From contig CANFBW010000020.1 in assembly GCA_947444925.1 (NCBI GenBank), forward strand, positions 1 to 52,922: a stretch of 52,922 bases of DNA, written 5' to 3'. Below, in pieces: positions 1 to 52,922 of the stretch; positions within the stretch are counted from its first letter, which is position 1, and each line of letters starts with the position of its first letter. Under the pieces are notes generated by a model that saw only the letters and a list, made by a program, of their open reading frames with translations, was not told the DNA's origin and did no database searches. The stretch comes from Flavobacteriales bacterium (lineage in GTDB: Bacteria; Bacteroidota; Bacteroidia; Flavobacteriales_C; GCA-002722245). A program made the position numbers and the translations under genes.

Positions 1-246
1 CAAAGCTTTGCGATCCCCGATTGAAAATCCGTGTGCTTCAACAGTGTGCAGTCCAGTCCTGAATTCGTCACTTGTTGCTTTACGACCCAATAAGGAGATG
101 TACAATTTATTGACGTAATTTTCTTTGGTCACCGACTCCACTGTATCGTCAATCGGCGCCTGGTTTCCGCCCACCACAATAGGATCTTTTGTGCATGCAG
201 CAAAAGTCAAAAAAGCTATAAACACCAAAAAGCGAGGGCGAATCAT
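1..246 (-). CDS. Putative lipoprotein, 5' end only (runs off the window)
   Basis: On the minus strand an ATG at 246 opens a frame that stays open to base 1, giving 82 residues of an incomplete protein. It starts with a short basic, hydrophobic stretch ending FAAC, a typical lipobox, so the mature protein would begin at Cys19 and be lipid-anchored. The following residues (YVNKLYISLLGRK, near 48-60) resemble the 'LY..LLGR' pattern seen at the start of DUF1549- and DUF4214-like domains, but too little is present to name a family. It is divergent from the large gene at 324, with 77 bases between the starts. Function not recognised. Confidence 0.7.
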   Translation of the reverse strand, partial: MIRPRFLVFIAFLTFAACTKDPIVVGGNQAPIDDTVESVTKENYVNKLYISLLGRKATSDEFRTGLHTVEAHGFSIGDRKAL

Positions 247-323
247 TGTTTCAAGATAAAAAATATTAATCCTTCTGCAAAACAAGACTGCTAAAAAGAC
301 AAAGAGTTGCTATATTCGTTAGC

Positions 324-3300
324 ATGAGACGCCTCGTTATTTTGCTCTTCCTATTTTCATTTTCACTATCAGCCCAATTTTACAACGGGACGCAAATTGA
401 ATTTGGCAAAAACAGAGTGCAATACAATGATTTTTTATGGTCGTATTACCGCTACACAAAATTTGACCTGTACTTCTATACTGAAGGCAAGGAACTCGCT
501 GATTATACTGCACTTAGCGCCGATTCTGCTGTGAATGAACTCGAAACTTTTTTCGACTATCAGATACAAGAAAAATTTGAAATCGTTATTTACAATTCCT
601 ACCACCGTTACATGCAAAGCAACTTGGGCAACTTGGCCGATGAGCGCCAAGACATGGGCAGTGTTTCGCGAATGGTTGGAAACAAACTTTTTGTTTACTA
701 CAACGGCTCTCACGCCGCGTTGATGAAAAATATCAGAGCAGGTATTTGCAGCATACTCATCAACAAACTCGTTTATGGTGAAAACATCAGCGACCGTGTC
801 AAGAGCGCGAGTGTTGAAGCGCTTCCCGATTGGTTTTATTTGGGACTTGTTTCCCTGCTCACTGAACAGCACAGCGCATTGCTTAACAACCAACTCAAAG
901 AAGCGCTCACGCAAAAAAAACTCAGCAATTTCAATAGACTAAGCGGCGACGAAGCACGCATTGCTGGCCACGCTATTTGGCAATACATTGTTGACACTTA
1001 TGGCTGGGACAATGTTGCGCGACTCTTATACATGACCAAAGCAGCGCACACCGTTGATGATGCGTTTGTTTTTATTTTAGGGAAAACCGCAGAAAATTTG
1101 ATAGATGATTGGAGAGAAGCACAAATTAAATTGTTTGTCGATGAAGCCAAAACGCAAAACACAGTAGAATCCAGTTTCGAACTGCCCATCAAAACAAAAA
1201 AAAACAGAATCTACAACCAATTACAAGCTTCACCAAATGCAAAGCATGTGGCTTACACCAGCAATCAATCGGGACAAATAAAAGTATGGCTGAGCGATGT
1301 TAGCGCAAAAAAAACAAAACGCATTTTTAAAAAAGGACATACACTCGATTTGCCTATTGACCGCACCTATCCTTTGCTTTGCTGGCATCCGAGTGGAGAA
1401 CTACTGTCGGTCTTCTTTGAAAGCAAGGGTCAAATACAATGGTGGATCTATTCACTAAAAGACAAAAAATTTCAAAAAAATAAAATCTTCCATTTCGAAC
1501 AGCTCACCAGCGCAGCGTATTCTCCCAATGGGAAAAAAATAGTGTTAGCTGCTGTTTACAAAGGGAAATCCGACATTTACGTTTACGATATACAAAGTGC
1601 TTTTCAGGAAAGCATTACCAATGACTATTTCGATGACGCGCAGGCACAGTTCATCAATGACGGAAGATCCATCGTTTTTGCTTCTAATAGAAACAACGAT
1701 ACCCTATCAGCCGCTGGCAACAAAAACATACTCTATAATGAAAATGCCGACCTCTTTGTTTACAACTACAGTGCAAAAAAATCAATGCGCTTTGAAAATC
1801 AAATAGTACAACGCGTGACAAATACCGCCACAGCAAATGAACTCTTACCAATGCCGCTCAACAACAATGAAATCATTTACATTTCAAACGAAAATGGTAT
1901 TTACAACCGTTACATAGCGCGCTTCGACAGCGCAATTACGCACATCGACACCACCACTCACTATCGTTATTTTACGCACATTGCTCCCTGCAGCAATTAC
2001 AACAGAAATATCTCCTTTCTATCGAGCACAAGCAATTCAACAGTACTTACCCAAATACTGCGATACAAGGGAAAAGACCACTTGATGCTTTTGCCAAAAA
2101 GCGATATTCACCCCGGCAAAACATCTGCATTAGTAGGTACATATTTCGCAAAGGAAATTCTCAAAAAAAACGTCGACAGTATTGCCACCAATGACTTATC
2201 GCAAAACAACGATGCTTATAAAAACAACGACAGAGACATTGAGCGTTTTCGCAATGACCCCGATTTTATCGACATATTCAATTATACATTTGAAAGTGAC
2301 AAATCAGAAATAAAAACGAAACAAAAAGTCGAAGAACATACTGCTGTACCCGAACAAAAAACAAAAACAAATCCCCACAAATACAATCCTTCTGCCGCCA
2401 CATCACGCGCCAAAGAATGGATTTACGAACCCACCTTCAAAGCCGATTATGCCGTAGCCGAGCTCAACAACAACTATATCAATCCCATTTACCAGCGCTA
2501 CACAGGAGGTGGAGCCTTTGCGAATGCAGGTATCAGTCCCCTCATTAAATTTGGCACCGCCGACTTGCTCGAAGATTATTTTATCGTTGGCGGGTTTCGC
2601 TTTTCGGGACAGCGCAACAACGAAGTTTTTTTGAGTTTTGAAAACCGCAAAAAACAACTCGACCACCACTATGTTTTTTACCGCCGATTGAATGAGTATG
2701 CCGACCGTACCAACAATGTGCTTTACCAAAATGCCACGTACGAAGCCACTTACAAAGCGTCCTACCCCTTCAGCATTGTGAGCAGAATCGCTGGTTCGGG
2801 CACCCTTCGCTATGACGATTTGCAGGCCTTGGCCAGCGACTACAAATCACTAACTACCCAATCAACTCGCAACTACAGAACAGTATTGCGAGGCGAATAT
2901 GTTTTTGACGCCACGCGGGAACGCGACTTAAACATTAGATACGGTTCACGTTTTAAAGCCTTCGGCGAGTACTACCAACAAATTGATAAAATCAATAAAA
3001 ATACATTTGTACTGGGTGCTGATTACCGTCACTACTTCTCCATTTACAAAAATTTAATTTTCGCCGGTCGTTTAGCTGGATCTGTATCGGCGGGAAGTGA
3101 GCGACTCCTATATTATTTAGGAGGTGTCGACGGCTGGATAAGTCCGCAATTCAACAACGAAGCCGTTTCCAAACTGGGCGCCAACCAACAATACGCCTTT
3201 CAAACCTTGGCATGTCACCTGCGCGGCTTCATACAAAATGTACGCAACGGCTCCAATTTCGCTGTGCTAAATGCTGAATTGCGTTGGCCGATCGTGAAAC

Positions 3301-3626
3301 ATTTTTACCACAAACCGCTTTCTTCCGACTTCTTGAAAAACATCCAAGTCATAGGCTTTCTGGATGCTGGGACAGCATGGTCGGGCATTTCTCCTTTCTC
3401 CGAAAGCAACTCACTCAACAACCAAAACATTGTTTTGGGAGGCCCCGCATATACAGGTATTATCACTTTAAAAAGCCAACGCGATCCAATGGTGGCAGGC
3501 TATGGTTTTGGTTTGCGCACCCTCCTTTGGGGCTATTTTATTCGCGCCGATTGGGCTTGGGGCATTGAGGATGCTTACTTTAAAAAAGACAATGTGTTCT
3601 ACTTTTCAGTTAATTATGACTTTTAA
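324..3626 (+). CDS. Outer-membrane barrel protein with degenerate peptidase-MA-like and beta-propeller domains
   Basis: The 1100-residue protein has a signal peptide (about 1-17, ending SLSA-Q). Residues about 30-280 resemble the peptidase-MA-like (gluzincin) fold: 'MKNIRAGICSILINKL' (134-149) sits where HExxH is expected, and PDWFYLGL (168-175) sits where the usual 'PxWFxEGxAxY' segment carries a Glu. Both zinc-ligand positions are lost. Residues about 295-600 hold TolB/PD40-type propeller blades ('YSPNGKKIVLAAV', 'IYVYDI'). After a low-complexity polar linker (about 640-700), the last 380 residues look like an Omp85/surface-antigen barrel ('LNAELRWPI', 'GFLDAGTAWSG', aromatic C-terminus NYDF). 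It probably sits in the outer membrane with periplasmic domains. Role unknown. The ATG at 324 directly precedes the signal peptide. Confidence 0.75.
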   Translation: MRRLVILLFLFSFSLSAQFYNGTQIEFGKNRVQYNDFLWSYYRYTKFDLYFYTEGKELADYTALSADSAVNELETFFDYQIQEKFEIVIYNSYHRYMQSNLGNLADERQDMGSVSRMVGNKLFVYYNGSHAALMKNIRAGICSILINKLVYGENISDRVKSASVEALPDWFYLGLVSLLTEQHSALLNNQLKEALTQKKLSNFNRLSGDEARIAGHAIWQYIVDTYGWDNVARLLYMTKAAHTVDDAFVFILGKTAENLIDDWREAQIKLFVDEAKTQNTVESSFELPIKTKKNRIYNQLQASPNAKHVAYTSNQSGQIKVWLSDVSAKKTKRIFKKGHTLDLPIDRTYPLLCWHPSGELLSVFFESKGQIQWWIYSLKDKKFQKNKIFHFEQLTSAAYSPNGKKIVLAAVYKGKSDIYVYDIQSAFQESITNDYFDDAQAQFINDGRSIVFASNRNNDTLSAAGNKNILYNENADLFVYNYSAKKSMRFENQIVQRVTNTATANELLPMPLNNNEIIYISNENGIYNRYIARFDSAITHIDTTTHYRYFTHIAPCSNYNRNISFLSSTSNSTVLTQILRYKGKDHLMLLPKSDIHPGKTSALVGTYFAKEILKKNVDSIATNDLSQNNDAYKNNDRDIERFRNDPDFIDIFNYTFESDKSEIKTKQKVEEHTAVPEQKTKTNPHKYNPSAATSRAKEWIYEPTFKADYAVAELNNNYINPIYQRYTGGGAFANAGISPLIKFGTADLLEDYFIVGGFRFSGQRNNEVFLSFENRKKQLDHHYVFYRRLNEYADRTNNVLYQNATYEATYKASYPFSIVSRIAGSGTLRYDDLQALASDYKSLTTQSTRNYRTVLRGEYVFDATRERDLNIRYGSRFKAFGEYYQQIDKINKNTFVLGADYRHYFSIYKNLIFAGRLAGSVSAGSERLLYYLGGVDGWISPQFNNEAVSKLGANQQYAFQTLACHLRGFIQNVRNGSNFAVLNAELRWPIVKHFYHKPLSSDFLKNIQVIGFLDAGTAWSGISPFSESNSLNNQNIVLGGPAYTGIITLKSQRDPMVAGYGFGLRTLLWGYFIRADWAWGIEDAYFKKDNVFYFSVNYDF

Positions 3627-3688
3627 GTATGCACAGCCTCTACAAAGCACACTGAAGCAAGCGGAAATTTATTAATTTTACGCCCACT

Positions 3689-4564
3689 ATGAAAATCGGA
3701 ATCATACAACAATCGAACAGCGCAGACATCGCTTCCAATATTTCAAAACTGGAAAAAAACATCCGCGCCTGTGCCGCTCAAGGTGCTGAATTGGTGCTTT
3801 TGCAAGAACTACACAATGCCTTGTATTTCTGCCAAACAGAAGATACAGCACAATTTGATTTGGCAGAAAGCATTCCTGGTCCATCCACAGATAAATATGG
3901 CAAACTCGCCAAAGAACTCGGCATTGTATTGGTAACTTCTCTTTTTGAAAAAAGAGCTGCTGGTTTGTACCACAATACCGCGGTTGTTTTTGAAAAAGAC
4001 GGATCCATAGCTGGAAAGTACCGTAAAATGCACATTCCCGACGATCCTGCATACTACGAAAAATTTTATTTCACTCCAGGCGACCTCGGCTTTGAACCCA
4101 TTCAAACTTCCGTTGGGAAATTGGGCGTGTTAATTTGTTGGGACCAATGGTATCCGGAAGCAGCTCGACTCATGGCTCTCGCTGGTGCTGAATTGCTGAT
4201 TTACCCTACCGCCATCGGCTGGGAATCTTCTGACAGCGCCGAAGAAAAACAACGTCAACTTGACGCATGGATGACCGTTCAGCGCGGACATGCGGTCGCC
4301 AACGGACTGCACGTCATTACCACCAACCGCGTAGGGCATGAAAGCGATCCTTCTGCGCAAAGTAACGGCATTCAATTTTGGGGAAATTCTTTTGTAGCAG
4401 GACCTCAAGCCGAATTGCTTTTCCAGGGAAGTTCCGATAAAGAAGAAAATACGGTGCTCGACATTGATCTTGCACGCTCTGAAAAAGTGCGCCGCATTTG
4501 GCCCTTCTTCCGTGACCGACGCATTGATGCTTTTGACGATCTATTGAAACGATTTAGAGATTAA
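3689..4564 (+). CDS. aguB: N-carbamoylputrescine amidase (nitrilase superfamily)
   Basis: Hydrolyses N-carbamoylputrescine to putrescine, CO2 and ammonia, the last step of the agmatine route to polyamines, in the cytoplasm. The 291-residue length fits the family. The nitrilase catalytic triad is visible: Glu40 (LLQELHN), Lys113 (YRKMHIP) and Cys150 (GVLICWDQWYPE). The 'KMHIPDDPAYYEKFYFTPGD' segment is typical of the plant/bacterial carbamoylputrescine amidase clade and separates it from general carbon-nitrogen hydrolases. The usual partner, agmatine deiminase (aguA), is not in the window. It is probably co-transcribed with the mscS-type gene that begins 4 bases after its stop. The 62-base gap upstream holds no clear promoter. 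Confidence 0.9.
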   Translation: MKIGIIQQSNSADIASNISKLEKNIRACAAQGAELVLLQELHNALYFCQTEDTAQFDLAESIPGPSTDKYGKLAKELGIVLVTSLFEKRAAGLYHNTAVVFEKDGSIAGKYRKMHIPDDPAYYEKFYFTPGDLGFEPIQTSVGKLGVLICWDQWYPEAARLMALAGAELLIYPTAIGWESSDSAEEKQRQLDAWMTVQRGHAVANGLHVITTNRVGHESDPSAQSNGIQFWGNSFVAGPQAELLFQGSSDKEENTVLDIDLARSEKVRRIWPFFRDRRIDAFDDLLKRFRD

Positions 4565-4568
4565 TAAT

Positions 4569-5657
4569 ATGTTAGAAAAAATTGCCAGCTATTTTCCTCC
4601 TTTCCTGCAGGAAGTATATTTTAAAAACACAATCGCCATTTGGATTGTCGGTATAAGCGGTATTCTTTTGTCGATCGTGATCGCCAAAGTTATGTATTGG
4701 GTACTCTCGAACATCATCAAAAAATTGACCGCTAAAACCAAAAGCAATCTCGACGATTTGTTGATAGAGAAGCTAGAAGGTCCTGTTGCTTTTGCCATCG
4801 GATTATTTGGCATTTGGCTGTCTTTCGATGTACTTGTTTTGCCTGCAGGATTGACGAAGTTTTTAGATGGTGTCTTCTACATCTCAACAGTAATCAATAT
4901 TGCTTGGACTTCAACCCGACTCCTTGATGCACTAATTGATGAGTACATTGTGCCACTGACAGAAAAATCACAAAGTGATTTAGACGACCAGATCTTGCCC
5001 ATCATGCGCAAGGTACTCAAGGCAACCATTTGGATTTTAGCCGCCATCATCGGGCTTAGCAATGCAGGCTACGACGTAGGGGCCCTCATCACTGGCTTGG
5101 GAATTGGAGGTTTGGCTTTCGCCTTAGCTGCTCAAGACTCAGTGAAAAACCTCTTTGGTGGAATAACCATTTTTGTAGACAAACCTTTCAAAATTAAAGA
5201 CAGAGTCATTGCCTCTGGTCACGATGGCGTGATTGAAGAAATTGGCATCCGCAGCACGCGTTTGCGCACTTTAGACGGTCGACGCGTCACCATTCCAAAT
5301 TCTGTGTTTTCCAATACGAGCATTGAAAACATCTCCTCTGAACCCAACAAAAAAGTAACTGTAAATCTGGCTTTGCCCTACGACACCAGCTTCGACACAG
5401 TAAGTCTTGCTCTCGCAACGCTCAACGAAATTGCCAGCAGCAACGAAAACATTGAAAAAGATTTTACGGTCACATTTAATAAATTTTTAGACTCGGCACT
5501 CAACATTGAACTGGTGTACTTCATTCGCAAAAACAAAAACATTCCTCAAGCACTCACCGAAATGAATTTGAGCATCCTAAAAAACTTCAATGAAAAAGAA
5601 ATTGAGTTCGCCTTCCCCACACAAACTGTTTTTCACAAAGCACTAGCCCAAAAATAA
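4569..5657 (+). CDS. MscS-family mechanosensitive ion channel
   Basis: A 362-residue inner-membrane protein with hydrophobic segments at about 20-45, 70-90, 95-115 and 155-195. The last is the Gly/Ala-rich pore helix plus MscS signature: 'GLGIGGLAFALAAQDSVKNLFGG' (about 177-199) is followed by the beta-domain 'ITIFVDKPFKIKDRV' and 'RSTRLRTLDGRRVTIPNS'. The family opens on membrane tension to release osmolytes during hypo-osmotic shock. It starts 4 bases after aguB, so the two are probably one transcript, though no functional link is obvious. The sequence does not distinguish a pure osmotic valve from a regulated MscS homologue. Confidence 0.9.
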   Translation: MLEKIASYFPPFLQEVYFKNTIAIWIVGISGILLSIVIAKVMYWVLSNIIKKLTAKTKSNLDDLLIEKLEGPVAFAIGLFGIWLSFDVLVLPAGLTKFLDGVFYISTVINIAWTSTRLLDALIDEYIVPLTEKSQSDLDDQILPIMRKVLKATIWILAAIIGLSNAGYDVGALITGLGIGGLAFALAAQDSVKNLFGGITIFVDKPFKIKDRVIASGHDGVIEEIGIRSTRLRTLDGRRVTIPNSVFSNTSIENISSEPNKKVTVNLALPYDTSFDTVSLALATLNEIASSNENIEKDFTVTFNKFLDSALNIELVYFIRKNKNIPQALTEMNLSILKNFNEKEIEFAFPTQTVFHKALAQK

Positions 5658-5976
5658 TTGTGTAACATTTTACTAAAAATTACTCATTTCGATAAATAAG
5701 CATCGAAATACCGATGTATTGCGTGCCTCTTAAGCGCAACAAATAATTCATATTGACAACCAACATCTGCTCTATAGCAACAATTTACGCATTTCCATAT
5801 TGTTTCGTAAGTGCTAATAAGAAAAATTAACACGCTGAATATCAATTATTTACATTTTACTTTTTTACCTTTACACTTTGTTTTAATAGTATCTTTATTT
5901 AGATTTATACGTATTGCTGATTCGTTCGTCGAAAATAAAAGATGCACAAACCTGCTTTTGTTAAAGAAACTGCTGT
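5658..5976. other. Intergenic region, 319 bases
   Basis: This is AT-rich sequence between the mscS-type gene and the first T9SS cargo gene. It holds one perfect 8-bp inverted repeat (5686-5709, listed separately). I looked for the Bacteroidota promoter pattern (TTTG or TTG, about 20 bases, TAnnTTTG) and found no convincing match. An open frame from 5811 that overlaps the cargo gene has no protein-like features and is not called. No RNA gene is recognisable. Confidence 0.6.
5686..5709. repeat. 8-bp perfect inverted repeat downstream of mscS
   Basis: ATTTCGAT (5686-5693) and ATCGAAAT (5702-5709) form a perfect dyad around an 8-base loop. The stem is AT-rich and no T-run follows, so it is not a standard intrinsic terminator. 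It could be a weak RNA hairpin or a protein-binding dyad. A second short dyad, CATCG/CGATG (5701-5705 and 5712-5716), overlaps its right arm. Confidence 0.4.
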
Positions 5977-8900
5977 ATGATTATGCAACGCCACTTTCGC
6001 TATTTCATTGGACTACTTTTGTTCTGGTCCCTATCTATCCAAACATACGCTGCCAATTGGTACATTAACGACAATTCCTTACTTGGTGACATCTATACCT
6101 CAGCCATCGGTAACGATGGAACAGGCAATGGCAGCAAAGCACAGCCATATCTTACAGTAGGCTTTGTGGTCAGCAATAAAGTACTCGCTGGAGGGGATAC
6201 TGTATTTATTGACGCTGGTGATTACAGCGCACTTTGGACTTTCAATTCTAATGTCGACGGAGGCAGCGCGGGCAATCAATTGGTAATTCAAGGCGCGGGT
6301 GCAGCACTCACCAAAAATGTTTGGAACGGCGGACAAGGTTTGGTAGTTGGCAACGGAGCAGGAGCAGGCAATAGCTACATTACCTTCAATGACCTTTATG
6401 TTGAAACAACGGCAAACGCACAAACCGTGTATATCAATGCTTTCACCTCATATATTAACTTCAATCGCTGCTCCATTAAATCTTCTGTATCGGGAGGAGC
6501 AATGACCTTTATGTCGGCAAACAACTGCGCAGTGATTTCCTGCGACATCAGCACAATATACGACGGTATAAATTGTTACAACGGATCCAATCACGTATAC
6601 GATGGCAACACGATTACGCAGCGTGGTGGCTATACTCCCGGCAGCAACCACATTGGAATACTGATTACGGGAACTGCTGCATTTCCAGCACCGCAATTGG
6701 CTGACAATTGCATGATCAGCAGCAATAGAATCAGCGGTTTTAACTTCGGTCTTGATATACAGGAAGAAGGAATCAACAACACCTGGAAAAACAATTATGT
6801 GTGGAATAGCGAGTATGGTATTTTTTGTACCCAAGGTGGAGGTGGCACACATCCATCAAACACCTTTAAATTCAATTCAATCATTACCGATAAAGATTGC
6901 ATTTTTGGCACCACATTGAACTGGACTATTGTCAACAACATTTTGTACACCCTCGGCGGTGCGGGCTACTCCTGCCTACATCTTCAAACCAGTACACATG
7001 ACCCTTCTACCCTAAATTACAATTTGTATTATGCGCCAACCGGCAAAATTGTAAATAGGAATGGCAGTACTTATGCGACACTTGCGCTGTGGAAACCAGT
7101 GTTGAATACCGACGCTAACAGCTTGTCGGGAAACCCACTTTTTATCAGCAATAGCAACCTTGACATTACACTCCCATCACCTGCCGTAAATAAAGCTTTA
7201 ACAGACCTTAGTGTCACCGACGATGTCCGACGTCCAGCGATCGTTCGCCCCACAAGCAAACAAGACATCGGTGCCTTTGAAATCGAGTTTCCTTGTGGCG
7301 ACACGACATTGTCGCCGTCAATTCCTAATCGTTGCACTGGCGCAACAAATTTTAATTTAAATGACTTCATTGGAAGTGCTGATCCAGGTTCTTGGTCGAT
7401 ATTCAATGGTCCTGTTGGCTATACGGCAACTGTAGGGGTTGATGGACATACCTTTAATTGTAACAATAGTGCTGGAGGCATTTATACTGTGCGCCACACA
7501 TTGTCAACTGTCGTTCCCACTTGTCCCGCCTTTGCAGACAGAACCTTTACTTTGTACTCCCTACCAACTGTGACTTTAGTGCTTTCTGATGCGCTAATGT
7601 GCACCAATGAGGCGACACAAGCGATCACCACGGCAAGTCCTCTGGGCGGAACTTTCAGTGGCAGCGGCGTCAGTGGAAACAACTACGATCCCTCGCTAAC
7701 AGCGATAGGGCCGCACACAATAACATACACTTATACCGATGGAAATTTTTGCGCCAATAGTGCGAACGCAGTGATGACAGTTGCAGATACCACTGTTGTT
7801 ACGCTGATCTTAGCAGACGATAAAATATGCGTCAACGAAGCCCCACAGGCCATAACTGTTGCCAGTCCTGTGGGCGGAACATTTAGCGGAAGCGGTGTCA
7901 ACGGAAACAACTATGACCCAAGCGCCGCAAGTATTGGAACACATAAAATCACTTATACTTTTAGTAATGTCAACTCCTGCATCTCTAAAGCAAACGACGA
8001 CGTGACGGTGCTCGACACAACAGCCGTTAGCCTAATTTTAGCCGATGACAAAATGTGCATTAACGAAACGCCACAAGCCATAACAATAGCTAATCCTGCT
8101 GGGGGAACCTTCAGCGGAAGCGGTGTCAGCGGAAACAATTATGCCCCTTCGCTAACAACAGCAGGAATACACACCATTACCTATGCCTACACCGATGCTA
8201 ACACTTGTACTTCAAAGGCCAGTGATGTGATGACAGTGCTTGACACTACTGCTGTCTCCTTAATCTTAGCCGATGATAAAATGTGTGTCAACGAGGCAGC
8301 TCAAGCCATTACAGTAGTTAGTCCGACTGGGGGAACCTTTAGCGGAAGCGGTGTTAACGGAAACAACTACGACCCAAGTTCTACAACTGTTGGAGCGCAC
8401 ACCATTACTTATGCGCTTCCCAATGCAAATACTTGCACTTCAAAAGCAAGTGACGTGATGACTGTATTTGATACTACCGCGGTCACCTTAATTTTAGCGG
8501 ATGACAAAATGTGTATCAACGAAGCCTCTCAAACCATAACTGTAGTGAGCATTACAGGCGGTGTTTTAAGCGGAAGCGGTGTCAGCGGAAACAATTACGA
8601 CCCAAGCAGCACAACTGCCGGGGCACATACCATTACTTATACTTTTAGTAACGCAAATTCGTGCATATCTGCAGCAAGCGATATTATGACAGTGCTAGAC
8701 ACCACCGCTCTTTCACTAATTTTAGCCGACGATAAAATGTGTGTCAATGAAGCGCCACAAGCCATCAGCGTGGTCAACATAGCAGGGGGAATTTTTAGTG
8801 GAAGCGGTGTTAGCGGAAACAACTACGATCCAAGTGCAACAACAGCGGGAGCACATACTATCAAATACACTTTCGTCGATGCAAACACGTGTACATCGGT

Positions 8901-10365
8901 TGCGAGCGACATCATGAATGTGCTTGATACCACTGCAGTTACCTTAATATTAAGCGACGACAAAATGTGCGTCAACGAAGCGCCGCAAGCCATTACTGTT
9001 GTGAGCGTTGCAGGTGGGACTTTAAGTGGAAGCGGTGTCAGCGGCAACAATTACGACCCAAGCACAACAACTATTGGAGCGCACACCGTCACTTATACAT
9101 TCACTAATGCCAATACTTGTACTTCAAAAGCAATTGATGTAATGACAGTAATAGACACCACCAATGTTTCACTAATTTTAGCAGATCACGAAATGTGCCG
9201 CAACGAGGCACCACAAACCATCGCTATTGCCAGTCCAACAGGAGGAGTCTTCACCGGAAATGGCGTCAGCGGAGACAATTACAACCCAGGCAGTGCAACA
9301 GCTGGCCCTCATATTATTACCTACACTTTTGTAAATGTTGGCAACTGTAGTTCCAAAGCAACAGATGTGATCACTGTACTTGACACTAGTGCTGCATCTC
9401 TTTTCTTAAGCGATCACATTATGTGCAAAAACGAAGCGCCTCAGGCCATCAATATTGCCAGTCCAGCAGGAGGAACATTCAGCGGAAGCGGTGTCAGCGG
9501 AAACAATTATGACCCCAACACCACAAGCATAGGAGCGCATGCCATCACCTATACTTTCAACAATTTGAACAGTTGCACATCAAAGGCCACAGCAGTAATG
9601 ACAGTTATAGCAATACCCGCACCGGCGTTTGCGAAGGACACCGTAAAAAGTTGCTTTGGAAAAACCGTCACTTTGGATCCAGGCACTTCTCACGCAATGA
9701 CTTACTTATGGAACCCTTCAGGCAACACGCCCACCATCAGTTTTAACGCCAATACCAGTGGCACTTATACTGTAAACGTAAACGATAATGGTTGCTCGGC
9801 TAGCGCCTCTGTTTACCTTCAGGTCGATACGCTTCCTCATGTTGATCTGGGAAAAAACACCACCTTGTGTAACAATAATTTCGATAAATTGACATTGAGC
9901 GCCAACAGTCCAAATGCGATTGCGATACAATGGAGTACAAACGAACAAAATGTACCAACAATAGTGGTGATGGAATCCGGACTGTACTACGTTAACGTCA
10001 CCAATAGCTTGGGCTGCGTAAACAGCGACTCCATAACCGTAAGCAACTACTGCGAAGACACACAATTGGAATGGCCCAATGTCATCACCACCAATGAAGA
10101 CGGAAAAAATGATGTATTCAAAGCCAAAGGAATTGATGACAGCAATGTCGATAAATACATTGCGAACCTAACCTTCATCAACTTTCAAGTATACGACAGA
10201 TGGGGCGTGCTTGTCTTTGGCTCCCAAGAGGATGTGCTTCCAAACTGGGACGGAAAATACCAGGGAATTGCGGTACCAAGTGGCACTTATTACTACATCA
10301 TAAGATACCAAAATACCGCAAAAAAGAGCTACGAAGTTCTAGGGTATATCACGCTGTTGCAATAA
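5977..10365 (+). CDS. Secreted T9SS cargo: beta-helix, nine 76-residue repeats, CHU_C C-terminal domain
   Basis: This 1462-residue protein has a signal peptide (1-25, ending QTYA; ATG at 5977, alternative ATG at 5983). Residues about 27-430 look like a right-handed parallel beta-helix: the opening 'GNDGTGNGSKAQPYLTVG' is typical, and Asn-rich rungs follow ('YINFNRCSI', 'NTWKNNYVWNSEYGIFC'). Residues 532-1215 are nine tandem 76-residue repeats. Residues about 1216-1365 are Ig-like modules. The last ~95 residues are a gliding-motility CHU_C/type B T9SS sorting domain ('NVITTNEDGKNDVFKA', 'QVYDRWGVLVF', 'YYYIIRYQN'). It is therefore expected to be exported by the T9SS and displayed or released at the cell surface. 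The helix fold is common in polysaccharide-active or adhesive proteins, but no catalytic signature was recognised. The Ig and C-terminal parts resemble those of the next gene. Confidence 0.85.
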   Translation: MIMQRHFRYFIGLLLFWSLSIQTYAANWYINDNSLLGDIYTSAIGNDGTGNGSKAQPYLTVGFVVSNKVLAGGDTVFIDAGDYSALWTFNSNVDGGSAGNQLVIQGAGAALTKNVWNGGQGLVVGNGAGAGNSYITFNDLYVETTANAQTVYINAFTSYINFNRCSIKSSVSGGAMTFMSANNCAVISCDISTIYDGINCYNGSNHVYDGNTITQRGGYTPGSNHIGILITGTAAFPAPQLADNCMISSNRISGFNFGLDIQEEGINNTWKNNYVWNSEYGIFCTQGGGGTHPSNTFKFNSIITDKDCIFGTTLNWTIVNNILYTLGGAGYSCLHLQTSTHDPSTLNYNLYYAPTGKIVNRNGSTYATLALWKPVLNTDANSLSGNPLFISNSNLDITLPSPAVNKALTDLSVTDDVRRPAIVRPTSKQDIGAFEIEFPCGDTTLSPSIPNRCTGATNFNLNDFIGSADPGSWSIFNGPVGYTATVGVDGHTFNCNNSAGGIYTVRHTLSTVVPTCPAFADRTFTLYSLPTVTLVLSDALMCTNEATQAITTASPLGGTFSGSGVSGNNYDPSLTAIGPHTITYTYTDGNFCANSANAVMTVADTTVVTLILADDKICVNEAPQAITVASPVGGTFSGSGVNGNNYDPSAASIGTHKITYTFSNVNSCISKANDDVTVLDTTAVSLILADDKMCINETPQAITIANPAGGTFSGSGVSGNNYAPSLTTAGIHTITYAYTDANTCTSKASDVMTVLDTTAVSLILADDKMCVNEAAQAITVVSPTGGTFSGSGVNGNNYDPSSTTVGAHTITYALPNANTCTSKASDVMTVFDTTAVTLILADDKMCINEASQTITVVSITGGVLSGSGVSGNNYDPSSTTAGAHTITYTFSNANSCISAASDIMTVLDTTALSLILADDKMCVNEAPQAISVVNIAGGIFSGSGVSGNNYDPSATTAGAHTIKYTFVDANTCTSVASDIMNVLDTTAVTLILSDDKMCVNEAPQAITVVSVAGGTLSGSGVSGNNYDPSTTTIGAHTVTYTFTNANTCTSKAIDVMTVIDTTNVSLILADHEMCRNEAPQTIAIASPTGGVFTGNGVSGDNYNPGSATAGPHIITYTFVNVGNCSSKATDVITVLDTSAASLFLSDHIMCKNEAPQAINIASPAGGTFSGSGVSGNNYDPNTTSIGAHAITYTFNNLNSCTSKATAVMTVIAIPAPAFAKDTVKSCFGKTVTLDPGTSHAMTYLWNPSGNTPTISFNANTSGTYTVNVNDNGCSASASVYLQVDTLPHVDLGKNTTLCNNNFDKLTLSANSPNAIAIQWSTNEQNVPTIVVMESGLYYVNVTNSLGCVNSDSITVSNYCEDTQLEWPNVITTNEDGKNDVFKAKGIDDSNVDKYIANLTFINFQVYDRWGVLVFGSQEDVLPNWDGKYQGIAVPSGTYYYIIRYQNTAKKSYEVLGYITLLQ
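7570..9621 (+). repeat. Nine tandem 228-bp coding repeats
   Basis: Units begin at 7570, 7798, 8026, 8254, 8482, 8710, 8938, 9166 and 9394. Each is exactly 228 bases (76 codons) with no insertion or deletion. The protein unit runs 'VTLILADDKMCVNEAPQAIT...GGTFSGSGVSGNNYDPS...GAHTITYTF.NANTC.SKASDVMTVLDTTA'. Every copy keeps two cysteines (unit positions about 11 and 61), a candidate intradomain disulfide. The end copies (1, 8, 9) are the most diverged and the middle ones the most alike, as expected if units are exchanged by unequal recombination. Confidence 0.95.
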
Positions 10366-10667
10366 ACGTTTTACTTACCCAAATTTTCTTAAGCACTACG
10401 AACAAACAAAGAAGTTCTACAAATTAAATACTTGCTATTTGGTTTGTTAAGTGTGAAATTTTCAAATAGTAAAAACAGACTATCTACTGTATTTCAATTA
10501 GTTACATATTTATTGTTTTGTGCCGTAAACGCAAACAAACCACACTTAACTATCTGTATTACAATTACTTATAAAATAAATATTTCGGGTTTTCCTTGTT
10601 TATCAACTTATTCGCCCATAGATTTGGATTAAAGGTGCTTAGTACTGGCACATAACCTTTTCCATTT
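10366..10667. other. Intergenic region, 302 bases, with repeated short elements
   Basis: AT-rich gap between the two T9SS cargo genes. It contains a 10-bp perfect inverted repeat (GTTAAGTGTG 10446-10455, CACACTTAAC 10541-10550), an AACAAACC element (10534-10541) complementary to GGTTTGTT (10441-10448), a CTATTTG/CAAATAG dyad (10435-10441, 10463-10469), and an imperfect direct repeat starting ACTATCT at 10479 and 10549. A promoter candidate at 10595-10626 serves the lectin gene. A short open frame at 10432-10632 lies across these elements and is not called as a gene. Confidence 0.6.
10595..10626 (+). promoter_or_regulatory. Candidate Bacteroidota promoter for the lectin gene
   Basis: TAGATTTG (10619-10626) is a perfect match to the -7 pattern TAnnTTTG. 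CTTG (10595-10598), 20 bases upstream, matches three of four bases of the -33 TTTG element. Transcription would begin near 10633, about 35 bases before the ATG. Confidence 0.45.
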
Positions 10668-12356
10668 ATGAACCATTCCATAAAAACAAAAAATGCACTT
10701 GGTATTGCCATTGCAGCATTGCTGACCGCTGTCTCAACTCTATCATTCGCCCAATACCAGCTCAATGGTACTGCAAAACAATCGGGGACAAACACCTACT
10801 TAATGACCAACGACAAAGAATGGCAAAACGGAAGTATGTGGTATATCAATCAATTGGATCTTAGCAATTCCTTTGATCTCATATTCGAATTGAATTTTGG
10901 AGTCAAAGACGCCGATGGTGCTGATGGTATGACCTTCACATTGCAACGGCAAGGAATCAATGCTGGCGAAGCAGGAGGCGGAATGGGGGCAAAAAATATT
11001 TCTCCGGCCTTAATTGTAGAATACGATACCTATCAAAACACGGTGAACCCCTGGGGACCCGACGACTACAAAGACCCAATCTACGACCACATTGCCATTG
11101 GAAGAGATAGCTTTGCCGCTGACCACAGTTTGCCGGCATACCAGCTGTCGGCACCAATTTCGGCCCTCACCAATCAAGGAAATATAGAAGATGGAAAATG
11201 GCACAGCTCACGTATTAAATGGGATGCCGAGAACAAAATATTCAGTGTTTATTTTGATTGCATCTTACGCACCAGCTACACTGGCGATATCGTATCCACG
11301 GTTTTCAATGGAAATCCTTTGGTTTACTATGGTTTGACCGCCGCAACGGGAGGCTTATTCAATGAACAAAGCATTAGAGGTTTTCACTTCGGAAAATCGC
11401 AAAAAGTAACTCGAGATATTTGCATCGGAGACAGCGTAAAGGTAGATCTGTCGAGCGATGAGAGTTTTTCCTGGTTACCAAATACGCACATTAATTCTGA
11501 CACATCTGACATGCCCATTTTTTCGCCTTTAATAACAACGAGGTACATCGCAACAGTATCAAATTGCTACTTAAATTGGAAAGACACCGTAGACGTCACA
11601 GTTCACGAATTACCAAACCCCATCATCCCCCCTAAAAGCATTTGCGTGGGAGCTCCAACCACTTTCGATGCTGGCGCTGGATATGCACATTATCTGTGGA
11701 GCGGAAACAGCCACGCAACAACACAAACGACGACTGCAAGCACTGCCGGAAACTACAACTGCAAGGTAACCGATGCCAACGGGTGTTCGGCTTCAGCAAG
11801 CGCTTCTCTTACAGTAAATCAATTGCCCAATGTACTTTTGGGACCAGACACGAACCTTTGCGAAAACGGCTCTGTGCAGATTCAACTTTTTGCAAGCACA
11901 AGTGGTACTGCCAATTTTTTATGGAGCACAGGCAGTACTGCAACGAGTATCTTTGTAGAAAAAGCTGGGAAATATTGGGTGAAAAATATCGACCAAAATA
12001 CCTCCTGTGAATATAGTGACCAAATCACAGTAGCCAATATTTGCCCCGAAATTATTCTGGATTTTCCAAATGTATTAACGGCAAACGGTGATGGATTCAA
12101 CGATGTTTTTCAAGCAATGCAAGTTGACGAAGCAAATTACAGCTTCATATCCGACAACATCAATGTTAACAGTTTTGTAGTTTACGATCGGTGGGGCATT
12201 CTCATCTATTCTAATTACATTGATGTATTGCCTTTATGGGATGGCACTACGCAAAAGGGCGGCACCGCATCGTGCGGCACTTATTACTACATTGTAGAAT
12301 ACAGTACAAACAAAGGCAAGAAACACGAGGCCGCAGGCTACGTGACCTTGCTGTAA
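10668..12356 (+). CDS. Secreted L-type lectin-domain protein with CHU_C T9SS sorting domain
   Basis: The 562-residue protein has a signal peptide (1-27, ending SFA-Q). Residues about 30-250 are an L-type (legume-like) lectin domain: 'FELNFGVKDADGADGMTFTL', 'ALIVEYDTYQN' followed by an Asp-rich loop and 'DHIAIG' carry the conserved acidic metal-binding positions, and 'HSSRIKWD' and 'YGLTAATGG' complete the sandwich. Three Ig/PKD-like modules follow (about 255-455), then a type B T9SS C-terminal domain (about 465-562: 'NVLTANGDGFNDVF', 'VYDRWGILIY', 'GTYYYIVEY'). It is expected to bind glycans outside the cell. The module around 'CKVTDANGCSASASASLTV' closely resembles one in the upstream cargo gene, suggesting shared ancestry. 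It probably has its own promoter at 10595. Confidence 0.85.
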   Translation: MNHSIKTKNALGIAIAALLTAVSTLSFAQYQLNGTAKQSGTNTYLMTNDKEWQNGSMWYINQLDLSNSFDLIFELNFGVKDADGADGMTFTLQRQGINAGEAGGGMGAKNISPALIVEYDTYQNTVNPWGPDDYKDPIYDHIAIGRDSFAADHSLPAYQLSAPISALTNQGNIEDGKWHSSRIKWDAENKIFSVYFDCILRTSYTGDIVSTVFNGNPLVYYGLTAATGGLFNEQSIRGFHFGKSQKVTRDICIGDSVKVDLSSDESFSWLPNTHINSDTSDMPIFSPLITTRYIATVSNCYLNWKDTVDVTVHELPNPIIPPKSICVGAPTTFDAGAGYAHYLWSGNSHATTQTTTASTAGNYNCKVTDANGCSASASASLTVNQLPNVLLGPDTNLCENGSVQIQLFASTSGTANFLWSTGSTATSIFVEKAGKYWVKNIDQNTSCEYSDQITVANICPEIILDFPNVLTANGDGFNDVFQAMQVDEANYSFISDNINVNSFVVYDRWGILIYSNYIDVLPLWDGTTQKGGTASCGTYYYIVEYSTNKGKKHEAAGYVTLL

Positions 12357-12366
12357 ATTAAAGCCG

Positions 12367-12397
12367 TTGATGAAGCACAAACTAAATTATATCTTTG
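12367..12397 (+). promoter_or_regulatory. Candidate Bacteroidota promoter for rsmI
   Basis: TTG (12367-12369), 20 bases, then TATCTTTG (12390-12397), a perfect TAnnTTTG. The predicted start of transcription, near 12404, leaves a leader of only about a dozen bases before the TTG start codon at 12417. Confidence 0.5.
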
Positions 12398-12416
12398 CCC
12401 TCTTATACATTTCGCA

Positions 12417-13130
12417 TTGAATTTAGGAAAACTCATCATCGTACCTACGCCAATAGGCAATTTAAAAGACATCACACTTCGTGCTTTAGAGGCGCTAAAA
12501 GAAGTTGATTTCATTATGGCAGAAGACACCCGAACAACAGGGAATTTACTTCATCATTTTGAAATTGAAAAAAAGATGTACCCTTTTCACTTAAACAACG
12601 AACACGTTGTTTTACAAAAAGTACTAGGTGAGCTACAGGCAGGAAAAACAGCAGCATTGGTTTCGGACGCAGGCACACCTGGCATCTCTGATCCTGGATT
12701 TTTATTGGTGCGTGAATGCATCGCCAATGGCATCGCCGTTGAATGTTTGCCTGGAGCAACGGCCTTCGTTCCGGCGCTGGTGACTTCTGGTCTGCCTTGC
12801 GATAAATTTTACTTTGAAGGCTTCTTGCCACACAAAAAAGGAAGACAAACACGCCTCAAATACTTAGCTGAATTGCCCGAAACCATTGTGTTGTACGAAT
12901 CTCCCCACCGCATTGAAAAGTGCCTGAACGAAATAAAAGAGTTTTTTGGGGAGAATCGCCAAATATCATTCTGTCGGGAGTTATCCAAAAAATTTGAAGA
13001 AATTAAGCGCGGAACAGTTACAGAAGTACTGTCAAATATGACAGAAAACAGTTTTCGAGGAGAGATGGTGGTAGTCATAGCTGGAAAGGAAATCGTAAAG
13101 AAGTCAAAATATAATACTGATTTAGACTAA
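12417..13130 (+). CDS. rsmI: 16S rRNA (cytidine1402-2'-O)-methyltransferase
   Basis: Uses S-adenosylmethionine to 2'-O-methylate C1402 in the decoding centre of 16S rRNA. At 237 residues it matches the family. Family hallmarks: 'LIIVPTPIGNLKDITLRAL' (5-23), 'AEDTRTTGNLL' (38-48), 'LVSDAGTPGISDPGFLLV' (82-99), the SAM-pocket segment 'CLPGATAFVPALVTSGLP' (113-130), and 'LYESPHRIEKCL'. The frame opens with TTG at 12417 (MNLGKLIIV), because no ATG precedes the conserved core and this gives the usual short N-terminus. Confidence 0.93.
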   Translation: MNLGKLIIVPTPIGNLKDITLRALEALKEVDFIMAEDTRTTGNLLHHFEIEKKMYPFHLNNEHVVLQKVLGELQAGKTAALVSDAGTPGISDPGFLLVRECIANGIAVECLPGATAFVPALVTSGLPCDKFYFEGFLPHKKGRQTRLKYLAELPETIVLYESPHRIEKCLNEIKEFFGENRQISFCRELSKKFEEIKRGTVTEVLSNMTENSFRGEMVVVIAGKEIVKKSKYNTDLD

Positions 13131-13155
13131 CATCAAAAGAAATTTTAAAATTTTA

Positions 13156-13187
13156 TTTGGTTTGAACAAATAAAGTTCTGATATTTG
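13156..13187 (+). promoter_or_regulatory. Candidate promoter for the DAHP synthase gene
   Basis: TTTG (13156-13159), 20 bases, GATATTTG (13180-13187). The -33 element is perfect and the -7 element has one mismatch to TAnnTTTG. It leaves a leader of about 13 bases before the ATG at 13207. Confidence 0.4.
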
Positions 13188-13206
13188 TAATCTAATATTT
13201 TATACC

Positions 13207-14310
13207 ATGATTAAGAACATGAAACAAATTAAGGATTGGGGTTTGGGTTTAAAAACTCCTTTGCTCATCGCAGGTCCTTGCAGTGCCGAAACAGAAGAAC
13301 AGGTATTGACAACAGGTAGAGAAATCGCAAAAGCTGGAAAAGCGCAAGTTTACAGAGCTGGTATCTGGAAACCGCGCACGCGTCCGGGATTGTTTGAAGG
13401 CATAGGCGAAGTTGGTTTAGAGTGGATGGCTCAGGTTAAAAAAGAAACAGGTTTGTTATTGACTACGGAAGTAGCAACCGCTGAACACGTTGAATTGGCT
13501 TTGAAACACGGCATCGACATTTTGTGGATTGGCGCGCGTACTACGGTGAATCCTTTCTCTGTTCAAGAGATCGCTGACTCATTGAAAGGGGTGAACATTC
13601 CGGTAATGGTGAAAAACCCAATCAACCCTGACTTAGGATTGTGGGTTGGCGCTATGGAAAGATTGGCCAACTCTGGCATCGACCGTATTGCAGCAATTCA
13701 CCGTGGTTTTTCTTCTTACGAAAAAACACCTTTCCGCAATGCTCCGCTTTGGGAAATGGCCATTGAATTGAAAACACAATATCCAAACCTTGACATCATT
13801 TGTGATCCATCGCACATCGCTGGTACACGTGAGTTGATTCCTTATGTTTCTCAAAAAGCGTTGGATTTAGACATGGCTGGTTTGATGATCGAAACACACG
13901 TTACACCTTCTGTAGCATGGAGCGACGCCAAACAACAAGTTACGCCTGACCGTTTGAACGAACTGTACAACTCATTGACCTTCAGAAAAGCATCTTCCGA
14001 CAATCCGGAATTTGGCAATAAGCTAGAAGCATTGAGAGGTGAAATCGACAGACTGGATGATGAAATTTTCCACTCTATCGCAACACGTATGAACGTAACG
14101 CAACAAATTGGAGAGTTCAAAAAGAAAAATGGAGTGACAATTCTTCAAATTGGTCGCTGGGAAGAAATCGTAAACAAACGCATCGCTTTAGGAAAAGCAA
14201 TGGGCTTGAGCGAAGACTTCTTGAAAAAATCACTGGAATTGTTGCACAAAGAGTCTATCAGAAGACAAAACTTGGTGATGAACGACAAACCGGAAGTGAC
14301 TTCTAAATAA
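13207..14310 (+). CDS. Bifunctional DAHP synthase / chorismate mutase (type II)
   Basis: First enzyme of the shikimate pathway, condensing phosphoenolpyruvate with erythrose 4-phosphate, fused to chorismate mutase, which turns chorismate into prephenate. Residues 15-260 are a type I beta-class DAHP synthase: 'LLIAGPCSAE' (19-28), 'YRAGIWKPRTRPGLF' (49-63), 'MVKNPINPDLG', 'IHRGF', 'DPSHIAGTREL' (200-210) and 'MIETHVTP'. Residues about 272-357 are an AroQ-type helical mutase ('LRGEIDRLDDEIFHSIATRM', 'KESIRRQ'). In related fusions the mutase domain also mediates feedback control; this is family knowledge, not visible here. It is followed by a strong bidirectional terminator. Confidence 0.93.
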   Translation: MIKNMKQIKDWGLGLKTPLLIAGPCSAETEEQVLTTGREIAKAGKAQVYRAGIWKPRTRPGLFEGIGEVGLEWMAQVKKETGLLLTTEVATAEHVELALKHGIDILWIGARTTVNPFSVQEIADSLKGVNIPVMVKNPINPDLGLWVGAMERLANSGIDRIAAIHRGFSSYEKTPFRNAPLWEMAIELKTQYPNLDIICDPSHIAGTRELIPYVSQKALDLDMAGLMIETHVTPSVAWSDAKQQVTPDRLNELYNSLTFRKASSDNPEFGNKLEALRGEIDRLDDEIFHSIATRMNVTQQIGEFKKKNGVTILQIGRWEEIVNKRIALGKAMGLSEDFLKKSLELLHKESIRRQNLVMNDKPEVTSK

Positions 14311-14326
14311 GACACAACAGCATCAT

Positions 14327-14366
14327 AAAAAGAGGCACAGCTGAGAAATCCACTGTGCCCTTTTTG
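14327..14366. terminator. Bidirectional intrinsic terminator
   Basis: The stem GGCACAG (14334-14340) / CTGTGCC (14353-14359) is flanked by an A-run on the left (14327-14331) and a T-run on the right (14361-14365). It therefore serves both converging genes, the DAHP synthase gene (plus) and hemC-hemD (minus). Confidence 0.8.
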
Positions 14367-14378
14367 TTTGTGCAAGCG

Positions 14379-15926
14379 CTATTGCCAAATGCAATCCAAC
14401 AAGCCCAATTCCCCTGTCATTTTAGGAAGCAGGTATTGCTTTACATTAAATAACTCTAATTCTTGCCCTGTGCTTGGTCCCATCGCTATTACCTTTTGCG
14501 CTTCAGCAATATTGTGCTTTTTAAAATAAGCACGCACACTTGACGGACTCGTAAATATCAAAACATCACAATAGGGCAATTCAAAATCACTGCGTTCTAC
14601 TGTTTCGTAAGTCACAAAGTCAACACACTGTATGGCAGGCAAACACAATTGCACCGTACGCCGACTAATGTTTGAAATAGGAAATAACACTGTTGATTTA
14701 CCCACTGCCGCAGCAAAATCGGCACCTACCTTTTTGACGTCTACGTCGTTGCCAATAAAATCAATGCGGGACACATGTTTTGCTACTTCTTGAGCAGTGC
14801 CACTGCCAACACAAGCGATTTTTTGCTGCGCGATATCTATATTTTGCGCGAAAAAATGTTTGGCTGCATTTCTGCTTGTAAAAAAAAGCCAATCTGTCGC
14901 TGGTATCGTAGCAAAATCAAGCCCTTTAAAACCAATCAACGCTTCCCCAAACACCGTTACGTTGTCTCCCAAAAAGCGTGGATTAAAAAGTGAGTCGGCC
15001 GTAATTTTTTTCGAAACAAAAACCTTGATCGTTGGGTTCTTTGCTTTGAATTTTTTCAGTAAAACATCAGCTAAGCCTTGATGTGTTTCACTTTCAGCAT
15101 AAACTCGTTTTACACCATTTTCATTTCCCAAGGCAGCCCAGGCTTTATATTTTCCATCATCGTGAATGCAGTGCACGCCTAAAGGCAACTGGCAACCGCC
15201 CTCCATTTGATTCAGAACACGACGCTCCACACCAATTTCAGTTGCAGCATTTTTGCTGTTAAAATTTTGCAACAATGCATCCAATGCTGTGTCAGTAGAT
15301 CTAATCTGCAAGCCCAATACCCCTTGTGCGGGCGCAGCAACAAATTCTCGCGGATCAGGACGCACCACAATAAACTCTGACAAATCAATTTGCAATCGCT
15401 TCACTCCCGCTGCAGCCAAAACAATGGCGCCATAGTGACCGTCGCGCAATTTCTGAATGCGCGTGGGCACATTGCCCCGCAAATCTTTAATTTCAATATC
15501 ACTGCGAAAGGCCATTAATTGCGCTCTTCTTCGCGCCGACGAAGTGCCGACAATACAGCCTTTCTTGAGCGACAAGTTTTTTGACGCATCCACAAACTGA
15601 GGTAAAATCAACAATATATCCGCTGGATCTTCTCGTTCTGAAACACAGGCTACTTTTAATCCCTCGGGTTGATCTGTTTCTAAATCCTTGTGTGAGTGCA
15701 CTGCCAAATCAATAGTTCCGGCCAATAGTTCGCTTTCAATCTCTTTGGTAAAAAAACCTTTGCCTTCCATTTTATCAAAACTCAAGTTTTGAATTTGGTC
15801 GCCACTGGTTTTAATAATCTTAAGTTGCACAGTTTGACCGATGCCTTCCAGCAAAGATTTTACGTGGTAGGCCTGCCACAAGGCAAGTTCACTACCGCGT
15901 GTTCCGATGACAATTTCTTTTTGCAA
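14379..15926 (-). CDS. hemC-hemD: Porphobilinogen deaminase fused to uroporphyrinogen-III synthase
   Basis: Two consecutive steps of tetrapyrrole synthesis in one 515-residue chain. Residues 1-300 are HemC: 'IGTRGSELALWQA' (7-19), 'HSHKDLE' with catalytic Asp81, 'GTSSARRRAQL' (127-137), 'DLRGNVPTRI' (148-157), and the dipyrromethane-cofactor Cys245 in 'EGGCQLPLG'. Residues about 303-515 read as HemD: paired Rossmann-like halves with 'WLFFTSRNAAKHFF', 'VGSGTAQE', 'YETVE', 'DVLIFTSPSSVRAYF' and 'AMGPSTGQEL'. HemD is poorly conserved, so that half rests on position and fold pattern. It starts 6 bases after hemA, so the two form an operon. Confidence 0.92.
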   Translation of the reverse strand: MQKEIVIGTRGSELALWQAYHVKSLLEGIGQTVQLKIIKTSGDQIQNLSFDKMEGKGFFTKEIESELLAGTIDLAVHSHKDLETDQPEGLKVACVSEREDPADILLILPQFVDASKNLSLKKGCIVGTSSARRRAQLMAFRSDIEIKDLRGNVPTRIQKLRDGHYGAIVLAAAGVKRLQIDLSEFIVVRPDPREFVAAPAQGVLGLQIRSTDTALDALLQNFNSKNAATEIGVERRVLNQMEGGCQLPLGVHCIHDDGKYKAWAALGNENGVKRVYAESETHQGLADVLLKKFKAKNPTIKVFVSKKITADSLFNPRFLGDNVTVFGEALIGFKGLDFATIPATDWLFFTSRNAAKHFFAQNIDIAQQKIACVGSGTAQEVAKHVSRIDFIGNDVDVKKVGADFAAAVGKSTVLFPISNISRRTVQLCLPAIQCVDFVTYETVERSDFELPYCDVLIFTSPSSVRAYFKKHNIAEAQKVIAMGPSTGQELELFNVKQYLLPKMTGELGLLDCIWQ

Positions 15927-15932
15927 GGTGTA

Positions 15933-17174
15933 TTAATTGGGTTTGTTCAACAGAATTTCTTTGGCCATGATCATGGGACCGCTGATGTACTTCTTCTCCA
16001 TGTACGAAAGTATTTTATTGAGCACTTCTTTGGAATGCTCGTCGAGACCCTCCATCTCTTTCGCAAAAACAGTGTCAATGGCGTGCTGACGAATTTCTTT
16101 AACTTTTTGCGGCACGCCCTGCATCGCTTTAATCACCTGACGTTCATGAAATACTTCTTCAAAAAGCAAGGATTGTTTGTCTAAAATTTCATGACAAACA
16201 GAAAGTTCTTTTTCGCGTTTTTTCATATTTTCATCGGCCTTCACTCTCAACTGCTCAATACTGATGTAGTGCACAGAAAATTTATGCGGAATACTTTGCT
16301 CGATATCGTTGGGCAACGCCAAGTCGATCACAATCTTTTTATTGTTTTCCCCTGCCAACAAGTGTTCATACAATGCTGCATTCACAATAGGTTCTTCCGA
16401 ACCCGTGCAAGTGATCAACACATCAAAACCTGTTGTTCTGTTGTTCAGCGCCTCCAATGCATGCGCAGACCCTTGCAAGTGCGCAGCCAATTTCTCCGCT
16501 TTATCCAAGGTTCTGTTGTAAATTGAAAAGTTATGAAAGCCATGCTTCTTTAAAAACTTAGCCATTGTGGTATTGGTTTCGCCTGCACCAATCAAAATAA
16601 AGCGCGCATCGTTCTTCAAATTAAACTCGCGCAAAGTGCGGTAAGCCAATGAAACAACGGAAACTGGATTTTTAGCAATATCGGTTTGGGTGTACACTTC
16701 TTTGGCCGATTCAATAGCGTGCTTAATCGCAATGCGGATCAAATCACCAGTGATGCCAAAAGACAAAGATTCGTCATATGCATTTCTCACCTGAGTAATA
16801 ATTTCCCTTTCGCCAATCACCAAAGAATCCAGTGACGAAGCCAGGCGCATTAAGTGATGAACAGCATCTTCCCCTTCGTGAAATTCGGCGTTTTCTTCCA
16901 TCCATTTTACATCAGCAACTGGACTAAAAGCCAAAAAAAACTTACGTCGAAAAGCACTATCAAACAACTGATCGCTAACAAAAACAAACTCTACTCGGTT
17001 ACACGTAGAGAGGTACATCAGTTCATGAACACCACTATTTACACGCATTTCTTGCAAACGAACTGCTCTTTGAGCAGTATCTAAATGCAAATGACCGATG
17101 TTTTGAATATCGGTTGTTTTGTGCGTAAAAGCTATGATTTTTAATGTTTTCAGCTCCTTCTCTATTTGCAACAA
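15933..17174 (-). CDS. hemA: Glutamyl-tRNA reductase
   Basis: NADPH-dependent reduction of glutamyl-tRNA(Glu) to glutamate-1-semialdehyde, the committed step of C5-pathway haem synthesis. The 413-residue length is typical. Visible: 'FTHKTTDIQ' near the N-terminus, catalytic Cys58 in 'YLSTCNRVEF', 'SLDSLVIGEREIITQVR' (about 114-130), NADPH-binding 'LIGAGETNTTMAKFL' (about 193-207), and a C-terminal helical dimerisation spine. The frame opens with TTG at 17174 and has no in-frame ATG before the conserved core, so the exact start is uncertain (the next TTG is at 17171). It is the first gene of hemA-hemCD and divergent from the HTH gene at 17390. Confidence 0.92.
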   Translation of the reverse strand: MLQIEKELKTLKIIAFTHKTTDIQNIGHLHLDTAQRAVRLQEMRVNSGVHELMYLSTCNRVEFVFVSDQLFDSAFRRKFFLAFSPVADVKWMEENAEFHEGEDAVHHLMRLASSLDSLVIGEREIITQVRNAYDESLSFGITGDLIRIAIKHAIESAKEVYTQTDIAKNPVSVVSLAYRTLREFNLKNDARFILIGAGETNTTMAKFLKKHGFHNFSIYNRTLDKAEKLAAHLQGSAHALEALNNRTTGFDVLITCTGSEEPIVNAALYEHLLAGENNKKIVIDLALPNDIEQSIPHKFSVHYISIEQLRVKADENMKKREKELSVCHEILDKQSLLFEEVFHERQVIKAMQGVPQKVKEIRQHAIDTVFAKEMEGLDEHSKEVLNKILSYMEKKYISGPMIMAKEILLNKPN

Positions 17175-17230
17175 ATATCCACAACAAGACCCTGGCCTCT
17201 GTCATACAATTGTCAAAGAGCAAACTGATA

Positions 17231-17272
17231 AAGGTCATAATTACACCAGAAATGGAACAAAATTATGATCTT
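17231..17272. repeat. 12-bp inverted repeat between hemA and the HTH gene
   Basis: AAGGTCATAATT (17231-17242) and AATTATGATCTT (17261-17272) are complementary at 11 of 12 positions (the twelfth is a G-T pair) around an 18-base spacer. The right arm overlaps CAAAATTA (17258-17265), which read on the minus strand is TAATTTTG, a perfect TAnnTTTG -7 match facing hemA; no -33 element is obvious. It may be an operator for the divergent regulator, but this is inference. Confidence 0.45.
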
Positions 17273-17389
17273 CAAAGGCAAAAAAGGGAAGCTCAGTTTA
17301 ACGTAGAACTAATATTTGATACAACTTGTTAATTTATAACCACAAATTATAATCAACAGAACAAGTAAAAAAATTCATTTTTGAGTTGT

Positions 17390-17704
17390 ATGGAAATTCA
17401 TATCGGAAAAAAAATAAAAAGCGTGTTTTACGAATCACGTTTGTCGGCCACGGAGTTCGCTCTTCAAATCAACAAAAGCAGAACTGTGGTATATGACATC
17501 TTTCGTCGAAGCACCATTGACACTGGGCTATTGCTCCAAATCGGAAAAGTTTTGGACTATGATTTTTTTATGCTTTACGTCGAATCAAAAAAATCAAAAG
17601 GTGAAGTAGAGAAATATTTGGCGAAAATTGCCGAATTGGAAAAGGAGAACAAATTGCTTGAGCGCTTGAACACATTACTTGAAGAAAAGCGCAAAAAAAA
17701 ATAA
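17390..17704 (+). CDS. Small helix-turn-helix protein with C-terminal coiled coil
   Basis: The 104-residue protein starts at ATG 17390 (MEIHIGKKIKSVF); a TTG three codons upstream is possible. Residues about 5-65 fit an XRE-type helix-turn-helix: 'IGKKIKSVFYESRLSATEFALQI' then 'RTVVYDIFRRSTIDTGLLLQIGKVLDYDFF'. Residues about 70-104 are a strongly charged heptad-like coiled coil ('AELEKENKLLERLNTLLEEK'). It probably binds DNA as a dimer. It is divergent from hemA and convergent with murF-alr (2 bases between stops). Target unknown; the inverted repeat in its upstream gap is a candidate binding site. Confidence 0.75.
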   Translation: MEIHIGKKIKSVFYESRLSATEFALQINKSRTVVYDIFRRSTIDTGLLLQIGKVLDYDFFMLYVESKKSKGEVEKYLAKIAELEKENKLLERLNTLLEEKRKKK

Positions 17705-17706
17705 CT

Positions 17707-20196
17707 CTATTCTTGGTAATACACCCTTTTAACTCTTCCTGCGATACTGGTAAGCGCTTCGTAGGGTATTGTTCCCATGTCTTTGGCGTATTCCGTAACT
17801 GGATAACCCTCTCCAAAGACAATCACTTCATCACCTTCTTCCGCCTGAATATCGGTAATGTCAATCATCGTCATGTCCATACAAATATTGCCAACAATGG
17901 GCGCCAATTTTCCGTGCACCACCATCTTGCCTTTGCGATTACTCAATTTTCGACTGAGTCCATCGGCATAACCAATAGGCACCGTAGCGATTACCATTTC
18001 TTGTTTAGCAATTTCTTTACGGCTGTATCCAATGCTGTCACCAACGGCAATTTTTTTGATTTGCGAAATTGTGGTCTTGACAGTGCTTACTGGGATTAAT
18101 TTGTCTTGATAACCAGGATCAGACGCAACACCATAAAGACCAATACCCAAACGCACCATATCAAACTGCCCTTGCGGATAATTGGCAATGCCCGAAGAAT
18201 TTAAAATGTGTCGCAAAACAGGATAATTCAAGCGTGCTTTGATTTTATCGCTCATCATTTCAAATGCATCAAGCTGTGCTCTCGTAAAAGTACTTTCCTT
18301 CAGATCATCGGTCGATGAAAGATGCGAAAAAATCGAGTGTACCTTCCATTTTTTATTGTTCTGTATTTTGATAATCAACTCGTTAATATCCTTCTCTTCA
18401 AAGCCCAAACGATGCATTCCTGTGTCGAGTTTAATGTGAATAGGATATGGTGCATCACCTTCCTTTAAATTGCGCTGCAATGCGGCCTCAAAGGCGAACA
18501 GCGTTCTAAAGCTATAAATCTCTGGCTCCAAATGATAATGTATCATGGTGTCGTAACCCTGCAACTGCGGATTCATAATCATAATGGGCACGTTGATCCC
18601 CGCTTTGCGCAGCTCAACACCTTCGTCTATGTAAGCCACGCCCAAATAAGCAATGCGGTGAAACTCTAAAATATGGGCAATTTCAAAACTGCCGCTGCCA
18701 TATGACAGTGCCTTAACCATCGCCATCACTTTGGTGGTCGGCTCCAACTGCGAGCGGAAATAATTCAAATTGTGTATCAGCGCATTCAAATTTACTTCTA
18801 CAATCGTCTCGTGAATTTTTTGCTGAAATATTTTGCTGATTTGCTCAAATCCAAAAGCACGTGCGCCTTTAAGCAAAATGGTTTCGTTGTTAAAACCTGC
18901 TGAATCAAAGGCCTTTAAAAAAGCGGCGGTATCCGGAAAAAACTTTGCGTTGATGGGTTCAAACGAAAGTGCTTGAGCAGAAATAGCAGTGCCAATTCCA
19001 ATAATGCGGGAAATATTTTTCTCTTTCAGTAATGTTGACACCTGCGCATAAAGCTCTTTATCACTTTGTCCGCTTTGCAAAATATCCGACAAAATAACGG
19101 TTCGTTTTTCATGGTGCTTTTGCTGTTGCATGAAATCAAGAGCAATTGAAAGTGAGCCTAAATCACTGTTGTATGTATCATTGATAATGGTGCAGTCATT
19201 GATGCCGGCATTAAGCTCAAGGCGCATGGCAACAGGCGCCAGCAAAAGCATTCGTTCAGCGATGTAGGCTTGTTCGAAACCCAAATACAAGAGTGTAGCC
19301 CAGCAATGAATGGCATTTTCAATGGAAGCCTCATCGCTAAAGGGAATTTGCAAGGACAAAAAATTATTTTGATACACCGCCTGCAGATTTGTAAAACCCT
19401 CGTGCTTTTGAATTTTACCAATCTGCAAATTGGCTCGTGCGCTGCGCGACCAGGTAAAAGTTGGGGTGTTTTTCAAGGCCTCATGCTCCTGCACAATTTT
19501 ATGCACCGCCTTATAATCCTTGCAATATATCAGTACCTCACAGTTGTAAAATAATTTTATTTTTTCCGAAACCTTATCCTCCCAATTGTCAAAATTCTCG
19601 TCGTGTGCCTGTCCTATATTGGTGAAAATACCTATGGTGGGTTCAATGATTTTTTTTAGCGCCGACATTTCGCCTGCATGCGAAATGCCTGCTTCAAAAA
19701 TACCGAGGTCGCAATCGTCTTCGCAAAGCCATACCGACAAAGGAACGCCAATTTGCGAATTGTAACTCTTGGGGCTACGGACAGTGCGTTTCGCTTTGCG
19801 CAAAAGCTGATACAGCCATTCCTTTACTATTGTTTTACCATTGCTCCCCGTAATACCTATCACTGGAAATGAAAATTGCTTGCGGTGCTGGGCTGTCAAT
19901 GTTTGTAACGCCTCCACGGCATCAGTCACTTGAAGGATATTTGAATTTTGAAAAGCTGCAATATCCACTTCTTTCGACACAATAAAATTGCGCACACCAC
20001 TCATATACACCTCATTTAAAAACAAGTGTCCGTCGTGACGATCTCCCTTAATAGCGAAAAAAACCGAACGATCGGCTTGCGTTATTTTGCGACTGTCGAT
20101 TAATAAATTTTCAATCGGCAAGTCGTCGTGAAAAGCAATGACAGTGCCTCCCACTATCTTTTGAATATCTCTAATGTTGTATCTACGGTGCGCCAT
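17707..20196 (-). CDS. murF-alr: MurF ligase fused to alanine racemase
   Basis: Residues 1-459 are UDP-N-acetylmuramoyl-tripeptide:D-alanyl-D-alanine ligase: substrate-binding start 'VIENLLIDSR'-like (here 27-36), P-loop 'GITGSNGKT' (114-122), 'EAGISHAGEM' (168-177), 'TNIGQAH' (192-198), 'NDTYNS' (339-344). Residues 462-829 are a PLP alanine racemase: PLP Lys495 in 'MAMVKALSYGSG', 'LKLDTGMHRLG'-like 'IKLDTGMHRLGF', 'LGIGLYG', and a catalytic-Tyr region 'SIGYSRKE'. One chain thus makes D-Ala and, after D-Ala-D-Ala ligase, attaches the dipeptide to the peptidoglycan precursor. The fusion is known in Bacteroidota. The start was set at ATG 20196 (MAHRRYN); a TTG four codons upstream is less likely. 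Confidence 0.93.
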   Translation of the reverse strand: MAHRRYNIRDIQKIVGGTVIAFHDDLPIENLLIDSRKITQADRSVFFAIKGDRHDGHLFLNEVYMSGVRNFIVSKEVDIAAFQNSNILQVTDAVEALQTLTAQHRKQFSFPVIGITGSNGKTIVKEWLYQLLRKAKRTVRSPKSYNSQIGVPLSVWLCEDDCDLGIFEAGISHAGEMSALKKIIEPTIGIFTNIGQAHDENFDNWEDKVSEKIKLFYNCEVLIYCKDYKAVHKIVQEHEALKNTPTFTWSRSARANLQIGKIQKHEGFTNLQAVYQNNFLSLQIPFSDEASIENAIHCWATLLYLGFEQAYIAERMLLLAPVAMRLELNAGINDCTIINDTYNSDLGSLSIALDFMQQQKHHEKRTVILSDILQSGQSDKELYAQVSTLLKEKNISRIIGIGTAISAQALSFEPINAKFFPDTAAFLKAFDSAGFNNETILLKGARAFGFEQISKIFQQKIHETIVEVNLNALIHNLNYFRSQLEPTTKVMAMVKALSYGSGSFEIAHILEFHRIAYLGVAYIDEGVELRKAGINVPIMIMNPQLQGYDTMIHYHLEPEIYSFRTLFAFEAALQRNLKEGDAPYPIHIKLDTGMHRLGFEEKDINELIIKIQNNKKWKVHSIFSHLSSTDDLKESTFTRAQLDAFEMMSDKIKARLNYPVLRHILNSSGIANYPQGQFDMVRLGIGLYGVASDPGYQDKLIPVSTVKTTISQIKKIAVGDSIGYSRKEIAKQEMVIATVPIGYADGLSRKLSNRKGKMVVHGKLAPIVGNICMDMTMIDITDIQAEEGDEVIVFGEGYPVTEYAKDMGTIPYEALTSIAGRVKRVYYQE

Positions 20197-20223
20197 AATT
20201 GAAAACAAAAGTACAACTAAAAA

Positions 20224-20796
20224 TTACACTTTATTGTTGTAACAATTTCTGCAGAGTGCCGAATACTTGTCACTTTCACCTAGTTCAATCAACTGAACCT
20301 GTTCACTAAATCGGTAGGTAAAACTTGCAGGTTGACCGCACTCCACGCATATGGCATGCAACTTTGTCACATCATCGGCAATTGCCAACAACTGCGGCAT
20401 AGCGCCAAAAGGTTCCCCTTTGTAATCCATATCGAGACCAGCAACAATTACCCTTTTGTTTTGTTTCGCAAGAGCTCTGCACAGGGGTATAAGCGCTTCC
20501 GTAAAAAACTGAGCTTCATCAATGGCAATCACATCGCAATTTTTGGTGTGATCCAAAATATGTGCGGCATTTTGCACAGCGATTGCCTCCACTGAATTTT
20601 TATTGTGCGACACTACCGCTGACGCTGAATAACGGGTATCCATCGCCGGTTTGAAAATTTTTACTGTCTTTTTCGCAAGCAGCACACGATTCACTCGACG
20701 AATCAACTCCTCTGTTTTACCAGAAAACATAGATCCGCAGATGACTTCTACAATACCTTGTTGCGATGGCGCGTTATTGAAATGATTTTCGGACAT
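20224..20796 (-). CDS. tdk: Thymidine kinase
   Basis: Phosphorylates thymidine to dTMP with ATP (nucleoside salvage). At 190 residues it is a type II thymidine kinase: P-loop 'GSMFSGKT' (21-28), catalytic Glu94 in 'DEAQFF', 'AGLDMDYKGEPFG' (119-131), and the zinc-binding lid with Cys150, Cys153, Cys182 and Cys185. The frame is open further upstream, but ATG 20796 (MSENHFNN) gives family length, and the extension would overlap the promoter zone of the divergent gene at 20852. It is 27 bases upstream of murF-alr in the same direction, so co-transcription is likely. Confidence 0.93.
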   Translation of the reverse strand: MSENHFNNAPSQQGIVEVICGSMFSGKTEELIRRVNRVLLAKKTVKIFKPAMDTRYSASAVVSHNKNSVEAIAVQNAAHILDHTKNCDVIAIDEAQFFTEALIPLCRALAKQNKRVIVAGLDMDYKGEPFGAMPQLLAIADDVTKLHAICVECGQPASFTYRFSEQVQLIELGESDKYSALCRNCYNNKV

Positions 20797-20851
20797 TTGA
20801 CTTGCGGGAAATATTTGTAATTTGTCACCTCTTACGAAGCTAAATAAAGTT

Positions 20852-21535
20852 ATGGAGATAAAAAATAAGAAGCAGGAACTATCCGAATTGCTAGGAAAAA
20901 TAAACAAAGCAGCGAGTTACGACGAGCTGATTTCTTTGGCACAAAACACCATCGTTTTGGCAAGTGAAATTAAAACTGCTGAGCGCATGCAAAAACAATT
21001 TGATGCTCTCTTGCAAGCCGAATTGATCAAAGAAGAACAGCGCTTGGCTGAAATTCAACAACAAAAACCCTTTTTTGAAACAGCTGTAGTTGCTGAAGAA
21101 ACATTCGTTGAAGCTCTGCCTTCGATCGCAGATTCAACTGCGTCAGCTGCCGTGCAAACAATAGTTCACGAGCCTGCAATTGCGCCAGAAATTGTGGTAC
21201 AGCAAATCTTTGAAAAACCAACTGCACGTCCCGCCACTATCTCTGAAAAATTAGAATCGAGCAGCGACCAAACACTTGCTGGAAAATTCAGAAAATCGCC
21301 CATCAGCGATTTGGTTAAAGCAGTGAACATCAACCAAAAAATACTCTTTACCAAAGAACTGTTTAAGGGCGACAGTTTTGCCTTCAACGAAGCCATACAA
21401 AAACTAAATAGTTTTCAAAATAAAGAAGACGCCCTTCGCTTCGTAAGGGCTGATCTACAAACAAAAAACAATTGGAAAGAAGGCAGTACCGCCGCCTCTG
21501 AGTTGGTGGAACTGGTAGAGCGCCGTTATGTATAA
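20852..21535 (+). CDS. Conserved Bacteroidota hypothetical protein with C-terminal helical domain
   Basis: The 227-residue protein has no signal peptide. It has a helical N-terminus (1-75, charged, coiled-coil-like), an Ala/Thr/Pro-rich middle (about 75-145) that looks disordered, and a compact helical C-terminus (about 150-227: 'SDLVKAVNINQKILFTKELF', 'NEAIQKLNSF', 'ELVELVERRYV'). The C-terminal pattern recurs in Bacteroidota hypothetical proteins of unknown function (recognised from memory). ATG 20852 was chosen; the TTG at 20822 would overlap the divergent promoter zone. It is the first gene of an operon, its end overlapping the M28 peptidase start by 8 bases. Confidence 0.75.
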   Translation: MEIKNKKQELSELLGKINKAASYDELISLAQNTIVLASEIKTAERMQKQFDALLQAELIKEEQRLAEIQQQKPFFETAVVAEETFVEALPSIADSTASAAVQTIVHEPAIAPEIVVQQIFEKPTARPATISEKLESSSDQTLAGKFRKSPISDLVKAVNINQKILFTKELFKGDSFAFNEAIQKLNSFQNKEDALRFVRADLQTKNNWKEGSTAASELVELVERRYV

Positions 21536-22796
21536 AATACTTTCGCTTTTTTTTTCGCTTTTCATGTTGCCCGCTGCCGCGCAAGACAGCGCGTATACCC
21601 GCCTTGTGCTGCAAAAATTAACGAGCGCTGAATTCGCGGGACGCGGTTATGTCGATAGCGGACACATCAAGGCGGCGCAATTCATCGCCGCTGAATTTGA
21701 AAAAATAGGGCTGCAAAAAATCAACAATACCCGATTTCAAAATTTTACATTGTCCCCCAATGTTTTCCCATCAGCAATGGAAGTCAGCATTGACAACCAA
21801 GCCCTAATTCCCGGCAGCGATTATTTGGTTGCGCCCGTTGCGCCATCACTGCAAGGAACTTTCAATTTGGTATGGCTCGATCAGTCAATAGTTTCAAATA
21901 CAAAAAAAAGAAAAAAATTTGCCCGAGGAAATTACAGCAAATCCTTTGTCGTTGTTGATGAAAAAGGAATCGTGAACGAAGACGAAAAAACCTTTGTGCA
22001 CCAACAAATTTATTTCCTAAAAGCAAAAGGAATCGTCAAAATTAAAGACAGCAAACTCACTTGGAGCATCGCACAAAAACAATCTGAAGACCTGCTGTCT
22101 ATTGAAATTCCACGCGAAAAAATTAGTCGTCAAGCAAAAAAAATAAGCGTCAATATCAAAGCCCAAATACTGTCCAGCATTGAAAGTAGCAACGTCATCG
22201 GCTACATCAAAGGCACGCAACAACCCGACTCTTTTGTGCTCATCAGCGCACACTACGACCACCTCGGAAAAATGGGCAGCAACACCTATTTTCCTGGCGC
22301 AAACGACAATGCCAGCGGCACTTCAATGCTGCTCAACTTGGCGCACTATTTCTCCTTACCTCAAAATGCTCCTAAATGTTCCCTGTTATTCATCGCATTC
22401 TCTGGCGAAGAAATCGGCTTGCTCGGTTCAACCTACTATGTAGCCCATCCACTTTTTCCACTCTCGCAAATTAAACTGCAATTGAACATTGACATCATTG
22501 GCGATGCTGGCAACGGCATCACTGTAGTGAATGGCAAGCCCTTTGAAAAAGAATTTCAACAACTGGTCAGCATCAACGACAACAAAAAGTTATTGCCCAA
22601 CATTCAAAAAAGAGGCGAAGCAGCCAACAGCGACCATTATCCTTTTTACAACAAAGGTGTAAAAGCACTTTTTATTTACAGCCGTGGCAAAAGCACTGCC
22701 TACCACGACATCAAAGACAATTTCAACAACCTTCCATTGGTCAACTACAAAGCCTGTTTCGACCTCTTCAAAGAATTTATTATACTTCAGCAATGA
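21528..22796 (+). CDS. Secreted M28-family aminopeptidase
   Basis: A 422-residue zinc peptidase with a signal peptide (1-18, ending PAAA), so periplasmic or secreted. The di-zinc ligand pattern of M28 is complete: His242 (SAHYDHLG), bridging Asp260 (GANDNASG), Glu294/Glu295 (FSGEEIGLLGS), Asp322 (LNIDIIGD) and His370 (SDHYPF). A protease-associated-like region (about 85-215) precedes the catalytic core. It is translationally coupled to its neighbours: its start lies 8 bases inside the previous gene and its stop overlaps the glycosyltransferase start by 4. The substrate cannot be told from sequence. Confidence 0.9.
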   Translation: MYKILSLFFSLFMLPAAAQDSAYTRLVLQKLTSAEFAGRGYVDSGHIKAAQFIAAEFEKIGLQKINNTRFQNFTLSPNVFPSAMEVSIDNQALIPGSDYLVAPVAPSLQGTFNLVWLDQSIVSNTKKRKKFARGNYSKSFVVVDEKGIVNEDEKTFVHQQIYFLKAKGIVKIKDSKLTWSIAQKQSEDLLSIEIPREKISRQAKKISVNIKAQILSSIESSNVIGYIKGTQQPDSFVLISAHYDHLGKMGSNTYFPGANDNASGTSMLLNLAHYFSLPQNAPKCSLLFIAFSGEEIGLLGSTYYVAHPLFPLSQIKLQLNIDIIGDAGNGITVVNGKPFEKEFQQLVSINDNKKLLPNIQKRGEAANSDHYPFYNKGVKALFIYSRGKSTAYHDIKDNFNNLPLVNYKACFDLFKEFIILQQ

Positions 22797-23569
22797 CCCC
22801 AATTTCTGCCGTCATCATCACCAAAAACGAAGCGCAAAACATCGCACGCTGCCTCACATCGCTTGCTGGTGTAGCCGACGAAATTGTAGTTGTTGATTCG
22901 CATTCTAGCGATGAAACAGAAAACATTTGCAAGCGCTTTGGTGTGCGCTTCATTTCGCATTCGTGGGAAGGCTACAGCGCCTCCAAAAATTTCGGAAACG
23001 CACAAGCTTCACACAACTGGATCTTGTCGCTCGATGCCGACGAGGCTTTGTCTCCTGAACTCAAAAGTGCAATCATCGAATTGAAAAAAAACGACCATCC
23101 GCAGTTGGCTTCTTTTCACCGACTCACGAACTACTGCGGCCATTGGGTGAAATACGGCGGCTGGTATCCCGACACCAAAACGCGATTGTTTTCACGACAA
23201 AATACACAGTGGAAGGGCATCTTGCACGAAGAACTCCAATCTTCCGTTCCGCAAAAAACCGTGCTTCTCAAAGGCGATTGTTTGCACTACAGCTATTATA
23301 GCCGCGAACAACATTACCGTCAAGCACAAAACTTTAGCAGCATAGCCGCAAAAGAATTGTACGAAGCTGAAAAAAAGGCGAAATTTCACAAACGCTATCT
23401 CAGCCCCCTTGTGAAATTCATCCGCGACTATTTCATAAAATTAGGGTTTTTAGACGGTGCCACTGGATTCACCATTGCACGAATATCAGCCTACGCCACC
23501 TTTTTGAAATACCATAAATTGCATTTACTCCACAAAAATTTCAGCAAGGATTCAAACAAGAATAAATGA
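22793..23569 (+). CDS. Glycosyltransferase family 2, WaaE/KdtX-like
   Basis: A 258-residue inverting GT-A transferase. 'ISAVIITKNEAQNIARCLTS' (3-22), 'DEIVVVDSHSSDETENIC' (28-45), the metal-binding 'LSLDADEAL' and 'KTRLFSR...WKGILHEEL' resemble the lipopolysaccharide-core family WaaE/KdtX. It probably adds a sugar to lipooligosaccharide or another surface glycan at the inner face of the inner membrane. No transmembrane segments are seen; the C-terminal basic, aromatic stretch may be membrane-associated. It overlaps the genes on both sides by 4 bases (ATGA), so it is part of the operon. Confidence 0.85.
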   Translation: MTPISAVIITKNEAQNIARCLTSLAGVADEIVVVDSHSSDETENICKRFGVRFISHSWEGYSASKNFGNAQASHNWILSLDADEALSPELKSAIIELKKNDHPQLASFHRLTNYCGHWVKYGGWYPDTKTRLFSRQNTQWKGILHEELQSSVPQKTVLLKGDCLHYSYYSREQHYRQAQNFSSIAAKELYEAEKKAKFHKRYLSPLVKFIRDYFIKLGFLDGATGFTIARISAYATFLKYHKLHLLHKNFSKDSNKNK

Positions 23570-24795
23570 ACAACCTAAAAATAAAAGCACCAAAAATAAC
23601 CACGCAAATTTTCATTGGAATGTTTGCAGGCATTGCCGTTGGTTATTTCTTTGCGGACTTTGCACCACATTTGAAATTATTGAGCGACGTTTTTTTACAC
23701 CTCATCAAAATGATCATCGCCCCATTGGTATTCACCACACTGGTCATGGGCGTTGCAAAAGTGGGCGACTTTAAATCGGTAGGCAGAATCGGCATCAAAA
23801 CAATGCTGTACTTTCAATTTGCAACAGTGTTGGCATTGACACTCGGACTGCTGTTAGTTAATCTTTTGACCCCCGGAAAATGGATGTCGCTAGCACTGCC
23901 CGAAAAAGGCGCCGATACGGGTCTTGTGGTACAAAAGATACACGACTTTAAAACCTTTGTCCTCGACCTCGTGCCTACCAGTATTTTCGATGCCATGGCG
24001 AACAACTCCATCATACAAATTGTAATTTTTGCGCTCTTCTTCGGCATTGCTGCCGCGGCCATTGGCGAAAAGGCCGACCCCATATTAAAAACAATTGATT
24101 CCGCGGGGCACATCATGCTGAAAGTAACACAATACGTTATGGCGCTTGCACCCATAGGGGTATTTGGCGCGATGGCAGCTGTAGTTGCTGCCAATGGACT
24201 CAGCATTTTGTCGGGTTATGGCTATTTAATTCTTTGCTTTTTTGGCGGACTTTTGCTCTTTATTTTCGGCATCTTAGGCAGCATTTGCCTCGTCGCCAAA
24301 ATTCCTTTTCTGCAATTGCTCAAAGCCATCAAAGAGCCTGCTTTGATGGCGTTCAGCACAGCGAGCTCTGAATCGGCATTTCCAAAAACCATTGAAAGTC
24401 TGGAAAGCTTCGGCTGCAGTAAAAAAATTGTCAGTTTCGTTTTGCCTTTGGGCTACTCATTCAACCTCGACGGCTCCATTATGTACATGACTTTCGCCAC
24501 TGTTTTCATCGCGCAAGCCTACGGTATTGACTTGTCAATGCAACAGCAAATTACCATGATGCTCATCTTACTTGTCACCAGCAAGGGAATGGCAGGAATT
24601 CCGCGTGCATCGCTCGTCGTGATCGCGGGCACACTTGCCACATTTGAAATCCCTGTAGAAGGATTGCTGCTGCTAATGGGCATCGACCAAATACTGGACA
24701 TGGGCCGATCGGCCACCAACGTGGTTGGCAATGCAGTAGCGACAGCGGTGATTTCAAAATGGGAAAAAGAATTGCACCTGCGCGCTCCGCAATAA
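23566..24795 (+). CDS. Dicarboxylate/amino-acid:cation symporter (DAACS family)
   Basis: A 409-residue inner-membrane carrier of the GltP/DctA type. Family marks: 'HLIKMIIAPLVFTTLVMGV' (about 42-60), the re-entrant-loop serine motif 'STASSESAFPKTIESL' (about 263-278), 'YSFNLDGSIMYMTFATVF' (the NMDGT-like motif of TM7), and 'SKGMAGIPRASLVVI' (re-entrant loop 2). It would import glutamate, aspartate or C4-dicarboxylates with protons or sodium. The serine motif differs from the canonical SSSAATLP, which may shift specificity; I cannot choose the substrate. Last gene of the overlapping operon. Confidence 0.9.
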   Translation: MNNLKIKAPKITTQIFIGMFAGIAVGYFFADFAPHLKLLSDVFLHLIKMIIAPLVFTTLVMGVAKVGDFKSVGRIGIKTMLYFQFATVLALTLGLLLVNLLTPGKWMSLALPEKGADTGLVVQKIHDFKTFVLDLVPTSIFDAMANNSIIQIVIFALFFGIAAAAIGEKADPILKTIDSAGHIMLKVTQYVMALAPIGVFGAMAAVVAANGLSILSGYGYLILCFFGGLLLFIFGILGSICLVAKIPFLQLLKAIKEPALMAFSTASSESAFPKTIESLESFGCSKKIVSFVLPLGYSFNLDGSIMYMTFATVFIAQAYGIDLSMQQQITMMLILLVTSKGMAGIPRASLVVIAGTLATFEIPVEGLLLLMGIDQILDMGRSATNVVGNAVATAVISKWEKELHLRAPQ

Positions 24796-24942
24796 ATCAT
24801 CATACCAAATACATTGACAGTAAAAACAATAGCGCAAAACCGCATACGCTCTATTTTTTGTACACAATAAATAAACTATTTTTACCCCAACAAGACATTA
24901 CAAAATACACGTGCGCAAAGCATTTCAACAAAAAATTAAAAG

Positions 24943-26061
24943 ATGATATACCAAGGCGTAGCCATCGCTGAGCGATTGGAAGGTGGAAGAAAAGGATGTG
25001 AAATTGAAGTGGGATTGAGTGATGTTGTATGTACCGTTGACAGCGAAAAAATTCGCTTTTCAATTCTCGATGTAGAAATAAGTATGGGCGGCGCGTCCGA
25101 CCGTTTGATCTATTTCAAACACCCGCGATTTCCCGATTTTATCTTTTACACGAGCGACAAAAAAATATTGAAAGACGAAAATTTACACTACCACGATCAC
25201 GCCAAAAAAAATGTGAAGCAAGTCAATAAAAAACGCGTCTTTAATTGGACTATAGTAGCCGGTATCGTTGGATTTTTTGGGCTGATTGTGCTTTGTCTGT
25301 TTATGTTTAGATCACAAATGATACGCGCCGTTGCAAACCAAGTACCGCCGCAATGGGAAAGACAAGTAGGGGATAAATTATTTGAACAGGTCACCTCAGG
25401 TCACAACCTGATTAAGGATTCCATGCTTATCAACGAGCTCACCAAAACCATGCAGCCATTAGTAAAAGCTGTTGATGACAGCTCCTTTCATTTTAAATTT
25501 TTCATCGTTCAAGACGCTACTTTGAATGCTTTTGCTTTGCCTGGTGGAAACATTGTTATTCACTCTGGACTCATTGCCAAATCAACGTCGTGGGAAGAAT
25601 TAATGGGTGTGCTTGGTCATGAAATTTCACACGTCACCGAGCGCCACCACATACGCGGCATCGTTTCAAACTTGGGCATTTTTGTGGTGCTGTCAGCAGT
25701 CATTGGAGATGCCACAGCTGTTTTCGGCACGCTGGCTCAAGCCGGCGGAGACCTGTCTTCGCTGATGTACAGCAGAGATTACGAAAGAGAGGCCGACGAA
25801 AAAGGATGGGATTATTTGTTGAAAGCAAATATAGATCCACGCGGCATGATCTCCTTTTTCAAAAAACTACAAAAAGAATATCCCGAAGACAAAGAGCTTG
25901 GAGAAATTACAGCAGTGCTCAGCACACACCCTGCCACCAAAGAAAGAATTGACAACCTCAATGAAAAAACAAAAGAGTTGAAAGGTTTAAAATTTACAAC
26001 GATTTCAAATTCTTTTGATACATTTAAACAGCGCTTAAAAACAGACTTAGACAAAGAATAA
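24943..26061 (+). CDS. Membrane-anchored M48-family metalloprotease
   Basis: The 372-residue protein has a soluble beta-rich N-domain (1-75; such a domain precedes some M48 peptidases), one transmembrane helix (about 101-121), then an M48 catalytic domain: 'NAFALPGGNIVIHSGL' (195-210), zinc motif HEISH (226-230), and 'SRDYEREADEKG' (277-288), which carries the third ligand (Glu281) and the ExxxD motif. There is no signal peptide, so the N-domain is predicted cytoplasmic and the protease periplasmic. The family includes BepA/LoiP/HtpX-type quality-control proteases. It is followed after 1 base by three AIM24-type genes, so they likely share a transcript. Confidence 0.9.
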   Translation: MIYQGVAIAERLEGGRKGCEIEVGLSDVVCTVDSEKIRFSILDVEISMGGASDRLIYFKHPRFPDFIFYTSDKKILKDENLHYHDHAKKNVKQVNKKRVFNWTIVAGIVGFFGLIVLCLFMFRSQMIRAVANQVPPQWERQVGDKLFEQVTSGHNLIKDSMLINELTKTMQPLVKAVDDSSFHFKFFIVQDATLNAFALPGGNIVIHSGLIAKSTSWEELMGVLGHEISHVTERHHIRGIVSNLGIFVVLSAVIGDATAVFGTLAQAGGDLSSLMYSRDYEREADEKGWDYLLKANIDPRGMISFFKKLQKEYPEDKELGEITAVLSTHPATKERIDNLNEKTKELKGLKFTTISNSFDTFKQRLKTDLDKE

Positions 26062-26062
26062 A

Positions 26063-26722
26063 ATGGAAATAAATTTAACAGGAAAACCAGCCTTCACCTA
26101 CGTCAACGTAGATTTACAACCTGGAGAAACCATCATCGCTGAAGCCGACGCAATGGCCAGTATGGCAGCAGGAATCAGCATTTTAGCAAAAACCAATGGC
26201 GGTATTATCGGTGGCTTGGTAAAAAAATTCGTAGGAGGCGAAAGCTTTTTCGTAAATCACTTTACAAACAACAGCAACAAAGTTCAGCGACTTGTTTTAA
26301 CACAGCCAACACCTGGTGACATGAAGGTGATGGAACTCAATGACCAATCATATTGTTTGCAAGGAGGCTCATACATCGCTTGTACTTCGGGAATCAAACT
26401 CGGGGTTAAATGGGCTGGTATCTCCTCACTAATCGGCGGCGAAGGTTTGTTCAAACTGCAAGCGTCGGGAACAGGACAATTGATCTTTGGTGCCTATGGC
26501 GCATTGATTGAAAAAGACATCGATGGTGAATACATTGTTGACACCAGTCACTTGGTGGGCTACGAGCCACATATGAAATTAAAAACACAATTGTCGGGAG
26601 GCATCTTCTCTAGCTTTTTTGGCGGCGAAGGATTGGTCACACGGGTAGAAGGAAAAGGAAAAATCATTATTCAATCACGCAGCGTTAGTGGCTTAACTGC
26701 TTGGTTAAACCGTTATTTTTAA
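26063..26722 (+). CDS. AIM24/TIGR00266-family protein, copy 1
   Basis: 219 residues, all-beta, with no signal peptide or transmembrane helix. Family features shared with the two following genes: 'PGETIIAEADAMASM' near 22-36, 'GGESFFVNHFT' (about 68-78), 'PGDMKVMEL', 'GGSYIACTSGI', 'ISSLIGGEGLF', 'GEYIVDTSHLVGYEP' and C-terminal 'FFGGEGLVTRVEGKGKIIIQSR'. The family (yeast AIM24, bacterial YnaI/TIGR00266) has a beta-solenoid-like fold and no known enzyme activity. It begins 1 base after the M48 protease stop. This copy has Gly-rich 'TNGGIIGGLVKKFVGGE' where the others carry a charged 'K(K/M)...' segment. Confidence 0.85.
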   Translation: MEINLTGKPAFTYVNVDLQPGETIIAEADAMASMAAGISILAKTNGGIIGGLVKKFVGGESFFVNHFTNNSNKVQRLVLTQPTPGDMKVMELNDQSYCLQGGSYIACTSGIKLGVKWAGISSLIGGEGLFKLQASGTGQLIFGAYGALIEKDIDGEYIVDTSHLVGYEPHMKLKTQLSGGIFSSFFGGEGLVTRVEGKGKIIIQSRSVSGLTAWLNRYF

Positions 26723-26731
26723 TCGTACACT

Positions 26732-27409
26732 ATGGAAGTTAAAATAGAAAAAGGACCGGGCGCTGCAGCTGCAAAAGTTACCTTGCAAGCCGGCGAAGTG
26801 CTCACCGCAGAATCTGGCGCAATGATCGCCATGAGCGACGACTTAAGCGTTGAAACAACAACGCACAAAAAAAATTCACGCGGCATCATGAAGGCCATCA
26901 AAAGAGCCATCTCCGGAGAAAGTTTTTTTATGAACCACTTTACTGCCGGACCGCAAGGCGGCACTGTATATTTGGGCTGTACGCTTCCTGGCGACATGTT
27001 TACCTATGAATTAAATGGCGACAAGTTGATTGTGCAGGCAGGTTCATATGTTGGCTCAGCACATGATGTGAATGTGGAATTCAACTGGCAAGGATTTAAA
27101 TCATTGTTCTCAGGCGAAAGTGCTTTTTGGTTAGGTGTTTCGGGCAAAGGAACCGTTATTTTAAATTCATTTGGCGCCATTTATTCTGTTGAAGTCGACG
27201 GCGATTACATCGTGGATACAGGCCACATTGTTGCTTTTCAGGAGACTTTAAATTTCAGCATCGGCACTGCCGGTTCAAGCTGGATCAACTCGTACTTTGG
27301 AGGTGAAGGACTCATCTGCCGCTTCAGAGGAAAAGGCACTGTATGGTGTCAATCACACAACGACAATGCATTTGGATCAGCACTCACACCGAGTTTAAAA
27401 ACAAGATAA
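26732..27409 (+). CDS. AIM24/TIGR00266-family protein, copy 2
   Basis: A 225-residue paralogue of the flanking genes. Conserved points: 'AGEVLTAESGAMIAMSDD' (about 20-37), 'SGESFFMNHFTAG', 'PGDMFTYEL', 'AGSYVGSAHDV', 'FKSLFSGESAFWLGVSGKG', 'DGDYIVDTGHIVAFQ' and 'YFGGEGLICRFRGKGTVWCQSH'. Compared with copy 1 it has a basic segment before the SGESFF motif ('KNSRGIMKAIKRAI'), which could contact a membrane surface or nucleic acid (speculation). It starts 9 bases after copy 1. Confidence 0.85.
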   Translation: MEVKIEKGPGAAAAKVTLQAGEVLTAESGAMIAMSDDLSVETTTHKKNSRGIMKAIKRAISGESFFMNHFTAGPQGGTVYLGCTLPGDMFTYELNGDKLIVQAGSYVGSAHDVNVEFNWQGFKSLFSGESAFWLGVSGKGTVILNSFGAIYSVEVDGDYIVDTGHIVAFQETLNFSIGTAGSSWINSYFGGEGLICRFRGKGTVWCQSHNDNAFGSALTPSLKTR

Positions 27410-27412
27410 GAC

Positions 27413-28084
27413 ATGGAAAACACTTTTGAACATTACATAGAGGGCAGACCCGATTTCGCTTTACTGACCGTAAAAATACCGTCGGGACAAACCCTGAAAG
27501 TTGAAGCGTCGGCCATGGCTACCATGGACACCAATCTCAAAATGAAAACCAAAATGAAAGGAGGCTTCGGACGATTGTTCACCGGAGAATCCATCTTCAT
27601 CAATGATTTCACCGCTGAAAATGGTGCAGCCGAAATAAAAATTGCACCTTCTGCACCAGGCGATCTTATTCACTATCCGCTCAACGGCAGTGAAACTTTG
27701 TATTTGCAAAGTTCGGCTTTTGTGGCTTCAGCACCATCGGTAACAGTGAATTCAAAATGGCAGGGCTTCAAAGGCTTCTTCAGTGGCGCAGGATTGTTCC
27801 TTGCACAATGCACTGGCAGCGGCGATTTGTGGTTCAACAGTTTTGGAGGTGTCATTGAAATCGACGTGAAAGATTCTTACGTCGTGGATACTGGAAACAT
27901 AGTGGCCTTCAGTGGAAATCTTAACTATAGTGTTACGCGTTTCGGTGGCTACAAATCGCTATTCTTCTCTGGAGAAGGTTTGGTTTGCCGCTTTCAAGGC
28001 GAAGGCAAAGTGTGGATTCAAACCCGAAAAATTGGACCGCTAACTTCCTGGGCCCATCCATTTCGACCAGAAGGAAAAAATTAA
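27413..28084 (+). CDS. AIM24/TIGR00266-family protein, copy 3
   Basis: A 223-residue third paralogue. Conserved points: 'SGQTLKVEASAMATMD', 'KGGFGRLFTGESIFINDFT', 'PGDLIHYPL', 'SAFVASAPSVTV', 'GFFSGAGLFLAQCTGSG', 'DSYVVDTGNIVAFSG' and 'FSGEGLVCRFQGEGKVWIQTRK'. By eye it is closer to copy 2 than to copy 1. It starts 3 bases after copy 2 and is the last gene before a strong terminator, so protease plus three AIM24 genes appear to be one transcription unit. Confidence 0.85.
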   Translation: MENTFEHYIEGRPDFALLTVKIPSGQTLKVEASAMATMDTNLKMKTKMKGGFGRLFTGESIFINDFTAENGAAEIKIAPSAPGDLIHYPLNGSETLYLQSSAFVASAPSVTVNSKWQGFKGFFSGAGLFLAQCTGSGDLWFNSFGGVIEIDVKDSYVVDTGNIVAFSGNLNYSVTRFGGYKSLFFSGEGLVCRFQGEGKVWIQTRKIGPLTSWAHPFRPEGKN

Positions 28085-28418
28085 AAAATTACAACAACAC
28101 AAAAGGCAGGCTCTTCAAAAAAGAGCCTGCTTTTTTTTGCTCCAGTGAACAAATTGTAACGCGCTTCATTTTTTATGTCCACATCAATCTATGAGTCTCT
28201 TAAAAAGATTACCGGATATATCCACAAAATACATTGCCTTCGTAAACAGAGGGAAAAGAAAAATGTACACAAAAGAATAAATATTTTTCACAGCACAATA
28301 ATTATAGTTTGCAGGCACACAAACACAAAATAAGTAAGTGTGACAAAGATTGGAATAGCAGCAAACAAGAATCAGTGGTATTGAATCAACATTCCGTCAA
28401 TTTTCTTACCTTTCACTC
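28085..28418. other. Intergenic region, 334 bases
   Basis: Holds the terminator at 28106-28138. The remaining 280 bases are AT-rich with no recognisable gene, RNA or repeat. A near -7 sequence, TACCTTTC (28407-28414), lies directly before the next ATG, but its spacing and last base do not fit the promoter pattern well. Confidence 0.6.
28106..28138 (+). terminator. Intrinsic terminator after the AIM24 operon
   Basis: Perfect 10-bp stem GCAGGCTCTT (28106-28115) / AAGAGCCTGC (28121-28130) with a 5-base loop, followed by eight T residues (28131-28138). A-run before the left arm is short, so it works mainly on the plus strand. Confidence 0.92.
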
Positions 28419-29468
28419 ATGATTCATTCGATAAAAGTTTTAAGTGATTTAATACAAATCCAATCGTACAGCGGCGATGAAGCGCAGCGTGTAAATTATT
28501 TAGAAAAATTAATTGCTGCCGAAGGCATTCCCACACAAAAGCATTTAAACAATTTGTGGTGCGTGAACAAACACTTTGAAACAGGTAAATTCACTATTCT
28601 TTTGAATTCACATACCGACACAGTAAAGCCAAACAAAGGATATACGCGCGATCCGCTAAAAGCAGAAATCATAGACGGCAAATTATTTGGACTCGGCAGC
28701 AACGACGCCGGCGGACCCTTGGTTTCATTGCTCGCCGTATTTTGTGAATTGTATGCTGAGCAATTGCCCTTCAATTTGGTTTTCGCTGCAAGTGCCGAAG
28801 AAGAAATATCGGGTAAAAATGGTGTTGCTGCATTATGGTCGCATTTACCAAAAATTGATTTAGCCCTTGTTGGTGAACCTACGAAAATGGAGTTGGCTGT
28901 GGCCGAACGAGGATTGATGGTGCTTGACTGCGTCGCGAAAGGCAAGGCCGGACATGCCGCCCGCAACGAAGGCGTTAACGCAATTTACGAAGCCATTAAA
29001 GACATTCAGTGGTTTACCACGCAGCAATTTCCGAAGGTGTCGAAAGTTTTGGGATCCGTGAAAATGAGTGTTACTATGATAGAGTCGGGAAGTCAGCACA
29101 ATGTTGTTCCGGCCGAATGCAAATTTGTTGTAGACGTTCGTGTGCCCGATACTTACTTGAATGAGGAATTGCTTCAGCTCATCAAAGAAAACGTGTCCTG
29201 CGAAGTTGCAGCGCGTTCTACGCGTTTAAATTCATCAGGATTGCCAGAGGGTCATCCGCTTTTTGCAGTTGCCAAAACACTATCGATTCCAACGTACGGC
29301 TCACCTACTACCAGCGATCAATCATTGATGCCTTGCGTAAGCGTAAAAATCGGTCCAGGCGACAGTGCGCGTTCCCATATGGCCGACGAATATATTTTTG
29401 TAGATGAATTGGAAAAAGCTCCAGCGCGCTACAAAGAAATATTATTGGGTCTTGGAAGTAAATTGTAA
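28419..29468 (+). CDS. M20-family metallohydrolase, probably ArgE-like deacylase
   Basis: A 349-residue amidohydrolase/peptidase of the M20 family. Dizinc ligands and catalytic residues: 'LNSHTDTVKP' (His ligand and the catalytic Asp), 'LGSNDAGGP' (bridging Asp), 'ASAEEEISG' (catalytic Glu and ligand), 'LVGEPTKMEL' and 'ARSHMADEYI' (C-terminal His). A dimerisation lid lies between (about 170-270). In Bacteroidota, M20 proteins of this length often serve as acetylornithine/acetylcitrulline deacetylase (ArgE), but no arginine genes adjoin it, so the substrate is left open. It overlaps the DUF1801 gene by one base (TAATG). Confidence 0.82.
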   Translation: MIHSIKVLSDLIQIQSYSGDEAQRVNYLEKLIAAEGIPTQKHLNNLWCVNKHFETGKFTILLNSHTDTVKPNKGYTRDPLKAEIIDGKLFGLGSNDAGGPLVSLLAVFCELYAEQLPFNLVFAASAEEEISGKNGVAALWSHLPKIDLALVGEPTKMELAVAERGLMVLDCVAKGKAGHAARNEGVNAIYEAIKDIQWFTTQQFPKVSKVLGSVKMSVTMIESGSQHNVVPAECKFVVDVRVPDTYLNEELLQLIKENVSCEVAARSTRLNSSGLPEGHPLFAVAKTLSIPTYGSPTTSDQSLMPCVSVKIGPGDSARSHMADEYIFVDELEKAPARYKEILLGLGSKL

Positions 29469-29830
29469 TGAAAGCTGTTGACAATTACATTTACAATGCT
29501 CCCGAAAAATATCGCGATTTACTTTGCCGACTTCGCGAAATTTTATTGAACTCCTCTCCTTACATTGATGAAAAAATTGCTTACCAAATTCCCTTTTACA
29601 AACACTTCGGAATGTTGTGCTACATTGCACATGGCAAAAGAGGTGTGGAAGTTGGGTTTTGGCGTGGACATGAATTATCCAACGAACAAGGAGTGTTGAT
29701 CGCTGATGGAAGAAAAATTGTGCGCTCCTTAGTTTATGAAAAAACAGAAGATTTAGATGAAAACATCTTATTGGAAATTGTGCAAGAAGCTATGTTGTTG
29801 AACGAACAAAGAATGAAAAAAAAGAAATAA
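29468..29830 (+). CDS. DUF1801-type small protein
   Basis: A 120-residue soluble protein: 'NAPEKYRDLLCRLREILLNSSPYIDEKIAYQIPFYKHFGMLCYI' followed by 'GVEVGFWRGHELSN' fits the DUF1801 (YdhG-like) fold. Its function is unknown; relatives are sometimes linked to metal or small-molecule handling, which I cannot support here. It starts on the last base of the M20 gene stop (translational coupling) and ends 5 bases from the convergent CAP-like gene, with no terminator hairpin between them. Confidence 0.78.
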   Translation: MKAVDNYIYNAPEKYRDLLCRLREILLNSSPYIDEKIAYQIPFYKHFGMLCYIAHGKRGVEVGFWRGHELSNEQGVLIADGRKIVRSLVYEKTEDLDENILLEIVQEAMLLNEQRMKKKK

Positions 29831-29835
29831 AAACT

Positions 29836-30588
29836 TTAGTTTTCTTTTATCAAATCGGTTTGAAAACCACCCACAATTTGCAGCATTTTAATTTGTGGGA
29901 TTCTGCTTTTGTACAGTGAATTGTAGTCCCACTGCAGCACGCAAGCACTGAACTTATGCGCCTTGCTTGTTACCTTGTTTTCTTCATCCAATTTCAACAA
30001 CTGCGCCACAGCGTTTTCTGCAAATGTTTTGTACGTGTAAAAAGGAATGGCCTCGCGCTCTTGATTTTTATCCGTCTTGGCCGGACGCTCACCGTAAAAC
30101 AAATGCAGGTCGGTACTGACGTCTTTTTTGTTGTAAAAAAATGTTTTGTTGTTGTAGGCAATAGCCTGTGTTTGCACGGCATTGAGATCCACCAAGGTTC
30201 CTTTGAATCCTTTTTCTTTGGCGTCTTTCAAAATGCTTTTCGCAAACTTTTTGCCAATCGCCTCGCCGCTGATAAAGCTCTTATTTTCCACTTTCGACAA
30301 ATATACATTTACCAATTTTTGCAGTTCAGGAGAATACTGAAAAGGCAATTTCCCTTTTTGGCTGCGCATTTCGTTGACCGCATGAAACACTGCAGCATTC
30401 AGCAATTCAGCATCGGTATCGGCCAAAGTAAATTCTTTATCGGCAACACCCGAGGCAAAAAATTCTTCAAAACTTTGGTCGTAATAATTGTGCTCTGTAG
30501 TGAACGACACGCAAAGCAAAAGCGCTAAAGCAAGGCATAATTTGGCCCAAATAAAAATGGGTGCGCTCTGTTTATTTATCCTTGGCAT
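29836..30588 (-). CDS. Secreted CAP-domain-like protein
   Basis: The 250-residue protein has a long signal peptide or anchor (about 10-29, LCLALALLLCVSF). Residues about 58-125 resemble the start of a CAP/SCP domain: 'ELLNAAVFHAVNEMRSQKG' followed by 'LPFQYSPELQKLVNVYLSKV' fits the 'vN..R...g..pL..d..L...A' pattern. The later CAP motifs are weak, so this may be a divergent member. It overlaps the end of the LRR gene by 17 bases and is transcribed with it, suggesting a two-gene surface unit. CAP proteins often act in host or inter-microbe contact or bind lipids, but no role can be assigned. Confidence 0.65.
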   Translation of the reverse strand: MPRINKQSAPIFIWAKLCLALALLLCVSFTTEHNYYDQSFEEFFASGVADKEFTLADTDAELLNAAVFHAVNEMRSQKGKLPFQYSPELQKLVNVYLSKVENKSFISGEAIGKKFAKSILKDAKEKGFKGTLVDLNAVQTQAIAYNNKTFFYNKKDVSTDLHLFYGERPAKTDKNQEREAIPFYTYKTFAENAVAQLLKLDEENKVTSKAHKFSACVLQWDYNSLYKSRIPQIKMLQIVGGFQTDLIKEN

Positions 30589-32257
30589 GATAGTACAACT
30601 CGTTTAATTGTGTGCGGTAGTTTTCCAATTTAATTTCGTGCTTCTCGTAAACCATCAAATATTTTTTATCCAGTTGCAGCCACTTTTCCTCGCGCTTGAT
30701 ACGCTGCTGCAAATAGTTTTCATATTTGCTTTTGTGCCACTTTTGAATTTTCTTAGCATCAAGTAAACTCAGTGCTGGAAGAGCTTTTATCTTTAGGGTA
30801 TCAAAACCACGTGAGAAAGCAAGCACATAAGTATCTTCCTCCTTTTCAGGATAAATCAATATGTCTTGTAGGTTCAACACATAAATCTCCACAGTTGATT
30901 TTTTTTTCGCTTTTTCTTTGTCTGTTTTTTCACTCAGCGCATACATTTTCAATAAATCCGGATCCATTTCACTACCCGTATATTCCCATTGAATTCCTTT
31001 GTAAACTTTGAGCTCAGGATAGGCTTTTATTTTATCGCCAAAAAGATCGAGGTACTTTTCCGTGTAACCATATTGCGGTTCAAGAGCAAAATAAAAACGT
31101 TTTTTTGTGACTTGTTTTTTAATGGTGAGCGTCACCTTAGACGTCAATAAATCGTAGTCCATCACAGGTGTTTCAGCGCGGTGATTTTTCGCGATTTCAT
31201 TAAAATTATTGTTGAACACAAAGGCACTTTGCTCCAACACATTGGTATTCACGATTTGCTTTTTCATGTGCAATTGATCGGCAGCAACGGCACATTCTTC
31301 CAAGTAAATCAATTGCAAAGAAGTCATCTTATCAAGCTCCGAAAAAAAGTCACTAGCAGCACTAAAAGAACAATTGACAAAGTGAATGTTTTGCAAAGTC
31401 AATTCTTTGAACGACACCGGCAAGCGCCCCAATGCGGCGCGGTAAATGCGTAAATCGCGCAAGCTCTTTAATTTTGAAATATTAAAAGGCACTATTGTCA
31501 TTTTCGCATCGCCTATGCGCAATGCACGCAACTGTTTGAGGGGTGCAATGGTTTCAATAAAAGCACTCACATCCAAATCACTGCTGCCCCGCACATCGAT
31601 ACTCTTGAGGGCCAACAACTGCGAAATAGCGCTGGGCAAAATTTTCATTGTAGATCTCGCCAAATCAAGATTTTCTAAGGCGCGTAACTTCCCTATGCTA
31701 CTCGACAAGGACTTGCTTTCCTGCAAAATCAAGGTATGCAGAAGGGGTAGCGTTGCCAACAAATCCATATTGTAATCTCTACTTAGTCCTTCGTTATTCG
31801 AAAAATTGAAGGTGTGCAAATGGCGCAGCGATGAAAACCCAATGTTCAAACTATCAATTCTGTTACTTGCTACATTCAGTTCGTGCAAAGCCAAATCTTT
31901 AAAGGTCAAAGGCAAATACGCAATGCCGTTGCCCTCCATCGACAGCACTTTGAGCGCTTTGAACTCTCCAATGGAGGCTGGTAAAAAAAACAAATTACAG
32001 TAATCAAGTTGCAGTACTTCCAAATGTGGCAGCTTCGCCAATTTCTTAAACGTGTCGATGACCTTGAGCTTTCTGTTGCCATTTAAATTAATGCGCTTCA
32101 AACGCGAGCAAGAGCTGATGTATGAAGGAAGTGTGTCAATATCCAGATTCGACAAATCGAGTTCTTGAGCATCTCTTATTTTCGCATAATCCAACGCATC
32201 CTGCGCTTTGGAAAGGACAGCACAAAAAATAAAAATCACAAAAAGTACCTGCTTCAT
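30572..32257 (-). CDS. Secreted leucine-rich-repeat protein
   Basis: A 561-residue protein with a signal peptide (1-18, ending LSKA). Residues about 30-340 hold a dozen or so LRR units of roughly 23 residues ('LPHLEVLQLDYCNLFFLPASI', 'FKALKVLSMEGNGIAYLPLTF', 'LRALENLDLARSTMKILPSAI'). The remainder (about 370-561) is a mixed domain ending in a charged helical tail. LRR solenoids bind proteins or glycans, so a surface or periplasmic recognition role is plausible. No CHU_C or other T9SS C-terminal domain is present, so export beyond the periplasm is not evident. It overlaps the CAP-like gene by 17 bases. Confidence 0.85.
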   Translation of the reverse strand: MKQVLFVIFIFCAVLSKAQDALDYAKIRDAQELDLSNLDIDTLPSYISSCSRLKRINLNGNRKLKVIDTFKKLAKLPHLEVLQLDYCNLFFLPASIGEFKALKVLSMEGNGIAYLPLTFKDLALHELNVASNRIDSLNIGFSSLRHLHTFNFSNNEGLSRDYNMDLLATLPLLHTLILQESKSLSSSIGKLRALENLDLARSTMKILPSAISQLLALKSIDVRGSSDLDVSAFIETIAPLKQLRALRIGDAKMTIVPFNISKLKSLRDLRIYRAALGRLPVSFKELTLQNIHFVNCSFSAASDFFSELDKMTSLQLIYLEECAVAADQLHMKKQIVNTNVLEQSAFVFNNNFNEIAKNHRAETPVMDYDLLTSKVTLTIKKQVTKKRFYFALEPQYGYTEKYLDLFGDKIKAYPELKVYKGIQWEYTGSEMDPDLLKMYALSEKTDKEKAKKKSTVEIYVLNLQDILIYPEKEEDTYVLAFSRGFDTLKIKALPALSLLDAKKIQKWHKSKYENYLQQRIKREEKWLQLDKKYLMVYEKHEIKLENYRTQLNELYYHAKDK

Positions 32258-32304
32258 TTACAATGCAAGTTAATTCAGAAAAGAGAGTTTTTAGGAGCCA
32301 ATCC

Positions 32305-32312
32305 CAAAAGTA
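32305..32312 (-). promoter_or_regulatory. Possible -7 element for the LRR gene
   Basis: CAAAAGTA on the plus strand reads TACTTTTG on the minus strand, a perfect TAnnTTTG match 48 bases before the LRR start codon. No good -33 element lies at the expected distance, so this is tentative. Confidence 0.25.
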
Positions 32313-32452
32313 AATGAATAAAAGAATGTTGATAACACACAGCATTAGTGCAAATGCAACAACGTACCGAACATCAAAATCACGCGAAAAAGATCGCGAA
32401 AAGAGCTTGTGCTTTAACACGAACATCGAGAAGAAAAAACGACGGCAATCTC

Positions 32453-34351
32453 TTAATAAGCCCTTACATTCTTACCTTCCACATAATTGATGAAAGATCT
32501 GTTGACCACTTTATTTCCTCCAGGAGTAGGATAATCACCAGTGAAATACCAATCGCCAGTATGGTTAGGGCAAGCCTTGTGCAAATTATCAACGGTTTGA
32601 TATACCACTTCCACCATCGCATTGATGTCTTTTGGCGTAAGTAATTCGGTGATTTTTGCTGAGATTTCTTCGTCGCTGAAAGGGGCGTAAATCTCTTTTA
32701 CATAATTCACGATTTGCTCCTTCGGCAATTTTTCTTGCGCCTTTGCTTTGCGATACACATCGTCAATGACCGACTGTTGCCCTCTCTCCTTCAACAAAGA
32801 GATGGCCGCTTGAAAGGCAATAAAATCGCCCAGTTTCGCCATGTCGATGCCGTAACAATCGGGATAACGAATTTGTGGTGCAGACGATGCAATCACAATT
32901 TTTCGTGGATTGAGACGATCCATAATGCGTAAAATACTTTGTTTCAAAGTGGTCCCGCGAACAATAGAATCATCTATCAAAACCAAATTATCAACGCCTT
33001 TCTTCACCACCCCGTAGGTAGAGTCGTATACGTGCGCCACCAAGTCATTTCTGCCGCTGTCGCCAGTGATGAAGGTGCGCAACTTAGCGTCTTTGATAGC
33101 AATTTTTTCAGTACGAATAACAATGCGCAAAATCTTGTCGAGTTCGGCTTCTGTTAATCCTTGTTTAGACATCAACAATTCTTTCTGTTTCGCGATGCGG
33201 TGATCACTTAATCCGTCGCGCAAACCAAAGAACGAAGCTTCAGCTGTATTTGGAATGTATGAAAAAACGGTGTTTTCGAAATCAAAATCCACTGCTTGCA
33301 AGATGCGTGGCGCAAGGTATTTGCCCAAGCGCTTACGCTCCAAATAAATATCGGCATCGCTGCCTCGTGAGAAATAAATTCTTTCAAAAGAACATTCCTT
33401 GCGCTCGGCAGGCTCCTTCACCATTTGCTCGCTGATGTCACCGTTTTTTTTGATGATGAGCGCGTACCCAGGTTTAACAGGCTGAATAGATTCTATCGGT
33501 ACATTAAACGCTGTTTGTATCGCCGGTCGCTCCGAAGCAACAACAACTACCTCGTCGTCTTTGTAATAAAATGCCGGACGAATTCCCGCAGGATCTCTCA
33601 GCACAAAAGCATCACCATGACCAACCATGCCCACCATTGCATACCCACCATCAAAATCGCGAGATGCATTTTTCATGATCTTCTGAAGGTCAAGATGCAA
33701 TGCAATCTCCTCAGATATCTCCTGATTTGTTAAGCCTGCTGCCTTGTATTTGTGAAATAAATCTTGATTTTCGTTGTCAAGAAAATGTCCCATTTTTTCC
33801 AGTACAGTAACCGTATCACTGCGCTCCTTTGGATGCTGACCTAAGGTGACCATTCGGTCAAAAAGCTCGTCGACATTCGTTAGGTTGAAATTACCAGCAA
33901 GCACCAAATTTCGCGTTTTCCAGTTGCTTTGACGTAAGAAAGGGTGGCAGTATTCAATGCTGTTGCCGCCAAAAGTGCCGTATCGAAGGTGGCCCAACAA
34001 AAGCTCACCCATGAAAGGAATATTGTTTTTGAGCCACTGTGGATCGCGCAATCTCTCGGGGGCCTTTTCCTGTAGGGCTACAAAATTTGAATTTATTTTT
34101 TCAAAGATGTCTTTGATAGGTTGTGGGGAGTTGGATCGGTAGCGCGAGATGTAGCGTTTTCCTGGTCCAGAGTCCAATTTGATGGTCGCCACACCAGCGC
34201 CGTCTTGCCCACGGTTGTGCTGTTTCTCCATCATCAGCCACAGTTTATTAAGGCCGTACATTGAACTCCCGTATTTTTCGAGATAAAATTCTAAAGGCTT
34301 TAAAAGGCGTATCAATACGATACCGCATTCGTGTTTTATTGCATCACTCAT
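32453..34351 (-). CDS. purF: Amidophosphoribosyltransferase, long Bacteroidota form
   Basis: Transfers the glutamine amide to PRPP, making phosphoribosylamine, the first step of purine synthesis. The 632-residue chain starts at ATG 34351, so the N-terminal nucleophile is Cys9 after an 8-residue propeptide (MSDAIKHE-C), as in the propeptide-bearing Bacillus-type enzymes. 'NRGQDGAGVATI' marks the glutaminase domain, 'ECSFERIYFSRGSD' the linker, 'VLIDDSIVRGTTL' the PRPP loop, 'CYGIDM' follows. It is longer than the roughly 470-510 residues of Bacillus or E. coli PurF, with extra sequence in the glutaminase half and a C-terminal 'GDWYFTGDYPTPGGNKVVNRSF' tail, as in other Bacteroidota. The frame extends to a TTG at 34402, but that start is less likely. 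Confidence 0.88.
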   Translation of the reverse strand: MSDAIKHECGIVLIRLLKPLEFYLEKYGSSMYGLNKLWLMMEKQHNRGQDGAGVATIKLDSGPGKRYISRYRSNSPQPIKDIFEKINSNFVALQEKAPERLRDPQWLKNNIPFMGELLLGHLRYGTFGGNSIEYCHPFLRQSNWKTRNLVLAGNFNLTNVDELFDRMVTLGQHPKERSDTVTVLEKMGHFLDNENQDLFHKYKAAGLTNQEISEEIALHLDLQKIMKNASRDFDGGYAMVGMVGHGDAFVLRDPAGIRPAFYYKDDEVVVVASERPAIQTAFNVPIESIQPVKPGYALIIKKNGDISEQMVKEPAERKECSFERIYFSRGSDADIYLERKRLGKYLAPRILQAVDFDFENTVFSYIPNTAEASFFGLRDGLSDHRIAKQKELLMSKQGLTEAELDKILRIVIRTEKIAIKDAKLRTFITGDSGRNDLVAHVYDSTYGVVKKGVDNLVLIDDSIVRGTTLKQSILRIMDRLNPRKIVIASSAPQIRYPDCYGIDMAKLGDFIAFQAAISLLKERGQQSVIDDVYRKAKAQEKLPKEQIVNYVKEIYAPFSDEEISAKITELLTPKDINAMVEVVYQTVDNLHKACPNHTGDWYFTGDYPTPGGNKVVNRSFINYVEGKNVRAY

Positions 34352-34374
34352 TGGAAAGTCCTCAATTTGCGCTT

Positions 34375-34403
34375 CAAAGTTATCACAATTTATGGGAGGC
34401 AAA
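34375..34403 (-). promoter_or_regulatory. Candidate promoter for purF
   Basis: On the minus strand: TTTG (34403-34400), 17 bases, then TAACTTTG (34382-34375), a perfect TAnnTTTG. The spacing is at the short end of the reported range. It lies in the 57-base gap between the SGNH-like gene and the purF ATG, so purF can be transcribed apart from the acyltransferase genes. Confidence 0.45.
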
Positions 34404-34408
34404 CATTT

Positions 34409-35392
34409 TTACTTCAATTTATTTATGCGCAACGAAAGCGTATCCATAAAGTTCTGTGATGCTGCCGACTTCATCATAAGTGGCGAAATAAAATTTGCTC
34501 TTGCACCGCACGTGGCCAGATGGTCAAAACACCAATAGGCACTGCCCTTGCTGTTGCACAAGGAATCGATTTTTTGCAAAAATGCTAGCCTGTTGCGCTG
34601 CGTGCGCAATATTCCTGAGAATCCAGGCGACTCATATACAATAACCTGCACGCCTTTGGTGCGTGCCAAATCCATTATTTTCACAAAATACGTCTCCCGC
34701 GTGGCATTCCAAATGAAAGTCTTATCGGCTGCATCTTCTGGCGTATTGCCAAATTCATCTAGCTGAACATCGAACAACAAGCTATCGCTTTTTCGAGCAG
34801 GATCGAAGAAGGGACTAACTGCCGGTCGATGTTGCTCGTAGCCCTTACTCAAATAAGGCTTTTGTTTGCCGCTGTTCCAATGCTTGAGTCCTTGTAGTGC
34901 CGGAAAAAGAAGCATTCTTCCAAAATACGTGTAGCGCAACAATGGCAGGCGAATCCACGGTGCATAGTTGCTATCGAGCTCGCCGATGGTTGCACTCACA
35001 ATACTATCGGCTAAGAATGGAGCAAAGCGATAAGCATGAAAAGTATTGAAGCGCAAATCAAAGGACTCAGGCGTTACATAAAGCAATAGCATTTTAGGCG
35101 CCGGATTGCTTTTCAAAAAAAGATAGAAATGCAAATAATTATCGGCAAAATCGGAATGGTTCAAAGACAAGTTGTATACTGGACAGCTCAATTTTTTCTC
35201 CAAATAATCAGGATCAATAGTGAACAATGGCTCACAGGGACCCAACACCAGTGCTTCAGCACGCACCTTGCCTTGCCCAGCGTAGGACGCTTTTAAATTA
35301 AGATTGTGTGACAAACCAAAATACAACAAATAGTCAAGCGCAAATGCAGCAGCCATAACCAGTAACAACAATATGGTGAGTTTCTTTAACAT
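34409..35392 (-). CDS. MBOAT-associated SGNH-like protein (DltD/AlgJ-type), catalytic Ser absent
   Basis: The 327-residue protein has an N-terminal membrane anchor or signal (1-20) and a periplasmic SGNH-hydrolase-like domain. 'EALVLGPCEPLFTIDPDYLE' (46-65) sits where DltD and AlgX/AlgJ relatives have 'vlGsS....', so the nucleophile position is Cys53 rather than Ser. 'VYNLSLNHSDFADNY' (72-86) and 'MLLLYVTPESFD' (101-112) fit later blocks of the MBOAT-partner family. The C-terminal block normally carrying D-x-x-H-L-N is 'SPLMMKSAASQNF', without His. It begins on the last base of the MBOAT stop (TAATG overlap). It is probably the periplasmic partner of the MBOAT; whether it is an enzyme is unclear. 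Confidence 0.65.
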   Translation of the reverse strand: MLKKLTILLLLVMAAAFALDYLLYFGLSHNLNLKASYAGQGKVRAEALVLGPCEPLFTIDPDYLEKKLSCPVYNLSLNHSDFADNYLHFYLFLKSNPAPKMLLLYVTPESFDLRFNTFHAYRFAPFLADSIVSATIGELDSNYAPWIRLPLLRYTYFGRMLLFPALQGLKHWNSGKQKPYLSKGYEQHRPAVSPFFDPARKSDSLLFDVQLDEFGNTPEDAADKTFIWNATRETYFVKIMDLARTKGVQVIVYESPGFSGILRTQRNRLAFLQKIDSLCNSKGSAYWCFDHLATCGARANFISPLMMKSAASQNFMDTLSLRINKLK

Positions 35393-36780
35393 TAAAAACG
35401 CGCATAAATAAATTGTTCGCCATCACTAAATACCCCGAGCACAGCAATAAGTAGTAGGAAGGAAAACAGCCAACTCACACTGAATTTATCACTGTTGGCT
35501 TTTGCGTTGAGTTTGCCCTCAAAGAGTAAAAAAAGAAGCACGAGCAAAGCAGCTAAAGCACAATTAAAAAGATCATTGAGTTCTCCTCCTTTTCCTATAA
35601 CTGCCACAAAACCGGCCAACCAGTTGTGCGGCCAAAAAGTATTAAAAGAAAAAATATCTGTTGTTAGTTTGTAAACCACTTGCAGGTCGGCAGCGCGAAA
35701 AAACACATTGGCAAAACTCACTGTAACAAGAGTCAAGAACCAACCCAAAGCTTTTGGAATTTTTATTTGACGATGTTGTGCCAACAATTCAATGCTGAGG
35801 TAAAGCATATGGCAAACTCCCCAAAGTAAAAAGGTAAGGCCGATACCATGCCAGAATGCAGAAAAAAACAAGGTCAAAACAATGCCAAAAAATGCTGACC
35901 ACAAAGCGCTCTTTCGGAAATAATATGAAAAGGGGTAGTACACGTAGGCGCTCAGCCACTGCATCAAGGTGATGTGCCAGCGGCGCCAAAAATGGGTGAT
36001 GGATGTTGCCCGCAGGGGAAGAGCAAAATTTTCAGGCAAGTTAATGCCAAACATACGCGAAATGCCCAAAGCCATGTCAATGTAGCCTGAAAAATCAAAG
36101 TACACCTGCAGGGTAAAAAGCAATCCGCCAAAAAGTGCGGTGAATCCGTGCAAGGGATAGCTGCCTTCAAAAACTGCTGCACTCATTGGCGCCAAGCGAT
36201 CAGCGAGCACCAATTTTTTAAAAGCACCAAAAGCAAAACGGTTGGCACCAGAAACAAGGTTTTCTAATTTAAAAATCGGAGCGCTAAACAATGCTTTTTT
36301 TGCATTTTGATAAGTAATAACTGGACCGCACAACAATTTCGGAAAATAAGCAGCTGACAAAATATAATAGCCAGCCTTTTCTTCGGGCTTGATGCGTCCA
36401 ATTTTTATGTCAAAAAGATAGGCCATGTGCTGTAATGCGTAAAAGGATAGACCAAGTGTTAACATCAGCGTGGGTGTGGCGCTTCCCCTCCACGCTCCGT
36501 CCTCCAGAAGCAGTACTTTAAAAATTACCAGTTCAAAGAGCAAAATTGACAAACCCAATACGAACAAGACTTGCTTGTGCTTCGCGCTGGTAGAAATCAG
36601 TCGTCCCCAATAAAAAGCAAAAAAAGCATTGCCCAACAGCAAGAGAATTGCGCACCATTGCAAGTAAGCAATGAAAAGCAAACTGGCGAAAAACAAAACA
36701 TGCAGTGGATATTTAGAGCGGTAATAAAACAGCAAGCTTAGCGCCAAAAAAAAAACAAAATATAGTGCTTCCAACAACAT
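35392..36780 (-). CDS. MBOAT-family O-acyltransferase (AlgI/DltB-like)
   Basis: A 462-residue polytopic inner-membrane protein (about 10-11 hydrophobic segments). MBOAT marks: 'FPKLLCGPVITY' (146-157), 'VYFDFSGYIDMALGISRMFG' (226-245), 'FWRRWHITLMQWLSAYVYYP' (264-283, His269) and the catalytic 'SAFWHGIG' (307-314, His311). It transfers an acyl group across the membrane to a surface polymer. The ATG at 36780 overlaps the stop of the acyl carrier gene (TAATG), so the ACP is the likely donor. The acceptor could be an exopolysaccharide, a lipooligosaccharide or another glycan; sequence does not say. Confidence 0.9.
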   Translation of the reverse strand: MLLEALYFVFFLALSLLFYYRSKYPLHVLFFASLLFIAYLQWCAILLLLGNAFFAFYWGRLISTSAKHKQVLFVLGLSILLFELVIFKVLLLEDGAWRGSATPTLMLTLGLSFYALQHMAYLFDIKIGRIKPEEKAGYYILSAAYFPKLLCGPVITYQNAKKALFSAPIFKLENLVSGANRFAFGAFKKLVLADRLAPMSAAVFEGSYPLHGFTALFGGLLFTLQVYFDFSGYIDMALGISRMFGINLPENFALPLRATSITHFWRRWHITLMQWLSAYVYYPFSYYFRKSALWSAFFGIVLTLFFSAFWHGIGLTFLLWGVCHMLYLSIELLAQHRQIKIPKALGWFLTLVTVSFANVFFRAADLQVVYKLTTDIFSFNTFWPHNWLAGFVAVIGKGGELNDLFNCALAALLVLLFLLFEGKLNAKANSDKFSVSWLFSFLLLIAVLGVFSDGEQFIYARF

Positions 36781-37028
36781 TATACCGCACTTGTTTTTTG
36801 TGCAATGCAATCTACAATATCGCCCAATGTTTGAAAATCAGTTACCTCCACAAAAGAAAACCGTAGTGAGAAAGCCTCTTCAATTTTAGAAATCAAGGGC
36901 AAATGAGAAAAGGAATTCCACGCAGAAATATCAGCAGCGGCAGTGGATTCATCACAAACAAAACCGTTCAGCTTAAAGAAATCAATCACGATTTCCCCCA
37001 CTTTTTGTAAAATTTCTGCGTGCTCCAT
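36780..37028 (-). CDS. Acyl carrier protein dedicated to the adjacent MBOAT
   Basis: An 82-residue acidic helical protein starting at ATG 37028. The phosphopantetheine site is Ser39 in 'AWNSFSHLPLI' (36-46), where the usual Asp before Ser is Asn; 'KIEEAFSLRF' and 'FQTLGDIVDCIA' are typical ACP helix 2 and 3 segments. It is more like the DltC/AcpA-type single-domain carriers next to MBOAT genes than like fatty-acid ACP, which usually has 'DSLD'. First gene of a trio with the MBOAT and SGNH-like genes (one-base stop/start overlaps). A ligase that would load it (DltA or acyl-ACP synthetase type) is not in the window. Confidence 0.85.
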   Translation of the reverse strand: MEHAEILQKVGEIVIDFFKLNGFVCDESTAAADISAWNSFSHLPLISKIEEAFSLRFSFVEVTDFQTLGDIVDCIAQKTSAV

Positions 37029-37046
37029 AGCGCTAAAATACAAAAC

Positions 37047-37080
37047 AAAAAAAGGCGGATGATGAGATCCGCCTTTTTTT
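37047..37080 (-). terminator. Intrinsic terminator after the CsgG/FlgO-like gene
   Basis: A 14-bp perfect stem (37047-37060 and 37067-37080, with GGCGGAT/ATCCGCC at its core) around a 6-base loop. On the minus strand it ends in seven T residues. It lies between the CsgG/FlgO-like gene (stop at 37095) and the ACP start at 37028, so the acyl trio probably needs its own promoter. Confidence 0.9.
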
Positions 37081-37094
37081 AAATCGATAAGCCA

Positions 37095-38210
37095 TCACTT
37101 TGACTTTTCAATTGACCAACCCATCGACAAGCCGAAGGTCCAACCACCTTTGTTTGGAATGGCATACAAATTCACCGGTATATTCAAATTGCCAGAGGTC
37201 AATGTTTTACCTACCGCGAAGACCCATGAACTGGTAATTCTATTTGCACCGCGACTGTCAAGACGATCCACAATGTTTATGTCTTTGCCTTTAAACTCAC
37301 CATTGTACTTATCCTGCTCCAAGTGCCAAGTGTTGTTCTCGTCGTAAAAACCTGACGTGTGTTGTTGAATATTGAAAGTTGGCCCAAAACCAAATTCCCA
37401 CTTTGATTTCTTCCAACGAAAACCATTGATGATAGACAAAGAAGGAATAAATTTTTGTTGTTCCATCCCACCAATCAATCCGAAAAATTCCACCAAAGCC
37501 ATTACATTTCCAGTGTTTAAATAGCGTGCCTCTGTGTGGTAGCCAAACTGAGTCATCAATGGTGAAATATCAAATCCCCCTTTGTTTTTTGGTGCCGCCA
37601 AAATAGCAGCATTTTGGCCGGTCAGCATTGAAACGCCAAAACGAGGACCCGACAAATTCAGCTTTCTAACATTGGGTTTGTCGACCAAATCAGCTTCATG
37701 CTTTTGAAAAAGATAAAGGTTTTCCAACTCCGTGTTGACAGGAGCTCCAAGCAAGCTTTCAATAGAAAAACGCACCAAAGCTTGCAGCTCTATCGGTTCA
37801 TAAATATACTCCTTCACTACAGCTGCTTCTTGCGCACCAGTTTGAACATTGTACTGTCGCAAACTGATGGCGAGCATTCTCCCTATTTTCTCTACAGTAC
37901 CTGAAACCACAAAATCCAAATGCAAATTGTGACCAACAGCAAGCACGCAACTCTTGCTCATACAATTGTTTTTTTCGAGGCTACTGCTTTTATAGTAATT
38001 GTCGATTTCATAGCGGTCAACAACTTCAAATTTTTGCAGTTTCTCAATTTCAATTCGAACAATAGATGTCACTTCATTTTGCGACAGTTCAATGCCTTGC
38101 ACATCAATGTATGTGACGCCCAGCAAGGGCAAGCGAGAAGGGTTTTGGCCAAAAGCTCTTGTTCCAAAAAACAACAGCGTAACGATTATAACTTTACTTA
38201 AACATTTCAT
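37095..38210 (-). CDS. CsgG/FlgO-like N-domain protein with possible C-terminal barrel
   Basis: A 371-residue protein from ATG 38210 (MKCLSKVIIVTLLFFGTRAFG, signal peptide 1-21). Residues about 25-160 resemble the CsgG/FlgO/TolB-N fold: 'LPLLGVTYIDVQGIELSQNEV', 'QKFEVVDRYEIDNYY', 'AVGHNLHLDFVVSGTVEKIGRMLAISLRQYNVQTG'. Residues about 190-371 have alternating aromatic beta strands and a C-terminal aromatic-rich end ('GWTFGLSMGWSIEKSK'), as in outer-membrane barrels. Two extra in-frame residues lie upstream only if a TTG at 38309 is used, which is less likely. It is not a known curli component: no csgA/B/E/F genes are near. Role unknown; a 10-bp dyad overlaps its promoter zone. Confidence 0.7.
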   Translation of the reverse strand: MKCLSKVIIVTLLFFGTRAFGQNPSRLPLLGVTYIDVQGIELSQNEVTSIVRIEIEKLQKFEVVDRYEIDNYYKSSSLEKNNCMSKSCVLAVGHNLHLDFVVSGTVEKIGRMLAISLRQYNVQTGAQEAAVVKEYIYEPIELQALVRFSIESLLGAPVNTELENLYLFQKHEADLVDKPNVRKLNLSGPRFGVSMLTGQNAAILAAPKNKGGFDISPLMTQFGYHTEARYLNTGNVMALVEFFGLIGGMEQQKFIPSLSIINGFRWKKSKWEFGFGPTFNIQQHTSGFYDENNTWHLEQDKYNGEFKGKDINIVDRLDSRGANRITSSWVFAVGKTLTSGNLNIPVNLYAIPNKGGWTFGLSMGWSIEKSK

Positions 38211-38212
38211 AA

Positions 38213-38244
38213 CTATAGTTTTTAAATGTGGAACAAAACTATAG
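38213..38244. repeat. 10-bp perfect inverted repeat just before the CsgG/FlgO-like gene
   Basis: CTATAGTTTT (38213-38222) and AAAACTATAG (38235-38244) form a perfect dyad around a 12-base spacer, ending two bases before the start codon at 38210. The right arm overlaps TAGTTTTG (minus strand, 38241-38234), a perfect TAnnTTTG -7 box. It could be an operator over the promoter or a leader hairpin. Confidence 0.5.
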
Positions 38245-38347
38245 GCAAAGCAGCGGTGCTTTGTATTGATGTTTGCGTCAACACACAAAATCAATTGCAA
38301 AAAATGCAAAAACCAAGAAGAATGTGATTGAATTAGGGCCTCGGCAA

Positions 38348-41300
38348 TTAGCGAATGATAGTCAAGCTGCCAGTTTTAGAATCTTTGGCACCACCAAAAT
38401 ACTGCACTTCAGCATAATATACATATGACTCCATGTTTTGTGGTTGTCCTTTGTAAATGCCGTCCCAGCCTTGGTTGATGTCACTTGACTCAAAAACAAT
38501 TTCACCCCAACGGTTGAAAATTCTGAAGGTCAAAAGCTTTTCAATACCCCAACCTTTCACAAATACAAGGTCATTGATTCCATCGGCATCGGGTGTAAAA
38601 GCGGTAGGCACATCCATCGTAAAAATTTTGCGAACACAAATCTTGTAGATTTTTGTAGACTCAAAACAATTCATCGTATCGCGCATCACCAGTTTGTAAG
38701 TGCCATCTTGCAAAACAATTAAACTTGGCATAGGGCAATCGGTACAACTCAAATTTTTAGTTTCACCGCTCGTCCAGTCATAGGTATAACCATCGCCATG
38801 ATCCGTTCCAAGTATGGTTGATTGACCAATGATGACGCAGGTATCTGTTAGGATGAAAGGAATCTGATTGTACACCGTAGCATTTACAGTTTTGGCCAAT
38901 ACACAGCTGTTGGTGTCGCTCACGGTAACCGTATACGCTGTGCTTTTACTTGGATGCGCAAGAGTTGATGCCTGATTTGGGGTACTCAAACTATCTGTTG
39001 GCGACCAAACGTAGTGGTAGCCCAACTTAGGAGTTGCCGATAATATTTTACTATCGCCAAAGCACATTGCTACATCACTGGTGCTGAAGGAAGGCTCAGC
39101 ACTCATCACTAATTTTTTCTCTGTAGTATCCTTGCAACCAGATGCATTGTCAGCAATGCGCAAAGACATGGTGTAGTTACCTACAGAAGCGATGGTTATT
39201 GGCGCGACAACCTGTCCATTAAATTTTTGTTGTGTTGGAGAAAGCACCCATTCCCATGAATCGGCACCACCCGAAGAATCGGTCACCGTTAATTTATCGC
39301 CCAAACACAATGCACTGTCACTGATGCCAAATCTTGCATAAGCATCGTGCAGTTGAACAGTGTGTTTCGGACTATTAGAGCAAGCCTTGCCAGCAGAGTA
39401 CACTGTTAATGAAACCGTGTTTATTCCCCCCGGAGGATAAAAATCAAATTTGTTGTACACAGGGTTTCCACCTTGCACTATTCTACCGCTAAAATCCCAT
39501 TCCCAAGTGGCAACGTCTTTTGCATTGACTATTGTGAACTTCACCGAATCACCGATACAAATTAAATTTTTATCGAGCGTGAAATCAGCTACAGGTCCCA
39601 CAATGGTAATAGCGCGCGTAGTGTCGTCTTGACAACCGAAAGAAGTTTGCGCCACCAACTTAGCATTGTAAGTTCCAGGTTGACCATAGGTAAATTTAAC
39701 GGGCGATTGCGGCAAAACCGGATCACCAGTACCCACATTCCAACTCACTACAGTAACTGGTGAATTGGCTGTGGAGTGATCGTAAAATGCAGCAACAAAA
39801 GGGTAACACAAGTTTGCGGTTGAATCGGCATTGCTGGTATATGAAGCAACAGGATACGATTGCACATCAATAAATGCTGACTTTGTCAAAGAGTCTTTAC
39901 AGCCATGCACGTCTTTTACAACCAATTTAACATCGTAAGGACCAGGAGCATTTTTGAAAGCATGCGCAACAACTGGATTGTTGTTCACCGTGGTAAGCGG
40001 ACTGCCGTCGCCAAAGTCCCAAGTGAATTGTGTATTTTGATTTCCCGCGGCGGTAAAAGTGGTAGCAACATTGGTGCACAAAGTTTGGTCAGCAGCACTA
40101 AATTCAGTAACAGGCAACCACGGCGTTACCACTTTCACAATACTGTCTTGACAGCCCAGTTTGTCGGTCACTATCATTTTGACTGAAAAGGGATTGCCAA
40201 CCTTTGATGAATAATTGTGTGTCGGCGATTTAATATTTGCCGTATTCGACAATGAAGTGGCGTCACCAAAATTCCATTGCCATGCAACCACCGCCGTATC
40301 TGAATGCGTGGTATCGTTAAATATCACTGGAAAAGGCAAACATCGAGAAGTATTGTCCATCGTGTATCCAGCAACGATGTGGTACACTTTCAAATTAAAA
40401 AAAGCAGTGTCTTTACATCCGTTTTGCGCACTAACAATCAAGCGCACGGTGTCCTTTCCAAAGTTCGCATACGTGTGTTTTGCAGTAGTAATGTTTGTAA
40501 GAGATGGCACTGAACCATCACCCCAATCCCAGCGGTAACCATTTTGACAAGCTGAGAAAACATCAACCGACGAGGCAGCGCTAAAAGTATGCTCTACTTG
40601 TCTACAGATAACAGCTGCTGTTGTAATCACCGCCTTTACTTGGCGCACCACAACATCAACAGTGTCGGCATAATCAGCACAACCCGACGTGCCATTGGTG
40701 CCCTTAAGAATAACTTGATAATTACCACTTGCCGCGTAGGTATGCGTTACAGTAGAATCGGTAGATCCTGCAACGATGATGGCATCACCAAAATTCCAAG
40801 TCCATGAATCAGCGCCAGAAATCTTTCCTTTAAAAGTATAGTCCAAAGGTTTGTCACACTGCGCCGAATAAGTCAACCGCGCAATAGGCCCTTTTAAAGT
40901 CACTGCATTTGTAATTGTTTTTGTACTCGAACAACCATTGTATACCGCAGTGAGCGTTACATCTTGCGGGCCAGCTACCCCGTTGAAAGAAGTTGTCCAC
41001 GTAGAGTCGCTTGCACAATCAGATACATTGCCTCCATCCGCAGTATAATGCCAAGCGCTTACTTTATTTCCTGGCGTTAAATCAGTAAAAGTCACCGCTT
41101 CATTCGGACAAACAGATGCAGAAGAAACAGAAAAATTAGTTGCTGTTACATCACCCACCTTTATCACAATCACATAACTCGTGTCCGTACATCCCTTTAC
41201 GTTACTCACATTTAACACTACTTTGTATTCACCTGGCGTATTGTAAGTATGTGGTGCTGGATTTTTAATGTTCGCTGTTTGATTGTCGCCAAAATCCCAA

Positions 41301-42736
41301 TGCCATAAATTGATTGCTTCTTTTGATCGAGATGAATCTGAGAAAGTAACGGTAAGCGGCGCACAGCCCTCCTTTTTATTCGGTTGAAAACGCGCTATAA
41401 TTGGGATGATCGTGTCGGTTTTTGTAACAATTGCCTTACAACCCAATGCTGTTGTGACTTGCAATGTCGTTGGAAAAAACAAGGGATCGTACACCGAATA
41501 CTCGCTATCGTCAGGCTTATTGATGGTATTTGACGGGTTTTGCTGTACAGATGATTTGTTTTGCGGAAAGGCCCATGACCACGAAACCCCTTTCGGCACT
41601 GACGTATTGGTGAAGCTGTTTTTCAAAGGAAAATCGCAATGGTAAGTAGGTGTTCTGGTAAAATTAGCAACTACATTTTCAACCACAAAAGCAACGGTAG
41701 TATCGTCATTGCAGCCATTCGCTGAGGAAGTAAGTTTTACATTATACGTTCCCGGCGCAGCGAATACGTGTATCGGTGATGTGGTATTGACAACAGGCGA
41801 ATTGTCGCCAAAATTCCAGCTGTATGAATTGGCGCCTATACTGCTGTTGTTAAAAAACACATTGCTGTTGGGACAAGCTGAATCATTGGCCAAAACAAAG
41901 GAAGCTGTAGGTTTATTCACCACTATTAACGAAGTTGTTGTTGCCACACAGCCATTTGCCTCTGAAACCGTTAATTTCACGGTGTATGCGCCAATGGCAT
42001 TGTACGTCACCGCATTCGGCGTCGTTAAAATAGAATTGGTAGCATTGCCAAAGTCCCAAGCATAAGTTAACAATCCGCCTTTTCCAGCGGTTGAATTGTT
42101 TTGAAAATTCACTGTTAAAGGCGCCGTACACGACTGGTTTACAGAAGGCGTGAACGCAGCAACAGGCGGTGTATTTGAAACCACAATTGGCGTGATCCAA
42201 GTAGTATCGTCTTTACAGCCATTGGCATCCGTTACCGTAAGAGCATTATTGTTGAAGCTTCCTACCAAAGAAAAAGTATAGTTTGGATTTTGCACTGAAG
42301 GAATCGTTCCGCCATCTCCTGCCGTCCATTGCCAAGCAGTAATTGCAGTATTTCCACCACCCACTGATTCGTCTTTAAATTTCACTGCCAACGGAACGCA
42401 ACCACTTAAGGGCGTTGCTGAAAATTGGGCTACCGGATTTGCAAATACGGTGATGGTTTTATTGAAACTACCCGCACTTCCTACATAAGTAACATTGTAA
42501 ACACCCGCTTTTGTAAAGATGTGTGGTGGATTTTGAACATTGGTGGTAGAGTTCAATTCGAAAGTCCACAAACCATTGATTGACCCCACAGGCGCAGTAA
42601 AATTTACAGTTAACGGAACACAACCAAACGTTTTGTCAACAGTAATTTGCGCTGAGGCAAGGCCTGCAAAAAATACGCTAAAAAGCGCTAGCAGAAACGA
42701 CTTTTTGCACTTAGTTATTAGTTTGATTGTACGCAC
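38348..42736 (-). CDS. Giant PKD-repeat adhesin with CHU_C T9SS sorting domain
   Basis: A 1462-residue protein with a GTG start (42736) and signal peptide (1-29, ending LASA-Q). About 14 PKD-type units follow, each with a 'W(D/N/E)FGD' core and 'H/YTY...G.Y.V.L.V....GC.D' ending ('AWDFGNATN', 'SWNFGDNSPVV', 'HWDFGDNQTAN', 'WNFGDATSLSN', 'TWDFGDGSPLT'), then two Ig-like units and a type B C-terminal domain (about 1370-1462: 'AFTPDADGINDLVFV', 'FRIFNRWGEIVF', 'GWDGIYKG'). It resembles SprB/SprC/SprD-type gliding adhesins in plan, not in size. It lies divergent from pseudo-M43, PorP/SprF and PorE-like genes, the usual setting for a T9SS cargo with dedicated partners. Cysteine pairs in most units suggest disulfides. 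Confidence 0.88.
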   Translation of the reverse strand: MRTIKLITKCKKSFLLALFSVFFAGLASAQITVDKTFGCVPLTVNFTAPVGSINGLWTFELNSTTNVQNPPHIFTKAGVYNVTYVGSAGSFNKTITVFANPVAQFSATPLSGCVPLAVKFKDESVGGGNTAITAWQWTAGDGGTIPSVQNPNYTFSLVGSFNNNALTVTDANGCKDDTTWITPIVVSNTPPVAAFTPSVNQSCTAPLTVNFQNNSTAGKGGLLTYAWDFGNATNSILTTPNAVTYNAIGAYTVKLTVSEANGCVATTTSLIVVNKPTASFVLANDSACPNSNVFFNNSSIGANSYSWNFGDNSPVVNTTSPIHVFAAPGTYNVKLTSSANGCNDDTTVAFVVENVVANFTRTPTYHCDFPLKNSFTNTSVPKGVSWSWAFPQNKSSVQQNPSNTINKPDDSEYSVYDPLFFPTTLQVTTALGCKAIVTKTDTIIPIIARFQPNKKEGCAPLTVTFSDSSRSKEAINLWHWDFGDNQTANIKNPAPHTYNTPGEYKVVLNVSNVKGCTDTSYVIVIKVGDVTATNFSVSSASVCPNEAVTFTDLTPGNKVSAWHYTADGGNVSDCASDSTWTTSFNGVAGPQDVTLTAVYNGCSSTKTITNAVTLKGPIARLTYSAQCDKPLDYTFKGKISGADSWTWNFGDAIIVAGSTDSTVTHTYAASGNYQVILKGTNGTSGCADYADTVDVVVRQVKAVITTAAVICRQVEHTFSAASSVDVFSACQNGYRWDWGDGSVPSLTNITTAKHTYANFGKDTVRLIVSAQNGCKDTAFFNLKVYHIVAGYTMDNTSRCLPFPVIFNDTTHSDTAVVAWQWNFGDATSLSNTANIKSPTHNYSSKVGNPFSVKMIVTDKLGCQDSIVKVVTPWLPVTEFSAADQTLCTNVATTFTAAGNQNTQFTWDFGDGSPLTTVNNNPVVAHAFKNAPGPYDVKLVVKDVHGCKDSLTKSAFIDVQSYPVASYTSNADSTANLCYPFVAAFYDHSTANSPVTVVSWNVGTGDPVLPQSPVKFTYGQPGTYNAKLVAQTSFGCQDDTTRAITIVGPVADFTLDKNLICIGDSVKFTIVNAKDVATWEWDFSGRIVQGGNPVYNKFDFYPPGGINTVSLTVYSAGKACSNSPKHTVQLHDAYARFGISDSALCLGDKLTVTDSSGGADSWEWVLSPTQQKFNGQVVAPITIASVGNYTMSLRIADNASGCKDTTEKKLVMSAEPSFSTSDVAMCFGDSKILSATPKLGYHYVWSPTDSLSTPNQASTLAHPSKSTAYTVTVSDTNSCVLAKTVNATVYNQIPFILTDTCVIIGQSTILGTDHGDGYTYDWTSGETKNLSCTDCPMPSLIVLQDGTYKLVMRDTMNCFESTKIYKICVRKIFTMDVPTAFTPDADGINDLVFVKGWGIEKLLTFRIFNRWGEIVFESSDINQGWDGIYKGQPQNMESYVYYAEVQYFGGAKDSKTGSLTIIR

Positions 42737-42914
42737 CAGGAAACAGTTTTATAAAGTGAAGATAATGAAATATCCAATATCCGAAAAAAAGAATACAAAT
42801 AGTGAAACGCTAGGCGTGGCACCTCAGTGCAATGTGCAAACAATTCACGAAATAAAATTGTCTCTATTTTATTTTAAATTGTAGGACTATTCTTTTTTTA
42901 GTTATTTTCGTTCC

Positions 42915-43712
42915 ATGGCTCGCCAAATTTTTCTACTTGCAATACTCTTTTGTTGTGTTTCCGCTTATGCGCAAACCGCAACAAACATTGTCGATATCAG
43001 CGCCTGCCCTAAAAAAACCATCTCCTTGTCCATTCACGTCATCAACGACACTACGGACGAGCCAAAAGCGACGCAAGGACAAATTCAATTGTCAATTGAC
43101 TTGCTCAATCAAAAATTCAGCGCCATGTGTGTGCAGTTTTCGATTTGTAAATTCGATACTGTAAAAGAGAACCTCTACTATTTAAAAACCACCGAAGACT
43201 ATCTTACGGAAATGACCACCAAGTACAATGTGCCCAACACTATCAATGTATACTACACGGGAACAGTCACCGCACTATGGGGTAGTTTAGATGGAAGCAA
43301 TACCTTAACTACTTCAGCAAACGATAAAATACGCATGGCTAATCCGCTGTTCAAAGATTTTATGTTGATCAATTATGGTTCAATGATGGAAATACCCCAC
43401 GCCATGGGTCACTATTTTGGCCTTTATGACACCTTTGACAACCCAAGTGGAATTGCTGAATTGGCTAATGGCAGCAACTGCAAATCTGCGGGTGACTCTA
43501 TTTGTGATACCGAGGCCGATCCTGCCATCTACACCGCAATTGTAAATTGTAGTTTAACCGACCCTACCACAGATGCAAATGGAGAATACTACACTCCACC
43601 CATTTGCAATCTAATGTCATTTTATGCAGGAACTTGCATCAAAACATTCACCACTGAGCAATTCAACAGAATGCTGAAAGCATTTTACACCAAAAGAAAT
43701 TACCTGTGGTAA
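42915..43712 (+). CDS. M43-like (pappalysin) protein with degenerate zinc motif
   Basis: A 265-residue protein with a signal peptide (1-19). The fold signals are those of secreted M43 metalloproteases: N-terminal 'ISLSIHVINDTTDE' and 'IQLSIDLLNQKF' (typical vNp..i..ql..LN..F), the helix 'IPHAMGHYFGLYDTF' (160-174) where active enzymes have 'HELGHYFGLYHTF', and a Met-turn 'CNLMSFYAGTC'. At 162-172 His162, Ala163, His166 and Asp172 replace the H-E-x-x-H-x-x-G-x-x-H pattern: catalytic Glu is Ala and the third His is Asp. Codons read CAC GCC ATG GGT CAC, so no sequencing ambiguity is visible. It is probably not proteolytic. It overlaps porP/sprF by 7 bases. Confidence 0.72.
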   Translation: MARQIFLLAILFCCVSAYAQTATNIVDISACPKKTISLSIHVINDTTDEPKATQGQIQLSIDLLNQKFSAMCVQFSICKFDTVKENLYYLKTTEDYLTEMTTKYNVPNTINVYYTGTVTALWGSLDGSNTLTTSANDKIRMANPLFKDFMLINYGSMMEIPHAMGHYFGLYDTFDNPSGIAELANGSNCKSAGDSICDTEADPAIYTAIVNCSLTDPTTDANGEYYTPPICNLMSFYAGTCIKTFTTEQFNRMLKAFYTKRNYLW

Positions 43713-44737
43713 AAATAAAGCTTTCATATAGCAAAGGACTGCTTATCGCCCTGCTCTTTGTTGCTTCCTTTTCTGCCTTTGCACAAGACATTCATTTCAC
43801 TCAGTTTTACGAACCTTCGCTGACTTTAAACCCTTCGAATACGGGTAAATTCGACGGCGACTGGCGCTTCAACGGCATTTTTCGCTCACAGTGGGGCGCA
43901 GTTGTCAAGCCTTTCGTGACCACAGCAATATCCTATGACCAGCCCCTCAGCATTGGCGATCACCACTTTGGCATAGGTGGTTTTTATGTTTTCGACAGAT
44001 CAGGCGACGGACGCTTGATGATGAATAAAGTAATGATTTCATTGGCTTACCACAAAAACTTCGAAGGTCACTTGCTTAGCCTTGGTGTGCAAGGAGGCTT
44101 CAACAACAAAAACATCAACTTCAGCGCCTTGAGTTTTCCAGGGCAATACGACTACCTTAGCGGTAGTTACAATACCGCTTTGGCAAATGGAGAAAATTTT
44201 ACCAGTGCCAACTCCAATTATTTTGACCTCAACTTGGGCTTGGGTTGGAGCAAAAAAATAAATCCGAAATTGTCATTAGACGCTGGTTACTCTATTTTTC
44301 ACTTGAACAGTCCGCATGAATCGTTGGCCGACTTAAAAACCAAGTTAGAAATGCGCCATGTGTTCAATGCATCCGCAAAATACGATCTTAATGACATCAA
44401 TTACATCACGCCTAATCTATTGTATATGTACGACAAGGCAGCTTCAAACTTAGTATTGGGCGCCAACTACAACCACAAAATGTTGCCAAACAAATATAAA
44501 ATGACCACCGTTTTTGGTGGTGTTGCTTTTAGAGATGGTTTCTTTAGAACCTTTGACGCAACCGCTCTTGTGATTGGTTGTATCGTGCGCGACTTCCGCG
44601 TTGGCGTGGCCTACGACATCAACTTGTCACCACTTTCAACTGCCACCACCTACCGCGGTGCATTTGAAATTTCAATTACCTATATCGCCCAATCATCAAA
44701 GCCTAAAATATATACCGTGCCTTGTGAAATATATTAG
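43706..44737 (+). CDS. PorP/SprF-family T9SS outer-membrane protein
   Basis: 343 residues with a signal peptide (1-27, ending SAFA-Q) and a 14-ish-strand barrel pattern. Family marks: 'DIHFTQFYEPSLTLNPSNTGKF' at the mature N-terminus, 'GDWRFNGIFRSQW', 'HFGIGGFYVFDRSGDGRL', 'SLGVQGGFNNKNINF' and C-terminal 'RGAFEISITYI'. PorP/SprF proteins are needed for export or surface retention of particular CHU_C cargos; this one is the probable partner of the PKD adhesin next door. The start is a GTG at 43706 that overlaps the M43-like gene stop by 7 bases. Its end overlaps the PorE-like start by 14 bases. Confidence 0.9.
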   Translation: MVKIKLSYSKGLLIALLFVASFSAFAQDIHFTQFYEPSLTLNPSNTGKFDGDWRFNGIFRSQWGAVVKPFVTTAISYDQPLSIGDHHFGIGGFYVFDRSGDGRLMMNKVMISLAYHKNFEGHLLSLGVQGGFNNKNINFSALSFPGQYDYLSGSYNTALANGENFTSANSNYFDLNLGLGWSKKINPKLSLDAGYSIFHLNSPHESLADLKTKLEMRHVFNASAKYDLNDINYITPNLLYMYDKAASNLVLGANYNHKMLPNKYKMTTVFGGVAFRDGFFRTFDATALVIGCIVRDFRVGVAYDINLSPLSTATTYRGAFEISITYIAQSSKPKIYTVPCEIY

Positions 44738-46850
44738 TCTGTTCATATTGACTCTATTGCTTTCAACAAGCGCTGTTTTCGGACAAGTGGTAGATTCTAC
44801 TATTTTCCAGCTCAATTCAACACAGTTGAAAAAAGCTGCCCGCAAAGCATCAGCAGCAGGCGACTACCTGTCATCTATCTTGTTTTACAAACACTACATT
44901 GAAAACAAACCCAATGACCCCAATTTCTTGTTCCATAAAGACGAGATGACCTATGAGTTGGCAGAAAACTATAGACAAGCACGCGATTACAAAAACGCCG
45001 AAATGGCCTACCACAAAGTCTACGAGCTAAATCCGAAAGAATACGCAAAAGCCTTGTACTACGAAGCGCTGATGCAAAAAATGCTCGACGATTGTGGCAA
45101 AGCGAAAGCCACTTGGGCCAAATTCAAAAAAGCTGCAGGCGCCGACAAAAGCAAGGAAATTGCAGTGCTTAAAAAAATAATGAAAAATGATGTCTCTGGC
45201 TGCGACAGCATTAATATATACAAAAACAAAGGTCCTGTTTTAGAAATTACGCACCTCGATACTTCCATCAACAAAGCCTACATGGATGTGTCTCCATTTC
45301 CACTGAACGACTCTACCATTATTTATGCGTCGCTTAAGTCAGACACCTTGATGTACTTCAACCGCGCCGATTCAGCAAGAGTTCCTCCTGTTAGCCAGTT
45401 TTACATTGCCACCAAAAGCGGCGGAAAATGGATAAACAAATCCGCCTTTGAAGGTCCTTTCAACATTGACCATATTGGCGCTAGCAACGGCGTGCTTTCT
45501 CCAGAGGGAGATCGCTTTTTCTTCACGCGCTGTGAAAAAAATTGGAAAGAAGAAAGCTACTGTCATATCTTTGTCTCTGCCAAAAAAGATGGCGAATGGC
45601 AGCAACCAACCGAGGTGCCAGAACCTGTGAACATGCCCAACTGCAATTCAACGCAACCCGCCATTGGTTATGAAAGCGGCAAAGAGTATGAAGTGCTGTA
45701 TTTTGTTTCTGATCGCGTTGAAATTGGCGCTAAAGGAGGAAAAGACATTTGGTATTCGGTTTACAACCCAAACACAAAAGCCTACGCTCCAGCTAAAAAT
45801 GCTGGCTCAAAAATCAACACGGTGGGGGATGAATTGACACCATTCTACGACATAGATGCGAAAATCATGTATTTCAGTTCTACCGGTCTTCCAGGAATGG
45901 GAGGTTTAGATGTATTTAAATCTTATGGTGAACTCAACAAATGGACACCACCGATGAACTTGCGCGCTCCAGCCAATTCAACCGTTGACGACATCTACTA
46001 CAATGTTTTGCCAAACAATGAAGAGGGAATGTTTGTCTCTAACAGAGAAGGAAGCATCGCCTTGAAAAACGAATACTGCTGCTTCGATATATACCACTAC
46101 GTGAAAAAAGTGCGCTTGGGCTTGATGCTAATGGCGTTCAAAGCCGAAAACAAACAAGTCATCAAGATTTTAACCGACAATAAAATAGAAGATTTCAAGG
46201 ACAAAGAAAAAATTGACTCTGTTGAAATCAAAGTATATGTAGTCAACGACAGCATTGGTGCAGAAGACCTTTTGCTGTATTCTTACCGTCCTGGGAAAAA
46301 CGATTTATCCTTCGTTAAGCTCGAACAAAACCAAAACTACAGAGTGGTAGCCAGTCGTTCTGGCTACTTCAGCAACGGTTTCGAATTCACAACAAGTGAC
46401 ATGAATAAGTCTGACACCATCTTTCAGCCTATCGGTTTGCACCAACTTTCAAAAAATCCAATTGTCATTCCAAACATTTATTACGAATTTGACAAAGCCG
46501 ACCTCACCAAAGACAGTAAGTTTACCTTGGACACGACCATCTATAAATTGTTGCTGGAGAATCCCAACATCATCGTAGAGATTGGTTCTTATACCGACAG
46601 CAAAGGAAGTGACGACTACAACATTAAGCTCTCGCAAAAACGAGCGGAGTCTGTAGTGAGTTATTTGATAGCGCACAAAATTGAAGCGCGCCGATTGCGT
46701 GCCAAAGGTTATGGCGAAACCAAACCCATTGCACAAAATGAAAATGCCGATGGTTCCGACAATCCTGATGGTCGCCAAAAAAACCGTCGTACTGAATTCC
46801 GAATCATTGGCGAAGTCAGCAAATACAGCGAGATCATTTACACCGAATAG
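44724..46850 (+). CDS. PorE-like TPR, beta-propeller and OmpA-domain protein
   Basis: A 708-residue protein starting at GTG 44724, which puts a signal peptide (MKYISLFILTLLLSTSAVFG, 1-20) first; the longer open frame upstream overlaps porP/sprF and is not signal-like. Domains: TPR-like helices (about 30-165), WD40/PD40 propeller blades (about 185-480, 'FFFTRCEKNWKEESY', 'GGKDIWYSVYNPNT', 'GMGGLDVFKSYGELNKWTPP'), a carboxypeptidase-regulatory-like beta domain (about 490-580), and an OmpA peptidoglycan-binding domain (582-708, 'YTDSKGSDDYNIKLSQKRAESV'). This order matches PorE of Porphyromonas gingivalis, a T9SS core accessory bound to peptidoglycan; that identity is inference. It overlaps the upstream gene by 14 bases. 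Confidence 0.85.
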   Translation: MKYISLFILTLLLSTSAVFGQVVDSTIFQLNSTQLKKAARKASAAGDYLSSILFYKHYIENKPNDPNFLFHKDEMTYELAENYRQARDYKNAEMAYHKVYELNPKEYAKALYYEALMQKMLDDCGKAKATWAKFKKAAGADKSKEIAVLKKIMKNDVSGCDSINIYKNKGPVLEITHLDTSINKAYMDVSPFPLNDSTIIYASLKSDTLMYFNRADSARVPPVSQFYIATKSGGKWINKSAFEGPFNIDHIGASNGVLSPEGDRFFFTRCEKNWKEESYCHIFVSAKKDGEWQQPTEVPEPVNMPNCNSTQPAIGYESGKEYEVLYFVSDRVEIGAKGGKDIWYSVYNPNTKAYAPAKNAGSKINTVGDELTPFYDIDAKIMYFSSTGLPGMGGLDVFKSYGELNKWTPPMNLRAPANSTVDDIYYNVLPNNEEGMFVSNREGSIALKNEYCCFDIYHYVKKVRLGLMLMAFKAENKQVIKILTDNKIEDFKDKEKIDSVEIKVYVVNDSIGAEDLLLYSYRPGKNDLSFVKLEQNQNYRVVASRSGYFSNGFEFTTSDMNKSDTIFQPIGLHQLSKNPIVIPNIYYEFDKADLTKDSKFTLDTTIYKLLLENPNIIVEIGSYTDSKGSDDYNIKLSQKRAESVVSYLIAHKIEARRLRAKGYGETKPIAQNENADGSDNPDGRQKNRRTEFRIIGEVSKYSEIIYTE

Positions 46851-46905
46851 CGCCCAAAAACAGCACTTGCATCCAACTCACGCATGATGGCCTCAACCCA
46901 CTAAA

Positions 46906-47523
46906 ATGAATAAAGTATTTAAATACCTGCTGCAGGGCATCCTATTAATTGTGCCTTTGGCCATCACCATTACGGTTATTTTTAAGGTCTTGGGATGGAT
47001 TGACAATATTATTCCCAATAATTTTATTCCATTGGAACTGCCTCTACTTGGCAAGTTCAGTATTGGCGCAGTGCCAGGCATTGGTATTTTAACGCTACTG
47101 CTTAGTTTGACTTTACTGGGATATTTGGGAAGCACTTTCATTGCGCGTCCTTTTATAAAATACTTTCAAAGGCTGCTCACCAAGGCGCCATTGATCAAAG
47201 TGATTTACACCGCAGTAAAAGACCTCCTTGGCGCCTTCGTGGGCAAAGAAAAAAAATTCAGCCATCCCGTAATGGTGAAAATGGGCGATCAAAACATTCA
47301 TAAATTGGGCTTCATCACGCAAGAAGATTTAAGCGGACTGGGCATCAACGAGGGATTTACTGCCGTTTACTTCCCCCATTCTTACGCCTTTTCTGGCAAC
47401 CTATACATCGTTGAAAATAAAAACATCACCCGACTCAAAAGCAAGTCGGCCGACGTTATGAAATTCATTGTGTCGGGCGGCGTTACCACTTTAGGAAGGG
47501 AAGACGAAATCAAAAGCGCATGA
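46906..47523 (+). CDS. DUF502 inner-membrane protein
   Basis: A 205-residue protein with two N-terminal transmembrane helices (about 5-27 and 55-78). 'GILLIVPLAITITVIFKVLGWID' and 'GIGILTLLLSLTLLGYLGSTFI' fit the DUF502 pattern, and the soluble part ('PLIKVIYTAVKDLLGAF', 'GFTAVYFPHSYAFSGNLYIVENKNI') completes it. The family is widespread and uncharacterised. It overlaps the next gene by 4 bases (ATGA), so the two are co-translated. The gap from the previous stop is 55 bases. Confidence 0.85.
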   Translation: MNKVFKYLLQGILLIVPLAITITVIFKVLGWIDNIIPNNFIPLELPLLGKFSIGAVPGIGILTLLLSLTLLGYLGSTFIARPFIKYFQRLLTKAPLIKVIYTAVKDLLGAFVGKEKKFSHPVMVKMGDQNIHKLGFITQEDLSGLGINEGFTAVYFPHSYAFSGNLYIVENKNITRLKSKSADVMKFIVSGGVTTLGREDEIKSA

Positions 47524-48230
47524 ACTTCAGCAACAAAAAAGACCTCGTTTTCTTAATCCTTGCGGGATTCTTTATCACCAATGCCATCGTTGCAGAGCTC
47601 ATCGGCGGCAAACTCATTGAATTTTTTGGCACCTTCACGCAGAGCATTGGCATTGTATTGTGGCCAGTTGTTTTTATCATCACCGATTTGGTGAATGAAT
47701 ATTATGGACAAAGTGCGGTCAGAAAACTATCGTATATCACAGTAGGTTTAATTGGCTTTACTTTCTTGATTTTATTTGTGTGCATGAACATTCCGGCGGT
47801 GGACTTCTCTCCTGTTTCCGACCAAAATTTCAGAACCGTATTTGGTCAATCCCAATACATCATCATTGGAAGTATCTGCGCCTTCATCGTATCGCAATTC
47901 GTTGACAGCTCTGTCTTTTGGATGCTGCGCAACAAAACCGGAAAAAAAATGATATGGCTGCGTGCCACTGGTTCTACCGTGGTAAGTCAACTCGTTGATA
48001 CTTTTATTGTGCAATTCATTGCCTTTGTAATTCCCGGCGTGTGGACTATGGAGGTGTTTTTAAAAAATGCTTCCTATGGCTATGTATTTAAGTTGTTGGT
48101 GGCAGTAGCTATTATTCCCGTGATATATTTAGCGCATTACTTAATCGACAAATATTTGGGTGAGCATGCTTCGGAAGATATGATCAAACATACTGCGGAG
48201 AAAAATTTACATCATGAAGTAGAGGAATGA
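47520..48230 (+). CDS. Queuosine precursor transporter (YhhQ/QPTR family)
   Basis: A 236-residue polytopic inner-membrane protein (about six helices). 'FFITNAIVAELIGGKLIEF', 'WPVVFIITDLVNEYYGQSAVRK', 'FIVSQFVDSSVFWMLRNKTGKKMIWLRATGSTVVSQLVDTFIV' are typical of the VUT/YhhQ family that imports preQ0/preQ1 or queuine for tRNA modification. A YhhQ-type member, not the QueT riboswitch-linked one. It overlaps genes on both sides by 4 bases. Confidence 0.9.
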   Translation: MNFSNKKDLVFLILAGFFITNAIVAELIGGKLIEFFGTFTQSIGIVLWPVVFIITDLVNEYYGQSAVRKLSYITVGLIGFTFLILFVCMNIPAVDFSPVSDQNFRTVFGQSQYIIIGSICAFIVSQFVDSSVFWMLRNKTGKKMIWLRATGSTVVSQLVDTFIVQFIAFVIPGVWTMEVFLKNASYGYVFKLLVAVAIIPVIYLAHYLIDKYLGEHASEDMIKHTAEKNLHHEVEE

Positions 48231-48724
48231 AAAAATATATAACCGTTTACGATTATACTTTACAAGGAGGTGAACGCTTTGAATTTTTTCCAATAATATT
48301 CTTTTTCATTGGAATTGGAGTCTTCTATTACAATTATAAGAAATCAGGAAAAATCAAAAACTTCAAAGGAATTTTTTCAATTATATTCATTGCCTTTTCA
48401 CTATTGTTATCAATCCTATTTACATCACAGTATATCAAGAGCAAGAAAAACGTTGAAAAAGCAATTGAAAATAAAGATTACCATATTACAGAAGGAGTCA
48501 TTGAAAATTTTGTTCCGATGCCTAAAGAAGGCCACTCTTTTGAAAATTTCACCGTTAAAGGAACCTGGTTTCAATATTCTGATTATAGTCCGATTGAAGG
48601 ATTTCACAATGCAAAATCTCTTGGCGGACCCATCCAAGGAAACGGACAATACGTTAGAGTAACCTATTACGCTCCCTATGGGCTAAACATGATAATAAAA
48701 TTGGAAGTGGGGAAAACGCAATAA
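48227..48724 (+). CDS. Small membrane protein of unknown function
   Basis: A 165-residue protein, two transmembrane helices (about 22-40 and 48-66), and a soluble C-terminal beta-rich domain (about 80-165: 'YHITEGVIENFVPMPKEGHS', 'GNGQYVRVTYYAPYGLNMI'). The plan is like DUF3592-type proteins, in which a residue pattern 'g.i..y' follows a transmembrane pair, but I cannot assign it firmly. It is noticeably AT-richer than its neighbours. It overlaps the transporter gene by 4 bases, suggesting it belongs to the same transcript. Confidence 0.7.
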   Translation: MKKYITVYDYTLQGGERFEFFPIIFFFIGIGVFYYNYKKSGKIKNFKGIFSIIFIAFSLLLSILFTSQYIKSKKNVEKAIENKDYHITEGVIENFVPMPKEGHSFENFTVKGTWFQYSDYSPIEGFHNAKSLGGPIQGNGQYVRVTYYAPYGLNMIIKLEVGKTQ

Positions 48725-48734
48725 TTTAATTATC

Positions 48735-49730
48735 CTAAATCAACTTGTCCTGCAAAGCGACCATAGTTTTTTTTGCACTTCTGTTTTGATAGATAATATC
48801 GTATACCGCCTGGAAAATTGGCATTTCCACATTCAATGTTTGCTTGATCTCGTGAATACATTTGGTGGCATAATACCCTTCGGCAACCATGTTCATTTCA
48901 AGCATGGTGTGCTTTACCGAATAACCTTTCCCGACCATGTTTCCAAAAGTGCGGTTACGACTGAACTGCGAATAGCAAGTCACCAACAAATCGCCAAGAT
49001 ATGCCGAGCTCTTTACGTCGCGGTGCACCGGACTCACCTTATCCAAGAAAAACTCGGCTTCGCGAATGGCATTGGAAATCAATACTGCTTGAAAATTATC
49101 GCCGTAGCCTAAACCGTGACAAATACCGCTAGCAATGGCATATACGTTTTTCATTACCGCACAATACTCGGTGCCCAGCAAATCATCGTTGTAAGAAGTA
49201 TTGATATAGCGACATTTCAAAAAGCTCGTAAACTCAATGGCCTTCGTTTCTTCGTGAAAAGCAACGGTAAGGTACGACAAGCGCTCTAAAGCCACTTCTT
49301 CGGCGTGACAAGGCCCTGCGATAATGCCAATATTGTTAATGTCGGCATCCCAAATTTGACTGAAATAATCCGCCGGAATCAAGTTGTATTGCGGCACTAT
49401 GCCCTTGATCGCCGACACAATAATTTTGTCTTTAAAATCTTCTTTTGTGCAGTCTTTCAGTGACTCGTGCAAGAAAGCGGAAGGAATAGCCACCACCAAA
49501 ATATCACATTGGGCCATCACCTCACGAATGTTGTCGTTGAGCACCAACTTAGAAACATTGAACTCTACATCGCGCAAATACTTTGGGTTATGGCCATACT
49601 TTTGCAAATGTTCAATTGACGAAGCATCGCGCATCCACCAATTCAATTGCCCAACATTGTTTAGCAATATTTTAGTAAGTGCAGTTGCCCAACTACCGCC
49701 ACCAAGTATGCCTATGGTTCTGGTTTTCAT
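48735..49730 (-). CDS. gpsA: Glycerol-3-phosphate dehydrogenase [NAD(P)+]
   Basis: Reduces dihydroxyacetone phosphate to sn-glycerol 3-phosphate for phospholipid synthesis. 331 residues from ATG 49730 (MKTRTIGILGGGSWATAL, NAD-binding Gly-rich loop 7-15). Further marks: 'DILVVAIPSAFLHESL', 'IVSAIKGIVP', 'IAGPCHAEEV', and the catalytic-lysine region 'AVMKNVYAIASGICHGLGYGDN'. It begins 2 bases after the lysS stop, so lysS-gpsA form an operon. Confidence 0.93.
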   Translation of the reverse strand: MKTRTIGILGGGSWATALTKILLNNVGQLNWWMRDASSIEHLQKYGHNPKYLRDVEFNVSKLVLNDNIREVMAQCDILVVAIPSAFLHESLKDCTKEDFKDKIIVSAIKGIVPQYNLIPADYFSQIWDADINNIGIIAGPCHAEEVALERLSYLTVAFHEETKAIEFTSFLKCRYINTSYNDDLLGTEYCAVMKNVYAIASGICHGLGYGDNFQAVLISNAIREAEFFLDKVSPVHRDVKSSAYLGDLLVTCYSQFSRNRTFGNMVGKGYSVKHTMLEMNMVAEGYYATKCIHEIKQTLNVEMPIFQAVYDIIYQNRSAKKTMVALQDKLI

Positions 49731-49732
49731 GC

Positions 49733-51454
49733 TTAAGCCAACCAAGCTTTAACGTCGTCCAAACTTGGAAGCGCAGTTTCAATTTTATTTTTCTTTCTGA
49801 AGCCGGCAATCTCTTGGTGCAATTTATTTGGATTGGCGGCTTTCAACAATTCAATGGTTTTGTACCCCGCCTTAATGAGCGCAGGCACCCATGTTTCATC
49901 AACGCCCAATGCCTTAAATTCCTCAGGAGATGCATGTTTTTCTTTTTTCTCAGGACGCATTTGTGGGAAAAAAAGCACGTCTTGAATAGAGTTTGAATTA
50001 GTCATAATCATCGCCAAACGGTCAATGCCTATACCCAATCCAGCAGTTGGTGGCATACCGTATTCAATGGCGCGCAAGAAATCTTCGTCCAATACCATTG
50101 CTTCTTCATCACCGCGCTTGCCCAATTCCAATTGCTCTTCAAAGCGCTTGCGCTGGTCAATCGGATCGTTCAACTCAGAGTATGCGTTGCAAATTTCTTT
50201 TCCATTGCAAATGCATTCAAAGCGTTCAACCAAACCTTCTTTCGATCGGTGCTTTTTTGCCAAGGGCGACATTTCAACCGGATAATCCGTAATGAAAGTC
50301 GGTTGTATCAAGAAAGGCTCACATTTTTCTCCAAAAATCTCATCAATGATTTTCGCTTTTCCCATGGTTTCGTCAACTGGAACGCCAATTTTTTTGGCGG
50401 CCTCACGCAATCCGTTTTCGTCAAGGGCAGTAATGTCAATATCTGTAAACTTTTGAATCGCTTCAAACATGGTGTAGCGCTTCCAAGGTCTTTCAAAGTT
50501 AATGGTGTTTTCACCTACTTTCACTTCTGTGGCATCGTGCAAACTAACGGCAATTTTCTCCACCATCTCTTCCACCAAATCCATCATCCAGTTATAGTCT
50601 TTGTAGGCCACATACAACTCCATTTGTGTAAACTCAGGATTGTGAAAACGGCTCATTCCCTCATTGCGGAAATCTTTTGCAAATTCATAAACGCCGTCAA
50701 AACCCCCAACAATCAGTCGTTTCAAATACAGTTCATTGGCAATGCGTAAGTACAAGGTTTGGTCTAAGGTGTTGTGGTGCGTTTTAAATGGGCGGGCAGC
50801 AGCACCTCCGTACAAAGACTGCAGAATAGGCGTTTCTACTTCCAAATATCCTTTTTCATTTAAGAAATGACGCATGGTATTGGTGAGTTGCGTACGTTGC
50901 ACAAAGGCTTTTTTCACCTGTGGATTTACAATCAAATCAACATAGCGCTGACGGTATCTTTGCTCGGTATCTGTAAACGCATCGTGCACCTTGCCTTCTG
51001 CGTCTTCAACCGGCATTGGCAAGTTGCGCAATGTTTTTGCCAACAATTTAATTTCAGTAACGTGAATAGAAATTTCTCCTACTTGAGTAGTAAAAACATA
51101 ACCCTTCACACCAATGATGTCACCGATGTCTAATATTTTTTTGAAAAAATCATTGTACAAAAACTTGTCTTCGCCCGGACACAAATCATCGCGGCTAATG
51201 TACAGCTGAATGCGCCCTGTAGCGTCTTGCAATTCGGCAAACGACGCTTTACCCATCACACGCTGACGCATCAGTCGACCTGCAATACTGATGTTTTTAT
51301 AGCCTATTTTGTCGTTGTTGTAGTTATCGTGTATTTCCTTTGCGGAACAGTTAACGTCAAAAAGTTCAGCTGGGTAGGGATCTATCCCCGCATCTATGGC
51401 TTTCTTCAGGTTTTCTCTTCTCACCAATTCTTGCTCCGAAAGTTCAATTGACAT
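49733..51454 (-). CDS. lysS: Lysine--tRNA ligase, class II, long form
   Basis: Charges tRNA(Lys). 574 residues from ATG 51454 (MSIELSEQEL); the frame extends upstream to a TTG at 51484. OB-fold anticodon domain (about 50-150: 'ISIAGRLMRQRVMGKASFAEL', 'GDIIGVKGYVF'), then the catalytic domain with motif 2 'FRNEGMSRFHNPEFTQMELY' and motif 3 'GLGIGIDRLAMIM'. The E. coli enzyme is about 505 residues; here a C-terminal extension of about 70 ('VPALIKAGYKTIELLKAANP' and following) follows motif 3, as in other Bacteroidota. It is the first gene of lysS-gpsA. Confidence 0.93.
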   Translation of the reverse strand: MSIELSEQELVRRENLKKAIDAGIDPYPAELFDVNCSAKEIHDNYNNDKIGYKNISIAGRLMRQRVMGKASFAELQDATGRIQLYISRDDLCPGEDKFLYNDFFKKILDIGDIIGVKGYVFTTQVGEISIHVTEIKLLAKTLRNLPMPVEDAEGKVHDAFTDTEQRYRQRYVDLIVNPQVKKAFVQRTQLTNTMRHFLNEKGYLEVETPILQSLYGGAAARPFKTHHNTLDQTLYLRIANELYLKRLIVGGFDGVYEFAKDFRNEGMSRFHNPEFTQMELYVAYKDYNWMMDLVEEMVEKIAVSLHDATEVKVGENTINFERPWKRYTMFEAIQKFTDIDITALDENGLREAAKKIGVPVDETMGKAKIIDEIFGEKCEPFLIQPTFITDYPVEMSPLAKKHRSKEGLVERFECICNGKEICNAYSELNDPIDQRKRFEEQLELGKRGDEEAMVLDEDFLRAIEYGMPPTAGLGIGIDRLAMIMTNSNSIQDVLFFPQMRPEKKEKHASPEEFKALGVDETWVPALIKAGYKTIELLKAANPNKLHQEIAGFRKKNKIETALPSLDDVKAWLA

Positions 51455-51481
51455 AGTATTTCCTTTACATGTTTGTGTTGA

Positions 51482-51489
51482 CAAACCTA
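51482..51489 (-). promoter_or_regulatory. Candidate -7 element for lysS-gpsA
   Basis: CAAACCTA on the plus strand reads TAGGTTTG on the minus strand, a perfect TAnnTTTG placed 28 bases before the lysS ATG at 51454. No clear TTG lies at the -33 distance. Confidence 0.35.
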
Positions 51490-51585
51490 CGTGATTTTTG
51501 ACTATTTACATAGAGTAGATATCCACAATTTTAGTATTTTCGTAAACATATGCCATTGGCGTAAAATGAGAAAATCAAAAATCAG

Positions 51586-52572
51586 ATGAAAAAATTAGTC
51601 GAACTCTTCCCTACACAATTAAAAAAAGCAATAGAAATAGGCAAAGCAGCAAGTTTCAAAGCGCCAAAACACGAAATCAAAAATGTTTTAATTTGTGGTT
51701 TGGGCGGCTCTGGCATTGGCGGCACAGTAGTCAGTCAAATTGTTGGCAGCGAATGTAAAGTGCCTATTTTAACTTGCAACGACTACCACATACCCGCATT
51801 TGTGAACGAGCACACTTTGGTGATCGCTTCCTCCTATTCTGGAAACACTGAAGAAACGCTGTTCACTATTGAACAAGCCATAAAAGCCAAGGCTGAAATT
51901 GCTGCCGTGACCACAGGCGGCAAAGTTTTAGAAATTTGTAAAGCAAATGGCTACAACCACATTATCAATCCACCGGGTATGCCACCGCGCTCAACAATGG
52001 GCTACTCTTTAACACAACAATTGTTTGTTTTAGAAAAATACAATTTGATTTCTTCTAAATTCACCGAACAGGTGGGCACTGCTGCCGATTTATTGTTGGC
52101 CGAAAAAGAAAATATCATCAAAGTCGCCAGCGACTTAGCGTTGAAATTACTAAACAAAATCCCGGTGATTTACAGCGTTGACAATTACGAAGGGGTAGCT
52201 ATTCGTTTTCGTCAGCAAATCAACGAAAATTCAAAAATGCTCTGTTGGCACCACAAGCTTCCTGAGTTGTGCCACAACGAAATTGTAGGCTGGACCGAAG
52301 AACACAAAAACACAGCCCTCGTTGTATTTAGAAATAACGAAGATTTTTACAGAACCGCCAAAAGAACCGACTTTGTCATCAGCAAATTAAAGCCTCTGGT
52401 GAGTTCAGTTACAGAACTCTATTCAAAAGGAAACAACATGCTTGAAAAATCCATTTACTTCATTCATTTGGGTGACTGGACTTCGGTATTAATTGCCGAG
52501 AAAAGAGGCATCGATCCTATTGAAATTGCAGTGATCGACGAATTGAAAGAGTCATTGGCGGACTTGCAGTAG
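51586..52572 (+). CDS. Bifunctional phosphoglucose/phosphomannose isomerase
   Basis: Interconverts glucose-6-P, mannose-6-P and fructose-6-P, linking glycolysis to mannose-containing glycans. 328 residues with two SIS-type halves: 'LICGLGGSGIGGTVVS' (35-50), 'VIASSYSGNTEETLF' (79-93), 'INPPGMPPRSTMGYSL' (conserved in this archaeal/bacterial PGI/PMI clade), 'FRQQINENSKMLCWHHKLPELCHNE' (His/Glu active-site region) and 'TEEHKN'. It is shorter than classical PGI (about 550) and matches the small bifunctional family. The gene downstream is a lipoprotein in the same direction. Confidence 0.88.
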   Translation: MKKLVELFPTQLKKAIEIGKAASFKAPKHEIKNVLICGLGGSGIGGTVVSQIVGSECKVPILTCNDYHIPAFVNEHTLVIASSYSGNTEETLFTIEQAIKAKAEIAAVTTGGKVLEICKANGYNHIINPPGMPPRSTMGYSLTQQLFVLEKYNLISSKFTEQVGTAADLLLAEKENIIKVASDLALKLLNKIPVIYSVDNYEGVAIRFRQQINENSKMLCWHHKLPELCHNEIVGWTEEHKNTALVVFRNNEDFYRTAKRTDFVISKLKPLVSSVTELYSKGNNMLEKSIYFIHLGDWTSVLIAEKRGIDPIEIAVIDELKESLADLQ

Positions 52573-52671
52573 GGCGCCGTCGAACAGAATGAAAATAACA
52601 ACTTGGAATTGTCATATGACTTTCCGTGTTCTAGCTGGAGCGCCTTATCTGGAATCTACACTAAATAAAAA

Positions 52672-52922
52672 ATGAAAAAACCATTACTTCATATCATTGC
52701 AATTGCTTTTATAAGCTCCTTTGTCGTTTCTTTTAATTCTTGCACCAAATTAAAAACGGGAGTAGTGGAAATACAAAATGCATATAATTCTGAAATAAAA
52801 TATTTTGCTGCGATAAGCGAGGATGCTGAAGATTTGGGTACTGTTGGCTCTGGAGTACCTTATCATCCGAAAAATCGTCCTACAACAATTACTTGTATTT
52901 ATTGGGAGGACAAAAATCTTCA
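52672..52922 (+). CDS. Putative lipoprotein, 5' end only (runs off the window)
   Basis: An ATG at 52672 opens a frame that stays open to the window end (83 codons). It starts MKKPLLHIIAIAFISSFVVS and reaches a lipobox-like FNSC, giving a lipid-anchored protein with mature Cys24. The remainder (QNAYNSEIKYFAAISEDAED...) shows no family I recognise. A 99-base gap separates it from the isomerase gene, with no terminator or promoter I would call. Confidence 0.65.
   Translation, partial: MKKPLLHIIAIAFISSFVVSFNSCTKLKTGVVEIQNAYNSEIKYFAAISEDAEDLGTVGSGVPYHPKNRPTTITCIYWEDKNL

Follow-up and report, generated by a model that had tools for sequence, protein, structure and literature searches.

A Dlt-like gene trio of Gram-negative Bacteroidota with a cysteine in place of the serine of its DltD-like protein

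To our knowledge, MBOAT-SGNH pairs are thought to be uniform in their chemistry, with the acyl group moving from a donor to a tyrosine, then to a serine and then to a polymer, and the described pairs in the Gram-negative setting of Bacteroidota use acetyl-CoA. As far as we know, a Bacteroidota host should also be without teichoic acids. In the Dlt system (DltA-B-C-D and DltX) of Firmicutes and the PatA/PatB system of peptidoglycan O-acetylation, a carrier or CoA donor gives the acyl group to the MBOAT, which places it on the tyrosine of an F-x-Y-x-x-F motif, and from there it passes to an SGNH serine and onward (PMC12148441). This C-terminal motif (F-x-Y-x-x-F or FIYxxF) is the acyl-tyrosine shuttle of both PatA and DltX, and PatB retains the serine nucleophile (PMC12148441).

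Here we describe three adjacent genes of a Flavobacteriales bacterium, found in a window of 52,922 nucleotides (the whole stretch of DNA analyzed), that resemble each of these systems in part. With Dlt, the trio and its relatives share a ligase, a carrier protein, an MBOAT, a DltD-fold protein and the F-x-Y-x-x-F motif, and in relatives the genes form a single operon. However, the host is Gram-negative, the shuttle motif is fused to the MBOAT rather than carried on a separate DltX, the ligase is unlinked here, the DltD-like protein has no Ser-Asp-His triad, and the curated cut-offs for DltA and DltB are not reached. With PatA/PatB and the alginate system AlgI/AlgJ/AlgX, it shares a Gram-negative host, an MBOAT with a C-terminal tyrosine motif and an SGNH-fold partner, but those systems use acetyl-CoA and have neither carrier protein nor ligase. 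By analogy, the donor side would be Dlt-like (ligase and carrier) and the shuttle PatA-like (fused motif), with an acceptor enzyme that has Cys53.

Layout of the trio and its first two proteins

All three open reading frames lie on the minus strand at the positions described earlier (Table 1). We read both junctions off the sequence: the last base of the ACP stop codon (TAA, 36782-36780) is the first base of the MBOAT ATG at 36780, and likewise at 35392. A sequence-only reading of this DNA had reported single-base TAATG overlaps among three genes, as well as Ser39 of the ACP, His269 and His311 of the MBOAT and Cys53 of the third protein. The junctions and the translations bear this out, and the residues lie in WNSFSHL (Ser39), WRRWHIT (His269), FWHG (His311) and GPCE (Cys53). 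That reading also proposed that the three products are made together. The overlaps agree with this, but linkage cannot be essential, given that elsewhere these parts co-occur even when their genes are dispersed over the genome.

Table 1. Coordinates of the trio and its features, and loci of the related four-gene rows
Feature	Position	Strand	Remarks
Acyl carrier protein (ACP), 82 aa	36780..37028	-	Ser39 codon 36914-36912, motif WNSFSHL
MBOAT acyltransferase, 462 aa	35392..36780	-	His269, His311; FIYARF with Tyr459 codon 35406-35404
GPC-type DltD-like protein, 327 aa	34409..35392	-	N-terminal membrane helix 2-28
GPC protein, Cys53 codon	35236-35234	-	
GPC protein, His79 codon	35158-35156	-	
GPC protein, further residues			Glu54, Thr107, Glu109, Ser110, Glu254; Ser303/Met306 replace the block V Asp/His
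TAATG overlap, ACP stop/MBOAT start	36778..36782	-	read directly from the sequence
TAATG overlap, MBOAT stop/third-gene start	35390..35394	-	read directly from the sequence
Contiguous ligase-ACP-MBOAT-GPC rows			L037, L043, L045, L047, L048, L179, L184, L187

The ACP scores below the cut-offs of both the Pfam PP-binding model (17.3 bits, cut-off 20.8) and the NCBIfam subfamily NF002150 (32 bits, E 1.1e-7). All 20 carrier proteins that we compared retain the phosphopantetheine serine; the context sought for it was D/N-S-L/M/F, which WNSFSHL of the trio's ACP matches. The MBOAT exceeds the Pfam cut-off (PF03062, 91.3 bits against 27) and falls below that of NCBIfam DltB (TIGR04091, 115 bits against 375). 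Across 18 partner MBOATs, W310-H311-G312 and a C-terminal F-I-Y-x-x-F are invariant, and the C-terminal FIYARF of the window's protein has the F-x-Y-x-x-F form that defines a fused acyl-tyrosine shuttle of the PatA type. Two relatives without a linked ACP (L018 and L019) have Asn at the conserved His269 of their MBOATs; their carrier is probably one borrowed from the Ser type (WTSMTN).

Fold and pocket of the GPC protein

The third protein is above the cut-off of no family in Pfam or NCBIfam; its only sub-threshold match is to DUF1574 (15.8 bits, cut-off 29.1), the curated DltD model (PF04914) gave no match, and a Protein Data Bank sequence search with the GPC profile returned nothing relevant. 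We built an AlphaFold model from ten relatives; its mean pLDDT is 85.9, and it shows an N-terminal helix at residues 2-28 and SGNH-type element order. The top Foldseek matches are DltD structures (7dxm, 6pfx and 3bma, E 2.9e-5 to 9e-4, TM about 0.4-0.5, with 7dxm the best at E 2.9e-5), and VIA-align gave Z scores of 13-15 to TesA, PAF-AH, PatB and DltD, which agrees with the SGNH alpha/beta/alpha fold. From these matches and the helix, we take the protein to be membrane-anchored and DltD-like by fold, not by sequence model. It has in common with the DltD family (PF04914) the N-terminal membrane helix and the SGNH-type fold, but it differs in giving no sequence match, in having Cys for Ser and in having lost D-x-x-H. 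The fold, the DltD matches and the ACP and MBOAT partners together uphold the earlier proposal of a Dlt-like or AlgIJ-like acyl-transfer module.

Relatives were collected by motif-independent whole-genome searches and by a scan of contigs. The patterns of the contig scan included GPCEP or Y[VA]TPESFD and were thus biased toward Cys; HMM-based searches without motif patterns gave the same result. With a single window protein as the query, the contig scan found zero relatives, and the alignment-based scan found them. The class-wide search was two-peaked: 21 of 395 genomes reached at least E 1e-105, and no other hit was stronger than 1e-34. All upper-peak proteins that were read are GPC, and those read from the lower peak have GSSR or GNSR together with the block V His. 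Across the phylum, only the window's own genome, 1 of 395, reached E 1e-100 or better. The GPC family is therefore rare, at 1/395 in the phylum sample and 21/395 in the class sample. The named loci are all from uncultured Bacteroidota, including one filed as Chryseobacterium gleum that is probably misnamed. In the open-access literature we found neither a Cys-type SGNH transferase nor a Dlt system of Bacteroidetes, and either may exist elsewhere.

For the pocket comparison we aligned 21 GPC-type proteins with 9 of the Ser type, and six further genomes were added to the GPC totals, which comprise 27 proteins from 26 Bacteroidota genomes (L167 of G503 included, L175 and L176 left out). At the block I nucleophile position, all 27 GPC proteins have Cys and all 9 Ser-type proteins have Ser, and the latter retain the block V His that no GPC protein has (0/27). 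The other pocket residues of the GPC type are nearly as constant (Glu109 in 27/27, His79 and Glu254 each in 26/27, Glu54 in 24/27). In the 21-versus-9 alignment, five columns hold one and the same residue in both types. Just three columns are constant within each type yet differ between the types, with Cys for Ser at 53, Glu for Arg at 54 and Thr for Asp at 107; His306 is the sole further constant residue of the Ser type that is lost. At block II, where the SGNH superfamily has its oxyanion-hole Gly and the Ser type has Gly or Ser, all 21 GPC proteins have His79, with Gln in one of the wider set, and Glu109, Ser110, Glu254 and Ser255 are new constants of the 21. His never occurs at position 306, which holds Asn, Ile, Met, Val or Leu, and position 303 is Ser or Cys, with Thr in one protein. 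Where Ser-type relatives have FYNxxHLN or DGNHLN in block V, the window's protein has FISPLMMK.

On this alignment, the change from Ser to Cys together with the loss of D-x-x-H is a fixed trait of the GPC family, so both peculiarities that the sequence-only reading had pointed out, a block I Cys53 and a C-terminal D-x-x-H that it could not see, are genuine. We searched the homologues for a conserved serine shifted by one position in combination with an intact D-x-x-H and found none. By alignment, positions 53, 54, 107 and 306 would all lie in the pocket, and alignment to the SGNH blocks predicts that Cys53, His79 and the Glu residues are near one another in space. All three GPC members without Glu54 also carry Ser at the position of Thr107, which suggests that residues 54 and 107 touch. 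In G707, His79 is replaced by Gln and Glu254 by Asn, and thus neither residue is strictly required across the family. Taken together, the pocket looks rebuilt rather than decayed, with a pattern of changes that appears to be under selection. A disulfide role for Cys53 was ruled out, as a second invariant Cys is absent.

Loading ligases and partner MBOATs in related genomes

The sequence-only reading had called the trio minimal and without a loading ligase, and had suggested a search for a ligase linked to the trio elsewhere. We found such a ligase in eight other genomes, where a contiguous row consists of a DltA-like ligase, directly upstream, followed by ACP, MBOAT and GPC genes. The description as minimal is therefore not supported, and the absence of a ligase holds for the trio's own locus but not for its genome (G000), which has two DltA-like ligases on another contig. 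The ligases score 265-313 bits against the amino acid adenylation domain model (TIGR01733), slightly under its cut-off of 317, and 195-263 bits against the D-Ala-specific DltA equivalog (TIGR01734), whose cut-off is 560. In each of the 20 aligned ligases the A domain has its amino-group Asp (FDxS), an indication that the cargo is an amino acid; the reading of the specificity pocket in these 20 yielded this Asp only and no substrate prediction. Among the 26 genomes with a GPC protein, 22 have a DltA-like ligase. In one more, G643, the ACP gene adjoins a gene for an FkbH-type loader (263 bits to TIGR01686, above cut-off), and the search of G448, G456 and G679, of which G456 may be incomplete, gave no ligase.

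Two of these genomes have other arrangements. The row of G643 (L180, 1655-6444) contains a GPC protein (Gln54), an MBOAT, the FkbH-type protein and an ACP, which amounts to a swap of the adenylating ligase for a glyceryl-type loader. In G448 (L178, 3987-6944), an unlinked GPC-type MBOAT adjoins a 517-aa open reading frame that by eye resembles a GH3-family adenylating enzyme. We also considered Glu54 as a binder of the cargo's amino group. The Gln54 of G643, with its FkbH-like, glyceryl-type loader, fits this idea, but G707 has an amino-acid-type ligase yet Val54, and the idea is not supported.

The two ligases of the window's genome belong to a second, Ser-type module on contig C5, which consists of tandem ligases, an ACP, an MBOAT ending in FVYAQF and a DltD-like protein. 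The makeup is that of the trio with its ligases, but the DltD-like protein of the C5 module has intact GTSR and DGNH motifs and its MBOAT falls in the other clade. The C5 ligases are 41% and 38% identical to the L045 ligase, and in the ligase tree they group with the Ser-module ligases of the genus, apart from those of the contiguous GPC operons. The tandem pair (L068, 7984-11118) includes a second ligase on a longer branch, perhaps specialized for one of two carriers. The two C5 ligases likely load the trio's ACP; the ligases of G000, G001 and G002 all group with those of Ser-type modules, however, and their use by the trio is thus putative. From the tree placement, the trio probably once had a ligase of its own that was lost and then replaced. 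This is backed by G004, in which one ligase remains where the Ser-type module would lie, the ACP, MBOAT and SGNH genes of that module are missing, and the trio is present.

In other genomes the set is divided over several sites and yet complete. In the genus of the window's bacterium, to which G004 belongs, G001 has an MBOAT-GPC pair, a ligase-ACP pair and a full Ser-type module. G003, of the same genus, has two sets: an MBOAT-GPC pair plus a ligase-ACP pair, and an ACP-MBOAT-GPC trio plus a lone ligase. A sister genus has the GPC gene alone, an ACP-MBOAT pair and a lone ligase, and G452 and G453 have the GPC gene alone, the MBOAT gene alone and a ligase-ACP pair. Nevertheless, the GPC protein and its own MBOAT clade occur together in 26/26 genomes, scattered genes included. 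A tree of 43 MBOATs has two groups, each at 100/100, with 26 GPC-associated members (unlinked ones included) in one and 17 others, including partners of Ser-type proteins, in the second. In the class sample of 395 genomes, 21 have both GPC and the matching MBOAT, none has GPC only, and one (77% complete) has the MBOAT only; the Fisher p of 6e-34, with no correction for kinship, overstates the evidence because the genomes are related. The scattered layouts weaken an explanation of this co-occurrence by simple neighborhood.

Proposed pathway and alternatives

On balance, and at slightly better than even confidence, we favor the view that the trio forms the membrane-side end of a Dlt-like pathway of Gram-negative Bacteroidota, with a DltD-like protein that probably uses Cys53. 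A DltA-like ligase encoded elsewhere, probably one of the two on C5, would load an amino acid onto the phosphopantetheine at Ser39 of the ACP, and the MBOAT would then transfer this aminoacyl cargo through the inner membrane to its own Tyr459 in FIYARF, much as DltX serves in Dlt and as PatA handles acetyl. The DltD-like protein would receive the group from Tyr459 and hand it to an acceptor in the envelope. In its pocket, which has no Ser-His-Asp triad, Cys53 is the most likely nucleophile and would form a thioester, with His79 (invariant in the 21) and one Glu (54, 109 or 254) as candidate helpers. More tentatively, the GPC protein may be a Cys-dependent DltD-type transferase that moves the acyl group from tyrosine to a Cys53 thioester and then to the acceptor. 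Thioesters have good reactivity toward amines, so an amide on an aminosugar, a lipid or a protein is a conceivable product. We know of no counterpart for such envelope N-acylation among MBOAT-SGNH systems.

If Cys53 is not catalytic, the GPC protein could be a pseudoenzyme that binds to the MBOAT or steers the acceptor, with the acyl group going from Tyr459 to the acceptor directly or to a Ser-type SGNH protein. This is a doubtful but serious alternative, since the canonical catalytic groups (Ser, block II Gly and D-x-x-H) are all missing, His79 and Glu254 are absent from G707, and a regulatory role has also been proposed for DltD in complex with DltB (PMC11035591). A dead pocket should drift, however, and no positions of the protein are more constant than Cys53, Glu109 and most of the pocket across homologues of 31-60% identity; the trio was also kept in G004 despite the loss of the Ser-type partner in the ligase's module. 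Another reading is a metal site in which Cys53, His79 and at least one Glu bind an ion such as zinc, and a metal-activated water or acceptor hydroxyl acts with no covalent intermediate. The new invariant Cys, His and Glu are a common set of zinc ligands and, by alignment, sit at the ends of central strands, but G707 has Gln79 and Asn254 within a whole ligase-ACP-MBOAT-GPC operon and, as weak evidence, a metal-dependent SGNH relative is absent among the fold matches, which makes this reading improbable.

We consider it more improbable again that the MBOAT and GPC protein are an ordinary O-acetylation pair of the AlgI/AlgJ or PatA/PatB type that uses acetyl-CoA, with the ACP as a bystander. An MBOAT with an SGNH-fold partner and FIYxxF is common to those systems, but the ACP retains its phosphopantetheine serine and is joined through TAATG, amino-acid-type ligases with the FDxS Asp lie within the same operon in eight genomes, and the described acetyl-CoA systems have no carrier protein (PMC12148441). 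That the third gene is decaying or wrongly assembled would account for the missing catalytic residues of the nearest known families, but it is hardly credible and already refuted by 27 full-length open frames in 26 genomes with the same substitutions.

The GPC subfamily thus keeps the first two parts of the relay and has consistently replaced the active site of the third, along with a clade of MBOATs of its own. If Cys53 is catalytic, this would be a natural switch from an oxyester to a thioester intermediate inside one protein family, and the favored pathway, if true, would place a carrier-protein-fed (aminoacyl) surface modification in Gram-negative Bacteroidota. By these comparisons, the Gram-positive machinery for adding amino acids to cell wall polymers has a relative in uncultured Bacteroidota, and the constant Cys of its last enzyme, in place of the classic Ser-His site, suggests a changed chemistry of surface decoration.

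Apart from the trio, the window contains three tandem AIM24-family genes on the plus strand (26063-28084) and two open reading frames of 1462 aa each on opposite strands (5977-10365 and 38348-42736). The latter are 25% similar over the C-terminal 400 residues and have only short, weak matches beyond them, so their equal length is chance.
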